Origin: an uncultured Oligoflexia bacterium
GTDB lineage: Bacteria; Bdellovibrionota; Bacteriovoracia; Bacteriovoracales; Bacteriovoracaceae
Direction: 5' to 3'
Length of the DNA stretch: 64,000 bases
Assembly: GCA_913058265.1 (NCBI GenBank)
Contig: CAJXPQ010000006.1
Span: 1-64,000, forward strand
The translations under genes were made by a program, and so were the position numbers. Shown one piece after another: positions 1 through 64,000 of this stretch. The notes under the pieces are model-generated. The model was not told the DNA's origin, did no database searches, and was given only the letters and a program-made list of their open reading frames with translations. Positions within the stretch are counted from its first letter, which is position 1. Each line of letters starts with the position of its first letter.

Positions 1-820
<820 letters not shown>

Positions 821-1060
821 TTATTTGAATTGTAATCTCTTTTATTAATAGACTCATATGTTCGTTGCTATCTACGAATAGATAGCGTCTGGCTAAATGA
901 TTGGTAGTTCAACACCAACGTTAGTAGATTAATTCGCCTCACGACTAATAACCCATTTATTCAACTAACTACGCAACTCCAAAGAGTTGCATTATTGAAC
1001 AGGTTTCTTCTCATCTTTTCTACCTTCCAAAGAAGGTAAAACTGTTACTTATTATTCAAT

Positions 1061-1072
1061 TGTCAAAGATCT
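1061..1072 (-). promoter_or_regulatory. boxA-like antitermination element in rRNA leader
   Basis: Minus strand reads AGATCTTTGACAATTG, similar to boxA (TGCTCTTTAACA), in the 16S leader. Confidence 0.5.
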
Positions 1073-1159
1073 GTGTTTTAAGATTCCGACATGTTTAGCA
1101 TTGAGGAAATCTTAAGGCAATAGTTTTTTTTATATTTATAAAAAAATAAAGATCGAAAA

Positions 1160-1235
1160 TGGTGGAGATGACAGGAGTCGAACCTGCGACCCTCTGAATG
1201 CAAATCAGATGCTCTCCCAACTGAGCTACACCCCC
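1160..1235 (-). tRNA. tRNA-Ala (anticodon TGC)
   Basis: Minus strand GGGGGTGTAGCTCAGTTGGGAGAGCATCTGATTTGCAAATCAGAGGGTCGCAGGTTCGACTCCTGTCATCTCCACCA folds as a cloverleaf. Anticodon loop TTTGCAA, G3:U70 alanine identity pair, encoded CCA. Confidence 0.96.
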
Positions 1236-1268
1236 ACAAGGTATTCTCGATCTATATCGCGGATTGCT

Positions 1269-1297
1269 AATTTAGATAAATAGATTCTTGCTGTCAA
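1269..1297 (-). promoter_or_regulatory. sigma70-type promoter for tRNA-Ala/16S transcript
   Basis: Minus strand TTGACA-N17-TAAATT immediately upstream of tRNA-Ala. Confidence 0.65.
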
Positions 1298-1384
1298 CAG
1301 TATTTTTCAAGTTAATTCAATTATTTTGCATTTTCTCGAAAATAAAACATAATCATTAAAATATCATTAAATGGAGACTTTATT

Positions 1385-1918
1385 TTGTTTAAAAAATTAA
1401 CGATTTTATTGATCACCTTGGCGACTTTATCTGGCTGTTTTAAGCCCACAGAAAGTGATTTTGGGGAAGAGGTTTTAATTAAACAAAGTATGTCCTCAAA
1501 GGCACGGATAAAAACTGTTTACGGTGATATAATACTTCGTTTTTCTAAAGAAGCCCCCTCTACTGCACAGAGAGTACAGGAGTTAATTAAAAGTGGCTTT
1601 TATAATGGGCTCCTCTTCCATAGAGTTTCAAAGAATAACTTTATTCAGACCGGGGACCCTACAGGTACGGGAGAGGGAGGAACAGGCACTAAAATTAAAT
1701 CCGAGATTAATTCTAATTCTCACACTCTAGGCGCAGTATCCATGGCCATAGATGAGAATGACTCTAACTCTGCAGACTCACAGTTCTTTATTTGTCTCAA
1801 GGAGCTTCCTGAGCTCGATGAAAAATATACTGTTTTTGCTTATGTTGAATCTGGAATAGATATAGCTAAGAAAATCAGGAAGAATGACAAAATAATATTA
1901 CTAACACTGGAAGACTAG
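1385..1918 (+). CDS. Cyclophilin-type peptidyl-prolyl cis-trans isomerase, predicted lipoprotein
   Basis: Lipobox LSGC; cyclophilin motifs GLLFHRVSKNNFIQTGDPTGTGEGG and DSQFFICL. TTG start. Confidence 0.9.
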   Translation: MFKKLTILLITLATLSGCFKPTESDFGEEVLIKQSMSSKARIKTVYGDIILRFSKEAPSTAQRVQELIKSGFYNGLLFHRVSKNNFIQTGDPTGTGEGGTGTKIKSEINSNSHTLGAVSMAIDENDSNSADSQFFICLKELPELDEKYTVFAYVESGIDIAKKIRKNDKIILLTLED

Positions 1919-1924
1919 TCCAAT

Positions 1925-3229
1925 TTAAATAGACTTAATCCAAATAAAAACTTTGCTCGTATTTGAAGGTCCGTTAAATACAGTTTTACTCTCGAGAATT
2001 GTCGACTGTTTCTCAAAAGATGAGACTTTAGACAGAAACTCTTTCAGGTTAGGAATCGGAACAAAAAGATTAAAGTAAATTCCCCCAGGTATCTGTGTCC
2101 CTGGTTTCACATTATCCACCTGAGAAACTTTAAACTTTTCTAAAATTCTAATTAGATCTTTCTTGGTTTGGGTTGGGTTCACTGATGTCATCATCACACG
2201 GTATGCTTTACGTCGACCATAGCGCATATTTCGATAGCCACCCTTCTTAACTTCTTCGTAGTCTGATTTTTCAAGATCTGCGACACCAAAATCTCTTGGC
2301 AGAGTATCAAGAGAAGTTAGGACAACATCAGATTCAACTTCAAAACGCTGCACCTCTTTTATATCATTAAATATTTTCTGGGCTTCAATCTTTTCAAGCT
2401 CCGCAAGTTTTTCAGATTCAAGCCTTAATTCGTTATCCGTGATAGAAGATTCTTTAGTAAAGGGTAAATTTGTATCAAGCCAAAAAAAGTTTGGTTCGAA
2501 TAAGGAGATTTTTTCGATCAAATAGCCATCGTACCACTTACTTCCAACCTTTACGGCAAAAATTAATATTGCTCCAATAAAAAATAACAGTACTAACTCT
2601 TGAACGAACTTTAACTGCCTACCTATAAACTTTTTATCTTGAAGAGTCGTCCTTAGTGGTACTTTTTTATGATTTAGATCTTCTAATTTCTTTAGTATTT
2701 TACTCCAGTCAGAATAAAGAGTTACCTCCATACCAATCATCACTTCCTCAGCAAGACTTCCTTGAATTAAATCCTTACCAGGCAAGTACTCTAGAAAGTC
2801 TGCATACATGAGCTCTAAATTTTCAGATAAAACGTTTCCGTTATGTAGTCTCTCATTAAAAACTTCTTCAAGGTGCGGTGCCGTTTCGATAAAAAAATCT
2901 CTTAATATTATAGAGGTTTCAGCGAAGTGAGTATTTACAAGTACAGATAACTCTCGAACTGTTAGATCTTTATTTATATAGATATAGCAAATCAGCTTAG
3001 ACCTTATCCACTTAAACCAGGCTAAAAGAGGACCCTCGGTTACCATCGCCTCAACAAGCTTCAGAGTTTTAAACTGATCTTCGACACCAGTGTCGTTTTG
3101 AAATATAAGACTCCAGACCTTATTAAAGTCATCAACAAAACGACCTTCCCAGGAGATACTAACTAAATTCAGTCTTAGCCATCGCCTAAAGTCAGTCTGA
3201 TCAATTTCGGTAAGTATTAAGTTATCCAT
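1925..3229 (-). CDS. Hypothetical protein with a central transmembrane helix
   Basis: Intact 434 aa ORF; hydrophobic segment LVLLFFIGAILIFAVKV in mid-protein; no recognised family. Confidence 0.7.
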   Translation of the reverse strand: MDNLILTEIDQTDFRRWLRLNLVSISWEGRFVDDFNKVWSLIFQNDTGVEDQFKTLKLVEAMVTEGPLLAWFKWIRSKLICYIYINKDLTVRELSVLVNTHFAETSIILRDFFIETAPHLEEVFNERLHNGNVLSENLELMYADFLEYLPGKDLIQGSLAEEVMIGMEVTLYSDWSKILKKLEDLNHKKVPLRTTLQDKKFIGRQLKFVQELVLLFFIGAILIFAVKVGSKWYDGYLIEKISLFEPNFFWLDTNLPFTKESSITDNELRLESEKLAELEKIEAQKIFNDIKEVQRFEVESDVVLTSLDTLPRDFGVADLEKSDYEEVKKGGYRNMRYGRRKAYRVMMTSVNPTQTKKDLIRILEKFKVSQVDNVKPGTQIPGGIYFNLFVPIPNLKEFLSKVSSFEKQSTILESKTVFNGPSNTSKVFIWIKSI

Positions 3230-3420
3230 AGGTAATAAAGATTATACTCAATAAAGATGTTTTTAAATCAATTTTATCAATAATATTCAATTATTAGACC
3301 ATTTAAAGCAGGTACTTTTATAAATAAACGATATTTTTACCTAGTATTGTAAGCAGTACCCTAGATAGATTATTATATATATTGATGTAACTAGAACATC
3401 AAATAGTTCAAGGAAGCCCT

Positions 3421-3840
3421 ATGGATGGAGTAAAACAGCAAATTCGAGCACGACAAGAGGAATCTCTTGATAAAAAGCATATCTATGAGATGAAAAAAGC
3501 TCGGAGACAAATGCGATCTGAACTCGACAAGTTGAGCACCCAGAGTAAGTCCTCAGTTAGCCAACTTAAAAAAAATTACGATAGTAAAATGCTGGAAGAG
3601 AAAAACCAGCTTGAAATTAAGTTATCGAATATTAGAAAGAAAAATAATGAAATAATCAAACTTGAAGAAAATAAGTTTAAGAAGCTAGTTGAAGATAACA
3701 AGGCCACTCATTCTGAAAAATTAGATGAAATTACAGAGTCCCAAAATAGCGAGATTGAGAAACAACAAAATGATCACAAAACTTATATGGAAACAGCACA
3801 AACCAAGTTTCAAACTGAAAAAGCAAAGTTTGAAGCGTAA
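3421..3840 (+). CDS. Charged coiled-coil protein, hypothetical
   Basis: 139 aa, Lys/Glu-rich heptad-like sequence; stop 34 nt before the next gene. Confidence 0.7.
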   Translation: MDGVKQQIRARQEESLDKKHIYEMKKARRQMRSELDKLSTQSKSSVSQLKKNYDSKMLEEKNQLEIKLSNIRKKNNEIIKLEENKFKKLVEDNKATHSEKLDEITESQNSEIEKQQNDHKTYMETAQTKFQTEKAKFEA

Positions 3841-3873
3841 CAAGCAGTAATATAAGAATTCAAGGAGCAATAC

Positions 3874-4299
3874 ATGTCAGATACAGCAGAGGAAGGAATC
3901 TTTATAAATGGACGTCAGCAAATTATAGAGATGCTTCAATTCATGAACGAATCAGAAAGAAAAAAGCTTCTTGATAATGTTAGACTTAGAAATGCCGTTA
4001 TGGCGAGAGAACTTTCAGAGCAAAGTTTTTCATTTAAAGACCTGGGAAAGTTACCGCAGAACTTCTTAGGAAAAATTCTATCGCAAGTAAATCCGGCAAT
4101 AGTTGGTCTTGCAATATATGACGAAAGTGCAGAAATTCAGAGATATGCATTAAATTGTATTCCAAGAGAAAGTGCTGAGGCAGCGTTTAAAATAATGTCT
4201 CAGAACTTAAACGGTAAAAAGCAGGAGTGCAAACGTGCAAAAGATAACATTATTAGACTTGCAATTGATCTAAGTCGAAAGCATGAAGTTAATATTTAA
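3874..4299 (+). CDS. Stand-alone FliG-domain-like protein
   Basis: FSFKDLGKLPQNFLGKILSQVNPAIVGLAIYDESAEIQRYALNCIPRESAEAAFKIM resembles FliG middle/C-terminal armadillo-like repeats. Confidence 0.6.
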   Translation: MSDTAEEGIFINGRQQIIEMLQFMNESERKKLLDNVRLRNAVMARELSEQSFSFKDLGKLPQNFLGKILSQVNPAIVGLAIYDESAEIQRYALNCIPRESAEAAFKIMSQNLNGKKQECKRAKDNIIRLAIDLSRKHEVNI

Positions 4300-4748
4300 G
4301 TAATAGACTTTCTCAACATTTTTTCTTCTTGCTCTGTAAGACTTACTCCACCAAAAAGTTTATCATCTAAGATTTTATGTTCCCCGATGATATCAATCGT
4401 CTTCATGAGCCTACCCGATATTTCACCAAATAAATTTCCAACCCACGCTGGAGACTCCTTTATAAAGTTTTGAACTGTCTCAACTGGAATCTTAACGGCA
4501 GTGGTATTTTCAAGTACAACGGCTGAATAGTTACTAGGAGCTCCTGTGAAGGTACAATCCTCACCTACAAGCCCATCACCATCAATCAATGAAATTGGAT
4601 AAATACGGTCAGATGACATCGTAAATGTGGCGACCTTTCCTCGACGAATAAGGTACACAAAGTCTGTAGCTTTACCTTCGAAAACTAAGACATCGCCTGA
4701 AGCAAAGTTTTGCTCTTCAAAAGTGTCATCTGTTGATAATAAATTCAT
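4296..4748 (-). CDS. Cyclic nucleotide-binding domain protein
   Basis: cNMP-binding beta-roll pattern: FASGDVLVFEGKATDFVYLIRRGKVATF...LIDGDGLVGEDCTF. Confidence 0.8.
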   Translation of the reverse strand: MNLLSTDDTFEEQNFASGDVLVFEGKATDFVYLIRRGKVATFTMSSDRIYPISLIDGDGLVGEDCTFTGAPSNYSAVVLENTTAVKIPVETVQNFIKESPAWVGNLFGEISGRLMKTIDIIGEHKILDDKLFGGVSLTEQEEKMLRKSIT

Positions 4749-5652
4749 CTTTTATCTCTCCCAATAATAAAGTTCCGTAGCGTAACCCGTATGTGGATAT
4801 ATATATCTGATTATTGCCAACTTTTTCCATAATAGCCATAGCAAGATCGATTCCAGAATGTATTGTTTGTGAACGCTTCCCTAAAAAAGGGTATATAATA
4901 AGCATTTCTTCTACAGTTTTATCCATATGTCTTTCGTGTAAATCTTTTAAACTCTCTATTTTGAACTCTAGTCCATTAACATCTTTTTCTTTAAAATCCT
5001 TATGACCTAAATAAATACTACCAACAGAAGTCATAGTACCTGCGACACAATAAAGTTTAGAAGTATGAACCTTTTCTAGGCTTTCACTATAGTTATCAAA
5101 GATTTCGGACAGTTTCTCATCCAGAACACCGCTAGACTTCCAATTGTTCCAACGAACTGCACCAATGGGCATAGAAAAAGAGTGAAGTATTTTTTTGGTT
5201 TTAGTATCGACCTTAATTAGTTCAGTTGATGCTCCACCGATATCCATAATAGAAATTTGTTCGTCCTGAATCTGTGAATCAAAAAGAATCCCGGCGGTAG
5301 AGTAATAAGCTTCCCCCTCACCTGTTAGCACTGTTATATTAAGACCTAGCTCATTGTTTACCTTTGCAATGAAATCTGGAGCATTATTAGCAACTCGAGT
5401 TGCCTCTGTTGCGGTAACAACAACATCACATGGATTTATATGGTGTTTTATACACAGATCGACATAGGAACTTAGCACATTAAAAGAGTCATTCATTGAC
5501 TCCAATAAAAATTCGCCATTTTTGTCAAGATCTCTTCCAAGACCTGTGACATTTGCTTCGTTCTCTAGGACTAAGATATTTTCTTTATCGACTTCTCCAA
5601 TAAGTAGTAAGATTGAGTTCGACCCAATATCAATTGATGCTATTTTTTTCAC
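4726..5652 (-). CDS. Ppx/GppA family phosphatase
   Basis: N-terminal IDIGSNSILLLI, later MDIGGASTELI; ASKHA fold motifs. GTG start. Confidence 0.88.
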   Translation of the reverse strand: MKKIASIDIGSNSILLLIGEVDKENILVLENEANVTGLGRDLDKNGEFLLESMNDSFNVLSSYVDLCIKHHINPCDVVVTATEATRVANNAPDFIAKVNNELGLNITVLTGEGEAYYSTAGILFDSQIQDEQISIMDIGGASTELIKVDTKTKKILHSFSMPIGAVRWNNWKSSGVLDEKLSEIFDNYSESLEKVHTSKLYCVAGTMTSVGSIYLGHKDFKEKDVNGLEFKIESLKDLHERHMDKTVEEMLIIYPFLGKRSQTIHSGIDLAMAIMEKVGNNQIYISTYGLRYGTLLLGEIKDEFIINR

Positions 5653-6692
5653 TATACAATTTCTCCAAGAGATTCTTTGTAGTTTCCTTTAGCAATTCCC
5701 TTCTCGCTAATAATTCCAGTAATAAGTTCTCCGTCAGTTATATCAAAGCTTGGATTATATGCGGTAGACTTTTTGGGAGCAATCCTAAGCCCCTTATACT
5801 CAAGAATTTCTAGCTCATCCCTTAGTTCTATATCTATTCCCTCTCCATTATTTGTCTCCATATCAAAAGATGATGATGGCGCCACAATATAAAATGGAAT
5901 TCCATAATGTTTAGCAATAATAGCAAGGTTAGATGTACCGACTTTATTTGCAGTATCTCCACTTGCAACAATACGATCAGCACCAGTAAAAATAGCATCG
6001 ACAAGACCATTTTTCATTAAGTAAGAAGCTGCGCCCTCAACCACTATTTTGTGATTAATCCCAAGCTTATCTAGTTCATATGCTGTGAGCCTACTCCCCT
6101 GAAGATATGGCCTCGTTTCATCAACCCAAACATTTTCAATTTTATCTTTTTCACCAAGATTTTGAACAACACCCAAAGCAGTACCTATACTTCCACAAGC
6201 TAAAAAACCTGTATTACAATGGGTTAAAACGCTATACTTCTTAAGGCCAAGAGTTTCATCAAGATCCTTCTCTGCAAATTCGGCCATTGATCTATTTTTT
6301 GATTCAGACTCTTGGATTTGTAGATCTCCAAAAGCAACAATCTTTTGGTAAATACTCTCTCGTTCACTTAGATAATCACTAACAAGACTTACAACTCTAT
6401 TAACTTCAAATGCTAAGTTAACGGCGGTTGGTCTTGCAGACTTAAGAAAGTTGGCAGCCTTTTCTAAATCTTCCCTGCTAAAGTCAGGATTAGCTTTAAT
6501 CCAAAGCGCCATAGCATATATAGCAGTAAAGCCTATACAAGGGGCCCCTCTCACAACCATATCTCTGATGGCATCATGTCCACCTTCGAGGTCATTAAAC
6601 TCTAGGTAGATTTCTTCCAACGGAAGCTTCCTCTGGTCAACTAATGTTAAGATGCCTTCATTAAACTGTATTGCACTAAACTTTTCTTTCAT
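5652..6692 (-). CDS. mtnA: S-methyl-5-thioribose-1-phosphate isomerase
   Basis: VVRGAPCIGFTAIYAMAL, HCNTGFLACGSIGTALG, VDETRPYLQGSRLTAYEL, FTGADRIVASGDTANKVGT motifs of MtnA. Confidence 0.93.
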   Translation of the reverse strand: MKEKFSAIQFNEGILTLVDQRKLPLEEIYLEFNDLEGGHDAIRDMVVRGAPCIGFTAIYAMALWIKANPDFSREDLEKAANFLKSARPTAVNLAFEVNRVVSLVSDYLSERESIYQKIVAFGDLQIQESESKNRSMAEFAEKDLDETLGLKKYSVLTHCNTGFLACGSIGTALGVVQNLGEKDKIENVWVDETRPYLQGSRLTAYELDKLGINHKIVVEGAASYLMKNGLVDAIFTGADRIVASGDTANKVGTSNLAIIAKHYGIPFYIVAPSSSFDMETNNGEGIDIELRDELEILEYKGLRIAPKKSTAYNPSFDITDGELITGIISEKGIAKGNYKESLGEIV

Positions 6693-6715
6693 AATCTTCC
6701 TATTTTACTATTTTG

Positions 6716-8674
6716 TTATTTTTTATTTTTCATATCAGGCTTTAATCTCAAACCAAACCCAGAGTAACTGAAATCTAATTTTTCTTTTTTCGTTCTTAAA
6801 CTACCACTAACATTAGATAGACCATTGTTTTTTAGACTAACTAAACCGTCTAATTTTAAAAAGTACTTTTCATTCTCACCGACAACTACTAATTCATTAA
6901 TATTAACCATTTCATCATCATTAGATGCACTTAGTATTAATTTTGAAAATTTTCTATCAATGTCTGATGTATATGGAATACTATCTATATTAGGAACTGT
7001 TTCAATATAATAATTAAAAAGCGTAGAAAGGCTCATTGCGACGGTATTACCATCATTTATATTCAGATTGATTTTTAGATTTTCTAAGTTTTTTTCACGT
7101 AAAGAAATATCAAGCTGACCGCTTAAAGTTCCTGATAAATCATTTATATGTGGGGGATAAAACATATTTATGAAGTTTGAATTAACTTTCTTAAAAGTGA
7201 ATGTATATTTTTCAGATTGCTTATTGGATACAGATAATGGATAAGTCACATTACTCTCAATTTTTCCATCATCAGCAAAGAGAACTTTGATATTATTAAA
7301 CTTTAATGTATTCTCGCTCAACTCAAGCTGACCATCGAAGTTTAAAGAAGTTTCATCAAGCTTTAAATTAGAAAATTTAAAGTCAAGATTAGCACTTTTA
7401 TCTAAATATAAATTCTTAGGTTCCTCAGGCAGAGTAATTTCTTCATGCTCCCAGGCCATAATTTTACGTACATCGTAACGGGACAACTCCTGATTAACAC
7501 ATATTATATCGCCTGAAGTCTTTACCTTACTCGACACTGATTTTTTCTTTCCATAAACAAAATCACATTTACCTCCAAGATAATCAAGTACGGAAGTAAT
7601 GAAGAATTGATTTTCTCTATATTGCCCCTTTATCTTCCCACGAGCCCTTTCAAAAGGACCCAAGTTAACTTGTATGGCCTGAGTAGATTCGAAGTGAAGA
7701 TCTTGAGTAATTTTATTGTTTAAGATTGATAGGGATCCCTTAATATTAAACTCTGTTTCATTAAAATCCACAAAACTTAACTGGTGAATGAGTTCAGGAA
7801 CATACTTCTCTAATTCAATGAAGGGCATGCTAGCAGTAATATCATCAACATGGAGTATATTTTTTAAAACTTTAATCTGAAAAGTAGATGTAAAATGATT
7901 TCCTGAGTTCAGACTCGTCTTTAGAATCATTTCATCAAGATTTCCAGAAAGTACTGTTGCACCCTTAAGCTTAATGCCCTTTTCTCCTATGTTAAAGTTA
8001 TTTAATTTAAAAGAAAAACGGCTTTCGAGTCTATGTTCTTCAATCATTCGCCTTAAATTAAACTCTCCGATAGCATGAATTGCGCCAAGATTTTCTTTAT
8101 ATTTGAAATCTGAAATAATTGCTTCAAAAACGGTATTTTGCCTAAGTGATAAATTTTTAAGTTTAAGTTTTTTGATGAAGGTAGGCTTTTCCTCATTATT
8201 TTCATCGTTGTGAATGGTCACGTTTTTCAAGTAAAAATTTAGTTTGGATTTACCAAACAAACTTGGCACATTAAAACTTAATTCGCTCTGACCTTCCTTC
8301 ACTAAGTCTCTCCACCTATTTTCATTGGCAAGTATATTTATACCTGAGAGCTTAGTATCAAGTTTACCCTCACTACTTATCAAGGTCCAATATGACATCT
8401 CAACTCGCACCTTATCAACAAGTAAGAGCTCTACTCCATCAACTGAATTAAGTTGAACCTTGTTTACTGTAAAGGCAAGATGAGTTCCTAAATGATAATT
8501 GAGATCTTTTATCTCAAGCCTAGATGATGGCATTAAATGCTTGGTCACTTTATGAATTTTATCATTAATAACATTAATATCGATTATATAGTTTAGGTAA
8601 AGCCCACTTAGAATAATAAACACTAATACCAAAGCAAGTGTCGAAAAAATTTTAACGAAATTCTCTTTTTGCAT
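6716..8674 (-). CDS. AsmA-like / membrane-anchored hypothetical protein
   Basis: N-terminal TM helix followed by long beta-rich sequence resembling AsmA/DUF748-type proteins. ATG directly abuts the upstream helicase stop. Confidence 0.55.
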   Translation of the reverse strand: MQKENFVKIFSTLALVLVFIILSGLYLNYIIDINVINDKIHKVTKHLMPSSRLEIKDLNYHLGTHLAFTVNKVQLNSVDGVELLLVDKVRVEMSYWTLISSEGKLDTKLSGINILANENRWRDLVKEGQSELSFNVPSLFGKSKLNFYLKNVTIHNDENNEEKPTFIKKLKLKNLSLRQNTVFEAIISDFKYKENLGAIHAIGEFNLRRMIEEHRLESRFSFKLNNFNIGEKGIKLKGATVLSGNLDEMILKTSLNSGNHFTSTFQIKVLKNILHVDDITASMPFIELEKYVPELIHQLSFVDFNETEFNIKGSLSILNNKITQDLHFESTQAIQVNLGPFERARGKIKGQYRENQFFITSVLDYLGGKCDFVYGKKKSVSSKVKTSGDIICVNQELSRYDVRKIMAWEHEEITLPEEPKNLYLDKSANLDFKFSNLKLDETSLNFDGQLELSENTLKFNNIKVLFADDGKIESNVTYPLSVSNKQSEKYTFTFKKVNSNFINMFYPPHINDLSGTLSGQLDISLREKNLENLKINLNINDGNTVAMSLSTLFNYYIETVPNIDSIPYTSDIDRKFSKLILSASNDDEMVNINELVVVGENEKYFLKLDGLVSLKNNGLSNVSGSLRTKKEKLDFSYSGFGLRLKPDMKNKK

Positions 8675-10909
8675 TTAGCACTTCTCCAATGGTGCAAATT
8701 TCACTAGAAACTTTTTACGGGCTCCATCTTTGAACTTGATAACAACCTTCTCATCTTCACCAAAGCCTTCAGCATCTAAAACTAATCCCTCTCCATAGAG
8801 CTTATGCATAAGACTTGTTCCCTTAGGAAACTTATACTCTATTCTGGCAGTAGACTGAACATAAGTAGTCTCTACAAAATCACTATGATCAGAATCCTGC
8901 GAAAATTCTTCCGAATAGTCGATACCATCTTTAATAGTATTCTTCTTTATGGATTGAGACTTTTTAACACCCTCCCACTCATAAAATTCTTCCGGTATCT
9001 CATCTATAAACCTTGAAGGTGAATTGAATCGGACCTGCCCCCAAAGCATTCTTGCCTGGGCAAAACATAGATGAAGTTTCTTCATAGCTCTAGTCATTGC
9101 CACATAGAAGAGTCTTCTCTCCTCTTCAATTCCATCATCTCCATCTTCCATACTTTGAAAAGATGGAAAGACTGTTTCTTCAAGCCCTACGACAAAAACA
9201 TAATGATACTCCAGTCCCTTTGAGCCATGAATTGTCATCATAGAGACTTCTTCAATTTGCTCGTCACCCTTGTTAGCATCAAGAGTTATCGTTTCCAAGA
9301 ATCCCACCATCGAGGGTTGATCTTCATATTCCTCATATTGTTTTATAGCTGTATAAAGTTCTTCAAGATTTTCAATTCTTCCCTGCGCCTCGTATGTTTT
9401 TTCAACTTCTAGAGCCTCTAGGTAACCAGACTCATTAAGTAGCTTTTCATAGACAACACTAGGTGTTTCCGTACTTGCCGCAAGCAACTTAGATTCATGA
9501 ATCATAGTTGCAAATGAGTTTAATCCACTTCTAATTTTTGCACTTAGTTTTAAGAATCGATATTCCTCTGGCTCATCAACAATCTTATTGATAATTTCCC
9601 AAAGAGAAAGATTCATCTTAATGGCTTCATCTTCAATTTTACGTAAAGATCTTGCACCAATCCCTCTTGTGGGTGTGTTGATTATTCTACTTATTGCTAA
9701 GGAGTCTTTATCGTTAACGACACACCTGATATACGCAAGCAAGTCTTTTACTTCCTTTCTCTCATAAAATTTAATACCTGCTACAACTTTATAAGCAACA
9801 TTACTTCTTCGTAACGCATCTTCTATTAAACGAGATTGAGCATTATTGCGATAAAAAATGGCGATCTCTTTAGGGCTTACATTTTTGGTTATGAGTTTTG
9901 TTATTTCTTTTGTTATGTACTCTGCTTCTTGTTTATCATCTGGACACTCTACAACTTTAATGGAGTCACCTTGGTCATTAGAAGTCCAAAGTTTTTTTCC
10001 CTTTCTCTGTGAATTCCTTGCTATAACACTTGAAGCTGCCTCAATAATATTTTTACTCGAGCGATAATTTTGCTCTAACTTTATCAGTTTTGCATCGGGA
10101 AAGATTTTTTCAAATTCTAATATATTTCTTATATCTGCTCCACGCCAAGAGTAGATTGACTGATCTTCATCACCAACAACACAGATGTTTTTTTTCTCTT
10201 CAGATAATAATCTTACGAGTCTAAATTGTGCTCTATTTGTATCTTGGTACTCATCTACCAATACATAGTGAAATCTTTTCTGGTAGCGCTCAATAACCTC
10301 AGGAAATTTTTCAAATAAATTCAGAACACCGGTAATTAAGCTTCCAAAATCAACTGCATTAGACTTATGTAACTCTGCCTCATACTCTTGATAAAACTGA
10401 AAGAACAAATCATCTTTATCTATATCGTCGTTTGCCTCTTCATCCGTACATCCAATATAATAACCAAGGTTTTTAAGGCCATCAATATAGTATAAGACCT
10501 CACTAGGATGAACTTCTTTAACACTGATGCCACGACGGCCAAGTATTGTTTTTACAATACTCTTAGACTCTGAAGTGTCATAAATTGTAAAATTTCGGCT
10601 TAGCCCCAAGTATTGTGCTTCATTACGAAGAACTCTTGCACAAAATGAATGAAACGTGGTGACCTGAATAGCTCCAAAATCGATATCATTATCTGCTGCA
10701 ATCCTCTCTCGCATCTCTCTAGCAGCTTTATTTGAGAAAGTTACAGCGAGAATTCTAAAAGGACTCACTTTTTTTTCATCGAGAAGATACTGAATTCTTG
10801 AAACGAGGGTTCTTGTTTTTCCTGATCCTGCACCGGCCAGTATCATGACAGGACCTTCTGTCTCAATAACTGCAAGTTTCTGATTTGGATTTAGATGTTC
10901 AAGGTTCAT
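8675..10909 (-). CDS. pcrA: UvrD/PcrA/Rep-family ATP-dependent DNA helicase
   Basis: LNPNQKLAVIETEGPVMILAGAGSGKTRTL, VDEYQDTNRAQ, GDEDQSIYSWRGAD, MTIHGSKGLEYHYVFVVGLEE. Confidence 0.95.
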   Translation of the reverse strand: MNLEHLNPNQKLAVIETEGPVMILAGAGSGKTRTLVSRIQYLLDEKKVSPFRILAVTFSNKAAREMRERIAADNDIDFGAIQVTTFHSFCARVLRNEAQYLGLSRNFTIYDTSESKSIVKTILGRRGISVKEVHPSEVLYYIDGLKNLGYYIGCTDEEANDDIDKDDLFFQFYQEYEAELHKSNAVDFGSLITGVLNLFEKFPEVIERYQKRFHYVLVDEYQDTNRAQFRLVRLLSEEKKNICVVGDEDQSIYSWRGADIRNILEFEKIFPDAKLIKLEQNYRSSKNIIEAASSVIARNSQRKGKKLWTSNDQGDSIKVVECPDDKQEAEYITKEITKLITKNVSPKEIAIFYRNNAQSRLIEDALRRSNVAYKVVAGIKFYERKEVKDLLAYIRCVVNDKDSLAISRIINTPTRGIGARSLRKIEDEAIKMNLSLWEIINKIVDEPEEYRFLKLSAKIRSGLNSFATMIHESKLLAASTETPSVVYEKLLNESGYLEALEVEKTYEAQGRIENLEELYTAIKQYEEYEDQPSMVGFLETITLDANKGDEQIEEVSMMTIHGSKGLEYHYVFVVGLEETVFPSFQSMEDGDDGIEEERRLFYVAMTRAMKKLHLCFAQARMLWGQVRFNSPSRFIDEIPEEFYEWEGVKKSQSIKKNTIKDGIDYSEEFSQDSDHSDFVETTYVQSTARIEYKFPKGTSLMHKLYGEGLVLDAEGFGEDEKVVIKFKDGARKKFLVKFAPLEKC

Positions 10910-12720
10910 TATTCTACCGTTACTGATTTTGCAAGATTACGCGGTTTATCGATATCAGTACCTTTAAATTTTGCAATATGGTAACTGAGAAGTTGTAATA
11001 CAACATTTGTAACAACTGGCTTAAGATCCTTAACTCCATGATAGTTTAAACCTATAAAATAGTCTGCCGTATCTTCTAATTCTTTATTACCTGCATCTCC
11101 AACAATGAGCATAACCCCACGTCGGGCCTTTACTTCCTCAGCATTAGACAAGGTTTTCTCATATAGATCACTTGTCACAATCGCAATGTTTACCATTGTT
11201 TCATCAAACAATGCTATTGGACCATGTTTTAACTCACCAGCTGCATATCCTTCAGCATGAACATATGCAATTTCTTTTAACTTTAGCGCCCCTTCTAGAG
11301 CGATAGGATACTGCTCTCCACGGCCGGTAAAAATAAAACCTTTATAATTGTAGATCTCACGAGCAATATCTTTAATTTCACTTTCCATCGCTAACACATC
11401 ACTTACAGCGCTTGCAAGATTATCAAACTCGTTTCCAACTTCTTCTCTGTTTAAATTATTGCCTAATGACTTCGCAAATAAATATCCAATAAGAGTCATC
11501 TGTGTAAAAGCTTTCGTACTTGCAACTCCAATCTCAACTCCTGCATGAATTAATAAATTATCATCGCAGTTTCTATACAGAGTCGATCCTTCAACGTTTA
11601 CAATAGAGACTGTCTTGAGATTTTTTTCGACACAGAGCTCTTGACAGGCCAATGTGTCAGCAGTCTCTCCAGACTGAGATATAAATAAACCTAATTCGCC
11701 CTGATTAAGCTTTGGACTTCTGTAGCGAAATTCACTCGCATAGTCTGTTAGCACTCTTAACTCTGTATTTTTTTCGACAAAGTCCCTAATGACTAAGCCT
11801 GCATGTAAAGCTGTACCACATGCATTAAGATGAATGAGTGAACTGTTGAAGCTAGCAATATTTTCTAAGGATCCTTTTGCCTTACCTGTTGAGTAAATAC
11901 TATTTAACCGTTTAATTAGCTCTGGTTGCTCGAAGATTTCTTTTAGCATAAAATGCTCATACTTACCTTTCGTCGCAACTTCTCGATTTAAACTTTCCTC
12001 TTGAACTTTATAAGCACTTGAAAGATCTCCACTCTCTTCATAAAACGAGAGGCTGCCATTTGCTGAGTCCGGGTCTGCAACACAGAGTATTCCGTTCTCG
12101 GGAAAGAATATTTTTGTTGTAAATCCCACAAGAGCATAAGGATCTGAAGAAAGGTATACATCTTGGCTATCCTCATTGATTCCACAAACAAGAGGAGCAG
12201 ACTTTTTAATTGAATAGAGTCGCTTAGAGCCCTTCACCATTATAACAAATGCAGAGTTTCCAGTAACCGCATGATAGGCGCTGTATATTGCTTTATGGAT
12301 ATCATTCAGTTCATTATATGCATCCGTTAGTTTTACTAAGAATGTTTCTGAGTCTGTCTCAGACTTAAATTTATGACCTTTTGCTTTTAGTTCCTCTCTT
12401 AACTGATTCGAGTTTTCAATTATTCCGTTATGTACAATTGAGAATTGCTCGTTTGCATGTGGATGAGCATTTGTGTCATTAACCACCCCATGAGTGGCCC
12501 ATCTTGTATGACCGATACCGATAGTTGAAGCAGGCTTTTTTTCTTTAACTAATGCCTCTAAATTAGAAAGCTTTCCTTCTTTTTTAAGAAGTTTCAGCTC
12601 ACCATTTTCTTGAAAACTTATTCCGGCCGAATCATAACCCCTATACTCAAGCCTAGAAAGTCCTTCCAGTATAAGTTCAATTGCATTTGAACTACCATTA
12701 TAGCCAACAATACCGCACAT
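10909..12720 (-). CDS. glmS: Glutamine--fructose-6-phosphate aminotransferase (isomerizing)
   Basis: MCGIVGY N-terminus, GHTRWATHG, two SIS domains, C-terminal DKPRNLAKSVTVE. Confidence 0.98.
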   Translation of the reverse strand: MCGIVGYNGSSNAIELILEGLSRLEYRGYDSAGISFQENGELKLLKKEGKLSNLEALVKEKKPASTIGIGHTRWATHGVVNDTNAHPHANEQFSIVHNGIIENSNQLREELKAKGHKFKSETDSETFLVKLTDAYNELNDIHKAIYSAYHAVTGNSAFVIMVKGSKRLYSIKKSAPLVCGINEDSQDVYLSSDPYALVGFTTKIFFPENGILCVADPDSANGSLSFYEESGDLSSAYKVQEESLNREVATKGKYEHFMLKEIFEQPELIKRLNSIYSTGKAKGSLENIASFNSSLIHLNACGTALHAGLVIRDFVEKNTELRVLTDYASEFRYRSPKLNQGELGLFISQSGETADTLACQELCVEKNLKTVSIVNVEGSTLYRNCDDNLLIHAGVEIGVASTKAFTQMTLIGYLFAKSLGNNLNREEVGNEFDNLASAVSDVLAMESEIKDIAREIYNYKGFIFTGRGEQYPIALEGALKLKEIAYVHAEGYAAGELKHGPIALFDETMVNIAIVTSDLYEKTLSNAEEVKARRGVMLIVGDAGNKELEDTADYFIGLNYHGVKDLKPVVTNVVLQLLSYHIAKFKGTDIDKPRNLAKSVTVE

Positions 12721-12727
12721 AAATACC

Positions 12728-12743
12728 TCACATATTAATGTGA
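12728..12743 (-). promoter_or_regulatory. Inverted repeat overlapping the glmS ribosome-binding region
   Basis: TCACAT-TAAT-ATGTGA followed by GGTATTTATG (glmS start) on the minus strand. Confidence 0.35.
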
Positions 12744-12797
12744 AACTGTACCATTATCTAATTATTCTTACCAATTGAGACAGAAATTTGCGATGTG

Positions 12798-14186
12798 TTA
12801 CTCTTTCTTTTTAATAAAGATCTTTGCCATATTCTCTTTTGTCGTTTGACGCTCTCTAGCAATTGCAAAAGCACCATCTGGAACGTCTTTATTAATTGTT
12901 GAACCTGAGCCAATATAAGCATCGCTCCCAATCTTTATTGGAGCGACCACCTGGCAATCACTACCAATAAATGAGTTTTTTCCAATTGTTGTTTTATGCT
13001 TGTTTGCCCCATCATAATTACACGTAACAAAGCCACAGCCGATATTTGTATTTTCACCAATATCTGCATCTCCAAGATAGCTAAGGTGAGAAACCTTTAC
13101 ACCATTTTCAAAATTTACTTTTTTGGTCTCAACAAAATTTCCTATCTTACAAGCTTCACCAATAACTGAACCTTCTCGCAGCCTGGCCATAGGCCCGATA
13201 GCACTTCGCTCACCAACCATTGCTCCTTCCAAATAAGAGTTAGATTTAATGATTGAATTAGCGGCGACAGTAGAGTTTTTGATTGTGGTACCAGACTCAA
13301 TAATACTGTGCTGACCGATACTTGTTTTCCCCATCAGAACAACATTAGGATATATTGTACATTCTCTTTCAATGCGAACGGTTTGCTCAATATATACAGA
13401 GTCTGAATTGATGAACCTAACTCCACTTAACTGTAGCTCTTCGAGCTTTCTTCTTCTAAGCTCTTTTTCAATCTGCTCTAACTGAATAAGATTATTTACA
13501 CCGGTAAACTCTAGGGAGTCCTTATAGCAAAGGGTTGCAACATCTAATCCTGGCTCTACAAGATCTGTCAGATAGTATTCATTCGAGTTATTTTCTTTAT
13601 TAAGGTTGTTTATATAAGAATTAATATGTTCTGTTTTAAAGATATAAAGGCCGGAGTTTACTTCATTAATTTTCTTTATTTCATCTGAAGCATCTTTTTC
13701 TTCTATAATTTTAAATCCCTTGTCTGCATGAACTATCCTGCCATAGCCAGTAGGATTAGCTAACTTAAAGGTTGCACATACAGCTTGAAGGTCATCATTT
13801 TTTATTTTATTTATAAGCTGGTCGTAAGTATTCTTTTTGATGAGTGGTGTATCTGCACATACCACAATTGTGAATTCTGCATCCTTCGCCTCTGGAGATT
13901 CATCTAAAAAAGTTTTTACAGCATGTCCTGTACCAAGTTGCTCTTTTTGGAGAATAAATTTTTTATCTAGATTAGGAAAGTTTTCGCATATATGTGTTTC
14001 AACATTTTCTGCTTTATGTCCCACGACAACATATAGTTTTTTCTCTATCTCTATCTCTGCAAGTTCTTCAATAACATAGTCCACTAAGGTTTTACCATTC
14101 GCAGGGCAAAGTGGTTTTGCTATATCAATGTTTAAACGTGTTCCCTTACCTGCTGCAAGTAGTACTATATTTATTTTGTCAGACAT
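12798..14186 (-). CDS. glmU: Bifunctional UDP-N-acetylglucosamine pyrophosphorylase / glucosamine-1-phosphate N-acetyltransferase
   Basis: LAAGKGTRL, LGTGHAV, left-handed beta-helix hexapeptide repeats and GDADIGENTNIGCGFVTCNYDG. Confidence 0.97.
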   Translation of the reverse strand: MSDKINIVLLAAGKGTRLNIDIAKPLCPANGKTLVDYVIEELAEIEIEKKLYVVVGHKAENVETHICENFPNLDKKFILQKEQLGTGHAVKTFLDESPEAKDAEFTIVVCADTPLIKKNTYDQLINKIKNDDLQAVCATFKLANPTGYGRIVHADKGFKIIEEKDASDEIKKINEVNSGLYIFKTEHINSYINNLNKENNSNEYYLTDLVEPGLDVATLCYKDSLEFTGVNNLIQLEQIEKELRRRKLEELQLSGVRFINSDSVYIEQTVRIERECTIYPNVVLMGKTSIGQHSIIESGTTIKNSTVAANSIIKSNSYLEGAMVGERSAIGPMARLREGSVIGEACKIGNFVETKKVNFENGVKVSHLSYLGDADIGENTNIGCGFVTCNYDGANKHKTTIGKNSFIGSDCQVVAPIKIGSDAYIGSGSTINKDVPDGAFAIARERQTTKENMAKIFIKKKE

Positions 14187-14356
14187 TTGCTTCTATCCCT
14201 TCTCAGACGACTTATGGCCAGTTATATCAACATTCTAGCAGAAGATTTTCAGTATGAAAGTCAATAATTACAATCATTATTTTAATCTTTCTTTTAAAAA
14301 GCTTAAAGATTGCTTAAATTCCTCCCGACAAGATAAGGGCATACGGAATTGCACAT

Positions 14357-16816
14357 TTGTTCAAATATAAGCTGGAGGAACACGTTATGGTTACAAATTA
14401 TGAGGGTGAAAACATTGAGTTTAAAGATACACTCCCTCTATTACCGATTCGAGATCTTGTTGTATATCCATTCATGATCTTACCATTATATGTCGGTAGA
14501 GATTCATCAATAAAAGCTGTTGAAGAATCGATCAACAATACTGATCGTCTTATACTTCTAGCAAGTCAAAAAGATATTCAAGCAGAGAATCCAACTCCAG
14601 ATGAGATTTATAATCTCGGAACTGTTGCGATGATTATGCGAATGAGAAAGCTTCCTGATGGACGACTTAAAATACTTATTCAGGGTCTTGCAAAAGCAAG
14701 AATTCAGAATTTTGAAAAATCTGAGGATTTTTACAAAGTTAAAGTTGAAAAAGTCGAGCAGCCAGAAGTTTCTGAGACTCCTGAAGTCATCGAAGCATTA
14801 ATGAGAAATATACGTTCTAACTTAGAACAAGTTATTAATAGAGGAAAAGTTCTTTCCCCAGATATACTCATGGTACTTGAAGATATCCACAATCCGAGCA
14901 GATTAGCGGATCTTGTTTCATCTAACTTAAATTTAAAAGTGCAACAAGCACAAGAGATACTAGAAACTCTACATCCAGTAGAGCGACTACAAAACATCAA
15001 TGAAATTTTACTAAGTGAATTGCAGATTCTTGAATATCAAACAAAGATTAAATCTACGACATCTGAAGAAATCTCTAAGACCCAAAAAGAGTACTTTTTG
15101 AGAGAGCAAATTAAGCAGATGAAGAATGAATTAGGTGATGAAAGTGTTCAAGATGAATTTGGCGAAATCAGACAAAAAATTCTTAATAAGAAAATGGGTG
15201 ATGAAGTTGAATTAGAATGTCTCAAACAACTTACAAGATTAGAAAAAATGCATCCTGACTCATCTGAGTCCAGTATATTGAGAAATTATCTCGAGTGGAT
15301 GACAGACCTTCCATGGTCAGAGACCTCTGAAGAAATTACAGATCTTGACCATGCCATGAAAATTCTTGATGAAGATCACTTTGACCTAAGTAAGATTAAG
15401 GAAAGAATTCTTGAGCATCTTGCGGTTAGAACCCTAAAAGGTGGACAAGTAAGAGGTCCAATACTCTGTTTTTCTGGACCTCCTGGAGTTGGAAAAACTT
15501 CTCTTGGAAAGTCTATTGCAAAAGCAACTGGTAGAGAATTTATTAGAATTTCTCTCGGTGGTGTAAAAGATGAATCTGAGATTCGTGGGCATAGAAGAAC
15601 ATATGTTGGCGCTATGCCAGGTAGATTTATTCAGGCAATGAAACAAGCAAAAACAACAAACCCTGTTATTATGCTCGATGAAGTAGATAAACTTGGGTCT
15701 GACTATAAAGGTGATCCATCGAGTGCTCTCTTAGAAGTACTTGATCCAGAACAGAATAGTTCGTTTAGAGATCACTACCTTAATGTTCCTTTTGATCTAT
15801 CAAATGTCATGTTTGTGGCCACTGCCAATGTTTTAGAAAACATTCCTGGGCCTCTAAGAGATAGAATGGAAGTTATTAATTTAAGTGGATATACTCAAGA
15901 AGAAAAACTTGAAATTTCTCGCAGATATTTAATACCAAAGCAAATGAATGAAAATGGAATAACTGATGACCATATTGAATTTCACGATGGTGGAGTTATG
16001 AATGTCATTGATGGATTCACTAGAGAAGCTGGTTTAAGAAACCTTGAAAGGCAAATTGGATCGCTTTGTAGAAAAGTAGCAAAGAAAATAGCTGTTGGAG
16101 AATCAAGTAAAACACATATTCTTGATGATACAGTTGAAGACCTACTAGGTCCTGCTCTGTATACGAAAGAAGATGGAAAAGAGTATGATGAAGTCGGTGT
16201 TGCGACAGGCCTAGCTTGGACTGCAGCTGGTGGACAGATACTCTTTATTGAAGCAACTAAAATGAAAGGAAGAGGTGTTACTCTTACCGGACAACTTGGT
16301 GATGTCATGAAAGAGTCAGCTCAAGCAGCATTCGGCTATATTAGAAGTAATGCAGCTAAGCTTGGTATTGATGAAGATATTTTTGATGATAATGAAATAC
16401 ATATTCACCTTCCGGCCGGAGCCATTCCAAAAGATGGACCAAGTGCAGGGATTACTCTAGCAACAACAATTGTTTCTGTTCTTACTGGAACTCTAATTAG
16501 TAAAGATATTGCCATGACCGGAGAGATCACACTTACTGGAAAGGTCTTACCTGTTGGCGGAATTAAAGAGAAAGCTCTAGCAGCTATGAGAATGGGGATT
16601 GAGACAATTATCATTCCTTGGAAAAATCAAAAAGACTTAGTTGATATACCTGACCACTTTAGAAAGAAGATTAACTTTATACCAGTTAAAAACTTTTTTG
16701 AAGTACTAGATATAGCAATACTTGACTGGGAACCTCATATGACAGCAAGTAAGGCTAAGGCTAAAGAGACAAAAGAAGAAAAACCAATTATTAAACGCTC
16801 CAATCTAGCGGCATAA
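14357..16816 (+). CDS. lon: Lon ATP-dependent protease (copy 1)
   Basis: [48 protein letters not shown] catalytic Ser motif, [13 protein letters not shown]. Start probably at ATG 14387. Confidence 0.97.
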
Positions 16817-16819
16817 TCT

Positions 16820-16846
16820 AAAAGGGAAGCATTGCTTCCCTTTTTT
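16820..16846 (+). terminator. Rho-independent terminator after lon
   Basis: AAAAGGGAAGC-ATT-GCTTCCCTTTTTT hairpin plus T-run. Confidence 0.85.
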
Positions 16847-16904
16847 ATTTCAATACTTTGAATTATTCGATATAATAGTAATACGAACAATTAAAGGTAC
16901 ATGC

Positions 16905-17297
16905 ATGGATGCAAGTGATAAACAGTACAGAATTTTAATCGTTGATGATTCTGATTTCTCAAGACACAGTATTTCACAAATGCTGGACTCACCTCGATAT
17001 AATATTATCGGAGAAGCTGCCAACGCTAAAGAAGCGATCAATATACTAAAAGACAGAGTCGCTCATTTAGCTATTATAGATGTCGTTATGCCAGAAGTAA
17101 GTGGTATTGAGCTTGCAGAATATATTACAGAAAATTTCAAAAATACCTCTATTGTTATGATTTCATCACTTGGCCAAGAGAGTATTGTTATTGATTCAAT
17201 CTCAGCAGGTGCCAGTGACTATCTACAAAAGCCTTTTAAACGAGAAGATCTTATTACTTCCATTGAGAAAATAGTCTCGAATATTAAAGAGGATTAA
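16905..17297 (+). CDS. CheY-like response regulator
   Basis: ILIVDDSDFSR, AIIDVVMPEVSGIEL, MISSLGQ, SAGASDYLQKPF. Confidence 0.92.
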   Translation: MDASDKQYRILIVDDSDFSRHSISQMLDSPRYNIIGEAANAKEAINILKDRVAHLAIIDVVMPEVSGIELAEYITENFKNTSIVMISSLGQESIVIDSISAGASDYLQKPFKREDLITSIEKIVSNIKED

Positions 17298-17299
17298 TA

Positions 17300-17806
17300 A
17301 TGAAAAACTTTGTTAATGAAATTAATATTGAGCAAACAAGGTCTATTGAAGGCTACCTACAGAGCTCGTTCCTAGAAGAGTTAAATATCTACAACCAAGC
17401 TCATCTGATACTAGATTGTCCCCTTATTAAGACTTCCAAAGTAAGAAGTCAGACTAGCTTTGAAAGAGCGGTTCAATTCAATATTATTGGCGAGATTCAA
17501 GGCCAAGTTATTTGTTTTCTTGATACTTATGATAAAAAAATAAATTCTGCTGAGAGTAAATACCTCACCTCCCTTTTTGAGGAGAGCATGAATATTTTGC
17601 TTGGAAAAGTTGTCACTAACTTAGAGAATAGTCACAATTTATCAACACTCCTATCTTCTCCCATAAAAAAAGATAGCTACCAGCTAGAAGCTTCAAACTT
17701 TGAAAATAATACTTTCTCATTAAAATATAAACTCATTACAAATGCACAAGAATATGACTGTAGACTTGTCATTAATGTATTAAAGAAAAATATAATTGAG
17801 GTATAA
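17300..17806 (+). CDS. Hypothetical protein, possibly CheX/CheC-like
   Basis: Follows the CheY-like gene by 2 nt; FEESMNILLGKVVTNLE resembles the CheX helix region weakly. Confidence 0.4.
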   Translation: MKNFVNEINIEQTRSIEGYLQSSFLEELNIYNQAHLILDCPLIKTSKVRSQTSFERAVQFNIIGEIQGQVICFLDTYDKKINSAESKYLTSLFEESMNILLGKVVTNLENSHNLSTLLSSPIKKDSYQLEASNFENNTFSLKYKLITNAQEYDCRLVINVLKKNIIEV

Positions 17807-18136
17807 ATGATTACAATGTTTTTTAAATTTACTGTTGCTTTTTTTATTAGCTTCGTTGTTCTCTCTTTTAATATTAATCAAAAAACGATTTTTGATCATA
17901 TGACTGAAATAGCTGGCCCATTAGGTAATGATGTTCAAAGATCATTAAATAAGAGCGTAAACAGAAGTATTTCAAAGTCTAAAAAGATTTTTAAGAATGC
18001 TGACCCAAAACTCGTAAATGATTCAATTCGAAGTTCTCAAAGCTCAACGTCTTCTGGAAAGATAGATGAGTTGATTCTTGAAGATATCAAGCGTGATGAA
18101 GCCAGAAAGCTCGATGAGATGATTAAAAAGAACTAG
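17807..18136 (+). CDS. Small hypothetical protein with N-terminal signal/anchor
   Basis: 109 aa, hydrophobic N-terminus, abuts the preceding gene. Confidence 0.55.
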   Translation: MITMFFKFTVAFFISFVVLSFNINQKTIFDHMTEIAGPLGNDVQRSLNKSVNRSISKSKKIFKNADPKLVNDSIRSSQSSTSSGKIDELILEDIKRDEARKLDEMIKKN

Positions 18137-18148
18137 TAGAAGATAGAA

Positions 18149-20563
18149 ATGTCAGATCAAAAGAATTGTTCTCACTGTGCAGAACAAATTATTATTCCAT
18201 TTAGTTCGGATCAATTTCCTAGTCAAGTTTTTTGCTGTCATGGCTGTCAAACTGTTTATGAGATTCTGCAAGAAAACTCATTAGGTGATTATTACCAAAT
18301 AAGGCAAGAATCTGGTGGCAATGAACCCTTACAAAGTATCAAAGGTTCATATCAAAAGTATAAGTACTTAGATGATAATCAATTTATAGAAAAACATGTT
18401 CTAGAAACTAATCAAACTATGAAGATGAGTTTTTACCTAGAAGGCGTTCATTGCCTTGCATGTCTATGGTTACTAGAGAAACTTCCACAAATAAATTCTA
18501 ATATTATTTATTCAGAACTGAATATGTCGAAGTCTACCATTGAAATCACGATTAACAAGAATGAGCATTTTTCAAATATTGCAAAGCTTATTGAGAGTTT
18601 AGGCTACCCTCCTCATGCCATCATGGATGGTAATGATATATCAAGATTAAGAAAAAAAGAAGACCATAAAGACCTTATAAGAATTGTAATTTCATTCTTT
18701 TGTGCCGGTAATATTATGCTTATGGCGTTTTCTATTTATGCTGGAGCATCTGGGGCAATAAAGGAATATTTTGATTATTTTAGTATGATGCTATTTGCAC
18801 CAATTATTTTTTATACCGCCATTCCTTTTTATAGAAATACTATTGGTGCTATCAAAACAAAAACTATTTCCATTGACTTACCCATTGTTTTTGCTTTAAT
18901 TGCTGGAACAATTTTTAGTGTACACAGTGTTTTAACATCTAACCCTCATGTCTACTTTGATTCATTAGCAATATTAATTTTATTATTGCTATTAACGAGG
19001 TTTCTATTAAAGAAGTCACAGCATAAAGGCTTAGCAGCTGCTGAAATATCTAACTTTTTTTCAAATATTATTGCAACAAAAATCACAGACTCTGAAGAGG
19101 AAGAAGTTCATGCTAAATTTTTAAAAATTGATGATACTTTCATTGTTAAAGTAGGGGAAACGATTCCTTGCGATGGTATTATAATAGATGGCCATTCCTC
19201 TCTTGATACATCTCTTATGACTGGTGAAATAAATCCAACACCTGTCCAAGAGAATAACGAAGTTTACTCTGGAACAGTTAATTTATCACACCAACTGAAA
19301 GTAAAAGTTATCCGTACGGCTGAGAATTCTAAGTTAGGTTCAATCTTACAGTCTGTAGAAAAGGGATGGAGTGCAAAATCGGACATTACAAGCCTTGCAG
19401 ATAAAATTGCTAAATACTTCATAGCTATTGTATTCGTAATTACAGGAAGTACTTTTTATTATTTCTATTCAATAGGGTCTTTAGAAGAGGCGATTGTACG
19501 TTCACTGGCTATTATTATTATTACTTGTCCGTGTGCTTTAGGTCTTGCAACACCTCTTTGCTTAAGCCTAAGCCTATCGAAATTAGCCCGAATTGGGATT
19601 ATTGCAAAAGATGCAAGTATATTCGAAAGAGTATCAAGGGCCAGAAATATTTTTTTTGATAAAACAGGAACCCTCACTTTTGGAAAATTTAAAGTTCAAG
19701 ACTGGAGAGATCTTTCTGACAACTCCTATGAAGATGTAATATTTAAACTCGAATCACATTCAAAACATCCGATTGCGCAATCTATACAGATTTATTTAAC
19801 AGATAAATGGAAAAGCTCATCATTTGCATATGAGGACCCTAATCTTACAGATATTGTAGAGACTCCTGGGGTTGGAGTGCAAGGGCATCGGAATGGAGAT
19901 CTGTTTTCATTAAGAGCATCTAGCAATAATGAAAATGAACACACTATTATTTCATTATTTAAAAATAATATTGAAGTAGTACAAATAGAGCTTGCTGATT
20001 CAATAAGGCCGGGAGCTCTTAAGATTATCCAAGAGATTAAAGAGAGACAAATAGATCCATACATTGTTTCAGGCGATTCAAAGGGGGCGGTATTAAAGGT
20101 AGGAAGTGAGCTAACTTTTCCACGTAAGAATACTTTTTTTGCCCATGATCCTGAAGCGAAAAAAAGACTCGTTATGGCGCTAGATGGCAGTATACTAATA
20201 GGTGACGGTGCTAATGATGCCATTGCTTTAACTCATGCAAGTGTAGGAATTGCGGTTCATGGAAGTGTTGATATTTCTCTTCGTGCAGCAGATGTATTTT
20301 TATCGAACAGCGATCTGACCAATATTACAAGACTGCTAACAGTTTCAGAGGAAACTCTAAATATTATCTATCGAAACCTCAATTTCTCAATTCTATACAA
20401 TATTGCTGGTATTTACTTGGCAATAAACGGCTTAATTACTCCCTTATACGCAGCTATAATAATGCCACTAAGTTCTATAACAGTAGTTATCTCAAGTATT
20501 CTGGGTAATAAAAAGCTTAACGATGCCTTAAAAGCTGATTTAAATCATAACATTAAAGCTTAA
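18149..20563 (+). CDS. ccoI: Copper-transporting P-type ATPase, CcoI/FixI type
   Basis: N-terminal CSHCAEQI...FCCHGCQTVYEIL, CPC metal site (ITCPCALGLATPL), DKTGTLTFG, GDGANDAIAL. Confidence 0.92.
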   Translation: MSDQKNCSHCAEQIIIPFSSDQFPSQVFCCHGCQTVYEILQENSLGDYYQIRQESGGNEPLQSIKGSYQKYKYLDDNQFIEKHVLETNQTMKMSFYLEGVHCLACLWLLEKLPQINSNIIYSELNMSKSTIEITINKNEHFSNIAKLIESLGYPPHAIMDGNDISRLRKKEDHKDLIRIVISFFCAGNIMLMAFSIYAGASGAIKEYFDYFSMMLFAPIIFYTAIPFYRNTIGAIKTKTISIDLPIVFALIAGTIFSVHSVLTSNPHVYFDSLAILILLLLLTRFLLKKSQHKGLAAAEISNFFSNIIATKITDSEEEEVHAKFLKIDDTFIVKVGETIPCDGIIIDGHSSLDTSLMTGEINPTPVQENNEVYSGTVNLSHQLKVKVIRTAENSKLGSILQSVEKGWSAKSDITSLADKIAKYFIAIVFVITGSTFYYFYSIGSLEEAIVRSLAIIIITCPCALGLATPLCLSLSLSKLARIGIIAKDASIFERVSRARNIFFDKTGTLTFGKFKVQDWRDLSDNSYEDVIFKLESHSKHPIAQSIQIYLTDKWKSSSFAYEDPNLTDIVETPGVGVQGHRNGDLFSLRASSNNENEHTIISLFKNNIEVVQIELADSIRPGALKIIQEIKERQIDPYIVSGDSKGAVLKVGSELTFPRKNTFFAHDPEAKKRLVMALDGSILIGDGANDAIALTHASVGIAVHGSVDISLRAADVFLSNSDLTNITRLLTVSEETLNIIYRNLNFSILYNIAGIYLAINGLITPLYAAIIMPLSSITVVISSILGNKKLNDALKADLNHNIKA

Positions 20564-20609
20564 TTTCCATTAAATTATTCATATATCTTAAAAATGGCTA
20601 AGTGAACTT

Positions 20610-20726
20610 ATGAATATCATATTTTTAATAATTCCACTCGCACTTATCCTAGCAACATTCTTTGTAATTGCTTTTATTATTGCTTTATCAGTACTACACA
20701 TATGGATCATGCCACTAATAGCTTAG
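20610..20726 (+). CDS. ccoS: CcoS-like small membrane protein (38 aa, absent from ORF track)
   Basis: ATG...TAG encodes MNIIFLIIPLALILATFFVIAFIIALSVLHIWIMPLIA, similar to the CcoS N-terminus (MNILYLLIPLALxL), directly downstream of ccoI. Confidence 0.75.
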   Translation: MNIIFLIIPLALILATFFVIAFIIALSVLHIWIMPLIA

Positions 20727-20896
20727 TTTACTGGAGTCGCAGTTGCTTCTCTTACCTCACCGCTTTCAACATTCGACTGTACTGTACCTTCAAACTCAGC
20801 TTGGCACATAATTGAGCTTCCATCTGTTGTATCAACTTGCCCTGCAAAGCTGATCATTGATGTCATTAACATAGATGCAAATAATAGTGTTTTCAT
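20723..20896 (-). CDS. Small secreted peptide 1 (57 aa, absent from ORF track)
   Basis: MKTLLFASMLMTSMISFAGQVDTTDGSSIMCQAEFEGTVQSNVESGEVREATATPVN: signal peptide with SFAG cleavage region; AGGAG-like SD upstream. Confidence 0.7.
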   Translation of the reverse strand: MKTLLFASMLMTSMISFAGQVDTTDGSSIMCQAEFEGTVQSNVESGEVREATATPVN

Positions 20897-21022
20897 TTTT
20901 TTCTCCTCTTATTGGTTACAGCTTATATGAAGCAAGCTGAATGCCAATAATTAGAGCTGTAAGTGATTGAAATTAAGTTTAATTGGTGACTGAAGTATTG
21001 TCAGTGACTAAAATAAATACAG

Positions 21023-21043
21023 GGCCACTCGATAGAGGGCCCA
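21023..21043 (-). terminator. Probable terminator downstream of small secreted peptide 2
   Basis: Minus strand GGGCC-CTCTATCGAGT-GGCCC followed by TGTATTTATTTT. Confidence 0.5.
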
Positions 21044-21075
21044 TATATTTAAAACAATTTAAAGTGAACTTTTTC

Positions 21076-21249
21076 TTAGCCTTCGTCAGTTGCTGTAGCT
21101 GAACTTTCGGTACTGCCTTCAGCATCTCTAGTTACAACTTTAGCGCTCTCAGTTTGGCACATAATTGAATTTCCATCTGTTGTATCTACTTGCGCTGAAA
21201 ATGCTGCAAATGAAGATACACTAAGCATTAATACAAATAATAATTTCAT
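21076..21249 (-). CDS. Small secreted peptide 2 (57 aa, absent from ORF track)
   Basis: MKLLFVLMLSVSSFAAFSAQVDTTDGNSIMCQTESAKVVTRDAEGSTESSATATDEG; paralogue of peptide 1 by QVDTTDGxSIMCQxE. Confidence 0.75.
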   Translation of the reverse strand: MKLLFVLMLSVSSFAAFSAQVDTTDGNSIMCQTESAKVVTRDAEGSTESSATATDEG

Positions 21250-21377
21250 AAACTCTCTCCTGGTAGTTAATCTCTACATATAGTGATGCATGCGTCGTGC
21301 CAAGAACTACAATAGCTAAATAGCTAATATCTCTTAAAAGATGTGTCTAATTTATGTAATATAGTCAAATTTTGGAC

Positions 21378-21406
21378 AAAAAAAAGCCCTCTAATTAAAA
21401 GAGGGC
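21378..21406 (-). terminator. Rho-independent terminator downstream of small secreted peptide 3
   Basis: Minus strand GCCCTCT-TTTAATT-AGAGGGC-TTTTTTTT. Confidence 0.85.
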
Positions 21407-21432
21407 CTAGATATAGTCGTTTTATAATAGAA

Positions 21433-21642
21433 TTAATTACTATTACCTCCGGAATCTACTTCGATGGCATTTGCGCTGGTAGTATCTGCAGGTTCAACAT
21501 CTGCTGTGTCCTTACCATCAGTACTTGGATTTCGGTCCGTATCACAGTGAGAAGCTACAGCTGCAGCGCCCTCGCCTGTTGAAGCTTCTGCAAAAGCATA
21601 AGAAAAAGTAAGCATTAAAATTGTAATTAATAGAGTTTTCAT
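21433..21642 (-). CDS. Small secreted peptide 3 (69 aa)
   Basis: MKTLLITILMLTFSYAFAEAST...: signal peptide, acidic low-complexity mature region with one Cys. Confidence 0.7.
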   Translation of the reverse strand: MKTLLITILMLTFSYAFAEASTGEGAAAVASHCDTDRNPSTDGKDTADVEPADTTSANAIEVDSGGNSN

Positions 21643-21657
21643 ATTATTCCTTCCTTA

Positions 21658-23313
21658 TTACATGTTTAAGTTAACACCAGCTGGTTTCACAATCGCTAAT
21701 AGATTTTGAAAAGCTTGGGTTACTTGTAAGGCCATCTTATGACCTTGCTTAGATTCAACTCTCTTGATTTCACCGTAGTTATCATAAGCGACTTGAATCT
21801 TTCCAACTTTTTGCATTTCGATTTCAATCGGTTTACCTAAAGCATTATACTTGAAAGCAAGAACTCTTTTCTTCTTAGACTTACTATCTTTATCAACCAT
21901 TTTTGTAATTTTACCTTTTGAATTATAAATCAGTGCAACGGCTTTACCTTTTGAGCTTAGGGCCTTAACTAGGTTTCCTTTTTTATTATAAGCAAACTCT
22001 GTAGAACCATTATTATTTATAACTTTTGATATCTTGTTATGAAGTTTGTCATAAGAAATTTTAACAAAGTCACCTCGAGTAGAGTTTTTCTTTGTCAGAA
22101 GACCTTTTGCATTATACTCAAAGTTAGTAACATGCTTACCTCTGGCAATTTTAAGTGGAAGTCCACAACACTCAGAGTAAATTGTTTCTGTCTTAATACC
22201 ATTGATTTTAGTTAAGATTCTATAAGTATATCTTGCACCATCAGGCTTAGTTTTAATTTCATACTCATATCTATTACTAACTTTCTTATTATTAAAACCT
22301 TTCTTTGAGACTAAAGTCCAATAGTGATCTTCCTTTTGCTTAGGATTTGCACCGTACTTATAACTTGTAAGATCTCCGTTTCGATCAGTAATACTAGAGA
22401 TAAAGAAAGTATTTGGCTCATATGCCATCTTCATAGCATCTTCTTTCTCACCTTTTTTTCGATTTGGATTATACACAACCTTAGTTAAGTTGTGATTTTT
22501 ATCATACTCAAAGCCATATTCATTTCCATCAACATCTTTAGAGTAAATTAAATCGTCACCATCATACTTAAACTCAGAAACTTTATCCTTTGCTGACCAC
22601 ATTTTTTTAACCTTACCGTTTGTGTACCAGTCAAAAAAGATTTGCTTTGCAAATGAGTCTTTGATTGAGTAAAGCTGCTTTGATTTATAAGTGAATTCAA
22701 CCTTATAGTTATTTTTATCTATGATTTTAGTTAATTTACCAGCATTATTAAAATATTCTTTTTTGCCGTCATTAGATTTTCTAAAGTAACCATCTTTTGT
22801 AACTTTAACTTCCTGAATCCCTCTCTGATTAGAAAAGAGTGTTGAACCAACAGCAATATCTGTTTTAACATTATATCTTCTAGCATATACATGTCTTAAC
22901 TCGGCATTCATCGCTAGCTTTGCTAAAAGGCTTTTTTCAGTTCTTTGAGTAATGTTTTGAGACTTTTTTCTCATAGCATCTACTATTTTTTTAGCTGCTT
23001 GTTTTGGATCAATAGAGTTTTTTGGACAAAAACGAGTTTTACCACCAGCACCGTGCTCATGAATAACAACACAGCCATCAGGTGACTTAATCAGCTTCGT
23101 CTCAAAGACAGTTCCCCATCCAAAACCAAACCAACCTTTTTCGCTTGATTTAGAGTTGTAAGTTCTTGTCATCTCGAGGCTTTTCCCAGTTCCAGGTACT
23201 AAGATATCCGTATAAGATATATAATAGTTACCATTTTTAAGATTTACTCCTGCAAAACTAACAGTAGTGATAGTGAGTAATAAACCAATTAAAAGACTTT
23301 TGCATAACTTCAT
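21658..23313 (-). CDS. RHS/YD-repeat protein with N-terminal signal peptide (no C-terminal toxin domain evident)
   Basis: DILVPGTGKSLEMTRTYNSKSSEKGWFGFGWGTVFET (DUF6531-like) followed by repeated Y/D motifs such as FEYDKNHNLTKV and FEYNAKGLLTKK. Confidence 0.85.
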   Translation of the reverse strand: MKLCKSLLIGLLLTITTVSFAGVNLKNGNYYISYTDILVPGTGKSLEMTRTYNSKSSEKGWFGFGWGTVFETKLIKSPDGCVVIHEHGAGGKTRFCPKNSIDPKQAAKKIVDAMRKKSQNITQRTEKSLLAKLAMNAELRHVYARRYNVKTDIAVGSTLFSNQRGIQEVKVTKDGYFRKSNDGKKEYFNNAGKLTKIIDKNNYKVEFTYKSKQLYSIKDSFAKQIFFDWYTNGKVKKMWSAKDKVSEFKYDGDDLIYSKDVDGNEYGFEYDKNHNLTKVVYNPNRKKGEKEDAMKMAYEPNTFFISSITDRNGDLTSYKYGANPKQKEDHYWTLVSKKGFNNKKVSNRYEYEIKTKPDGARYTYRILTKINGIKTETIYSECCGLPLKIARGKHVTNFEYNAKGLLTKKNSTRGDFVKISYDKLHNKISKVINNNGSTEFAYNKKGNLVKALSSKGKAVALIYNSKGKITKMVDKDSKSKKKRVLAFKYNALGKPIEIEMQKVGKIQVAYDNYGEIKRVESKQGHKMALQVTQAFQNLLAIVKPAGVNLNM

Positions 23314-23378
23314 TTTATTTCCCTTTATGGTGAGAATTTATCATTCTAGATTATTTATCGGTCAGGTTTTACAAAACC

Positions 23379-24344
23379 TTAAACCTTTATTTGAATTACT
23401 TTCCACATGAAAAATCCACCAGTTAGGTTCAATATTATCGCAATAATGGTGACAATAATCCCGATTGGTGTACCTAGAAGAGTATTAAAGAACTCTGGGT
23501 CCGAAGATCCAAAGTATAGCGCCATCAAGAAAGGCATACAGAAGATCAGTCCTCCCTGCAGTTTTCCCTGAGCAATAAAAGTATCTATCTTTTGTTGGAG
23601 TCTTACTCTTTCTCGAACGACATTAGCGATTGTATCAAATACTTCCGCTAGGTTACCACCTGTTTCACGTAATATATTAACTGAAGATACAAACATATCA
23701 TTATCTAATGTAGGAACTCTACGAGCAAGATCATTAAAAGCTTCGTCGAGAGGAACACCAATTTTAGTTTGCTGTAATATAAGATTAAATTCCTGACTAA
23801 CTGGCGCAGGTAACTCTTCAACAACCATACCGATCGACTGAGGAACAGATAGCCCTGCTCTTAATCCATTTGAGAGTAATCCAAGAGCATCAACCATCTG
23901 GGTCTCATAAACTTTTATTCTTTTACTAACAAGATAATTCATAATGGGGCGGGGTATTTTCCATCCAATAACGGAAAGCATAATGCCTAAGATTGCGCCT
24001 AATGTATATTTACCAAATATAAAACATATAGATGTTACGACAGTGCTAATACCCAATGAAAGAAAAAGAAGAATATATGTGACTCGTTCTGGCTTTATTT
24101 CATAAAATAGCAACTGACATCTTTGTAAAATAAAGTCTCTTGTTCCATAGGTTTGATCTTCAATCCATGCAAACAACTTAACTGAATTCATATAGGAAAA
24201 TGCAAAAAACATGACCCCAATTACAATAAGGACACCCTTTGTCCCCATCACCTTATAGACAAAATTTACGTTTCTCGAATCAGCAGCTTGGGCAAGGGCC
24301 ACAAGTGGAAAAAATGCAATAAGGATAGCAAGTAATCTACTCAT
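23379..24344 (-). CDS. tadB: Tad pilus inner-membrane platform protein (TadB/T2SSF)
   Basis: LLSNGLRAGLSVPQSIGMVVEELPAPVSQEF...NILRETGGNLAEVFDTIANVVRERVRLQQKI. Confidence 0.9.
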   Translation of the reverse strand: MSRLLAILIAFFPLVALAQAADSRNVNFVYKVMGTKGVLIVIGVMFFAFSYMNSVKLFAWIEDQTYGTRDFILQRCQLLFYEIKPERVTYILLFLSLGISTVVTSICFIFGKYTLGAILGIMLSVIGWKIPRPIMNYLVSKRIKVYETQMVDALGLLSNGLRAGLSVPQSIGMVVEELPAPVSQEFNLILQQTKIGVPLDEAFNDLARRVPTLDNDMFVSSVNILRETGGNLAEVFDTIANVVRERVRLQQKIDTFIAQGKLQGGLIFCMPFLMALYFGSSDPEFFNTLLGTPIGIIVTIIAIILNLTGGFFMWKVIQIKV

Positions 24345-26451
24345 TCTTAAATAGACCCCTTGGAATTTTCTGTCCCTTTTTCTCTATAGACTCAACAAAC
24401 TTCGGAATAAAGCCTGTCGCCATATACTTACCTACAATTTTACCTTTTGCCCCAATACCTTCTTGCTTGAAAACAAAAATATCTTGTAAGGTGATTACAT
24501 CACCTTGAAGTCCGCCAACTTCAGTAATATTCATTATCTTTCTTGCTCCATCTTCAAGACGCGATTGCTGAACAACCATATGTACAGCTGAAGCAATCAT
24601 TTCTTTAATCGCCTTGGGAGAAATACCCGTCCCTGCATATTGCACCAGTGTTTCAAGACGAGACATGCAATCCCTAGGAGTATTTGAATGAACCGTAGTT
24701 AAAGAGCCATCATGACCAGTGTTCATCGCCTGAAGCATATCTAGTGTTTCTCCGCCTCTACACTCCCCAACAACAATTCTATCGGGCTTCATTCTCAATG
24801 TTTGTTTAACAAGACATCTAATATCGACAGCGCCATCACCTTCAAGTGAAGGTGGTTTTGTTTCCAACCTTACGACATGGTCTTGAGGAAAATTTAATTC
24901 TGCTGAATCTTCACAAGTTATTATTCTTTCATTGGAAGGTATGAAACCTCCAAGAACATTAATTAGAGTTGTTTTCCCTGAACCTGTTCCTCCAGATACG
25001 ATTATATTCTTATGGTTTTGAACCGAAATCCTTAGGAAGTCTGCCATATTTTGTGTCATTGATCCGAACTTTACTAAGTCTTTATAAGTTAAACGGTCTT
25101 CAGGAAATTTTCGTATTGTAATCGTGCCACCGTCGAGTGCACAAGGTGGAATAATAGCATGAACTCTAGAGCCATCTCTTAATCTAGCATCAACATAAGG
25201 AGTTTTTTTATCTATTCTTCTTCCAACTTGAGAAACAATTCTTTCAATAACATCTAGAACTTGTCTGTCACTTGTGAAGGTAATATCAGATTTTTTATTT
25301 TTACCACCCTGCTCATAATATATCTTATCAGGGCCGACGACCATAATCTCAGAAACTGACATATCAGCAAGTAAATCTTCCAATGGTCCGAGGCCAAGAG
25401 CTTCATCTAAAATTTCTTTTACGATGCGATTCATATCATCTCGACCAGACAGAATACTCTTTGTATCTTCCTTACCTAGTAGCTCAACAATGATTTTTTT
25501 AGTTTTTTCACGTAATACAATCTGAGCTTGTTCATCATCTGAGTTTTGTTTTTTTAAATCCATTTCTTCTATTAAAGAACGATGAATTCTTGACTTCAAA
25601 TCAGTCCAAGGGTTACGTCCCCCCTTACTAGTAGAACTGCTTGAGGCTGTTTTAGCTGTACTAATTTTGGCCGCTGCTCCATCTGGCTTCTTTAGCCTCT
25701 CAAGACTCTTTAAAACATTTTTTTGCTTAAGAGATCTGACAAACTCTGTTACACCTTGAGAAAATGGTGAGTTTTTAGAGATAGTAATTAAAGGCGAAGA
25801 AGTACTTAACGCTCTAATACAACCCTGATCATCTTTTGGTATTACAGAGAATACAGGTCGACCTATTTGTCTGCCTATAGTATCTGGAGTCACAGGATGA
25901 CCTTTTTGATACTGATTTAAACATATTAAGATCATTTCTTTTGGAAATAACATCGTTATTAAATCTGAGTATAATCTTTTTGATTGGTTTACTGCCAATA
26001 AGTCAGGTGTAACAACGATAGAAATCATTGTTGAGTACTCCATTGCCTTGATTGCAAGATCATTCAATTCAGATCCTGCATCAATAATAGTTATTGGATA
26101 TAGATTAGTAACTGCTTTTAGGAATTTTCCTAAAGCATCTGCATTAATTTCTTCTGCAACTGCTGGCTCATTTGGCATACCAATATAATGAACGCCTTGT
26201 TTATGTTGAGCTATAAAGAGATTCATTGTTTTTGGGTCAATTGAACCATTAAAGTCGGCCAGATCTTTGATACTTTTCTTGGAGCGTAATCCAGTGATTA
26301 AATTTTGATCACCACATGCCCTCTTATCGAAATCTAGTAGAAGCGCTTTCTGACGGTTTTCTGCCGCAAATGCAAAAGCAAGATTAGCAGCAACTTGAGA
26401 TTTTCCAACCCCACCTTTACCACCAATTAATGTTATTATATGTCCGGCCAT
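24337..26451 (-). CDS. Fused TadZ/CpaE-like MinD ATPase + TadA/CpaF secretion ATPase
   Basis: N-terminal GGKGGVGKSQVAANLA (deviant Walker A), C-terminal IIVSGGTGSGKTTLINVLGGFIP, ITCEDSAELNFPQ, MLQAMNTGHDGSLTTVHSNTPRD, in one continuous 704 aa frame. Confidence 0.93.
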   Translation of the reverse strand: MAGHIITLIGGKGGVGKSQVAANLAFAFAAENRQKALLLDFDKRACGDQNLITGLRSKKSIKDLADFNGSIDPKTMNLFIAQHKQGVHYIGMPNEPAVAEEINADALGKFLKAVTNLYPITIIDAGSELNDLAIKAMEYSTMISIVVTPDLLAVNQSKRLYSDLITMLFPKEMILICLNQYQKGHPVTPDTIGRQIGRPVFSVIPKDDQGCIRALSTSSPLITISKNSPFSQGVTEFVRSLKQKNVLKSLERLKKPDGAAAKISTAKTASSSSTSKGGRNPWTDLKSRIHRSLIEEMDLKKQNSDDEQAQIVLREKTKKIIVELLGKEDTKSILSGRDDMNRIVKEILDEALGLGPLEDLLADMSVSEIMVVGPDKIYYEQGGKNKKSDITFTSDRQVLDVIERIVSQVGRRIDKKTPYVDARLRDGSRVHAIIPPCALDGGTITIRKFPEDRLTYKDLVKFGSMTQNMADFLRISVQNHKNIIVSGGTGSGKTTLINVLGGFIPSNERIITCEDSAELNFPQDHVVRLETKPPSLEGDGAVDIRCLVKQTLRMKPDRIVVGECRGGETLDMLQAMNTGHDGSLTTVHSNTPRDCMSRLETLVQYAGTGISPKAIKEMIASAVHMVVQQSRLEDGARKIMNITEVGGLQGDVITLQDIFVFKQEGIGAKGKIVGKYMATGFIPKFVESIEKKGQKIPRGLFKNE

Positions 26452-27938
26452 TACCGCTCTCGCTTTTTAAACTTCTTTCTAATTTCTTCCGTTCCTTTTG
26501 AAGCAGACTCCAAAATTTCAGGTGTAACAAAAACGACAAATTGTGATTTTTTGGTTGTATAACTTTTTGACCTTAAAATATTAAATAAAGATGAGCTTTG
26601 TGAGCCATCTTCACTTGGTGCTGCCTCGACAGCATCAGGATCATTCTTATCATATTGTGTATTTGATGTGTTCTGTAGGACACCACCGATGACTGCAGAC
26701 TCTGAAGATTTAACCGTAAGATTTGTACTAACAGTATTTGTTGTTCCCAGCGGAACTCCACCTGCACCTGCTTCGTTTGGAAGTGTTACTGTAATCTTTA
26801 ACTCTTCCAAGATTACATTCTCTTGTGATCCAATTTTTGGAGTCGTAGACATGCTAAAACTTACTTTACTTGTCTTTGTCTCCTGACCTTCACCAGTTCC
26901 GACAGGAAATGATATTTCTGAATTCTTTGTTATCGCAACATTCTTTGCTTCATTTGTAACGGCCATCCCTGATTGAATAACCCTTGCATATCCTGCCTCT
27001 TTAGCTGAGTTTAGCTTAGGAAAAAGTCTTGAAATTGTTCCTGATAATGTCCCAGATTCACTTGTAGTAATTCCTCCCTCAGAAGTTTTACCAAATGCAA
27101 TCTGACTATTATTTGACATAAAAGGGGCCCATTTAAAGGCAAATACTTTTTTATAATCTTTTGATAGTTCTACAAATTGTGTAGATATTTTTATTAATTT
27201 TGCTGGAGGTTCTGGATCTTTCTTCTCATTTACACTAACAAAGTTTGCAATTTTACCACGTTGCTTACCTGAGAACCGATTTCCACCAGAGGCCAATCCA
27301 AGTCCAGTTAATGTATCTGGTAAATATGCATTAGCAATATTCTCTGCCAGTCCCTTTTTTCCATCTGAATTAACAACACCTTCTATCCAATAATCCCCAT
27401 TCACAACTCTCACTGTGACATCCTTCATATTGTTGTTATTGATTGCATCCTGCATTTCTCTAGCAACAATCAATTGTGTCTGTCTTGAATATTCAACAAG
27501 TATAAGGACGTCTGGGTATTTGTTTAACACTGCCATTATCTTTCCAATTTGATCTGGAACGACGATTTCACCGTCAACAACAACTCTCCCACCTTTTATA
27601 CTTATATTAAGTCCTTCAATATTACCTATAAGCTCTCTTATTTCTCTAACAGTATTAGAATTTCCATCTGATGTTACTGTAACAATAAATTTATCTCGTA
27701 TTTCACCGAAAGAATCTCTTACAGTAACAGAGGTTTTTCCTGCTTTGATCCCTCTAAATGTTATTTCTTGTTTTGAAGGAGCTAATATTAATTGAATTAA
27801 AGAGGGATTACCAATCTGTACTTTGGAGTTATACTTATAGTCTAATTTTTTATTTTCATCGATTCCTATCGCTACATTCATATTTGTCTCCGGAGTTTTA
27901 ATAACTCCTTGAGCAAATATTGTTTGCGAGACTAGCAA
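26451..27938 (-). CDS. cpaC: Tad pilus outer-membrane secretin (CpaC/RcpA)
   Basis: BON-like/pilus assembly N-domain, ISTQFVELSKDYKKVFAFKW, VIGGVLQNT, FVVFVTPEIL secretin C-terminus. Confidence 0.88.
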   Translation of the reverse strand: MLVSQTIFAQGVIKTPETNMNVAIGIDENKKLDYKYNSKVQIGNPSLIQLILAPSKQEITFRGIKAGKTSVTVRDSFGEIRDKFIVTVTSDGNSNTVREIRELIGNIEGLNISIKGGRVVVDGEIVVPDQIGKIMAVLNKYPDVLILVEYSRQTQLIVAREMQDAINNNNMKDVTVRVVNGDYWIEGVVNSDGKKGLAENIANAYLPDTLTGLGLASGGNRFSGKQRGKIANFVSVNEKKDPEPPAKLIKISTQFVELSKDYKKVFAFKWAPFMSNNSQIAFGKTSEGGITTSESGTLSGTISRLFPKLNSAKEAGYARVIQSGMAVTNEAKNVAITKNSEISFPVGTGEGQETKTSKVSFSMSTTPKIGSQENVILEELKITVTLPNEAGAGGVPLGTTNTVSTNLTVKSSESAVIGGVLQNTSNTQYDKNDPDAVEAAPSEDGSQSSSLFNILRSKSYTTKKSQFVVFVTPEILESASKGTEEIRKKFKKRER

Positions 27939-27958
27939 TATAAGTAGAAATAAGTTTT

Positions 27959-28777
27959 TTATCTTTTTCTCTCCAGTTGAGCTTTTCTTTCTGCAAAGTA
28001 TGCCTTTGCTTCAGCTGCATCTTCTGCTCCAAGAACATCAAAGAGCTTCGTACCGCCAATTCTTTCTCTAGTTTTATCTGTATTATTTCTAAGTGTGAAG
28101 TAAACACCCTGACCGACTCTTTTTAAATAGATTAATTTCTGAGCTTCATCGGGTGTAAGTTCTAATGTCACTGTTGAGTAATCAGTAAAAGTATTTAAAT
28201 TTAATTTTTTGATTTCATTATCAACTTTAATTCCTGCCAAGGGTATTTCCCTTGTTACCCTCTTGCCCGTCGCAAGGACATAGACATCTTGTAAAACAGT
28301 TTTAACTTTTGTCATATCTTTTCGACCACTGGCATAGTTAAAGACTGAAAGTATATCAACTCTATCACCTGGTTTTAAAAGTTTTGCTACTGATTCTGGC
28401 TCACTTATTTGAATTGAAACTGCTCTTTTTCCATCACTAACTTGTCTTGAAAGCCCTGTTCTAGAACCAGGGTGAACTAACCTTGGTTTTGTTATTTGTT
28501 CACCTTTTTTAATCGGTGTTGCTGCAAGTGTATTATAAAGTTTTCCTGTGTCACTGAATGAACCCGGCATTGCAAAGTTTGCAGGAACGGCAACAAGTTG
28601 AATTTTTGTGTCATCAATCATTTCTAATTCTTGAATATCAACTTTTGCAACAACGACTTGTTTCATATCCCCGAAGTTTGATTTAAAATCATCCTCCTTA
28701 CCTTGAATGTAGGACTGAACCATAAAAACTGCTGTTAACGCAATTATTAAACTTAGGGTGAAAGCACGACTACTCAT
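27959..28777 (-). CDS. cpaB: Flp pilus assembly protein CpaB/RcpC
   Basis: SAF-like region VVAKVDIQELEMIDDTKIQLV, KKGEQITKPRLV, AVSIQISEPESVAKLLKPGDRVDIL. Confidence 0.9.
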   Translation of the reverse strand: MSSRAFTLSLIIALTAVFMVQSYIQGKEDDFKSNFGDMKQVVVAKVDIQELEMIDDTKIQLVAVPANFAMPGSFSDTGKLYNTLAATPIKKGEQITKPRLVHPGSRTGLSRQVSDGKRAVSIQISEPESVAKLLKPGDRVDILSVFNYASGRKDMTKVKTVLQDVYVLATGKRVTREIPLAGIKVDNEIKKLNLNTFTDYSTVTLELTPDEAQKLIYLKRVGQGVYFTLRNNTDKTRERIGGTKLFDVLGAEDAAEAKAYFAERKAQLERKR

Positions 28778-28859
28778 ATCTGATCCTTTCTATAGTATAC
28801 TACCTAATATTTTATACTTAGAGAGGGGATTTTGCTAATATGGCAGTTTTGACCGGCTA

Positions 28860-29384
28860 CTAATTTGAGATTGTACAATGCTGAATATCATTCACATCTC
28901 TTGAACTAAGAGGGTACGCGACATTGTTTCTGGCTTCATTTTTAAAATACGATGCCCCACAAACTCCATAAACAGTCATCACTCGAATAAACTGAGTAGT
29001 TGGGTCTGAATAGTTTCCTTCACATGTATCTCCCTCTCTTCCGCTGAATGGTAGATTGAGCTCATAACAAGGTGCTAGTGGCTGATCTCCATCTAACCTC
29101 TCACTCCAACCTATAATCTGAGAGCCAAATGCACTCCAACTCTGTGAAGGTTCGGCCTCACCACCCCTTCTTGGTTTAGGAATAGTTGAGTTATTCTGCA
29201 TTCTATAATAAAAAAAACCTCGCGCTACTTTTTGCTGATTTATTGATGCATTTATTGATCCTGATAGAGCTAATGTCACCGAGTACATCATAAGCATTAG
29301 TGGAAGAAACAATAAAAATTCAATGAGTCCCTGACCTTTTTGATTTTGAAAAAATATTTTTAAAAATTTAACAACCATTATCAT
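28860..29384 (-). CDS. TadE/F-like minor pseudopilin
   Basis: NQKGQGLIEFLLFLPLMLMMYSVTLAL class III signal-like segment. Confidence 0.75.
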   Translation of the reverse strand: MIMVVKFLKIFFQNQKGQGLIEFLLFLPLMLMMYSVTLALSGSINASINQQKVARGFFYYRMQNNSTIPKPRRGGEAEPSQSWSAFGSQIIGWSERLDGDQPLAPCYELNLPFSGREGDTCEGNYSDPTTQFIRVMTVYGVCGASYFKNEARNNVAYPLSSRDVNDIQHCTISN

Positions 29385-29931
29385 ATAAGGTAATAGAACT
29401 TGTATCTACCTTTCCTCTACACGCCTGCGAACTTCCTGTAATGGCAGCACACATCATACGATAGCAATCAAATCTTGTTGGCTCTTTACCTAGAAATGAT
29501 TCAGAATAAAATATAGCGGAATCTCCTCCTCCAAGGAATGGCGTTGAAGATAGTTTCTTAGAAAACTCAACGATTGTACCAGAGAATAAAGTTGAAAATG
29601 TATCTGGTGAGTTAATCTTAAAAGTCGCTTGAATACCAAATTTTTCTAAAGGGTAGGATCTAAACACTCCAGTGGCTTCTTGCTCAGCAACTCTTAGATT
29701 TTGATCTGTACCATTAATACCACTCTCCTGAACTAAATATGTTCTTGATGACATAAAGTTTGCATAATGAACTAAGTATCCATCCGTCATATTTAATGTT
29801 TGATTAACAAATAAGAATGTCACTCCTATTGCGAAAGCAAAAGTTAAAATAAACTCAACGGCCGATTGTCCATCATCATTTCTAAGGATATGGGTCTTTT
29901 GCACCAAAGAACCTCCCATTGTATGAGTCAT
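29368..29931 (-). CDS. TadE-like pseudopilin (start revised from ORF track)
   Basis: NDDGQSAVEFILTFAFAIGVTFLFV; ATG at 29931 (MTHTMGGSLVQ...) reduces the overlap with the upstream pilin frame compared with the ORF-track start at 30078. Confidence 0.7.
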   Translation of the reverse strand: MTHTMGGSLVQKTHILRNDDGQSAVEFILTFAFAIGVTFLFVNQTLNMTDGYLVHYANFMSSRTYLVQESGINGTDQNLRVAEQEATGVFRSYPLEKFGIQATFKINSPDTFSTLFSGTIVEFSKKLSSTPFLGGGDSAIFYSESFLGKEPTRFDCYRMMCAAITGSSQACRGKVDTSSITLYDNGC

Positions 29932-30184
29932 GTCGACCTGAGTTATAGTTAGGTCTTTCAAATCTTTTATTACCTGGTAAGCCGTGTCTGTAGGAGTATT
30001 GAAGTTCTCTCTTAAAAACAGAAGTGAATTTTCCTTCATCACCGAACAGATCAGTATAAGCTTTAGACTGAAAGACAAATGTTAAGAGTGAGATTACCAC
30101 AGCAAAAAGCAGTATATACTCAACTGTTGATTGACCAAGTTGCGTTCTTACGTATCTATTAATATTGTTCCTACCCATAACCAT
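29882..30184 (-). CDS. Flp/TadE-like pilin (start revised)
   Basis: TQLGQSTVEYILLFAVVISLLTFVF class III pilin signal; probable start MVMGRNN at 30184. Confidence 0.7.
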   Translation of the reverse strand: MVMGRNNINRYVRTQLGQSTVEYILLFAVVISLLTFVFQSKAYTDLFGDEGKFTSVFKRELQYSYRHGLPGNKRFERPNYNSGRHDSYNGRFFGAKDPYP

Positions 30185-30648
30185 GCTATGAGTATAACAG
30201 GAGCAAACGCAAATTTCGTACCGAAGCAAGATTTTACCCCCGCGAGGTCAGAATTTCTAAAACTTTCCACTATTTTTGGAAAATTTGATACAAAATTTCT
30301 TACAAAGACTATAAATCCGACACAGATTGTAGATATTAATAGAGCAGAAAAGGCTCCGTCCTGTAAATCTAATGGAATAATAAGAAATATGGATGAGAGA
30401 AATTTAGAATCGCCTCCTCCCATTATTTTCATCATATAAAGCATGAATCCTACAAAAATAAATACAATTGAAAATTGAAAAGACTCTATTTTGAAGAGAT
30501 ATAAACTTGGAAAAATAATAAACAAGACAATAGAAATGACTATATTTAGAAATATCCATATATTGCGAATTTTTCTATACTTTAAATCAAGGTAAGCCAC
30601 GATACATAACTCAATAAGAATAAATATATAGATTGGCCAGGGTATCAC
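30148..30648 (-). CDS. tadV: Prepilin peptidase, TadV/CpaA type
   Basis: IVAYLDLKYRKIRN and GGGDSKFLSSIFLI catalytic Asp motifs (xxD..., GxGDxK-like). Confidence 0.88.
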   Translation of the reverse strand: MIPWPIYIFILIELCIVAYLDLKYRKIRNIWIFLNIVISIVLFIIFPSLYLFKIESFQFSIVFIFVGFMLYMMKIMGGGDSKFLSSIFLIIPLDLQDGAFSALLISTICVGFIVFVRNFVSNFPKIVESFRNSDLAGVKSCFGTKFAFAPVILIAWLWVGTILIDT

Positions 30649-30878
30649 TGTGATCGAAATCCATTTTTATAACCTTTAAAGAAACAATCTTCCTCACATA
30701 CTCCAACGGTTAGGTTAATACTCATAACATGACCCAAGTTACCAAATGAATCGCTCATGAAGTCTGTGAAACCACCTACTAGTCTTGAAGTTATCATGAT
30801 TAGAAATACGAGCAATAACAAGTACTCAACTAGTGCTTGCCCTGATTTTTGTAGTGAATTAAATAAAGGAATGCCCAT
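30645..30878 (-). CDS. Flp-like pilin
   Basis: QKSGQALVEYLLLLVFLIMIT class III signal peptide. Confidence 0.78.
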   Translation of the reverse strand: MGIPLFNSLQKSGQALVEYLLLLVFLIMITSRLVGGFTDFMSDSFGNLGHVMSINLTVGVCEEDCFFKGYKNGFRSQ

Positions 30879-30941
30879 ATATGAATTATACGGGCATATA
30901 TTTATAATTATTTAGTAATGGAAACTTTTACCACTAAGTTA

Positions 30942-31175
30942 TTATTGTAAGCCGTCAACAATTCCGTCAGCTCCAACAAATACCTTGTCTACTAATCCTA
31001 GTAACTTTTCCTGCAATCTATCCTTAAACTTAAAGATAATTACCGCAACAACTGCAACTAGAAGAATGTACTCTGTGGAAGTTTGTCCATCTTCATCTTT
31101 TAAATAGTCTACAAACTCTCGTATCATAATTCCTCTCCTTAAATGGTCTATAACCATATCGGAATCAACTCGCAA
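30942..31175 (-). CDS. flp: Flp-type major pilin candidate
   Basis: KDEDGQTSTEYILLVAVVAVIIFKFKDRL; best match to Flp pilin architecture, first gene of cluster. Probable start MIREFVDYLKDEDGQ. Confidence 0.85.
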   Translation of the reverse strand: MRVDSDMVIDHLRRGIMIREFVDYLKDEDGQTSTEYILLVAVVAVIIFKFKDRLQEKLLGLVDKVFVGADGIVDGLQ

Positions 31176-31411
31176 AACTTAAATACTTTTCTTAAATCAT
31201 TATAACACTCCACACCATACGGCTCAAATTTCTCATCACATCAACAGCTAAACTACTAAAATCATTCAAAAATGAAGGTGAGAAAACTGATTAAAATAGC
31301 ACAGTAAACTGGCAACTTTATTGAAAATAACGAAATCTAATAGCTTACAGCGGTCAACAGAGAATTAATTGCATAAGTAAAATTAGGTAATCAGATTTAC
31401 CAAAATTTGCT

Positions 31412-31417
31412 ATAATA
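31412..31417 (+). promoter_or_regulatory. -10 element of 6S-like RNA
   Basis: Perfect TATAAT 7 nt upstream of the first base of the terminal stem. Confidence 0.6.
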
Positions 31418-31423
31418 GTCTTG

Positions 31424-31608
31424 GGTCCGGGGTTGCTACAATATTGAGTTTCGCCCTACAATTTTCGCCACGGGAGCTGTCCCTGATCATAGTGAGCATG
31501 CCCAACAAACCATAAATTTGGTTTGCTAAATGGGAAGCCTAAAGTGATTACTTATTGCACCCACCTGTTATTTAGGGGCGCGAAACCAAAACGTAGATCC
31601 CGGACCTT
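31424..31608 (+). ncRNA. ssrS: 6S-like RNA (SsrS)
   Basis: Ends pair GGTCCGGG/CCCGGACC, then GTTTCGCCC/GGGCGCGAAAC. Contains AGTGAGCATGCCC and GGGAAGCCTAAAG, matching conserved 6S segments (GTGAGCATGCTC, GAAGCCTTAAA). T-run after the closing stem. Confidence 0.82.
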
Positions 31609-31676
31609 TTCAATTTTCCTATTCATTTTCATTTCGAAAACTTGACATAGCACGCCAAAAATCTGAAAATTTTTAT

Positions 31677-32210
31677 ATGGAACAACAAACGACAAAAAAT
31701 TCGCTTTCGACTACCTGGATAGAGAACTTAGCTATTGAAGAGCTAAATATGGAGGAGACTGGAATTGTTAATTTCAGTGAGCACCTAGACCCAATGCATA
31801 TGCTAGAAGCATCATCTATTGAGTTTATGGAAAAGATGAAAGAAAGGTTTGATGTTTACCTTACAAAGTTTAATGAACTTAGAGCAAATCAAGACGACAA
31901 GACTAGAACAATAAAGCTCTTTAAAATTTCTAATACCATTAACGATTTTATGTTATTTCGAAATAGTCTAAAGTTAGTTGTAGCACGTAGATCATCTGAT
32001 GTTATCTCTTTAGGTTTTCTATCCAACTCTGGGGGCTTATTTGCGGCCAGACTAAACTACCAAGCTGATGCCAGTCAAAAGATACATGAAGTAAAAGCTC
32101 ATGTTGGACCTTTCAATAATATTCAGTGGAAGTTCAACGGTGAAAATGTTGATATTGATTCACTTGTAAGACACTACTTAACTGAGTTTATAAAGCATTC
32201 TGCAAGATAA
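31677..32210 (+). CDS. Hypothetical protein
   Basis: Intact 177 aa ORF, 70 nt downstream of the 6S-like RNA. Confidence 0.65.
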   Translation: MEQQTTKNSLSTTWIENLAIEELNMEETGIVNFSEHLDPMHMLEASSIEFMEKMKERFDVYLTKFNELRANQDDKTRTIKLFKISNTINDFMLFRNSLKLVVARRSSDVISLGFLSNSGGLFAARLNYQADASQKIHEVKAHVGPFNNIQWKFNGENVDIDSLVRHYLTEFIKHSAR

Positions 32211-32211
32211 T

Positions 32212-33180
32212 CTATATAAAAGTGATACCTGCTGCGGCCATCTTTTTAGTCGTAAGAGAACCTTCTAATTTTTGCTTATAATTTTTAATCATTTCAAACA
32301 CTGAAGGCATTTTGATTCCGAACTCGTCCTCTATATTATAATAGTCCATATAAAACTTTAGCTCTTCCTCTAAAAATCTCGTTGTCATCTGATTTTCAGA
32401 CCTTGGAAAATTCCAATCTCCCTTGCTTAAAAGCCCAGTGTTTCCACCGAACTCATCGAGATAGAGTTTAGCAAAGTCATATCTATTCATGATATCCTTA
32501 GATGTTACTTGCAATAATTTATTTGTTATATTTTTTTCAATAGCAATATCGAGCAGCATACTTAATGTGTAGATATCTATAAAGCCTGTATGAATTTTAG
32601 TATCGCAGCTAATTTTATTACCAAGGAATTCACTTCTTTCAATTGCCTCAATCCACGTCAAATCATTTGGGTTATAACTTCGACCGAAGATAGGCGCACA
32701 TCTAAATATAATATAGTTCAAACAAGATTTTTGGATATAGAATTCTGATGAAGCAACCGTATTACCATAAACACTTACTGGTAGTGGCGTATCGTTCTCT
32801 TTAAATATGACATCTTCACCAGAGAATATATAAGAGCTACTAAAGTATATAAACTTTGAATGATATCTTTCACTGGCCATTGAAGCATTAAATACTCCAT
32901 TTGTATTAAGTGCATCGGCCACTTTAGGAAACTCCTGACAGGCATCTAAGTCCGTAAGGCCAACAGTATAGATAGTTATATCTGGTTTAAACAAGTAAAC
33001 AACTTTTTGAACCAGTTGTTTATTATGAATATCACACTTAATTGACAGGACTCCAGGGATATTTACTTGAGTATTAAAATACGTCCCAACAACACGGTAC
33101 TTACTTTTGAGAATTTCAGCTAGGCTTGAGCCCAGAAAAGATGATAATCCAAAAATCAGAATTGTTTTTTTACTTTCCAT
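32212..33180 (-). CDS. RmlD-like NAD(P)-dependent sugar reductase/epimerase
   Basis: ILIFGLSSFLGSSLAEIL Rossmann start, FKPDITIYTVGLTDLDACQ, FIYFSSSYIFSGE, YGNTVASSE. Confidence 0.8.
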   Translation of the reverse strand: MESKKTILIFGLSSFLGSSLAEILKSKYRVVGTYFNTQVNIPGVLSIKCDIHNKQLVQKVVYLFKPDITIYTVGLTDLDACQEFPKVADALNTNGVFNASMASERYHSKFIYFSSSYIFSGEDVIFKENDTPLPVSVYGNTVASSEFYIQKSCLNYIIFRCAPIFGRSYNPNDLTWIEAIERSEFLGNKISCDTKIHTGFIDIYTLSMLLDIAIEKNITNKLLQVTSKDIMNRYDFAKLYLDEFGGNTGLLSKGDWNFPRSENQMTTRFLEEELKFYMDYYNIEDEFGIKMPSVFEMIKNYKQKLEGSLTTKKMAAAGITFI

Positions 33181-33220
33181 TAATAAATTTTATCAGAAAT
33201 TTGAAAAAATAGAATAAAGA

Positions 33221-33248
33221 AAGCCTTGCTTCATTTGAAGCAAGGCTT
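33221..33248 (-). terminator. Terminator downstream of flagellin
   Basis: Perfect 12-bp stem AAGCCTTGCTTC-ATTT-GAAGCAAGGCTT, followed on the minus strand by TTCTTTATTC. Confidence 0.88.
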
Positions 33249-33259
33249 GTAGGATATGA

Positions 33260-34096
33260 TTATCCGTTTATAAGTTTAAGTGCATAGTTAGGTGACTGGT
33301 TTGCTTGTGCCAGCACCGATATTCCTGCTTGGGTTAGAATTTGATTCTTTGCCAAGTCTGCTGTTTCTCTTGCAACATCCACATCTCTAATTCGTGAATT
33401 TGCTTCACTAAAGTTTTCTTCTGTGACTCCCAAGTTTTGAATAACTGAACTAAGCCTGTTTTGAAGTGCACCAAGGTTTGCTCTAACCCCATTGACTTTA
33501 ACGAGCGCGTCGTCAAGTCTTTGAAGTGAAATTTGAGCCCCTGCTTTACTTGAAACAGATTCTGTTCCGATACCAAGAGATTCGAGTGTGGAAGTAATTT
33601 GTGTCCCGTCATACTTAAGTCTGTCGTTAAACGGGTTATTTCCTGCACCGATCTGAATTTCAACCAATCCACTAGTTCCATCCAAAAGTTTCCTGCCATT
33701 AAATTCTGATGACGTAGATATCCTTTGAATTTCTTCTTTAAGAGATTGAAACTCAATATCTGAGAATCCTCTTTCTGTATCTCCAACTGTATCCGAGGCA
33801 GCTTGTACAGCAAGCTCACGCAGTCTGATAACAATAGATGAGACCTCTGAGAGTCCTCCTTCTGCTGTCTGTATAAGTGATATACCGTCATCTGCATTCC
33901 TTTTAGCTTGTCTTATACTTCGGATTTGTGCTTTTAAGTTTTCACTTATAGCTAATCCTGCTGCATCATCCGCAGCTCTCGTTACTCTCTCACCTGTTGA
34001 GAGCTTTCTTAAATTACTATTTAATCCCATTCGAGTTTTGCTTAGATTTCTCTGCGCAGACATACTCGCAATGTTTGTATTTATTCTTAATCCCAT
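33260..34096 (-). CDS. fliC: Flagellin
   Basis: MGLRINTNIASMSAQRNL N-terminus, ANSRIRDVDVARETADLAKNQILTQAGISVLAQANQSP C-terminus. Confidence 0.97.
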   Translation of the reverse strand: MGLRINTNIASMSAQRNLSKTRMGLNSNLRKLSTGERVTRAADDAAGLAISENLKAQIRSIRQAKRNADDGISLIQTAEGGLSEVSSIVIRLRELAVQAASDTVGDTERGFSDIEFQSLKEEIQRISTSSEFNGRKLLDGTSGLVEIQIGAGNNPFNDRLKYDGTQITSTLESLGIGTESVSSKAGAQISLQRLDDALVKVNGVRANLGALQNRLSSVIQNLGVTEENFSEANSRIRDVDVARETADLAKNQILTQAGISVLAQANQSPNYALKLING

Positions 34097-34098
34097 GA

Positions 34099-34119
34099 TT
34101 ATTCTCCGTCAATGTACAT
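34099..34119 (-). CDS. Six-codon upstream ORF (MYIDGE) preceding flagellin
   Basis: Minus strand AGGAGGTTTAGCT-ATGTACATTGACGGAGAATAA-TC-ATG(flagellin); the strong SD belongs to the uORF. Confidence 0.4.
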   Translation of the reverse strand: MYIDGE

Positions 34120-34142
34120 AGCTAAACCTCCTGTTTAATATC

Positions 34143-34156
34143 GAGCATCCATGCTC
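34143..34156 (-). promoter_or_regulatory. Leader hairpin with GGA loop (candidate CsrA site), downstream flagellin
   Basis: Minus strand GAGC-ATGGAT-GCTC. Confidence 0.45.
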
Positions 34157-34314
34157 TGTTGTTAATCTTGTTGGTGACGTCACTTATAAATCCCTCACCA
34201 ACTATGCACTTCACTTTAAGAAATCATTCCTACTATTAAAGTTATTAAAACTTCTTGCAGGAAATTTTAAAAAATTCAATCAGCGTTAATCAACTGTCAC
34301 GCTAACTAGGGCTA

Positions 34315-35163
34315 CTATCCGTTCGCTGCCGATTGAATTAGAGTTAGAGCACTTGTTGACGATTTGTTCGCTTGTGCTAATACCGAAGTACCTGCTTGCA
34401 TTAAAATATTCGTCTTAGTTAACTCTGCTGTTGCTGAAGCAATATCAGCATCTCTTACCCTTGAGTTCGCAGAGCTTAAATTCTCTATCGAAACCTGAAG
34501 GTTATTAATCGTCGATTGTAATCTATTCTGAAGAGCACCAAAGTCGGCCCTAATTCCAGAAACTGAAACAATTGATGAATCAATTGCTGCCAGTGAGTTC
34601 TGAGCAGAAATCTTATCTGCAACAGAAGCTAAGTTTAACCCTAGAGCTGCAACGTTTACGTCTGCACTTGATGCATCGAACGTTAACCTATCACTTAAAG
34701 GATCATTTCTTGTACCAATTTGAATATCAAATACAGCACCTGTTCCGTTTAATAATGGAACCTTATTAAATTCCGTAGAGTTTGCAATTCTGTCTACTTC
34801 CGCAACCAGTTGCTCAAATTCTACGTTAAGGAACTTACGTTCAGTGGGCCCGATAGTATCCGATGCCGCTTGAACTGCAAGCTCTCTAAGTCTAATTAGA
34901 ATGTTTGATGTCTCTGATAATCCACCCTCAGCAATCTGAACAAGTGAGATACCATCAGCAGCATTTCGCTCTGCTTGACCTAAACCTCTAATTTGAGCTT
35001 TTAAATTCTCTGAAATTGCTAACCCAGCAGCGTCATCCCCTGCTCTGTTAATTCTTTGACCTGAAGAAAGCTGTTCTAGTACTTTCTGTTGACTTAATCG
35101 AGTTGCACTTAAGTTTCTTTGTGCATTCAGACTCGATACATTTGTGTTAATCCTCAAACCCAT
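34315..35163 (-). CDS. fliC: Flagellin (second copy)
   Basis: MGLRINTNVSSLNAQRNL, SSGQRINRAGDDAAGLAISENLKAQIRGL, ANSRVRDADIASATAELTK. Confidence 0.97.
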   Translation of the reverse strand: MGLRINTNVSSLNAQRNLSATRLSQQKVLEQLSSGQRINRAGDDAAGLAISENLKAQIRGLGQAERNAADGISLVQIAEGGLSETSNILIRLRELAVQAASDTIGPTERKFLNVEFEQLVAEVDRIANSTEFNKVPLLNGTGAVFDIQIGTRNDPLSDRLTFDASSADVNVAALGLNLASVADKISAQNSLAAIDSSIVSVSGIRADFGALQNRLQSTINNLQVSIENLSSANSRVRDADIASATAELTKTNILMQAGTSVLAQANKSSTSALTLIQSAANG

Positions 35164-35190
35164 TTTATCCTCCTTGATAAGGGGTCCACC

Positions 35191-35205
35191 GTCCTATCCA
35201 TGGAC
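35191..35205 (-). promoter_or_regulatory. Leader hairpin with GGA loop (candidate CsrA site), upstream flagellin
   Basis: Minus strand GTCC-ATGGATA-GGAC. Confidence 0.45.
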
Positions 35206-35235
35206 TGTGGGATGATACAAGATCATCTGCTACCT

Positions 35236-35262
35236 TTATCGTCAGCTCGCCAGCTCCCTTTA
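35236..35262 (-). promoter_or_regulatory. Sigma-28 (FliA)-type promoter for flagellin
   Basis: Minus strand TAAA-N15-GACGATAA (consensus TAAA-N15-GCCGATAA). Confidence 0.7.
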
Positions 35263-35405
35263 GTTAAATTGTAGAAATATTTAACAGGGGCAAAAAATGC
35301 GTAAAAACCCAAAAAGAACCTTTAATATCAACAACTTAGCGCGCGGAATAATTTGCCGCCCCCTAATATATCGACTAAACTATAAACAATCTCAACCGCG
35401 GATAA

Positions 35406-36398
35406 GTGTATATGAAGTTAACAAACCTTGAAGAAAGCCCTCATTTTGTACAAGAAGTACTCAATTTAATAGAGAGCTCATTTGGATATACTATAGAAAA
35501 CTCTTTTGCTGTTGATTTCTACCCTTTAATGAAAAAAGATAATCACAAAAACTGTTACCTATTAGTGGATAAGGGAATAGTCATCGCACATACTGCACAA
35601 CTAACTAGAGATATTGAGTTCAATGGTAAAACGTATCCAGTAAGTATGTATGGCGGTATCGCGGTTCATCAGAGCTATCAGGGAAAAGGAATTTTCAAAA
35701 AGTTATTCAATGAAGTTATTAGTAATTATACTAACTTCGCTCTTCATTTCTTATGGAGCGAAAAAATTGATCTATATGGTAAGTTTAACTTCTATCCAGC
35801 AATCGAAATGTATCAATATAATAAAGGAAGTTATCAACACTCTTTCAATGTAATCGAAACAAAACTCAGCCTTCTTGACCAGCAGGAAAAACAAGAGGTT
35901 TATAATCTTTACAGCAAGAGCTCAGAGATAAGAATTAAAAGAGATATGCAGCACTGGAAAGAACTTGAATGCATAACGAGTTCAACACTCTTTATTATTA
36001 AAGAACAGGACAAAATTACGAACTACTTCAATATGAATAAAGGTGCCGATCTGACTAATACCATACATGAATATGGCTTCATAGATTCAATTCAACTTAG
36101 AGTTATGCTGAACTTTGGAAACGTTTGGAGTGCTAGCCTTATAGATGATATCAAATCAAAATCACTATACTCCTCACTCATAAAACCGGGTGACTTCACG
36201 CTATTCTCCAAGTTAATGCTTGAAGTATTTAGTACTAAGATTTTAGAGATCAAAGATGAACAAATTAAGCTTGAATTGAATGGCCAAGAATTTCAGGTGC
36301 CTCTTGGTGATTTTCTCAACGGGACAATGGGACCTGGAAAATACAAAGAGTTATCTGCCTCACCATTTTTTTATATTTGTGGAATGGATTCAATCTAA
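35406..36398 (+). CDS. GNAT-family N-acetyltransferase
   Basis: MYGGIAVHQSYQGKGIFKKLFNEVISN acetyl-CoA binding motif A; start likely ATG 35412. Confidence 0.8.
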   Translation: MYMKLTNLEESPHFVQEVLNLIESSFGYTIENSFAVDFYPLMKKDNHKNCYLLVDKGIVIAHTAQLTRDIEFNGKTYPVSMYGGIAVHQSYQGKGIFKKLFNEVISNYTNFALHFLWSEKIDLYGKFNFYPAIEMYQYNKGSYQHSFNVIETKLSLLDQQEKQEVYNLYSKSSEIRIKRDMQHWKELECITSSTLFIIKEQDKITNYFNMNKGADLTNTIHEYGFIDSIQLRVMLNFGNVWSASLIDDIKSKSLYSSLIKPGDFTLFSKLMLEVFSTKILEIKDEQIKLELNGQEFQVPLGDFLNGTMGPGKYKELSASPFFYICGMDSI

Positions 36399-38101
36399 TT
36401 TTTTAAGAAAAAAGAGGCCCTAAGCATAGTTAGCATTGATAGAAGCCAGCATACAAATGTTAGAGGTGGAACATCCTGAAAACTTCTAACCTCGACACCA
36501 TCGGATAGAATTGCTCCTGAAATAAAGAAAGTTGATGCAAGGATGAGCATTCCTAAAAAGAATAGTCCTTTTGAAACTTTCTGCACTTCTTGATTCAAGC
36601 CGACTACATTGTGTTCAAAAGTATATTTTCTTTTAGCAAACTCCTTTAGCATCCAACTGATATGCCTAGGAAGTATTCTTAGTGAGCCAAGCATATCTCT
36701 TGCCACCCAAAGAGAGTCTTCCAGAATAGCTTCTTTTGAAAACATATCACCCATTAATTCTTTGATTTCACTTTCTATTACAGCAAAAATATCTAGGTTG
36801 ATTCCCAAAGACTTACCAACACCGTCTAGAGTCATGATGGCCCTAAAGATAACGAACCACTCACGAGGTAGGTAAATCTCGTGTTTACTTAATGTTGAAA
36901 TCAAACAATACGTTAGCTGAGTAGCATCTATTTCTTTTGCACTCAAACCAACAAAGGGTGTAAGAGCATCTCTAATGTCAGAAACCAAAGCGTCATAGTT
37001 TGGAATATTGTCGTACTCTGCCACATCCAAAAATTCAATAACTAGATTTTCGTAATTATTCGACAGCAAAGCATATAAGATTGCAATTAGATTTGATCTG
37101 TTCTTATGACTTAAAACTCCCACTAATCCGAAGTCTAATAAGCCTATTTGGCCATTTTCTAGATAGATAAAATTTCCACCATGAAGGTCTGCATGGAAAA
37201 AGCCATCACTCAACATATTGTGTAAAAACAGTTTTACACCTTCGATGAGCTTTTCTTCAAGCTCAGGGTATTTACTGAGATCCGTTATTTCATTAAACGC
37301 TTTCCCATTTAAGTAATCCATAACAAGCATACGCTCACTAGATAACTTTCTATAGACATTAGGGATAACAAATATTGAATTCGTATCAATTTTAGCAATG
37401 CTTTCGCCAATTTTTTTATTATTATTTGCTTCAAATATAAAATTTAATTCTAATTGAATACTTTTAAAAAAATCATTTATCGCACGAGACAATCCAAGAT
37501 GACGGAGCTCTTTTGAGTTCTTCTCTAAGCGATTTACAATAAATGAAATTATTTCAAAATCGTTAACGATGCTTTTTTTAGCATTTGGTCGTCTTACTTT
37601 AAGAACAACATCTTTTCCATCAAGTAATTGGGCTTTATAAACGACACCTATTGATGCGACACCAATAGGAAGAGGATCAATACTTTTGTAAACATGAGAG
37701 TACGGTTTTCCTAATGACTTCTCTATCTCAGAGACAGCATCTTGAAACTTAATTTCCTTAGCATGGTTCTGTAACTGCTTTAGCTCCTGAATTAAAGTGG
37801 GATGAAAGATATCTTCTCTTGAAGAAAGTAGTTGTCCTACTTTTATAAAGCTAGGACCTAGCTCTTCAAATGATTTACGAAGCCTATACCCCAAGGACTT
37901 CCAAAAATCATACTCACTCTCATCCTCTTCTTTCTTAAATCGAGATCTAGGAATAACAAAATTCGGTATCAATGAATCAAGTTTTGTACTAATAATAAAT
38001 TCATCGAACCCATGTTTAGCAAAGACAGAAAGTATCTCCCTAAGCCTTGCAACATTTTTAATTGTTTTTGTTAACCCAATACTGGTTTTAATAATATCCA
38101 T
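36395..38101 (-). CDS. ABC1/UbiB (AarF) family atypical kinase
   Basis: LGPSFIKVGQLLSSREDIFHPTLIQEL, VASIGVVYKAQLLDGKDVVLKVRRP, GFFHADLHGGNFIYLENGQIGLLDFGLVG, C-terminal TM helices. Confidence 0.93.
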   Translation of the reverse strand: MDIIKTSIGLTKTIKNVARLREILSVFAKHGFDEFIISTKLDSLIPNFVIPRSRFKKEEDESEYDFWKSLGYRLRKSFEELGPSFIKVGQLLSSREDIFHPTLIQELKQLQNHAKEIKFQDAVSEIEKSLGKPYSHVYKSIDPLPIGVASIGVVYKAQLLDGKDVVLKVRRPNAKKSIVNDFEIISFIVNRLEKNSKELRHLGLSRAINDFFKSIQLELNFIFEANNNKKIGESIAKIDTNSIFVIPNVYRKLSSERMLVMDYLNGKAFNEITDLSKYPELEEKLIEGVKLFLHNMLSDGFFHADLHGGNFIYLENGQIGLLDFGLVGVLSHKNRSNLIAILYALLSNNYENLVIEFLDVAEYDNIPNYDALVSDIRDALTPFVGLSAKEIDATQLTYCLISTLSKHEIYLPREWFVIFRAIMTLDGVGKSLGINLDIFAVIESEIKELMGDMFSKEAILEDSLWVARDMLGSLRILPRHISWMLKEFAKRKYTFEHNVVGLNQEVQKVSKGLFFLGMLILASTFFISGAILSDGVEVRSFQDVPPLTFVCWLLSMLTMLRASFFLKN

Positions 38102-38170
38102 ATATTAATAGTTTAAGCTAGATAAGCCCTGCATCAAAGGATACTAAAAAAGAGAGATTTTTACCTAGGT

Positions 38171-38569
38171 CTATTTGGTAAAAAAGATTTCTATTTTATT
38201 ATAGTCTGGATCAAAGAGGCATGTTGAATAATACCCGTCTGAATAGTCAAAACTTCTTGGCTTCCAACTGTAAGGGTACTTATGAGAGACAATTTCTTTA
38301 TATATTTGATCAACAATATCTGGACTTCCAACTCGAATAGAAATTTGCGTAAAGCCAAGGCGATAATCTGGATCTGGATTAGATACTATATCTTTTTGCT
38401 CGGAGATTATTAAGCCAATAGGTCCCCAGTAACTAATCGTGTTTTTACTTATAGATTTTTTAGCATCTAGTACTTTTTTGAATAGTAAGTCATAAAACTG
38501 CTCTGATTCAGAAAACTGGACAACCTTCAGACTAATTGATGCTAAATATGGGTGAAACTCTTCAGACAT
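38171..38569 (-). CDS. VOC/glyoxalase-superfamily protein
   Basis: FSESEQFYDLLFKKV...YSTCLFDPDYNKIEIFF pattern. Confidence 0.75.
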   Translation of the reverse strand: MSEEFHPYLASISLKVVQFSESEQFYDLLFKKVLDAKKSISKNTISYWGPIGLIISEQKDIVSNPDPDYRLGFTQISIRVGSPDIVDQIYKEIVSHKYPYSWKPRSFDYSDGYYSTCLFDPDYNKIEIFFTK

Positions 38570-38657
38570 TTTAATACATTATAAAAGTCCTTCACAGGAG
38601 TCAAATATACTAAAATCTAGCAGGACATATATTGCAAAAAGAGATAAAATATTCTTT

Positions 38658-39161
38658 ATGAAATCTATTTTGATATTATTTATAGTTATTCATATGCTGC
38701 TGCCAGCTCAACTACATGCTGCTTGTTCTAGAATTGCGACTATAAATTACCAAAAAATTCTGGTTGATGCTGGGACAGATAAAAAAGGTGAAGGCCTGCG
38801 CTTCTATCTTGAGAAAGATCCTCAAAGTAAGATCCTCCTGGATAAGTATCAAAAAGAGAATCAACCTACCTTCTTAAAAGCTTCAACCTCTACAATTGGC
38901 TCCGTTTTACTTTTAACTGGTCTTCTTCAGCCAAACGAATCAAGTGGAATTCAAAATAAAAATACTCTTATGTACGGAGGTGCTTTTCTTATCGCCTTGA
39001 GTTATCTCACCTCGAAAACTCTTCAATATAGTAATGAGAAATACCTTGAGCAAGCTGTAGACCAATATAACAAGAGAAATAGTCCTAGAATCTACTTTTC
39101 ACCTTATAAGGAAAATAATAAGAAAACAGGTATTGGTTTTGGATTTAGTCAGGAGTTTTAA
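38658..39161 (+). CDS. Hypothetical exported/membrane protein
   Basis: Signal peptide, two hydrophobic segments, 167 aa. Confidence 0.6.
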   Translation: MKSILILFIVIHMLLPAQLHAACSRIATINYQKILVDAGTDKKGEGLRFYLEKDPQSKILLDKYQKENQPTFLKASTSTIGSVLLLTGLLQPNESSGIQNKNTLMYGGAFLIALSYLTSKTLQYSNEKYLEQAVDQYNKRNSPRIYFSPYKENNKKTGIGFGFSQEF

Positions 39162-39449
39162 ATGAGTCTTAGCTGTTATAAGTGTGAAGTTGACCTTAAT
39201 TTAGATTTAAATCAAGATATTCCGAGATCTGAAGAGTGTCATAGCTGTTATGCCAGTCTTCGCTGTTGTATGATGTGTAGCTTTTATGATAAACAATCAT
39301 ATAATGAGTGTCGAGAGCCTACAGCTGATAGAATCGTAGATAAAGAGAAAGCTAATTTTTGTGATCACTTTAAACTTGGTAACCCTGAAAAAAATGCTGA
39401 AATGACGAGTAGTGCACAATCAGCTGCTGCTGCTCTATTTAAAAAATAA
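39162..39449 (+). CDS. Cysteine-rich (putative zinc-binding) hypothetical protein
   Basis: CYKCEVDL...CHSCYASLRCCMMCSFYDKQSYNEC...CDHF. Confidence 0.65.
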   Translation: MSLSCYKCEVDLNLDLNQDIPRSEECHSCYASLRCCMMCSFYDKQSYNECREPTADRIVDKEKANFCDHFKLGNPEKNAEMTSSAQSAAAALFKK

Positions 39450-39465
39450 ATACTGGAGAACAAAT

Positions 39466-39939
39466 ATGTCACAACATCCAATGACTGTAATCGGAAAGCA
39501 AGACTTAGATAAAGAACTGGCCCAACTTATTAAAGTTGACCGCGAGGAAATAAAGACTGCTATTGCTGAAGCGAGAGCACATGGTGACCTAAAAGAAAAC
39601 TCTGAATATCACTCTGCTAAGGAGAAACAATCTCATATTGAAGGACGAATATCTGAACTGCAGGGAAAGATTGGTTCTGCAGTGGTTGTAGATATTTCTG
39701 AGATTACAAATGAGAAAATCGTTTTTGGTGCTACCGTGAAACTTTTTAACGATGAAAAAGATGAGTCAAGAACGATTCAGATAGTTGGAGAAGATGAGGC
39801 TCAGTTTGGGCAGGACAAAATATCTTACAACTCTCCTCTCGGGAAAGCTCTTATTGGCAAAGAAGAGGGCGATGAAGTAGTCGTCAAAGCACCTAAAGGT
39901 GATGTTATTTATGAGGTCGAGGAATTTGAGTACAAATAA
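39466..39939 (+). CDS. greA: Transcription elongation factor GreA
   Basis: DKELAQLIKVDREEIKTAIAEARAHGDLKENSEYHSAKEKQSHIEGRI; start ATG 39466 with SD, not the ORF-track start. Confidence 0.96.
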   Translation: MSQHPMTVIGKQDLDKELAQLIKVDREEIKTAIAEARAHGDLKENSEYHSAKEKQSHIEGRISELQGKIGSAVVVDISEITNEKIVFGATVKLFNDEKDESRTIQIVGEDEAQFGQDKISYNSPLGKALIGKEEGDEVVVKAPKGDVIYEVEEFEYK

Positions 39940-41995
39940 ACTCACATGGAACTCCCCCTTACTTGATTTAGCTGGCAAAAAAAAACCATCACAGTCTCTC
40001 ATAAAACTTTTTGAAGGCGGAATATTAAGCCTCAAAGATCTCCTTTGGATTTTTCCTCTAAGACTTCAAAAAGCTCCTGAGCTTAGTAGCTTTACTTATC
40101 TTGAAGTAGATAAGCTCTTTCTTGGTAGAGCAAAAATCATCAGTACAAATTTCACTCCAACTTTTGGAAGAGGAAAAGGTAAAGTTCAACTCTTTAATGC
40201 CACCTGTGTAATTAAAGACCTTAAGAGTGAAAAGTACTTAAATTTGAAATGGTTCAATACATATCCTGGACTAAAGAAACAATTGGAAGCCTATAAAGAA
40301 TTTAATTTCATGGGAATAGTTTCAGATTACAAGGGAACCTTACAAATCGTTAATCCTAAGATTAATCCTCCCGACCTTGCTCACGGTGAAATGCTTATTG
40401 AATATCCAACTCTTCATAGTGTAAGTGGTAGATATATTAAAAACATTATCGATAAAATTCCACAAGAAGTGTGGGACTCAAATATAAAGACCTCTTTGAA
40501 TTGCATTATAGAAACTACCCATACGGCCAATCTAGTTGAATCATTCAAAGTTATCCACGGCAAAACAACCTCAGATAATACAATTGAAGCAATGGAACGA
40601 ATTATCTATCAGGAATTTTTTGAAAATCAAATAAAGGTACTTGCACGAAAGCTTAAAAACAAAAACCTTATAGCTCCTATTATTAAATTTTCTGATGAGT
40701 TCTATAACAAAATAATTAAAAAGTTTCCCTACACACTGACGGATGAACAATTAAAAGTCATTGGTCATGTTAAAGACGACTTCAATAGCGGCCATCCCAT
40801 GATGAGGATGGTACAAGGTGATGTCGGTTGTGGAAAAACCTCTGTTGCCATTGTTGCCGCAGAGCTTGTGATATCTCAAGGTGGACAAGTTGCGTTCATG
40901 TGTCCCACCGAAGCACTTGCCTTGCAACATGCTCAAACTTTAAGAGCACTTGATCTTGGCCATGAAGTCCACTTACTATTGGGCTCAACAAAAGCAAAAG
41001 TAAAAAAAGAAACTTATTCGATGCTCAAGTCAGGCGATATTAAATTTATTATTGGTACTCACTCCTTATTTCAAGATAGTGTGGAATTTAAAAATCTTCA
41101 ATTGGCCATTATTGATGAACAACATAAATTTGGTGTTGGACAACGGCTAAAACTTGTCAGTAAGGGTGATGGAACCCATAGCCTTATAATGACTGCCACA
41201 CCAATCCCAAGATCCCTTCAGTTAGCTCAATATGGTGACCTCGACATATCAACGATAAGAAGTCTTCCTGGAGGTAGAAAAGGAATTCAAACCAGAATTG
41301 TGACTACTACTACATACGATAAGTATCTCAGCTTCTTAATCACAAGAATCTCTCTTGGGGAACAAGCGTACATAGTCGTACCTGCAATTGATGAGTCTGA
41401 GACTCTCAATGTAAAAAATGTAACATCACTACTCCATACTTATAAACAATACTTTCCAAAAACACGTATAGAAGCCCTCCATGGACAACTTAAAACTGAA
41501 GAAAAGCAGTTAATTATGGAGAAGTTTACTGATGGATTAATTGATATCCTTATTTCTACCACTGTCATTGAAGTTGGAATAAATGTTTTGAATTCCACCG
41601 TTGTCTCTATCTATAATCCAGAACGCTTTGGCTTAAGCTCCATACATCAATTGAGAGGCCGTGTAGGCAGAGGTGAAAAGCCGGGCTTTTGTTTCCTCAT
41701 AACAGATAAAAAGATCTCACCAGAGTCTAATTCTAGGCTTAAAGTCATTGAGAAAACACTCGATGGGTTTGAGATCGCCGAGGCTGATCTTTCAAACAGA
41801 GGACAGGGTGACTTGTTCGGTAACAATCAATCTGGCCACGGAAGCCATTACAAGGTTGCAAATATTTTTGAGCATTTCCATGTTTTTGAGAAAGTTAGTC
41901 GGGATTTAGAGACCCTGAAAAGAGATAAAACGGAACATTTAAATAAGGTTTTACTTTCATATACTGAGGATACAAATATTTCTTCAACTATCTAA
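39926..41995 (+). CDS. recG: ATP-dependent DNA helicase RecG
   Basis: MVQGDVGCGKTSVAIVAA, AIIDEQHKFGVGQR, TATPIPRSLQL, LRGRVGRGEKPGFCFLI. TTG start inside the greA end inferred. Confidence 0.95.
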   Translation: MSTNKLTWNSPLLDLAGKKKPSQSLIKLFEGGILSLKDLLWIFPLRLQKAPELSSFTYLEVDKLFLGRAKIISTNFTPTFGRGKGKVQLFNATCVIKDLKSEKYLNLKWFNTYPGLKKQLEAYKEFNFMGIVSDYKGTLQIVNPKINPPDLAHGEMLIEYPTLHSVSGRYIKNIIDKIPQEVWDSNIKTSLNCIIETTHTANLVESFKVIHGKTTSDNTIEAMERIIYQEFFENQIKVLARKLKNKNLIAPIIKFSDEFYNKIIKKFPYTLTDEQLKVIGHVKDDFNSGHPMMRMVQGDVGCGKTSVAIVAAELVISQGGQVAFMCPTEALALQHAQTLRALDLGHEVHLLLGSTKAKVKKETYSMLKSGDIKFIIGTHSLFQDSVEFKNLQLAIIDEQHKFGVGQRLKLVSKGDGTHSLIMTATPIPRSLQLAQYGDLDISTIRSLPGGRKGIQTRIVTTTTYDKYLSFLITRISLGEQAYIVVPAIDESETLNVKNVTSLLHTYKQYFPKTRIEALHGQLKTEEKQLIMEKFTDGLIDILISTTVIEVGINVLNSTVVSIYNPERFGLSSIHQLRGRVGRGEKPGFCFLITDKKISPESNSRLKVIEKTLDGFEIAEADLSNRGQGDLFGNNQSGHGSHYKVANIFEHFHVFEKVSRDLETLKRDKTEHLNKVLLSYTEDTNISSTI

Positions 41996-42023
41996 ATGAT
42001 ATAAGATCTCATATAATAACTAT

Positions 42024-42434
42024 ATGATTAAAATTGAAATTTTAAATTCAAATGACCTCTTAAGAACTGGTGAGTATGTTTTTTATAAAAACTACCTTAC
42101 GATTGGATCCCACCACACTTCAGACCTTTTCATTGATTCTGATGGACTGAATAAGTCACACTCAACCCTATTTTTCAAAGAAGATAAACTTTACGTTGGA
42201 AACATGGATAAAGAAATATATCTTCATGTGAATGGAAAAAAAACTAAAGGCCAGAAGCTATTAAAAAAAGACGATTTAATCAAACTTAAAACAGTCGAAA
42301 TTATGGTTATTGATTATTCAATAACACCAACAACCTCAATTCAAAGCTATATTGAAGAGACCCTAACTTCTTTAAAAAAAGAGAATCATCCAGTTCTGGA
42401 TTTCCTGTTACCAGAGGATACGATTGATGGATAA
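42024..42434 (+). CDS. FHA-domain protein
   Basis: LTIGSHHTSDLFIDSDGLNKSHSTLFFKEDKLYVGNM. Confidence 0.8.
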   Translation: MIKIEILNSNDLLRTGEYVFYKNYLTIGSHHTSDLFIDSDGLNKSHSTLFFKEDKLYVGNMDKEIYLHVNGKKTKGQKLLKKDDLIKLKTVEIMVIDYSITPTTSIQSYIEETLTSLKKENHPVLDFLLPEDTIDG

Positions 42435-43302
42435 TAACTTTAGTAATTTTTTAAAGATCAGTGATGGAGAACAGATCTTCTATACCACAAATTTTAAACC
42501 AACAGCTAATTTAGAAGATGTATTAGTTTTTAACTATGGTCTTGTTTGTTCAAATTTTCATTACTCAAAGCAGATAAAATATTTTGATGACCTGGGCTTT
42601 AAAATCCTTTTACACGACTATAGAGGACACTATCAATCTTCAGGGGGTCATGATCTATCTCAAATTACTTTCTCTCGTATCGCGAATGACTTAATAGAGT
42701 TAGTTGATCACTTACAGATTAAATCTCTTCACTTGATAGGTCACAGCATGGGAGTAAATGTATGCCTAGAATTCGCTAAATTATATCCAAAAATCACAAA
42801 GTCTATGATTCTTATATCTGGCACTATAATTCCAGTACATAACATAATGATGGATACTCACTTAACAGGACCTCTTAAACCTATCCTCTTAGGTTTAATG
42901 GAGAAGTTCCCAAAAGAGTTTGATCTATTTTGGAAATATGGCGGATGGAATCCTCTGGTAAAAAGAGCGATTCATGCGGGCGGATTTAATTTAGAACAAG
43001 TCAGTGATGAGTTCATACAAGTCTATTTAAATAAGCTGGGTCAGCTTGGGCCGCAACTTTTCTTCCATCTCGTAACTGAGATGCACGATCACGATATCTT
43101 GGCTTTTGTACACAATATTAAGACTAGGACTCTGCTTATTGGTGGAACAAAGGACAAAGTCATTCCCAATTTTTTACAAAAACTATGTCATGAAAAGCTT
43201 GAAAACTCGGAGTTATATTTAATACATGAAGGAAGTCATGTTCCCCAGGTGGATTTTCCAGGCTTTACTAACGAACGAATGACATTTTTTCTAAACCCTT
43301 AA
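42424..43302 (+). CDS. Alpha/beta hydrolase
   Basis: LIGHSMGVNVCLEFAKLYP nucleophile elbow; HEGSHVPQVDFP. Confidence 0.9.
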   Translation: MMDNNFSNFLKISDGEQIFYTTNFKPTANLEDVLVFNYGLVCSNFHYSKQIKYFDDLGFKILLHDYRGHYQSSGGHDLSQITFSRIANDLIELVDHLQIKSLHLIGHSMGVNVCLEFAKLYPKITKSMILISGTIIPVHNIMMDTHLTGPLKPILLGLMEKFPKEFDLFWKYGGWNPLVKRAIHAGGFNLEQVSDEFIQVYLNKLGQLGPQLFFHLVTEMHDHDILAFVHNIKTRTLLIGGTKDKVIPNFLQKLCHEKLENSELYLIHEGSHVPQVDFPGFTNERMTFFLNP

Positions 43303-44543
43303 TCTAGATTAAGTTCTTTATATTCAATTAAATTAGTAAAGAGTCTTTTTAAAGCTGAGTTTACTTGAGACTTTTTATATTCATGGTGAGAAGCTTCCCC
43401 TTTCGTATTTTCATAATGGCTCTTCTCGTCTGTAATTTGGACTTCAAATGGATAAAAGAACCTAACTTCTGTTGCAATTGAACTTGTATCTAGGTCTTTC
43501 AGTTTTTTAGTGATTTCATCATCTGGAGAATTCTTTTTTGCAAATATCCGTAATTTCCTAAACTCTTGATAAAATGGATTTCTATATTTAATTAGCTGTC
43601 TACATGTAAAATGAATTGCACTGTATTTATGTGAGGTATGTTCGTTATTTTGATATTGACCACTGAAAGAGGCCTCTTCTGTAAGCTTTTCTAGCTCAAG
43701 AGCAAAATCCTCTTCATTTAAATTTTCTTTAATACACTTTTTTAAAATATTTAAATAATTGACCTTAAATTCATCAAGCTCGAAAAGAGAGTTTTGAGAT
43801 CGAGATGGCTTAATATTATTTACGACAATCACATAGTTTTGATCTAGAAATTTTAAAACTCGTAAACAATCAATTTTAGATTTCGTTACAAACCGTATAC
43901 CGATTCGATCAAAAAGTTCTTCAGCAACATTTTCTTTTTTGTGTAAAAGCTTAATGATAATACTTTCACGTGACTTTTTTGACTTTGTTTCGAAGTCCAG
44001 AAGAGGGATTCTTACAGACTTATCCTCATTCTCAAGAAAGAGCTGATCATCTTCTCTGTGAATATATTTATAAAATCTATCAAATATCTGCGTTTGGATG
44101 GTTGTAAAATATCGATACCTGAGATCCTTATCAAGGTGCAGGATTGTATGCATCACTTTTAAAATGATACTGGCCCATAAAGAATCTTCAATATCAGTTT
44201 TAAACTCAGAGTTACCTGTTGCAATTAATAAGAGCTCTGAAACATCTGTAAGAGAAAAAAAGACGTTTGGAACCATAATATCTAGCCCATCCTCTGGATT
44301 TCCTTCTTTTAAAAAATATTTCTTTATAAATTGTAGGGCTTCTTGAAAATTACCAAACATTTCTGCATTTTGAATGGGATCAGATAAATCATATCCGTAG
44401 CCCAATAAAAAACGGTGAGCTTCTTCTTTCGTTTTAAAGTGTGTGAGATAGTTTTTTGCATCTAAAGAAGATGTTCCGCTGGCCATAATATCTATGGTTT
44501 CCCAGTTGAATTTATAACTATCAATAAAGTTTGGCCTGCGCAT
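43299..44543 (-). CDS. Divergent RelA/SpoT-like nucleotidyltransferase-domain protein
   Basis: SRESIIIKLLHKKENVAEELFDRIGIRFVTKSKIDCLRVL; KYSAIHFTC; PFEVQITDEKSHYENTKGEASHHEYKK, aligning by eye with RSH synthetase motifs. Confidence 0.65.
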   Translation of the reverse strand: MRRPNFIDSYKFNWETIDIMASGTSSLDAKNYLTHFKTKEEAHRFLLGYGYDLSDPIQNAEMFGNFQEALQFIKKYFLKEGNPEDGLDIMVPNVFFSLTDVSELLLIATGNSEFKTDIEDSLWASIILKVMHTILHLDKDLRYRYFTTIQTQIFDRFYKYIHREDDQLFLENEDKSVRIPLLDFETKSKKSRESIIIKLLHKKENVAEELFDRIGIRFVTKSKIDCLRVLKFLDQNYVIVVNNIKPSRSQNSLFELDEFKVNYLNILKKCIKENLNEEDFALELEKLTEEASFSGQYQNNEHTSHKYSAIHFTCRQLIKYRNPFYQEFRKLRIFAKKNSPDDEITKKLKDLDTSSIATEVRFFYPFEVQITDEKSHYENTKGEASHHEYKKSQVNSALKRLFTNLIEYKELNLD

Positions 44544-44586
44544 TAATTCCTTCTCATTTCAGAGATAGAAAGTTAACCTATAACTA

Positions 44587-45081
44587 GTGAAAGATCAAAA
44601 TATAACTCTATTTGACCGACTCCAACTAATCTTCTTAAGTTTCTTTGGAACTGGTTATGCGCCTAAGGCACCTGGTACAGCTGGTAGTATTGCAACGATA
44701 CCTTTAATTCTCTTACTAGATTATTTAAGTCTTAGCTTCAGTGCTGTTATTGTGTTTACTCTTATTATTTTTATCCTTGCCTGCTTTAGCGCTCAATTTA
44801 TACAAGAGAAATTTAAAACTCACGACCCCGGTTGGATAGTCATTGATGAAGTCGTTGGTATGCTGATAACTTGGCTTTTCATTTTTCCAACCATCAACTG
44901 GCAAGGTCTACTCCTTGTCTTTATATTATTCAGAGTTTTTGATATCTTTAAGATTTTTCCCGCAAGTTGGGCAGATAAAAAGATGAAAAGTGGTGCTGGA
45001 ACTATTATTGATGATGTTATTTCTGCACTGTATGCAGGTATTGTCTTATTAATAATCAGAAAGTTCCTATACCCATTCTAG
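44587..45081 (+). CDS. pgpA: Phosphatidylglycerophosphatase A
   Basis: FFGTGYAPKAPGTAGSIATIP, DPGWIVIDEVVGMLI, FRVFDIFKIFPASWADKK. Non-ATG start. Confidence 0.93.
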   Translation: MKDQNITLFDRLQLIFLSFFGTGYAPKAPGTAGSIATIPLILLLDYLSLSFSAVIVFTLIIFILACFSAQFIQEKFKTHDPGWIVIDEVVGMLITWLFIFPTINWQGLLLVFILFRVFDIFKIFPASWADKKMKSGAGTIIDDVISALYAGIVLLIIRKFLYPF

Positions 45082-45192
45082 ATAATAAACAAAAACAGTC
45101 AGTTATAAAATCCGTAGTTTTTCCGTAATTTGCTTGGCTAAATGGAAAGTTAATGATAACTTTTTATTAACAAGAAAATTAGGAGAGAAAAA

Positions 45193-46296
45193 ATGGCTAC
45201 AGCTCAAACATCAAATGACAATAAGCAAAAAGCATTAGACTTAGCACTTTCAGGAATTGAAAAACAATTCGGTAAAGGTGCAATCATGAAACTTGGAACT
45301 GGTGAAGTCCCTAAGCTTCCTGCAATTTCTACAGGTACTTTAGGAATTGATCTTGCTTTAGGTATAGGTGGTATTCCAAAAGGTAGAATCATTGAGGTAT
45401 ACGGACCAGAATCTTCAGGTAAAACGACCCTAACATTACATATAGCAGCTGAATGTCAAAAAGCTGGTGGAACAGTAGCATTTGTTGATGCAGAGCATGC
45501 ACTTGATACAAATTATGCTGGAAGCCTAGGTGTTGATATTCCTAATACACTTATCTCTCAACCAGATTCTGGTGAGCAAGCTCTAGAAATAACAGATATG
45601 CTTGTAAGATCTGGCGCTGTTGATCTTTTAATTATCGATTCTGTTGCGGCCTTAACACCAAGAGCAGAGCTTGAGGGTGATATGGGTGATTCACACATGG
45701 GTCTGCAAGCAAGACTTATGTCTCAAGCACTAAGAAAACTTACTGGTTCAATATCAAGATCAAACACAACAGTTATCTTTATTAATCAATTAAGAATGAA
45801 GATTGGTGTTATGTTTGGAAATCCAGAGACAACAACAGGTGGAAACGCTTTAAAGTTCTATTCTTCAGTAAGAATTGATATCAGAAGAATTGGTGCTATT
45901 AAAGAAGGTGACAATGTTGTTGGGAACAGAACAAGAGTCAAAGTTGTTAAAAATAAAGTTGCCCCTCCATTCAAGCAAGTAGAGTTTGATATTATGTATG
46001 GTAAAGGTATTTCAAAAGAAGGAGATCTTCTCGACTTAGCTGTAACTGAAAATATTGTTGAAAAAGCTGGTGCTTGGTATTCATATAATAACGCAAAAGT
46101 GGGCCAGGGTAGAGAAAACTCAAAACGCTTTTTAATAGAAAACTCTGAGATCATGGAAGAAATTAAAATGAAAGTTTTAATGAAGCACGGCCTTGTTGAT
46201 GGACCAGATGAAATGATTAATCAAGAAACTGGAGAGATTGAAGAAATAGTTCCTTCTCCAAAGAAAGGAAAGAAACCTAAGAAATCACTACAATAA
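45193..46296 (+). CDS. recA: Recombinase RecA
   Basis: [51 protein letters not shown]. Confidence 0.99.
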
Positions 46297-46315
46297 AAAA
46301 TACAACACACACATT

Positions 46316-46342
46316 AAAGGGAGCTTAGGCTCCCTTTTTTTC
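46316..46342 (+). terminator. Rho-independent terminator after recA
   Basis: AAAGGGAGC-TTAG-GCTCCCTTTTTTTT. Confidence 0.85.
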
Positions 46343-46356
46343 GGAAGTTATAAACT

Positions 46357-46842
46357 ATGATTGATAACGAAGAACAGTCTTCATACAAAAAGGGTCTCGA
46401 CTACGCTGTAAGAATTTTATCAAGTCGTGACTACTCTACTTATAAATTAAAACAAAAACTTAAAAGTCGTGGAATCGATCATGATGACACTGAAAAAGTA
46501 ATAGACCAACTACTCGCCTGGAATTATTTACGGGAAGATGAATATATTAAGCAAAGAATAAAGCAGTTAATCATTAAGGGCCATGCCAACTCACTAATCC
46601 TGCAAAAGCTTGAGCAAGAGTATCTTTCATCATCAGAGATAGTGATTAACGAAATACGAAGCGACCAAGGTCTATCCTCTGAATCTCAACTAGACATTCT
46701 TGTTGAAAAGAAATTACGTCACAAAGAAATACCAACTGATCATGACAGCAAAATAAAAATGAAAAATAAGGTTACAAGATTTTTAATATCTAAAGGCTAT
46801 AATTTTGAAGAAATTTCAGAAGTGTTAAAGAAGTATATATAA
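46357..46842 (+). CDS. recX: Regulatory protein RecX
   Basis: ALDYAVRILSSRDYSTYKLKQKLKSRG...VIDQLLAWNYLREDEYIKQRIKQ; immediately after recA. Confidence 0.9.
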   Translation: MIDNEEQSSYKKGLDYAVRILSSRDYSTYKLKQKLKSRGIDHDDTEKVIDQLLAWNYLREDEYIKQRIKQLIIKGHANSLILQKLEQEYLSSSEIVINEIRSDQGLSSESQLDILVEKKLRHKEIPTDHDSKIKMKNKVTRFLISKGYNFEEISEVLKKYI

Positions 46843-46877
46843 GTGAACATGCTTCAGAGATATCTGAGCATGTTCAC
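46843..46877. terminator. Long hairpin between convergent genes (possible bidirectional terminator)
   Basis: GTGAACATGCTTCAGA-GATA-TCTGAGCATGTTCAC, about 15 bp with one bulge. Confidence 0.6.
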
Positions 46878-46888
46878 CTATAGTTAGA

Positions 46889-48340
46889 TTAGTTTTGATT
46901 TAATAGTATTTGATCAAGTTTTCTATTAACTTCATCAAGTTGGTCACGAAGATCTCTATTTTCATTTTCAAGGACTTCGATTCGAAGATCTTGCTCAGAG
47001 TCTTTCACTGACATACCAAATTGCATAATAGCTATAAGCTCTCTATTCTGTTCGATCTCTATTTTCTGCTCTTTAAATGCCTCAATTAAGATCGCCACAA
47101 AGTTAGCATAATGAACAGATTTGTAATCCGTTCCAGGTATAAAGCTAACAAGCTCTGGAAAGATAGCCTCAACCTCTTGAGCAATTAACCCGATTTGCTT
47201 TCTCTCTGAAAAGTTTCTCCCTGGGAATTCATCCTTTCGCATAAAGTAAGTAACACCACGCAAGTCTGAGAGTCTTTCAGATGCATTTAGAATTGTTGCA
47301 ACTTTCTTCTTAAATCTTCTATCTGAACTCAAGGCAGATCCATCACCGTAATACGTTCCAGTTGTAACAGTTGTTGTACCAATTAATGTACCAGATGTTG
47401 TCGTACCGACTAAAAGAGTAGTAGCAGCATCCCCATAAATTCTTAATCGATTTACGTTCGCTTCATCATTATAGATACCAATATCATCATTATCACCAAA
47501 AGTTATACCTGCATTAAACGGTAATGCTAATGCATGTGAAACATCAACAACCGTATCACCTGGCCAAAGTTGGTTTCCACCAGCCCCCTCAGCAGGACTC
47601 AAACTTAATGTAGCCGTTGGCGTAACTATCCCTGTAGTTAAGTCTCCAATAACAGTCCTTGCCGTACCAACACCAGAACCTGTAAAGGTAATTTCACCAG
47701 TGGCGTCATTTAAAACAAAATGTCCATCATCCTCTGCTCTTGAAGTCGTTGCACATGACTCAACCATAGTTGGTGTTGCCGAGTTGTGATTATCAACCTT
47801 ACAAAGCATAGGTATGATTAAATATTTTCTTCTCGTCAGATCCGTAACATCTGCAAGTTTTGAGTTTATTAGTCCTATACGTAAATTACAATTACCAGAT
47901 AATACACCTGCAATGTTTGAAGACGTTGGTGTATTACGGTTACCGTCGTTGTCATATGCAGATACGACAATATCCGTTACAACAAATTCGGGTGCTTCAT
48001 CAAAGCGCTGACCAACAGTTACCCACTCCGTAGGGGTCCCTGCACCAGGCTGTGTTGTCTCTATTGATGTAATTGAACTGTTGTCAGTAGAAATATCAAG
48101 AGCATTTGTACCACCTATAAATTCTGTACACTGAGCTCTATCGGTTAATATTCCCCTCAATCTTTTTTGAACATCTTGGAGAGCGGCATCACCCTGAATC
48201 TTGGCCATACCCTTGGTTGCATTGTCATTAATCTGCATGACACCCATTGCAATGATGATTGAGATTGCAGATGCTGCCATAACCTCAACAAGAGATGCAC
48301 CCAATTCATTCGATAGAATTTTGTGTTTTTTCATAACCAA
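46889..48340 (-). CDS. Type IV prepilin-like protein with C-terminal peptidase S74 / intramolecular chaperone domain
   Basis: N-terminal LSNELGASLVEVMAASAISIIIAMGVM (G|A with Glu at +5); C-terminal SSDRRFKKKVATILNASERLSDLRGVTYFMR...KQIGLIAQEVEAIFPELV. Confidence 0.85.
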   Translation of the reverse strand: MVMKKHKILSNELGASLVEVMAASAISIIIAMGVMQINDNATKGMAKIQGDAALQDVQKRLRGILTDRAQCTEFIGGTNALDISTDNSSITSIETTQPGAGTPTEWVTVGQRFDEAPEFVVTDIVVSAYDNDGNRNTPTSSNIAGVLSGNCNLRIGLINSKLADVTDLTRRKYLIIPMLCKVDNHNSATPTMVESCATTSRAEDDGHFVLNDATGEITFTGSGVGTARTVIGDLTTGIVTPTATLSLSPAEGAGGNQLWPGDTVVDVSHALALPFNAGITFGDNDDIGIYNDEANVNRLRIYGDAATTLLVGTTTSGTLIGTTTVTTGTYYGDGSALSSDRRFKKKVATILNASERLSDLRGVTYFMRKDEFPGRNFSERKQIGLIAQEVEAIFPELVSFIPGTDYKSVHYANFVAILIEAFKEQKIEIEQNRELIAIMQFGMSVKDSEQDLRIEVLENENRDLRDQLDEVNRKLDQILLNQN

Positions 48341-48595
48341 CCAACCTCAAACGCTCCACTTGTTATATATTTATATTTTACCCTAGTAATGAATAAACAG
48401 TGGATCCGTACTACTATTTTCGGCTAAATCTGTGAAATTATATAGCTTAATTAATGACTATTATCTTAAGGTGAAATAGAAGTGTCACAAAAAGTAGTCA
48501 TACTGGCACAAATAGCTGTAATTAAAGGATTTATAGCAGGAGTAAAACAGTAATACATTTAGTGGTAAGGAAGAAGAGGAGTAAAAGTTGCCTAA

Positions 48596-49018
48596 TTAGA
48601 TGAGGCCGAAGCATTTATTATTGTTGGTATTCACTACATAAAAACCATTTTTACTAATTTCGAGAGTAGGATCCTCTAAGCTACCGACTGATACAGTCAA
48701 GTGATTGAAAGTGAGATCATCGATTTGGATTAAATTTTTCTCAATAAATTTTATACGTGATTGCTGCTGTCTAAAGTATGTATCAATTGCGACTCTTTCC
48801 TCAGAAGCTGAGTCAAGGAATGCATTGCAATTACTCATAAAAACTGAAGAGAATTCAACCTGCCCACGATAGTAAGTCTTCTCTAACTTTTTGAGCTTAA
48901 CCTGAACGATAGAGTCAGCACGAAAGTTAAAGCCCAAATACAAATTCATACTGCAAATTGTAACAAACACAATAAGTAACTTGTAATTTTTCTGTAAAAA
49001 CGGATAAACTTGTCTCAT
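48596..49018 (-). CDS. Hypothetical membrane-anchored protein
   Basis: N-terminal TM helix; 140 aa; divergent start overlaps the next gene by 2 nt. Confidence 0.6.
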   Translation of the reverse strand: MRQVYPFLQKNYKLLIVFVTICSMNLYLGFNFRADSIVQVKLKKLEKTYYRGQVEFSSVFMSNCNAFLDSASEERVAIDTYFRQQQSRIKFIEKNLIQIDDLTFNHLTVSVGSLEDPTLEISKNGFYVVNTNNNKCFGLI

Positions 49019-50717
49019 GCAATCTTCGTTAATTAAATTTATTAATAGATATTACTATATTATATGTTTTATTATACTTCTTTTAGTCAACCTGCCAATT
49101 CTAGATAATCTCTTATTAGGTGATGATTACAATTATATCTTTAGGGAATCATCTAGTATTAAGCAAAATACCAATCCTCTTACATTTTTATTCCCATGGA
49201 GTCCTCAATTCAAAAGCTGGGGCCTAACATACATAACACTATGGTCTGAAGTAAAGCTTTTCAGTAATAATTATGTCTACTATAGGTTTGTAAATCTATC
49301 ACTTCATTTCATAAATTTTTACATCTTAAGTAAAATCCTTAATTCTAAATTCAGTAATCAGTCACAGAAAAACAAAATAATTTCACTACTTTTTCTATTT
49401 CATCCACTTTCTATTTTAACATATAGTTGGATCTTTCAAGTAAAGACACTATTAGCAGTGATGTTCATACTTTTATTTCTAAGATTACTGTGGAGCTCAA
49501 ACTTAAATCGCATAAGTAATAGAATAAAAATCACGGTATTTTTTATACTTTCGATTCTTAGTAAGTCAGTAGGAATTTTACTACCAATATATACCTTCTA
49601 TTACCTCTATAAGAAAAAGTTAAGTGCCAAGTCTAACATAATGATTACCTTGCCCTTAATAGTGATCTCATTTTTTTACGGACTTATTAATATAAAAGGT
49701 ATTACTTATTTAACAGAAGAAACAAAAAATATATCTTCACAGGTAGATAATGCCAATGCTGGAGAATATACGACAAATAAGAATGAGTCCGCCGACCAAG
49801 TCAAACAGGATGAGTTGAATAGCCATTATGCCTCAAGTGAGGATATTAATTTTAATATTCAAATAATGGAGGAGATAAAACTAAGTACAACAAGATATGC
49901 AAAAAGGTTGACGGAGTTTAATACATTACTAGAGTCATATATCATAACGATTCAAAACTATGGTAGGCTTACGCTCTCTCTATTGGGAATAAATAACTAC
50001 TATCCTTTTTATGAACCAACACACCTTACTTTTAATTCAATGAAAGTATATATCTATATTCTTTTAGGGAGCTTACTATTGGTCCTTACACCTTTCCTGA
50101 ATCACTACTTAATCCTAGTCGTCACACTAACATTACCAATAACTGGAATGTTTTATATTCCTTATATGAAATATTCTTATTCATCAGACCATTGGTTCTA
50201 CCCGGCCACGATAGGTCTAATACTATTAGTTGGCAGCTATATTAAAAACATTAAAATTCTATCCTCTCTATCTCTAGTAATTCTGATAAGCTACTGCTTA
50301 ACTATCTTTAAGTATCGAGATACAAATGAGCTACTGACCCAAAATTTTATTACCTACAAGAATCCTTTTGCGCTGGAAAGTAAATCTGTTAACGATATCA
50401 TTTTAAAGCAAAGAAGAGTTGTATTTGGAATCTATGATTACTTACTTATGAATGTTGATCATGAAAACTCTAAGTATTACTTTACCCTTAGTACAAATAC
50501 TGAAGTCGCCACGGACAAGCTCTATCGTCGCTATATCTCTAGATTCGCAAGGCAAGCGATAGAGAAACACGACGGTAAAATGCTCAACCAAATACTCTTG
50601 TTAAATGCAACTCATATCACCAGTGAATCTTTAGCCTTAATCAATTCAATGCAGGCTATTTTTACTCATAATCTTACGTCAACAGAATATGAAAATGCGA
50701 TGAAAAGCTTAGAATAA
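49017..50717 (+). CDS. Polytopic membrane protein, glycosyltransferase-like
   Basis: Multiple TM segments; NLLLGDDYNYIF acidic motif after TM1 resembling GT-C enzymes. Confidence 0.6.
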   Translation: MQSSLIKFINRYYYIICFIILLLVNLPILDNLLLGDDYNYIFRESSSIKQNTNPLTFLFPWSPQFKSWGLTYITLWSEVKLFSNNYVYYRFVNLSLHFINFYILSKILNSKFSNQSQKNKIISLLFLFHPLSILTYSWIFQVKTLLAVMFILLFLRLLWSSNLNRISNRIKITVFFILSILSKSVGILLPIYTFYYLYKKKLSAKSNIMITLPLIVISFFYGLINIKGITYLTEETKNISSQVDNANAGEYTTNKNESADQVKQDELNSHYASSEDINFNIQIMEEIKLSTTRYAKRLTEFNTLLESYIITIQNYGRLTLSLLGINNYYPFYEPTHLTFNSMKVYIYILLGSLLLVLTPFLNHYLILVVTLTLPITGMFYIPYMKYSYSSDHWFYPATIGLILLVGSYIKNIKILSSLSLVILISYCLTIFKYRDTNELLTQNFITYKNPFALESKSVNDIILKQRRVVFGIYDYLLMNVDHENSKYYFTLSTNTEVATDKLYRRYISRFARQAIEKHDGKMLNQILLLNATHITSESLALINSMQAIFTHNLTSTEYENAMKSLE

Positions 50718-53700
50718 ATCTTGCTTCAATATATCAATACTAAGAATTTTTTGAAAATATTTGGATTTAAATTCAAAAGAACTTTTATGGGCCTCAGTAA
50801 TTGTAAAATTAAAAACAAAATGATCTGATTCTTTAACAGTCTTATTAAGAATAAACGACTTGTCTAGATTACTTAAAGATAGTGAGTCTGAGAGACGATC
50901 TGAGTACTTAATAATAATTTTATAATGTCCATTGTATAATGTGAATGGTGTCTCAGTCTTACCATGCTCAAGTTTTGCAAAATACTCAAATGATTCCTCT
51001 TTTGTATCAATCTTTGATATTTCATAGTTAAAGTCATAGGAGAGATTGCCTCTAAGATTACAATTTAATAAAAAAGAACAAACTGAAAAGTACGGAGGAA
51101 TATAGATTATTAATTCATAATCCTTCAAGTATGACTCAATAAAAGACCCCTCGATATCCTCAAGTAAAGTGAGAAAGGACTCACCGGACAACTCTTCCTC
51201 AGGCTTAACTCGAATAGTTATTAACTGAGTAGTAGCACTTCCAGCTTTAAGTGTATCTGGAATATCTATCATTGTGTTTACGGGTTTAAAATCTTCAAAG
51301 GCAAGTGTTCGTATTTTAATATTATCAGAGGAATATTCCTCTAAATATCCTCCCCCTCCTAGTGGGAAATATAAGATACTATTAGCTGAGAATATATTAA
51401 TCGCTTTGTGCTTGATGCTATCCTTAAGGGTATCATTATTTACCAGCTCATAGCTTCCGACATCATTCCATATGATTTTTGAATTATTAATACTTAATGG
51501 ATATAAATCAAAATCTACATTCAGATATTTCTTTGAGTAATGGTATTCAACTTCTTCTATTTCACTAGCAATGCCATTTATAGTTAACTTCAAATAATTC
51601 ATTTCTGGCTCGATATGAACAATAAGAGCCACAGCACCCTGAATTGATTTATTATCTACTTCAAAGGAAAGACTACTACTCCCATTTATAACTTCACAAT
51701 GAAATTCCTTAAGATGCTGTATAGAAGACTTCACTTCGAAAACCAGATATCTGCCCTCAATTGATTCATTATTTACAACGACATCATGAAAGACTGTATA
51801 ACTATTTTTACTCTTTCCTTGAAAAGAGAGGCTAAATCCTAAAGAATTTGACCAATTTACCTTTCCTATATTTTTTTGATAAGTTGTGAGCATAAGATTA
51901 TCAGAGCGGTGAATATACTTACCTCTAAGCATGTGAGGGGCTTGATATCGTTGCTTGACAAGCTCTATGTCTAAAATTTTAATATCACAAACTTCCCCTT
52001 GACCAAAAAAACCTGTCAGGGTTAAATTAAGCTCATTTTGGCCTTCTAATACGTGTACCCACAATTCATAAATTCCACTCTCTGCATTCTTTACTAACGA
52101 ATTCAAATAGCGTACATCCGTATTTTTACTTATTAATTCCATATCTACGTGGTTCTCGCTTTTAGAACAATAGTAATCGATGTGAAAAATAATTATTTCA
52201 TCACGATCATGATCGTTAATAAATTTAATTGTCTTATTCACTTTGACATTTGTTTTTATAATATTGCTTTCAAAATAGAATTTAAGATTGTTGCTAGCGT
52301 CAGTTTCAACAACCGGTTTCAATACAGCATGACTTAGGAATACAGTATTTTCGTACCCATATGCATTTATTCCTACTAAGCCCTCGTCCCTCATCTGATT
52401 GTGAATCCCAACAAAATTCGGATAATTACTAAAGGCAATAGGGACGCTTATGTATTCTAAGCTAATACATTCCCTACTTTCTGATATTTCAAAATATATT
52501 TTAAGGCATTGCTCTGGAATAATATCTGTTTCGATTATGAAATAAATATAACTATCATTTGGAGCATGCACTATGCTAGCAATCCTTTGATATGGATCAT
52601 TAGAATTCTGAGAATAAAACTGGTTATTCAATGCATTTCTAAATTCTGTTTTTGCCACTCCAGGAAACAATGGCTCAGAGAAAAATACTTTCAACTTAGT
52701 GCACTTAGAACTCAAACTTTGCGATACAGGAATCCTTCTTAGTAAACACATTCGAGTACCATCTCCATCCTGACCTGCCTGAAGACTGATGCTCATTTCT
52801 TTATCCTCAACTATGGTGAGAGGCACACTTCCAAAAGAAGAAAGCACAGATAAACCAGAGTAATACCTGATATTAGATTTATTGTTTATATATTTCTCGA
52901 ATATTGTTAGCAAACCATATGGGGACGATATATTGTTCTCTAGGTGAGATCGTACAGTGAAGTATTCTAGATTCCTAGGCTTTAGAAAGCCCAAAGCATC
53001 CTTTTCGACAACATTACTCATTAAGTACAGACTCCGAGCCTTGGCCGTAATATCATTATTGTTTAACTTCTCATGTAAAGATTTGACTCCTTGAAAGTTA
53101 TAACTATAAGTCTCCTCATACAATCCAAAGAATTCAGGCTCTAAGTGCTCATAATAAAACAAACTCTCTTCTTTCCTTTTTGTTATCAAGTAAATAATCT
53201 TATCGAAGTAGCACGTACCCCATTCAAGTAACGTTAGATTATTCAAGCGTGACCAAGTATTTTGACCTGCAGAGATTGAACTGGAATCTCTGGCTATAAC
53301 AAAATCACATTCTTCTGTAATGTCTTTCTGCACTTCGAAATCGAACAAACTTTCCACACGATCCAACAGGGTTATAACCTTGGCTGCGAAACACCAATGG
53401 ATTCCAAGACTATGAAGTATATTTTTATTCCAAAGATCTTCTTCGCCGACGGCACATTTAATGTTTAAGACATTAATATGACCTAAACTATGAATTGGCT
53501 GTGTTCCAAAGTTCACATATATAATTTCTACTTGCTTTATTTTAGTAAAACGTTCTAAATCTTTTAAGTTTATCTTTTGGTAAGGATCAAAGGCCAATAG
53601 GATTATGTTTTTATTAATGAAGGATTTTGATGGATTTTTTTCAAAGTAAAACCTTGATTTGATCAAATCAGCATTATTTGATATTTCTTCTATATTCTCG

Positions 53701-54695
53701 TAGAAGTAATTTATACTGTGTTTTAAATTGTAACGGCCTTGTATTAATTTACAGTAATACAAATTTTTTAAATATATTTTACCAACATCATCTATATGGC
53801 CTTGGCTCCATTTATATGTAATGTGAGAGTCAATACAACCTGTATAATAGAAAAGCTTAAAGTTATTAAGGCTTAAGTTCAAAAACTTACCTTGATAACA
53901 AAAACCTTTCTGTACGATACTCAGTTCTTTTTGATAATACTCCCCAGCAATGACCTTACTAAAATTAATCGAATTATTTTCATTAAAAAATATATTCTCG
54001 ATATTTTTTGTGAGTAAACTTTTTTCAAGGTAGCTATTGAACTTTACAATTATCTCTTCGTTTGTATAATCTTGCCACCTCCGGTTTTCTATAAAGGTTC
54101 TTCTTCTGACACTAAACTGTTTCGGATCATTTAAGTAATTACACAAATCGACAACTTTATCATACTGCCTTTGAATGACTAACGACTCTAGTCTACCTCC
54201 AACCTTTCGCTTCGCAACATTCTTAAAAAGCCACTCGAACTGAAAGAAAATCTCTGTAATTATGTCTATATAGAACTTACGAGGGTAAAAGTAATAATTA
54301 AATTTATATTCCTTACCCTTAAGACAGATCCAATTTTCTTCTGGGAGGAACTTCAAACCACCAAACTCACTTAGAAAAATAGATTCTATTTCATTATGGA
54401 AGTCAAAATCCTTAAGGATTGGAAATAAAAAGTTTAAGAACATAAATGTTTTTTCTAAGTCATTAATGTTTTTGGTATTAACATCTCCAACTATAAAAAA
54501 ATCTAAATCTGATATTACGGGGATAAAGTAATTTTTGTCATAGCTTCCTTTTAAATAAGCATCATGGACATAATTTTTTCTTCTTAAAATGAAACGTACT
54601 ATATAGATCGCTAGCCGGTAATAAGAATCATACACTTTGGCGATAAAGCTTATTGAACCGATCTGATATAAAAAATAGATAATTTTACTCTTCAT
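50709..54695 (-). CDS. Giant protein (1328 aa) with N-terminal nucleotidyltransferase-like domain
   Basis: KGSYDKNYFIPVISDLDFFIVGD resembles Pol-beta NTase GS...DxD; long beta-rich C-terminal region. Confidence 0.65.
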   Translation of the reverse strand: MKSKIIYFLYQIGSISFIAKVYDSYYRLAIYIVRFILRRKNYVHDAYLKGSYDKNYFIPVISDLDFFIVGDVNTKNINDLEKTFMFLNFLFPILKDFDFHNEIESIFLSEFGGLKFLPEENWICLKGKEYKFNYYFYPRKFYIDIITEIFFQFEWLFKNVAKRKVGGRLESLVIQRQYDKVVDLCNYLNDPKQFSVRRRTFIENRRWQDYTNEEIIVKFNSYLEKSLLTKNIENIFFNENNSINFSKVIAGEYYQKELSIVQKGFCYQGKFLNLSLNNFKLFYYTGCIDSHITYKWSQGHIDDVGKIYLKNLYYCKLIQGRYNLKHSINYFYENIEEISNNADLIKSRFYFEKNPSKSFINKNIILLAFDPYQKINLKDLERFTKIKQVEIIYVNFGTQPIHSLGHINVLNIKCAVGEEDLWNKNILHSLGIHWCFAAKVITLLDRVESLFDFEVQKDITEECDFVIARDSSSISAGQNTWSRLNNLTLLEWGTCYFDKIIYLITKRKEESLFYYEHLEPEFFGLYEETYSYNFQGVKSLHEKLNNNDITAKARSLYLMSNVVEKDALGFLKPRNLEYFTVRSHLENNISSPYGLLTIFEKYINNKSNIRYYSGLSVLSSFGSVPLTIVEDKEMSISLQAGQDGDGTRMCLLRRIPVSQSLSSKCTKLKVFFSEPLFPGVAKTEFRNALNNQFYSQNSNDPYQRIASIVHAPNDSYIYFIIETDIIPEQCLKIYFEISESRECISLEYISVPIAFSNYPNFVGIHNQMRDEGLVGINAYGYENTVFLSHAVLKPVVETDASNNLKFYFESNIIKTNVKVNKTIKFINDHDRDEIIIFHIDYYCSKSENHVDMELISKNTDVRYLNSLVKNAESGIYELWVHVLEGQNELNLTLTGFFGQGEVCDIKILDIELVKQRYQAPHMLRGKYIHRSDNLMLTTYQKNIGKVNWSNSLGFSLSFQGKSKNSYTVFHDVVVNNESIEGRYLVFEVKSSIQHLKEFHCEVINGSSSLSFEVDNKSIQGAVALIVHIEPEMNYLKLTINGIASEIEEVEYHYSKKYLNVDFDLYPLSINNSKIIWNDVGSYELVNNDTLKDSIKHKAINIFSANSILYFPLGGGGYLEEYSSDNIKIRTLAFEDFKPVNTMIDIPDTLKAGSATTQLITIRVKPEEELSGESFLTLLEDIEGSFIESYLKDYELIIYIPPYFSVCSFLLNCNLRGNLSYDFNYEISKIDTKEESFEYFAKLEHGKTETPFTLYNGHYKIIIKYSDRLSDSLSLSNLDKSFILNKTVKESDHFVFNFTITEAHKSSFEFKSKYFQKILSIDILKQDLF

Positions 54696-55701
54696 TCAGA
54701 AGCTCCATAATTTTCCTTGAGTTATCTCGTGTATTAGATGAAGTATACAGAAAGTAGCAATCTGATTTTTTCAATAAGAAGAGCGATGATAGTATTCTTG
54801 AAAGTAGTATTTTGCTGTTTCTCACGTGGTCAATTAACGAATTTTGTAAAAAGTATTCTACGATCATAGGTAAGCCTATGCCTGCAATCATATGTGTTTG
54901 CAATTCCTTAAGCATTCTCAGCTTTGAAGTTTTCTTCAATTCTGGATTTTCATTTGTTGAGCGGAAGCCCACGACAAGAATTGCCTTCTCACCTACTTCA
55001 ATTTTATTTTTAAGCTCAGAAGTGCTTACAAGAAATTTTTTACTATAATTTGAGCGTTTAAATTCATATAAATTCTCATCTCTTAAGTATGGAAAATAAT
55101 TAAAGAGCTTATTATCACTTTCATGGCCGATTCTAAGTGGGAAACAATATAAACGTCCCCAGCGATTAACAACAGGTGTATCATCTGAGATTATTTTTAC
55201 ATCTTCATCACGCAGTAATTCCATCAACATAGTAGATTTCCCACCCTTTGAAGGCATCATATAAATGAGATTCTTATTATTATATGATACGGCCGATGCA
55301 TGTATTTTATGATATCCATGTAGATCACAATACTTGCCACTTCTTGATAGAACTAATAGGTATAATAGTTCATGAGCAATGTTATTAGTTTTATATTTAA
55401 CTTCTACCGACTCGTCGTTATAGTTGAATATTGTTAATGCTTTTCCATAGTAATCATTATACCTAATTTCACCATGATCATAGTATATTGAGTTTTCTGT
55501 TTGTTTCGTTGCTATAAGCTTTTGATCTATCTTATAGTTCTCTACTTGAGAGGCCTTAATTGTTAGTATTTTTTTAGACTTGTTTAAACTATTTACTAAG
55601 AAATAATCAAAATCTTTTTTAATTTTCGTAATAATTTCTTCATCTTTAAGAAATATTTCTATTCCAAAATTAAATATTTGAATCCTAATACTTCCTATCA
55701 A
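54685..55701 (-). CDS. HPr kinase/PEPCK-like P-loop protein
   Basis: KIHASAVSYNNKNLIYMMPSKGGKSTMLMELL (P-loop) and VKIISDDTPVVN, typical of HprK-like proteins. Confidence 0.75.
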   Translation of the reverse strand: MIGSIRIQIFNFGIEIFLKDEEIITKIKKDFDYFLVNSLNKSKKILTIKASQVENYKIDQKLIATKQTENSIYYDHGEIRYNDYYGKALTIFNYNDESVEVKYKTNNIAHELLYLLVLSRSGKYCDLHGYHKIHASAVSYNNKNLIYMMPSKGGKSTMLMELLRDEDVKIISDDTPVVNRWGRLYCFPLRIGHESDNKLFNYFPYLRDENLYEFKRSNYSKKFLVSTSELKNKIEVGEKAILVVGFRSTNENPELKKTSKLRMLKELQTHMIAGIGLPMIVEYFLQNSLIDHVRNSKILLSRILSSLFLLKKSDCYFLYTSSNTRDNSRKIMELLNEE

Positions 55702-56683
55702 CGAATCTCCCTTTTAAGCCTACGGTACTTCCACAAACTATACCGATACTAAAAAAAACATGAATTATAACGGTATACATCCATGTTAGTGGTAAGGATA
55801 AGATATTATTTGTCTTGTAAAATATATTTATTCCTACTGCTATTGTGAATAAAGTATGAAGAACAATCAAACTGAAACTTATCTTAAAGTCGATTAGCGG
55901 CATTAGAATTATCAATAGCCCTGTCACGATTGGTAGTAGGAAAAGTAGTTTAAACTTTACGCCCTCCATGAAAAAGCTAACTCCTCTAAAATATCCAGAT
56001 TTATACTGTATTACTGCTTGGTCAATAAAATTTTCACGCCTCTTATGCTTTACCGTTAGCTCTGAGAAATATCCCATTTTCACACCATGTTGTGCAAAGT
56101 GATCTAATAAAATATTTTCTTCGCATCTCATTATGACTTCATCAAATGTATTTTCCTCAAAAAGACTACTTCTTACCCAGAGGTTACATAAAGTTAAATC
56201 AATCTCAGTCGCTTTAAACTTTGTCTTACCTTTCGAGTGTCTAATCGCCGTTGGTCCCATGACGAAGTATGATCCAAGAACGCTTGCGATGACCTCTTGC
56301 TTAAAACTACTTTTTTCTATGCTTGAGTCCGAGCCACCAAACACGTCAAATTCATTTCCTGTTAGTATTTTACTCGCTTCTTCGAGGTAATTTTCTGTTA
56401 ACTCAACATCATCGTCCAGAAATAGTTTAAACTCTCCTGACGAGGCTTCAACTAACAAATTCCTTGATTTTCCTGGTGGCGGAATAGCATCAACAAGCTC
56501 AACACCAATACCCGACACTTTCACCTCACTAATAACTTTATTCGATTCAATATCGCTTCTAAGCAAAAGAAGGTGAATATTGCTATAGCTCTGAGTCTTT
56601 TGTCTCATAACACTCTCAAGACATGCTTTCAAATCTTTAGACCTATTAAATGACGCTATTAAGATATCAAATGATGTCGACAT
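55685..56683 (-). CDS. Family 2 glycosyltransferase
   Basis: DILIASFNRSKDLKACLESVMRQ, ASSGEFKLFLDDDVEL, C-terminal TM helices. Confidence 0.9.
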   Translation of the reverse strand: MSTSFDILIASFNRSKDLKACLESVMRQKTQSYSNIHLLLLRSDIESNKVISEVKVSGIGVELVDAIPPPGKSRNLLVEASSGEFKLFLDDDVELTENYLEEASKILTGNEFDVFGGSDSSIEKSSFKQEVIASVLGSYFVMGPTAIRHSKGKTKFKATEIDLTLCNLWVRSSLFEENTFDEVIMRCEENILLDHFAQHGVKMGYFSELTVKHKRRENFIDQAVIQYKSGYFRGVSFFMEGVKFKLLFLLPIVTGLLIILMPLIDFKISFSLIVLHTLFTIAVGINIFYKTNNILSLPLTWMYTVIIHVFFSIGIVCGSTVGLKGRFVDRKY

Positions 56684-56749
56684 TTATATCTTCCAATTTT
56701 TGTTTCATAACTAATATGGTATATAAAAAAGTACTAATTTTATAGAGAA

Positions 56750-58489
56750 ATGCGCAATATCTTCAAAGGATCAACAGTGAAATATTTTTTAATTGTCTTA
56801 GTCTTGATTAGCTGCTCTAAACAGAGAAATTCTAATGATAATGCTCTCAACTATGCATTAACAAGTACTGTCTCTACTTTAGATCCAGCATTAAGCTATG
56901 ATACTGTATCAGCTAAAGTCGTCTATCAAGCTTATGAAACTTTATTTGAATATAATTACCTCATTCGTCCTTATCAGCTTAAGCCTTTACTTGCTAAAGA
57001 GATGCCGAAAATATCAGACGATGGCTTAACTTACACAATAAAGCTTAAAGAGAATATTTACTATCACGAATCAAAAGCATTCAAAGGTAAGAGAAGAATG
57101 CTCATTGCTGAGGACTTTGTTAATCAAGTTAAAAGAATTGCCTTTATTTCTACTAAGAGTCCTGGGTGGTGGCTATTTAACGGTAAAATTAAGGGGTTAA
57201 ATAAGTTCCGTAAAGAGGCTAAGTCAGACTTAAGTAATTTTTTCTCATTAGATGTAGCTGGTATTAAGGCGCTAGACAAATTCACTCTTAAAATCACACT
57301 AAATCAACGCTATCCTCAACTTCAAAATGCTTTGGCGATGGCTTTCACCTCTCCTATGCCTGCTGAGGCTATCACTTTTTATGAAAATGATTTATCTCTA
57401 AATATGATCGGTACCGGTCCTTATAAGCTTGTACATTGGAATAAAAACTCAAGCATCAAGATGATTAGAAATGAGAACTATCATCCTGCCGCCTACCCCT
57501 CTAATGGTGATCGATTTTCTTATGAAAATAATTTACTTAAAGATTCTACAAAAAAAATTCCATTCATTGATCAAATTAACTTTAAAATTATTCGTGAATC
57601 ACAGACAAGATGGCTAAACTTCTTAAATAAAGATATTGATCTAATCACATTAACAAAGGACCACTTTTCTTCTGCCTTAAATGAAGAGGGTAAATTAAGT
57701 GACGAGTTTATTGAAAAAAATATAGCCCTACAGGTTGCACCGACTCTTACCTATTGGTGGCTTTCTTTTAATATGAAAGATCCTATTCTTGGTAAAAACT
57801 TAAACCTCAGAAAAGCTTTTGCTCATGCTGTGAATATTGAGGAATACATTAAAAAATTTACTAACAATATTGCGTTAAAGGCAAACTCCATTTATCCCCC
57901 AGGAGTTACTGGTTACTCTCCAGGTAATGAGCTTCCTTATGAGTATAACATTTCATTGGCCAAAAACTTTCTTGCCAAGGCTGGTTACCCTGAAGGTAAG
58001 GGACTTCCACTCTTCACCTATGATGTTCGTGGGTCTTCTACAGTTGCGAGGCAAATGGGTGAATTTATTCAAGCTGAACTTGCAAAAGTTGGAATCAAGG
58101 TTAAAGTTGTTAAGAATACCTTCCCTGGTTTTTTGGCCAAAAGCAGAACTGGAAGACTGCAAATTTGGCAAGGTGGTTGGGCCATGGACTACCCAGATCC
58201 TGAGAATGTAATTCAGCTTCTAACAACACCAAATCATCCACCAGGGGCAAACGCTAGCTCTTACTCAAACCCTGAAGTTGATAAACTTTATAATCAATTA
58301 TTTCTGGCCGAAAATGAAGAGCAAGTTTTTAAAATCACCCAAAGAGTACAGCAGATTGTGTCTAAAGGTTTACCTTGGGTTATGCAGTTTTACTCCCGTA
58401 ATTATATTTTACATAAAAACCAGTTAAAGAATTTTAGACAATCAGACCTTATTATTAATAATTTTAAATACTTACGTCTTGAGCAGTAA
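56750..58489 (+). CDS. ABC transporter substrate-binding lipoprotein (peptide/SBP family 5)
   Basis: Lipobox VLISCSK; STLDPALSYDTVSAKVVYQAYETLFEY, MIGTGPYKLVHW, WAMDYPDPENVIQLL. Confidence 0.93.
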   Translation: MRNIFKGSTVKYFLIVLVLISCSKQRNSNDNALNYALTSTVSTLDPALSYDTVSAKVVYQAYETLFEYNYLIRPYQLKPLLAKEMPKISDDGLTYTIKLKENIYYHESKAFKGKRRMLIAEDFVNQVKRIAFISTKSPGWWLFNGKIKGLNKFRKEAKSDLSNFFSLDVAGIKALDKFTLKITLNQRYPQLQNALAMAFTSPMPAEAITFYENDLSLNMIGTGPYKLVHWNKNSSIKMIRNENYHPAAYPSNGDRFSYENNLLKDSTKKIPFIDQINFKIIRESQTRWLNFLNKDIDLITLTKDHFSSALNEEGKLSDEFIEKNIALQVAPTLTYWWLSFNMKDPILGKNLNLRKAFAHAVNIEEYIKKFTNNIALKANSIYPPGVTGYSPGNELPYEYNISLAKNFLAKAGYPEGKGLPLFTYDVRGSSTVARQMGEFIQAELAKVGIKVKVVKNTFPGFLAKSRTGRLQIWQGGWAMDYPDPENVIQLLTTPNHPPGANASSYSNPEVDKLYNQLFLAENEEQVFKITQRVQQIVSKGLPWVMQFYSRNYILHKNQLKNFRQSDLIINNFKYLRLEQ

Positions 58490-58563
58490 GTTTTGCCTAT
58501 ATGGCCATTTGCCTTAAGTTTAGGGCCCATAAAACGAAGAGTTAACTGATAGTAACCTCTATA

Positions 58564-58980
58564 ATGGGTGAAAGAATGAAAATTTCCTGCAAAGTAAAAG
58601 TATTAATGCTCATGACTAGTTGTTTTATTTCAACACAATTAATGGCGAGAGATCATTTAATCTACAGCGTCGCTGAAGATATTCCTATGGGCAACGAAAA
58701 CGAGGTCCAAAGAAGAAACTACTACGTTAACATGGGGCAAAATCAAGGTGTAACTAAAGGTGTTGTTCTTGAGGTATACCGAGTAATATCAAAATCAAAT
58801 CCTTACGATAATAAGCGCAGGGTTAACTACAAAGTACCCATCGGGCAACTAGAAGTCCTGCACTCTGAGAACGAGTCTGCGATAGCTAGTATAAAAATGA
58901 AACACGACACAATCAATGATCCACTTTTTGAGATTAATAATTTTATGATTGGCGATCACGTATCAGTACATATTAAATAG
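58564..58980 (+). CDS. Hypothetical exported protein
   Basis: Signal peptide; YYVNMGQNQGVTKGVVLEVYRVI...IGQLEVLHSENESAIASI resembles FlgT-C-like beta domains. Start likely ATG 58576. Confidence 0.6.
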   Translation: MGERMKISCKVKVLMLMTSCFISTQLMARDHLIYSVAEDIPMGNENEVQRRNYYVNMGQNQGVTKGVVLEVYRVISKSNPYDNKRRVNYKVPIGQLEVLHSENESAIASIKMKHDTINDPLFEINNFMIGDHVSVHIK

Positions 58981-59226
58981 CTAGAAGATTTTTTTAGATT
59001 TTACGAGATTTCCGTAAAGTACGCCTTCATGGCTTCGTATGTTTTCAAGGGCAAGGACGTAATCACAATTCAAATTAAATCCGCCACCTCTAACTAAGAC
59101 TTTTGTAATGCGCACTCCGTCAAAATACCCAATAAAATGAAACCTATTCAAGTCATTACTCACACCGATATAACGAGATACAATATAAATTCTCTTCACT
59201 AGCAACTCCCTCCCTATTTTATGCAA
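58981..59226 (-). CDS. Small hypothetical protein
   Basis: 81 aa ORF with plausible coding composition; convergent with the preceding gene. Confidence 0.45.
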   Translation of the reverse strand: MHKIGRELLVKRIYIVSRYIGVSNDLNRFHFIGYFDGVRITKVLVRGGGFNLNCDYVLALENIRSHEGVLYGNLVKSKKIF

Positions 59227-59323
59227 TACTGTGCTCCCACAGAACTATTCATAAGTTATTGACTTATTTACAAAGAGCGCTAATTTAGGGAAAATTAGTA
59301 ACTACAAAAAGGAAAAATCTTAC

Positions 59324-61144
59324 ATGAGTGCAAATTGTACAATTGGAACTTTATTTTTAGCCACTACGAGTAAGTTCCCCAATCAAAATGCAATTGGTTA
59401 CTTTGACAAAAGAAGTGTGTCTCATCTTACTTTTGCCAAGTATAAAGACACCATTGAAGCCCTATCCGTTGCAATGACATTTCTAGGGCTAGAGGCTCAA
59501 AGCAAAGTTTGTATTCTGTCCGCAACTAGAAAAGAATGGCACTTTATGGACTTGGCAATTATGCTTTGTTCTGGTGTAACTGTTCCAATTTACCCCTCAT
59601 ATACAGCAGCTGAAGTGTTTTATATATTGAATCATAGTGAATCTGAGTTTCTCATTATAGAAAACCTTGATCAGCTAGAAAAAATAATTGAAATTCAGGA
59701 TAAGCTTACAAGTGTAAAAACACTTATTCTCATGGATACGATACCTTCCAGTGTCATAGATAAAATTCAAAGTTCCATTCGAGTCCTTAGTTATGGTGAA
59801 TGTTTTAATATTGGAATTAAAGAGAGTCAAAACAACCCCGATAAATTTCAATCACAAATTCTTAATATTTCACCAGAGGATATATGCTCTATAATTTATA
59901 CTTCTGGAACAACTGGCGAGCCAAAAGGCGCAGTTATAAAGCATGAAGCACTCTACCAAGTTCTTATAAATGTTCAGCGCTTTGCTCACTCAGCGATAAA
60001 TGAAAAAGACAGCACACTATGCTTCCTTCCTCTATCACATGTATTTGGTAGGCTTGAATCAATGTTGCCCATCGTATTTGGATTGGAATCTGTTTATGCG
60101 CAAAGTATTAACAAGGTTTTAGAGAATATAGCCGTTTCAAAACCAACTATCTTCATGGCGGTACCAAGAGTTTTAGAGAAAATTTTTGAGAAGGCGGTTA
60201 AAACAGTTGAAAGTAATGAGGTGAAAAAGCATATTTTTTCTTGGGCAATGGACTCCTCAAGTAAGTATTACGAAACCATTAATAAAGATAAAACTCCCAG
60301 CTCAACTAGTATTTTTCAGCACCAACTATCTAAGAAACTAGTCTTTAATAAAATCTATCAAATGTTTGGTGGTAGAATACGCTACTTTATTTCTGGTGGA
60401 GCACCACTTAATACAGAAATCATTAAGTTTCTACGAAATGCAAACCTCACAGTTCTAGAGGGCTATGGCCTAACGGAAACTATCGCCCCATGCTGTATTA
60501 ATCCACTGAACAAACAAGTTATTGGTTCAGTCGGACAGCCTATCGGCGATGTTGAGACAAAGTTTCTTGATGACGGAGAGATACTAATAAAGTCTAAAGC
60601 TCTATTCAGTGGTTATTACAAGAATGAAGAAGAAACATTAAAAGTTATGGATAAAGACGGCTGGTTTCATACTGGCGATATTGGAAGGTACGACTCTCAA
60701 GGCTACCTTGTTATTACCGATCGTAAAAAAGACATCATTATCACGAGTGGAGGAAAAAATATTGCTCCACAGAAAGTTGAGAATAGTTTAAAACTTTGTA
60801 AGCACATCTCCCAAGCAATTGTGATTGGCGATAAAAGGAAATATCTTACTGCCTTAATCAGTATCGACAAAGAGGCCTTCGATGACATTCTTGATGAACT
60901 TGAGTTTTCACCTGACTGCGATTATATTGAACTAGCATCACACCCGGCAACTCAGCGAGTTATTGAAAAGGAAATTGAGGGTGTTAATACTCAACTGGCT
61001 AACTACGAAACAATAAAAGAATTTAAAATCATGCCGTGCGAAATCTCAACTGATAATTACCTAACCCCTTCCCTAAAAGTTAAGAGAAAGTTGATTCTAA
61101 AGGACTTTGGCAGGTTAATTGAGACTATGTACCAGGCTAAATAG
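59324..61144 (+). CDS. Long-chain acyl-CoA synthetase (AMP-binding)
   Basis: IIYTSGTTGEPKGAVIKH, GYGLTETIAPCC, GWFHTGDIGRYDSQGYLVITDRKKDIIITSGGKNIAPQ. Confidence 0.95.
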   Translation: MSANCTIGTLFLATTSKFPNQNAIGYFDKRSVSHLTFAKYKDTIEALSVAMTFLGLEAQSKVCILSATRKEWHFMDLAIMLCSGVTVPIYPSYTAAEVFYILNHSESEFLIIENLDQLEKIIEIQDKLTSVKTLILMDTIPSSVIDKIQSSIRVLSYGECFNIGIKESQNNPDKFQSQILNISPEDICSIIYTSGTTGEPKGAVIKHEALYQVLINVQRFAHSAINEKDSTLCFLPLSHVFGRLESMLPIVFGLESVYAQSINKVLENIAVSKPTIFMAVPRVLEKIFEKAVKTVESNEVKKHIFSWAMDSSSKYYETINKDKTPSSTSIFQHQLSKKLVFNKIYQMFGGRIRYFISGGAPLNTEIIKFLRNANLTVLEGYGLTETIAPCCINPLNKQVIGSVGQPIGDVETKFLDDGEILIKSKALFSGYYKNEEETLKVMDKDGWFHTGDIGRYDSQGYLVITDRKKDIIITSGGKNIAPQKVENSLKLCKHISQAIVIGDKRKYLTALISIDKEAFDDILDELEFSPDCDYIELASHPATQRVIEKEIEGVNTQLANYETIKEFKIMPCEISTDNYLTPSLKVKRKLILKDFGRLIETMYQAK

Positions 61145-61207
61145 TCTTTGACTTTTGGCCCAGATATATCTATAAAAGCAGATTAAATAATAAACTTGGG
61201 GAATAAT

Positions 61208-61420
61208 ATGGCAAGAGTAACCATCGAAGACTGTCTTGAAAAAGTTGAAAACAGATATGAATTAGTTCACTTAACTTTTAAGAGAGTTAAGCAATTAAGA
61301 GAAGGTGAAGATGCACTTGTTAAAAGTAAAAACAAGACTGTAGTTACTGCTCTAAGAGAGATTGCTGCAGGAAAAGTAAATCACGCTCCAATCGAAGAAT
61401 ACGATTCAGAAGAATTTTAA
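61208..61420 (+). CDS. rpoZ: RNA polymerase omega subunit
   Basis: [30 protein letters not shown]...[17 protein letters not shown]. Confidence 0.92.
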
Positions 61421-61426
61421 TACAAT

Positions 61427-61460
61427 AAAAAAAGCCCTCTTTATGAGGGCTTTTTTTTTA
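61427..61460. terminator. Bidirectional terminator between rpoZ and lon copy 2
   Basis: AAAAAAAGCCCTC-TTTAT-GAGGGCTTTTTTTTT. Confidence 0.88.
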
Positions 61461-61477
61461 TCTAATTTATCAATTTA

Positions 61478-64000
61478 CTATTTACCTAACGCTATTTTTA
61501 AAACCTCATCAAAGTGTTTCACAGCATAAAACTTCATTCCTTTTCTATGTCGCTCAGGAACCTCTTGTAGGTCTTTCTTATTTTCGAAAGGTAGAATGAT
61601 TTCTTTGATTCCAGCTCTTTTTGCTGCTAAAACCTTTTCCTTAATTCCACCAACAGGCATAACCTTACCAGTCAAACTAAGCTCTCCAGTCATGGCCACA
61701 TTACCTCTTACTTTCTTATTTTTCGACAATGAGTAAAGCGCCAATGCCATAGTAATACCGGCACTTGGACCATCCTTAGGAGTTGCTCCAGCAGGTAGAT
61801 GCAAGTGAACCTCATGATTTGCAAGGTAGTCCACAGAGGCTTCTGCTGTTTTTTCATTTGTACTCTTTGGTACCACCTTTTTAGTGGTTTTCTTTTTTGT
61901 CTTCATAGCTTTACTCATCTCTTCCTGCAGAAGACTTTGAACATAAGTATAAGCAATAGAAGCTGATTCATTCATCACATCGCCCATTTGTCCCGTAAGC
62001 TTAAAACCTTTTCCTTTTACAGGAAGGGTTTCAACGAAAAGTATTTCTCCGCCATAAGATGTCCAAGCAAGTCCAGTAACAATTCCAGGATTAAGTGGCT
62101 TTTGAGCTACTTCAGATTGAAATCTTTTCGGTCCTAATATTTTTTCAAGATCAGAAGTTTTAGGAGTAAATTTTTTCTTAGTTTTAGCAGTAACCTTTTT
62201 TAGAGCAGCGTGACGACATAGTTTTGCTACAAATTGTTCCATTCTTCTAACACCGGCCTCTCTAGCATAATCATTGATTAGTGCCTTCAGTGTAGCCTGC
62301 ACTAACGAGAAGTCTTTATTCGTCAGACCATGTTTTTTAAGTTGTTTTGGAATAACCCACTTCGTTGCAATATTTACTTTTTCTTCAAGTGTATATCCAC
62401 TAAGTTCAATTAGCTCCATCCGATCAAGTAACGCCTCAGGTATTTCTCCAACGTAGTTTGCTGTTGCAATAAATAAAACTTTCGATAGATCAAAAGGAAC
62501 GTCTAGGTAATTATCTATAAAACTTTTATTTTGTTCTGGATCTAAAACTTCTAAAAGAGCTGACCCTGGATCCCCTTGGTAACTTCTTCCAAGTTTATCG
62601 ATTTCATCCAGCATGATGACTGGATTATTTACTTCTACTCTTTTGAGAGCCTGTACTAATTTACCTGGTAATGCACCAACATAAGTTCTTCTATGGCCCT
62701 TTATCTCTGCTTCATCTCTCATACCCCCGAGAGAAAATCTATAAAATTTTCTTCCCAATGAATTTGCTATAGACTGACCAAGTGAGGTCTTACCAACACC
62801 AGGAGGTCCTGATAGACATAATATGGTTCCGTCATATTCTGGCTTCAATTGACGTACAGCTAGAAATTCAAGTATGCGCTCTTTGGCTTTTTCCAAACCG
62901 TAATGGTCACGTTCCAATATCTTTTTAGCAACATTGATATCCGTATTATCCTCAGTAGAAACACTCCAAGGAAGATCAGTCATCCAATTAATGAATGTTC
63001 TCGTTAAATTATACTCTGGAGAAGAGTCTGGAATTGACTCTAAACGCTCTAACTCTTCGTTAACAACTTTTAGCGCTTCTTCAGGCATATTGGCTTTCTC
63101 TACAAGATCTCTGAATTTTTTGATATCTCGAGATTTATCATCTTCATCCATACCGAGTTCAGATCTTATAACTTTGAGCTGCTCTCTTAAGAAGTACTCT
63201 CTTTGATACTTGTTAACCTTATCATTCACTTCATCTGTAATTTTCTTTTGTATATCTGCAACATCTTTTTCTCTTTTCAAATATACTAATAGTTTTGCAA
63301 AACGCTTTTTAACAACAAGTGTTTCCAAGAAGTCTTGAGCTTCTGGAACATCTAGCGATAGTGCAAATGCCACTAAGTCTGCAAGAGCGCCAGGGCTTGG
63401 CGAATTTAGCATTGCCAATTTCATTTCTTCATTAAAGTATGGATTAATTTCACTTAATTTCTTTACTTGATTGATAACAGATCTAGTATAAGCATCAAGC
63501 TCTTCATCTGCCTCTTGAACATCTTCAAAAATGCTTGCTCTAACAACAAGAACTGGCGACTCCTCTAAGAACTTCTTAATTGAAAAACGCTTAAGTCCAT
63601 GTACAAGCAAATTCACTGATCCATCAGGTAGTTTTAACTTCTTAACGACTTTACAATAAACGCCCACTCTATATACATCTTTGGCCGAGAGATCTTTTAC
63701 ATCATCGTTATATGCTTCCATCTCATATTCTTCTACATGACCAATATGTTCTTCTTCACCTTCGCCATCATCTATAACGTACTCTTGACCTTCTTTAAAC
63801 TTAACTAGGTTTAAAGCCACATAACCAGTTTTTGTCACCAAGTCATCTAAGTCTTTAGTATATTTATCTTCACTAAGAATAATTGGAGCAATCATACCTG
63901 GAAAGATAGGACTATTTACAATTGGAATAACAACAATATCCGTAGGTAATGCTGCAATACCATCTGTCTCTGAATTAAGTTTAACATTTTTATCTGACAC
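61478..64000 (-). CDS. lon: Lon ATP-dependent protease (copy 2)
   Basis: [52 protein letters not shown]; start lies at or beyond the window edge. Confidence 0.95.
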   Translation of the reverse strand: MSDKNVKLNSETDGIAALPTDIVVIPIVNSPIFPGMIAPIILSEDKYTKDLDDLVTKTGYVALNLVKFKEGQEYVIDDGEGEEEHIGHVEEYEMEAYNDDVKDLSAKDVYRVGVYCKVVKKLKLPDGSVNLLVHGLKRFSIKKFLEESPVLVVRASIFEDVQEADEELDAYTRSVINQVKKLSEINPYFNEEMKLAMLNSPSPGALADLVAFALSLDVPEAQDFLETLVVKKRFAKLLVYLKREKDVADIQKKITDEVNDKVNKYQREYFLREQLKVIRSELGMDEDDKSRDIKKFRDLVEKANMPEEALKVVNEELERLESIPDSSPEYNLTRTFINWMTDLPWSVSTEDNTDINVAKKILERDHYGLEKAKERILEFLAVRQLKPEYDGTILCLSGPPGVGKTSLGQSIANSLGRKFYRFSLGGMRDEAEIKGHRRTYVGALPGKLVQALKRVEVNNPVIMLDEIDKLGRSYQGDPGSALLEVLDPEQNKSFIDNYLDVPFDLSKVLFIATANYVGEIPEALLDRMELIELSGYTLEEKVNIATKWVIPKQLKKHGLTNKDFSLVQATLKALINDYAREAGVRRMEQFVAKLCRHAALKKVTAKTKKKFTPKTSDLEKILGPKRFQSEVAQKPLNPGIVTGLAWTSYGGEILFVETLPVKGKGFKLTGQMGDVMNESASIAYTYVQSLLQEEMSKAMKTKKKTTKKVVPKSTNEKTAEASVDYLANHEVHLHLPAGATPKDGPSAGITMALALYSLSKNKKVRGNVAMTGELSLTGKVMPVGGIKEKVLAAKRAGIKEIILPFENKKDLQEVPERHRKGMKFYAVKHFDEVLKIALGK

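Follow-up and report, generated by a model that had tools for sequence, protein, structure and literature searches.

Is the 414-residue protein encoded at positions 43299..44543 (minus strand) of the window, the whole 64,000-nucleotide stretch of DNA analysed here, a synthetase of the RSH superfamily, and, if so, what might serve as its acceptor? The initial annotation placed the open reading frame exactly, from its ATG start to and including the stop codon, and described the product as a highly divergent RelA/SpoT-type synthetase hidden in a hypothetical protein. The description holds in substance, but the family is already covered by NCBIfam. The protein matches TIGR04562 at 407 bits (cut-off 140) and TIGR04552 at 393 bits (cut-off 125), both over the full length. 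These two entries carry no function ('TIGR04552 family protein'), and the family is little studied; in the literature searched, a single paper names it, within a table of mutations. What is added here is the RSH relationship, the catalytic conservation, and the architecture of the N-terminal domain and inserts, from which we predict an RSH-superfamily 3'-pyrophosphokinase.

Fold and domain architecture

The Pfam RelA_SpoT profile (PF04607) matches residues 190-247 of the protein, a partial match, at 32 bits against a curated cut-off of 27, and matches 25 of 40 diverse homologues with E <= 0.01. The NCBIfam model TIGR00691 (spoT_relA) gives E = 1.7e-6, though far below its own model cut-off. 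PAS_10, KNOX2, and the other weak Pfam matches are all under cut-off and were rejected, and a single-sequence phmmer search of the 414-residue protein against the PDB gives no match. The unedited family profile yields short local matches only with Rel or SAS. When the two inserts described below are cut from the profile before comparison, hhalign aligns it end to end with RSH synthetase domains over 121 columns (91.7%, P = 7.8e-7). The insert-free profile scores 30.0 against Rel alone and 24.9 against SAS alone, and the best of 60 column shuffles scores 18.6 and 20.2, respectively. With the Pfam cut-off passed and the hhalign scores above those of the shuffles, the RSH motifs, which lie where the initial annotation read them, are not a product of chance.

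The reading also survives the fold part of the refuting check proposed along with it. An AlphaFold2 model of the 414-residue protein, built from 57 sequences with homologues at least 49% identical, has a pLDDT of 86.6 and contains the SYNTH fold. In a Foldseek search against the PDB, all 50 matches listed are RSH synthetases, with RelP and RelQ on top (probability 1.00, E 4e-4). The TM-scores are moderate, 0.42-0.54 by target for the SAS chains, because of the inserts. We regard membership in the RSH superfamily as nearly certain. The protein combines a SYNTH domain with the absence of HD hydrolase, TGS, and ACT domains, which is the criterion for a SAS enzyme, and no other Pfam domain exceeds its cut-off. 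The published classification has 12 SAS subgroups (Atkinson 2011); the protein does not match the subgroup descriptions in PMC3153485, a text that does not mention Bdellovibrio.

Residues 1-172 (44028..44543, minus strand) form an all-helical N-terminal domain with a conserved H132-x3-H136-x3-D140 motif and Q150/Q152. This domain has no Pfam relative, and its own model, weaker than that of the whole protein (pLDDT 78.5), has no fold match in the PDB. With both searches blank and no HD motif, it cannot be recognised as an HD hydrolase, in agreement with the initial annotation, and we rejected a degenerate HD hydrolase on the same grounds. H132, H136, and D140 (44124-44150) share one helix face, with conservation of at least 98% across 169 homologues, and may contact metal, substrate, or a domain interface.

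The additional N-terminal domain had been noticed before, together with a single long insert between the R and Y motifs; the inserts, however, number two, one on either side of the G-loop. Insert 1 (residues 251-300; 43644..43793, minus strand) contains two predicted helices between the invariant residues N251 and N300, and is about 50 residues long in most of the family (range 13-53). Insert 2 (residues 323-358; 43470..43577, minus strand) contributes two helices between the strands bearing Y307 and E367, so that this span is 60 residues in the window protein versus 15 in RSH. It is mostly missing in Bdellovibrio-type members.

Catalytic and acceptor-reading residues

Conservation was assessed in 169 full-length homologues, with identity down to about 26%. 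The ATP-site motif K187-x2-K190-x3-S194-x3-K198 (residues 187-198; 43950..43985, minus strand) reads K190-S-R-E-S194-I-I-I-K198-L in the window protein and has the K-x3-S-x3-K spacing of the SAS enzymes of the phylum. In particular, the spacing of K190, S194, K198, D212, and G215 equals that of K78, S82, K86, D100, and G103 in those enzymes (K-to-D 14). The Arg of the R-x-K that precedes the ATP-motif Lys in SAS and Rel is not found at the equivalent position; K187 (168/169) is located one residue earlier. The predicted Mg-binding motif D212-x2-G215-x-R217 (residues 212-217; 43893..43910, minus strand), in the context E-E-L-F-D212-R-I-G215-I-R217-F-V, is invariant in 169/169. The G-loop region follows N300 (residues 301-312; 43608..43643, minus strand) and carries Y307-S-A-I-H. 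Position 307 is Tyr in 162 homologues and Phe in seven. The His of this motif is not the family feature that it was taken for, as position 311 is Q in 107, H in 49, and K in 13 homologues; the Cys of the 'DC..L' helix is likewise variable across the family alignment. The catalytic Glu motif (residues 367-390; 43374..43445, minus strand) reads F-E367-V-Q369-I-T-D372...G382-E-A-S-H386-H-E-Y389-K390 and has the consensus G382-x-A-x-H386-x2-Y389-K390 in its second half. Its E367...K390 segment aligns without gaps with E331...K354 of Rel, with the same 23-residue spacing.

Twelve residues (K190, K198, D212, G215, R217, N251, N300, P365, E367, Q369, G382, and R400) are invariant in 169/169. S194 is kept in 166/169, and H386, Y389, and K390 in at least 98%. 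When 13 signature positions predicted from Rel/SAS alignments were tested in the homologues, 12 fell among the 30 columns of the SYNTH domain with conservation of 98% or more (hypergeometric P 1.1e-11). The roles of the catalytic residues are established for RelSeq and RelP, where we take the Asp and Glu to be D264 and E323 in RelSeq numbering; conservation and register were examined here. The Asp of DxxxxR and the Glu of ExQI, D212 and E367, which the initial annotation read as retained, are present in every homologue in the expected register, and, judging from that register, their placement in the active site presumably matches that of RSH enzymes.

The SYNTH fold, the catalytic motifs in register, and the invariant ATP, Mg, and Glu residues support the reading of the protein as an alarmone synthetase or a related pyrophosphokinase. 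Judging from sequence and model, it is likely a very divergent but catalytically competent member of the RSH synthetases, in which a SAS-like SYNTH domain is joined to a new N-terminal domain, and the conservation pattern makes catalytic activity as such highly probable.

The acceptor-reading residues behave differently from the frozen chemistry residues. In RSH enzymes, SxH of syn3 reads guanine, and IR of syn4 is likewise a motif of the guanine type (PMC12226406). Among the 169 homologues, syn3 is [A/S/F]-x-[Q/H/K] and EIQIR of syn4 is replaced by E-x-Q-x-x-D, with V, T, or M rather than R at position 371. The guanine-specific signature of (p)ppGpp synthetases is therefore absent, although the G-loop residue Y307 is kept. 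Since the chemistry residues are frozen and the acceptor-reading residues have moved, the substrate is not readable from the sequence, and a plain (p)ppGpp synthetase is just one option. The product is perhaps (p)ppGpp, to which we give somewhat less than even confidence; an acceptor other than that of (p)ppGpp synthesis is possible but rather doubtful.

The explanation that survives best beside the preferred one follows from the latter possibility. A housekeeping pyrophosphokinase of the same fold and chemistry could act on ATP/ADP, the 3' end of tRNA, or a different 3'-OH substrate, with the altered guanine pocket, the helical N-terminal domain, and the inserts forming a new acceptor site. 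The changed syn3 and the x-D of syn4 beside invariant ATP/Mg residues point in this direction, and for other RSH synthetases the acceptor is ATP or tRNA CCA (PMC12226406, PMC11559606). However, the signature of the adenosine 3'-pyrophosphokinases Apk1, Apk2, and EAS, GxN at syn3 and YH at syn4, is missing too, and altering the syn motifs did not swap the specificity in experiments (PMC12226406), indicating that these motifs predict the acceptor poorly. We consider this explanation tentative.

That the RSH fold has lost its catalysis and is retained to regulate or to sense nucleotides is improbable. Some ATP/GTP-site residues deviate from canonical RSH, as this explanation would have it, but across the 169 homologues, with identities as low as about 26%, the catalytic Asp, Glu, Gln, Lys, and Arg rank with the best-conserved positions of the domain. 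Also in favour of this explanation, the gene can be dispensable. In evolved Bdellovibrio sp. NC01, which has a family member, a 1-base deletion in that member rose above 75% in a single line out of six (PMC9888234). The rise of this frameshift suggests that loss of the gene is tolerable and may be favoured in coculture; the deletion possibly spread by hitchhiking.

Inheritance and locus

The genome search was centred on Bdellovibrionota. The family occurs, almost always as a single copy, in 225 of the 241 sampled genomes of this phylum with a completeness of 90% or more, and in 219 of 235 when contamination of no more than 5% is also required. The 16 genomes that lack it include several small ones (1.2-2.0 Mb), and 14 control genomes of well-known organisms have no member at all. 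In a profile scan of genome contigs, nearly all of the best 80 loci are from Bacteriovoracaceae/Halobacteriovoraceae or are of the Bdellovibrio type. In a gene tree built from 47 members, every taxonomic family falls to one side of a branch, and the labels change 14 times, the smallest number possible.

The gene is alone on its strand, with both neighbours in the opposite orientation. Divergent from it is pgpA (44587..45081, plus strand), followed by recA and recX; in 85 of 112 loci pgpA lies close by. Convergent with the gene, an alpha/beta hydrolase gene (42424..43302, plus strand) overlaps it by four bases at the stop codon, and is its neighbour in most Bacteriovoracaceae-type genomes. Phylum-wide presence, a tree that matches taxonomy, and a stable locus together identify a near-universal, vertically inherited, single-copy chromosomal core gene of the phylum.

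We found no homologue on plasmids or viral contigs and no PADLOC match, and with these searches blank we rejected a mobile or defence gene. The locus, where pgpA and the alpha/beta hydrolase are the neighbours, has no adjacent or co-transcribed antitoxin. A ToxSAS-type toxin, of the kind that the initial annotation offered as an alternative, or an abortive-infection effector is accordingly very improbable: several RSH synthetases such as FaRel2 and CapRel are toxins whose antitoxin is either a partner protein or fused to them (PMC11559606), and the N-terminal domain could act as an antitoxin in cis, but a single-copy core gene of high-quality genomes with a vertical tree, a conserved locus beside pgpA-recA, and oppositely transcribed neighbours does not fit, SAS distribution being normally sporadic (PMC3153485).

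Several further observations concern copies of the gene and its surroundings. One genome, with a contamination estimate of 2%, has two full-length copies that are 56% and 54% identical to the window protein, the only clear intact duplication noted. The 274-kb record MW495066.1 ('Microcystis phage MaAM05, complete genome') bears a TIGR04552-type member. It also carries the housekeeping genes rpsA, rplU-rpmA, secE-nusG-rplKA, trpS, glyS, and secDF, and looks like a bacterial contig filed as phage, possibly from kin of Bdellovibrionota. A phage origin was rejected, as this sole 'phage' match resembles a bacterial chromosome contig. Between recG and the alpha/beta hydrolase gene of the window, a small FHA-domain protein is encoded (42024-42434, plus strand); tblastn recovers its sequence in one of 112 related loci, indicating fast divergence or local insertion. 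Farther along, the protein at 46889-48340 (minus strand) has a prepilin-like N-terminus, GASLVEVMAASAISIIIAMGV, and a C-terminal Peptidase_S74 (endosialidase chaperone) domain, an unusual pairing of a pilin-type export signal with a fibre chaperone.

Proposed reaction and relation to known synthetases

The genome of the window also holds a separate, long, canonical bifunctional Rel, whose HD, SYNTH, TGS, and ACT regions were recognised by eye from its sequence. A few relatives have additional ordinary SAS-type RelA_SpoT proteins of 224-359 residues (six loci in six genomes); unlike the core TIGR04552 gene, these are patchy. In another genome, a 460-residue open frame (positions 852-2231 of its locus, minus strand) has an apparent export signal, a divergent RelA_SpoT region (31.7 bits), and the motifs GFRIVL, GYTSLNLNL, and AELQIRGE, and possibly encodes an exported alarmone synthetase.

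On present evidence, the TIGR04552-family protein of the window is most likely an active chromosomal 3'-pyrophosphokinase whose product is a purine alarmone, and its gene probably provides a second nucleotide-signal enzyme beside the normal one, which belongs to the makers of bacterial starvation signals. ATP would be bound by K190, S194, K198, and R217, and Mg held by D212 and E367. The beta-gamma pyrophosphate of ATP would then be transferred to the 3'-OH of a nucleotide acceptor stacked on Y307, with GDP/GTP, ADP/ATP, or another nucleotide as candidates. The helical domain at the N-terminus probably gates the activity, together with the two helical inserts flanking the acceptor site. The resulting soluble purine alarmone would act alongside the ordinary bifunctional Rel, and Rel, through its hydrolase domain, or another hydrolase would remove it; a guanine product could be degraded by Rel.

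In B. bacteriovorus HD100, dksA transcription drops on leaving attack phase, which the authors link to lifted ppGpp control (PMC2797640). An additional alarmone source would therefore have an obvious place to act in this phylum. A role in the control of attack-phase exit is conjecture; if active, the enzyme would give the attack/growth switch of Bdellovibrio-like bacteria another source of alarmone, possibly one with altered chemistry. If the acceptor is non-guanine, this would be a housekeeping, not toxic, use of such chemistry. The boldest version, which we consider unlikely, is a phylum-specific core second-messenger enzyme whose non-guanine acceptor and sensory N-terminal domain are both new, and which became fixed in the Bdellovibrionota ancestor and serves lifestyle switching beside Rel.

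Among known systems, ToxSAS enzymes (FaRel2, CapRel, and PhRel) and Apk/EAS resemble the window protein in having a stand-alone SYNTH-type domain, in several cases with added domains. The window gene differs in lacking toxin-antitoxin pairing and mobility, and its product in lacking a recognised export domain and the GxN/YH adenosine signature (PMC12226406). Long RSH Rel proteins of the RelSeq type share the gap-free E-x-Q-x12-G-x-A-x-H-x2-Y-K segment and the same Asp and Glu, but have the HD hydrolase, TGS, and ACT domains that the window protein is without. The SAS enzymes of the same phylum share the K-x3-S-x3-K...D-x2-G spacing. RelP/SAS2 and RelQ/SAS1, stand-alone SYNTH enzymes free of HD, TGS, and ACT, are the best structural matches. 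Their PDB chains are about 200 residues long, whereas the window protein, with its additional N-terminal domain and pair of inserts, runs to 414 residues. The window family differs from them further in its altered guanine-reading residues and its phylum-wide vertical inheritance. SAS enzymes are usually sporadic and spread horizontally (PMC3153485); here, instead of the usual patchy and mobile gene, a predator-rich phylum keeps a near-universal, vertically inherited, single-copy gene beside a full Rel.
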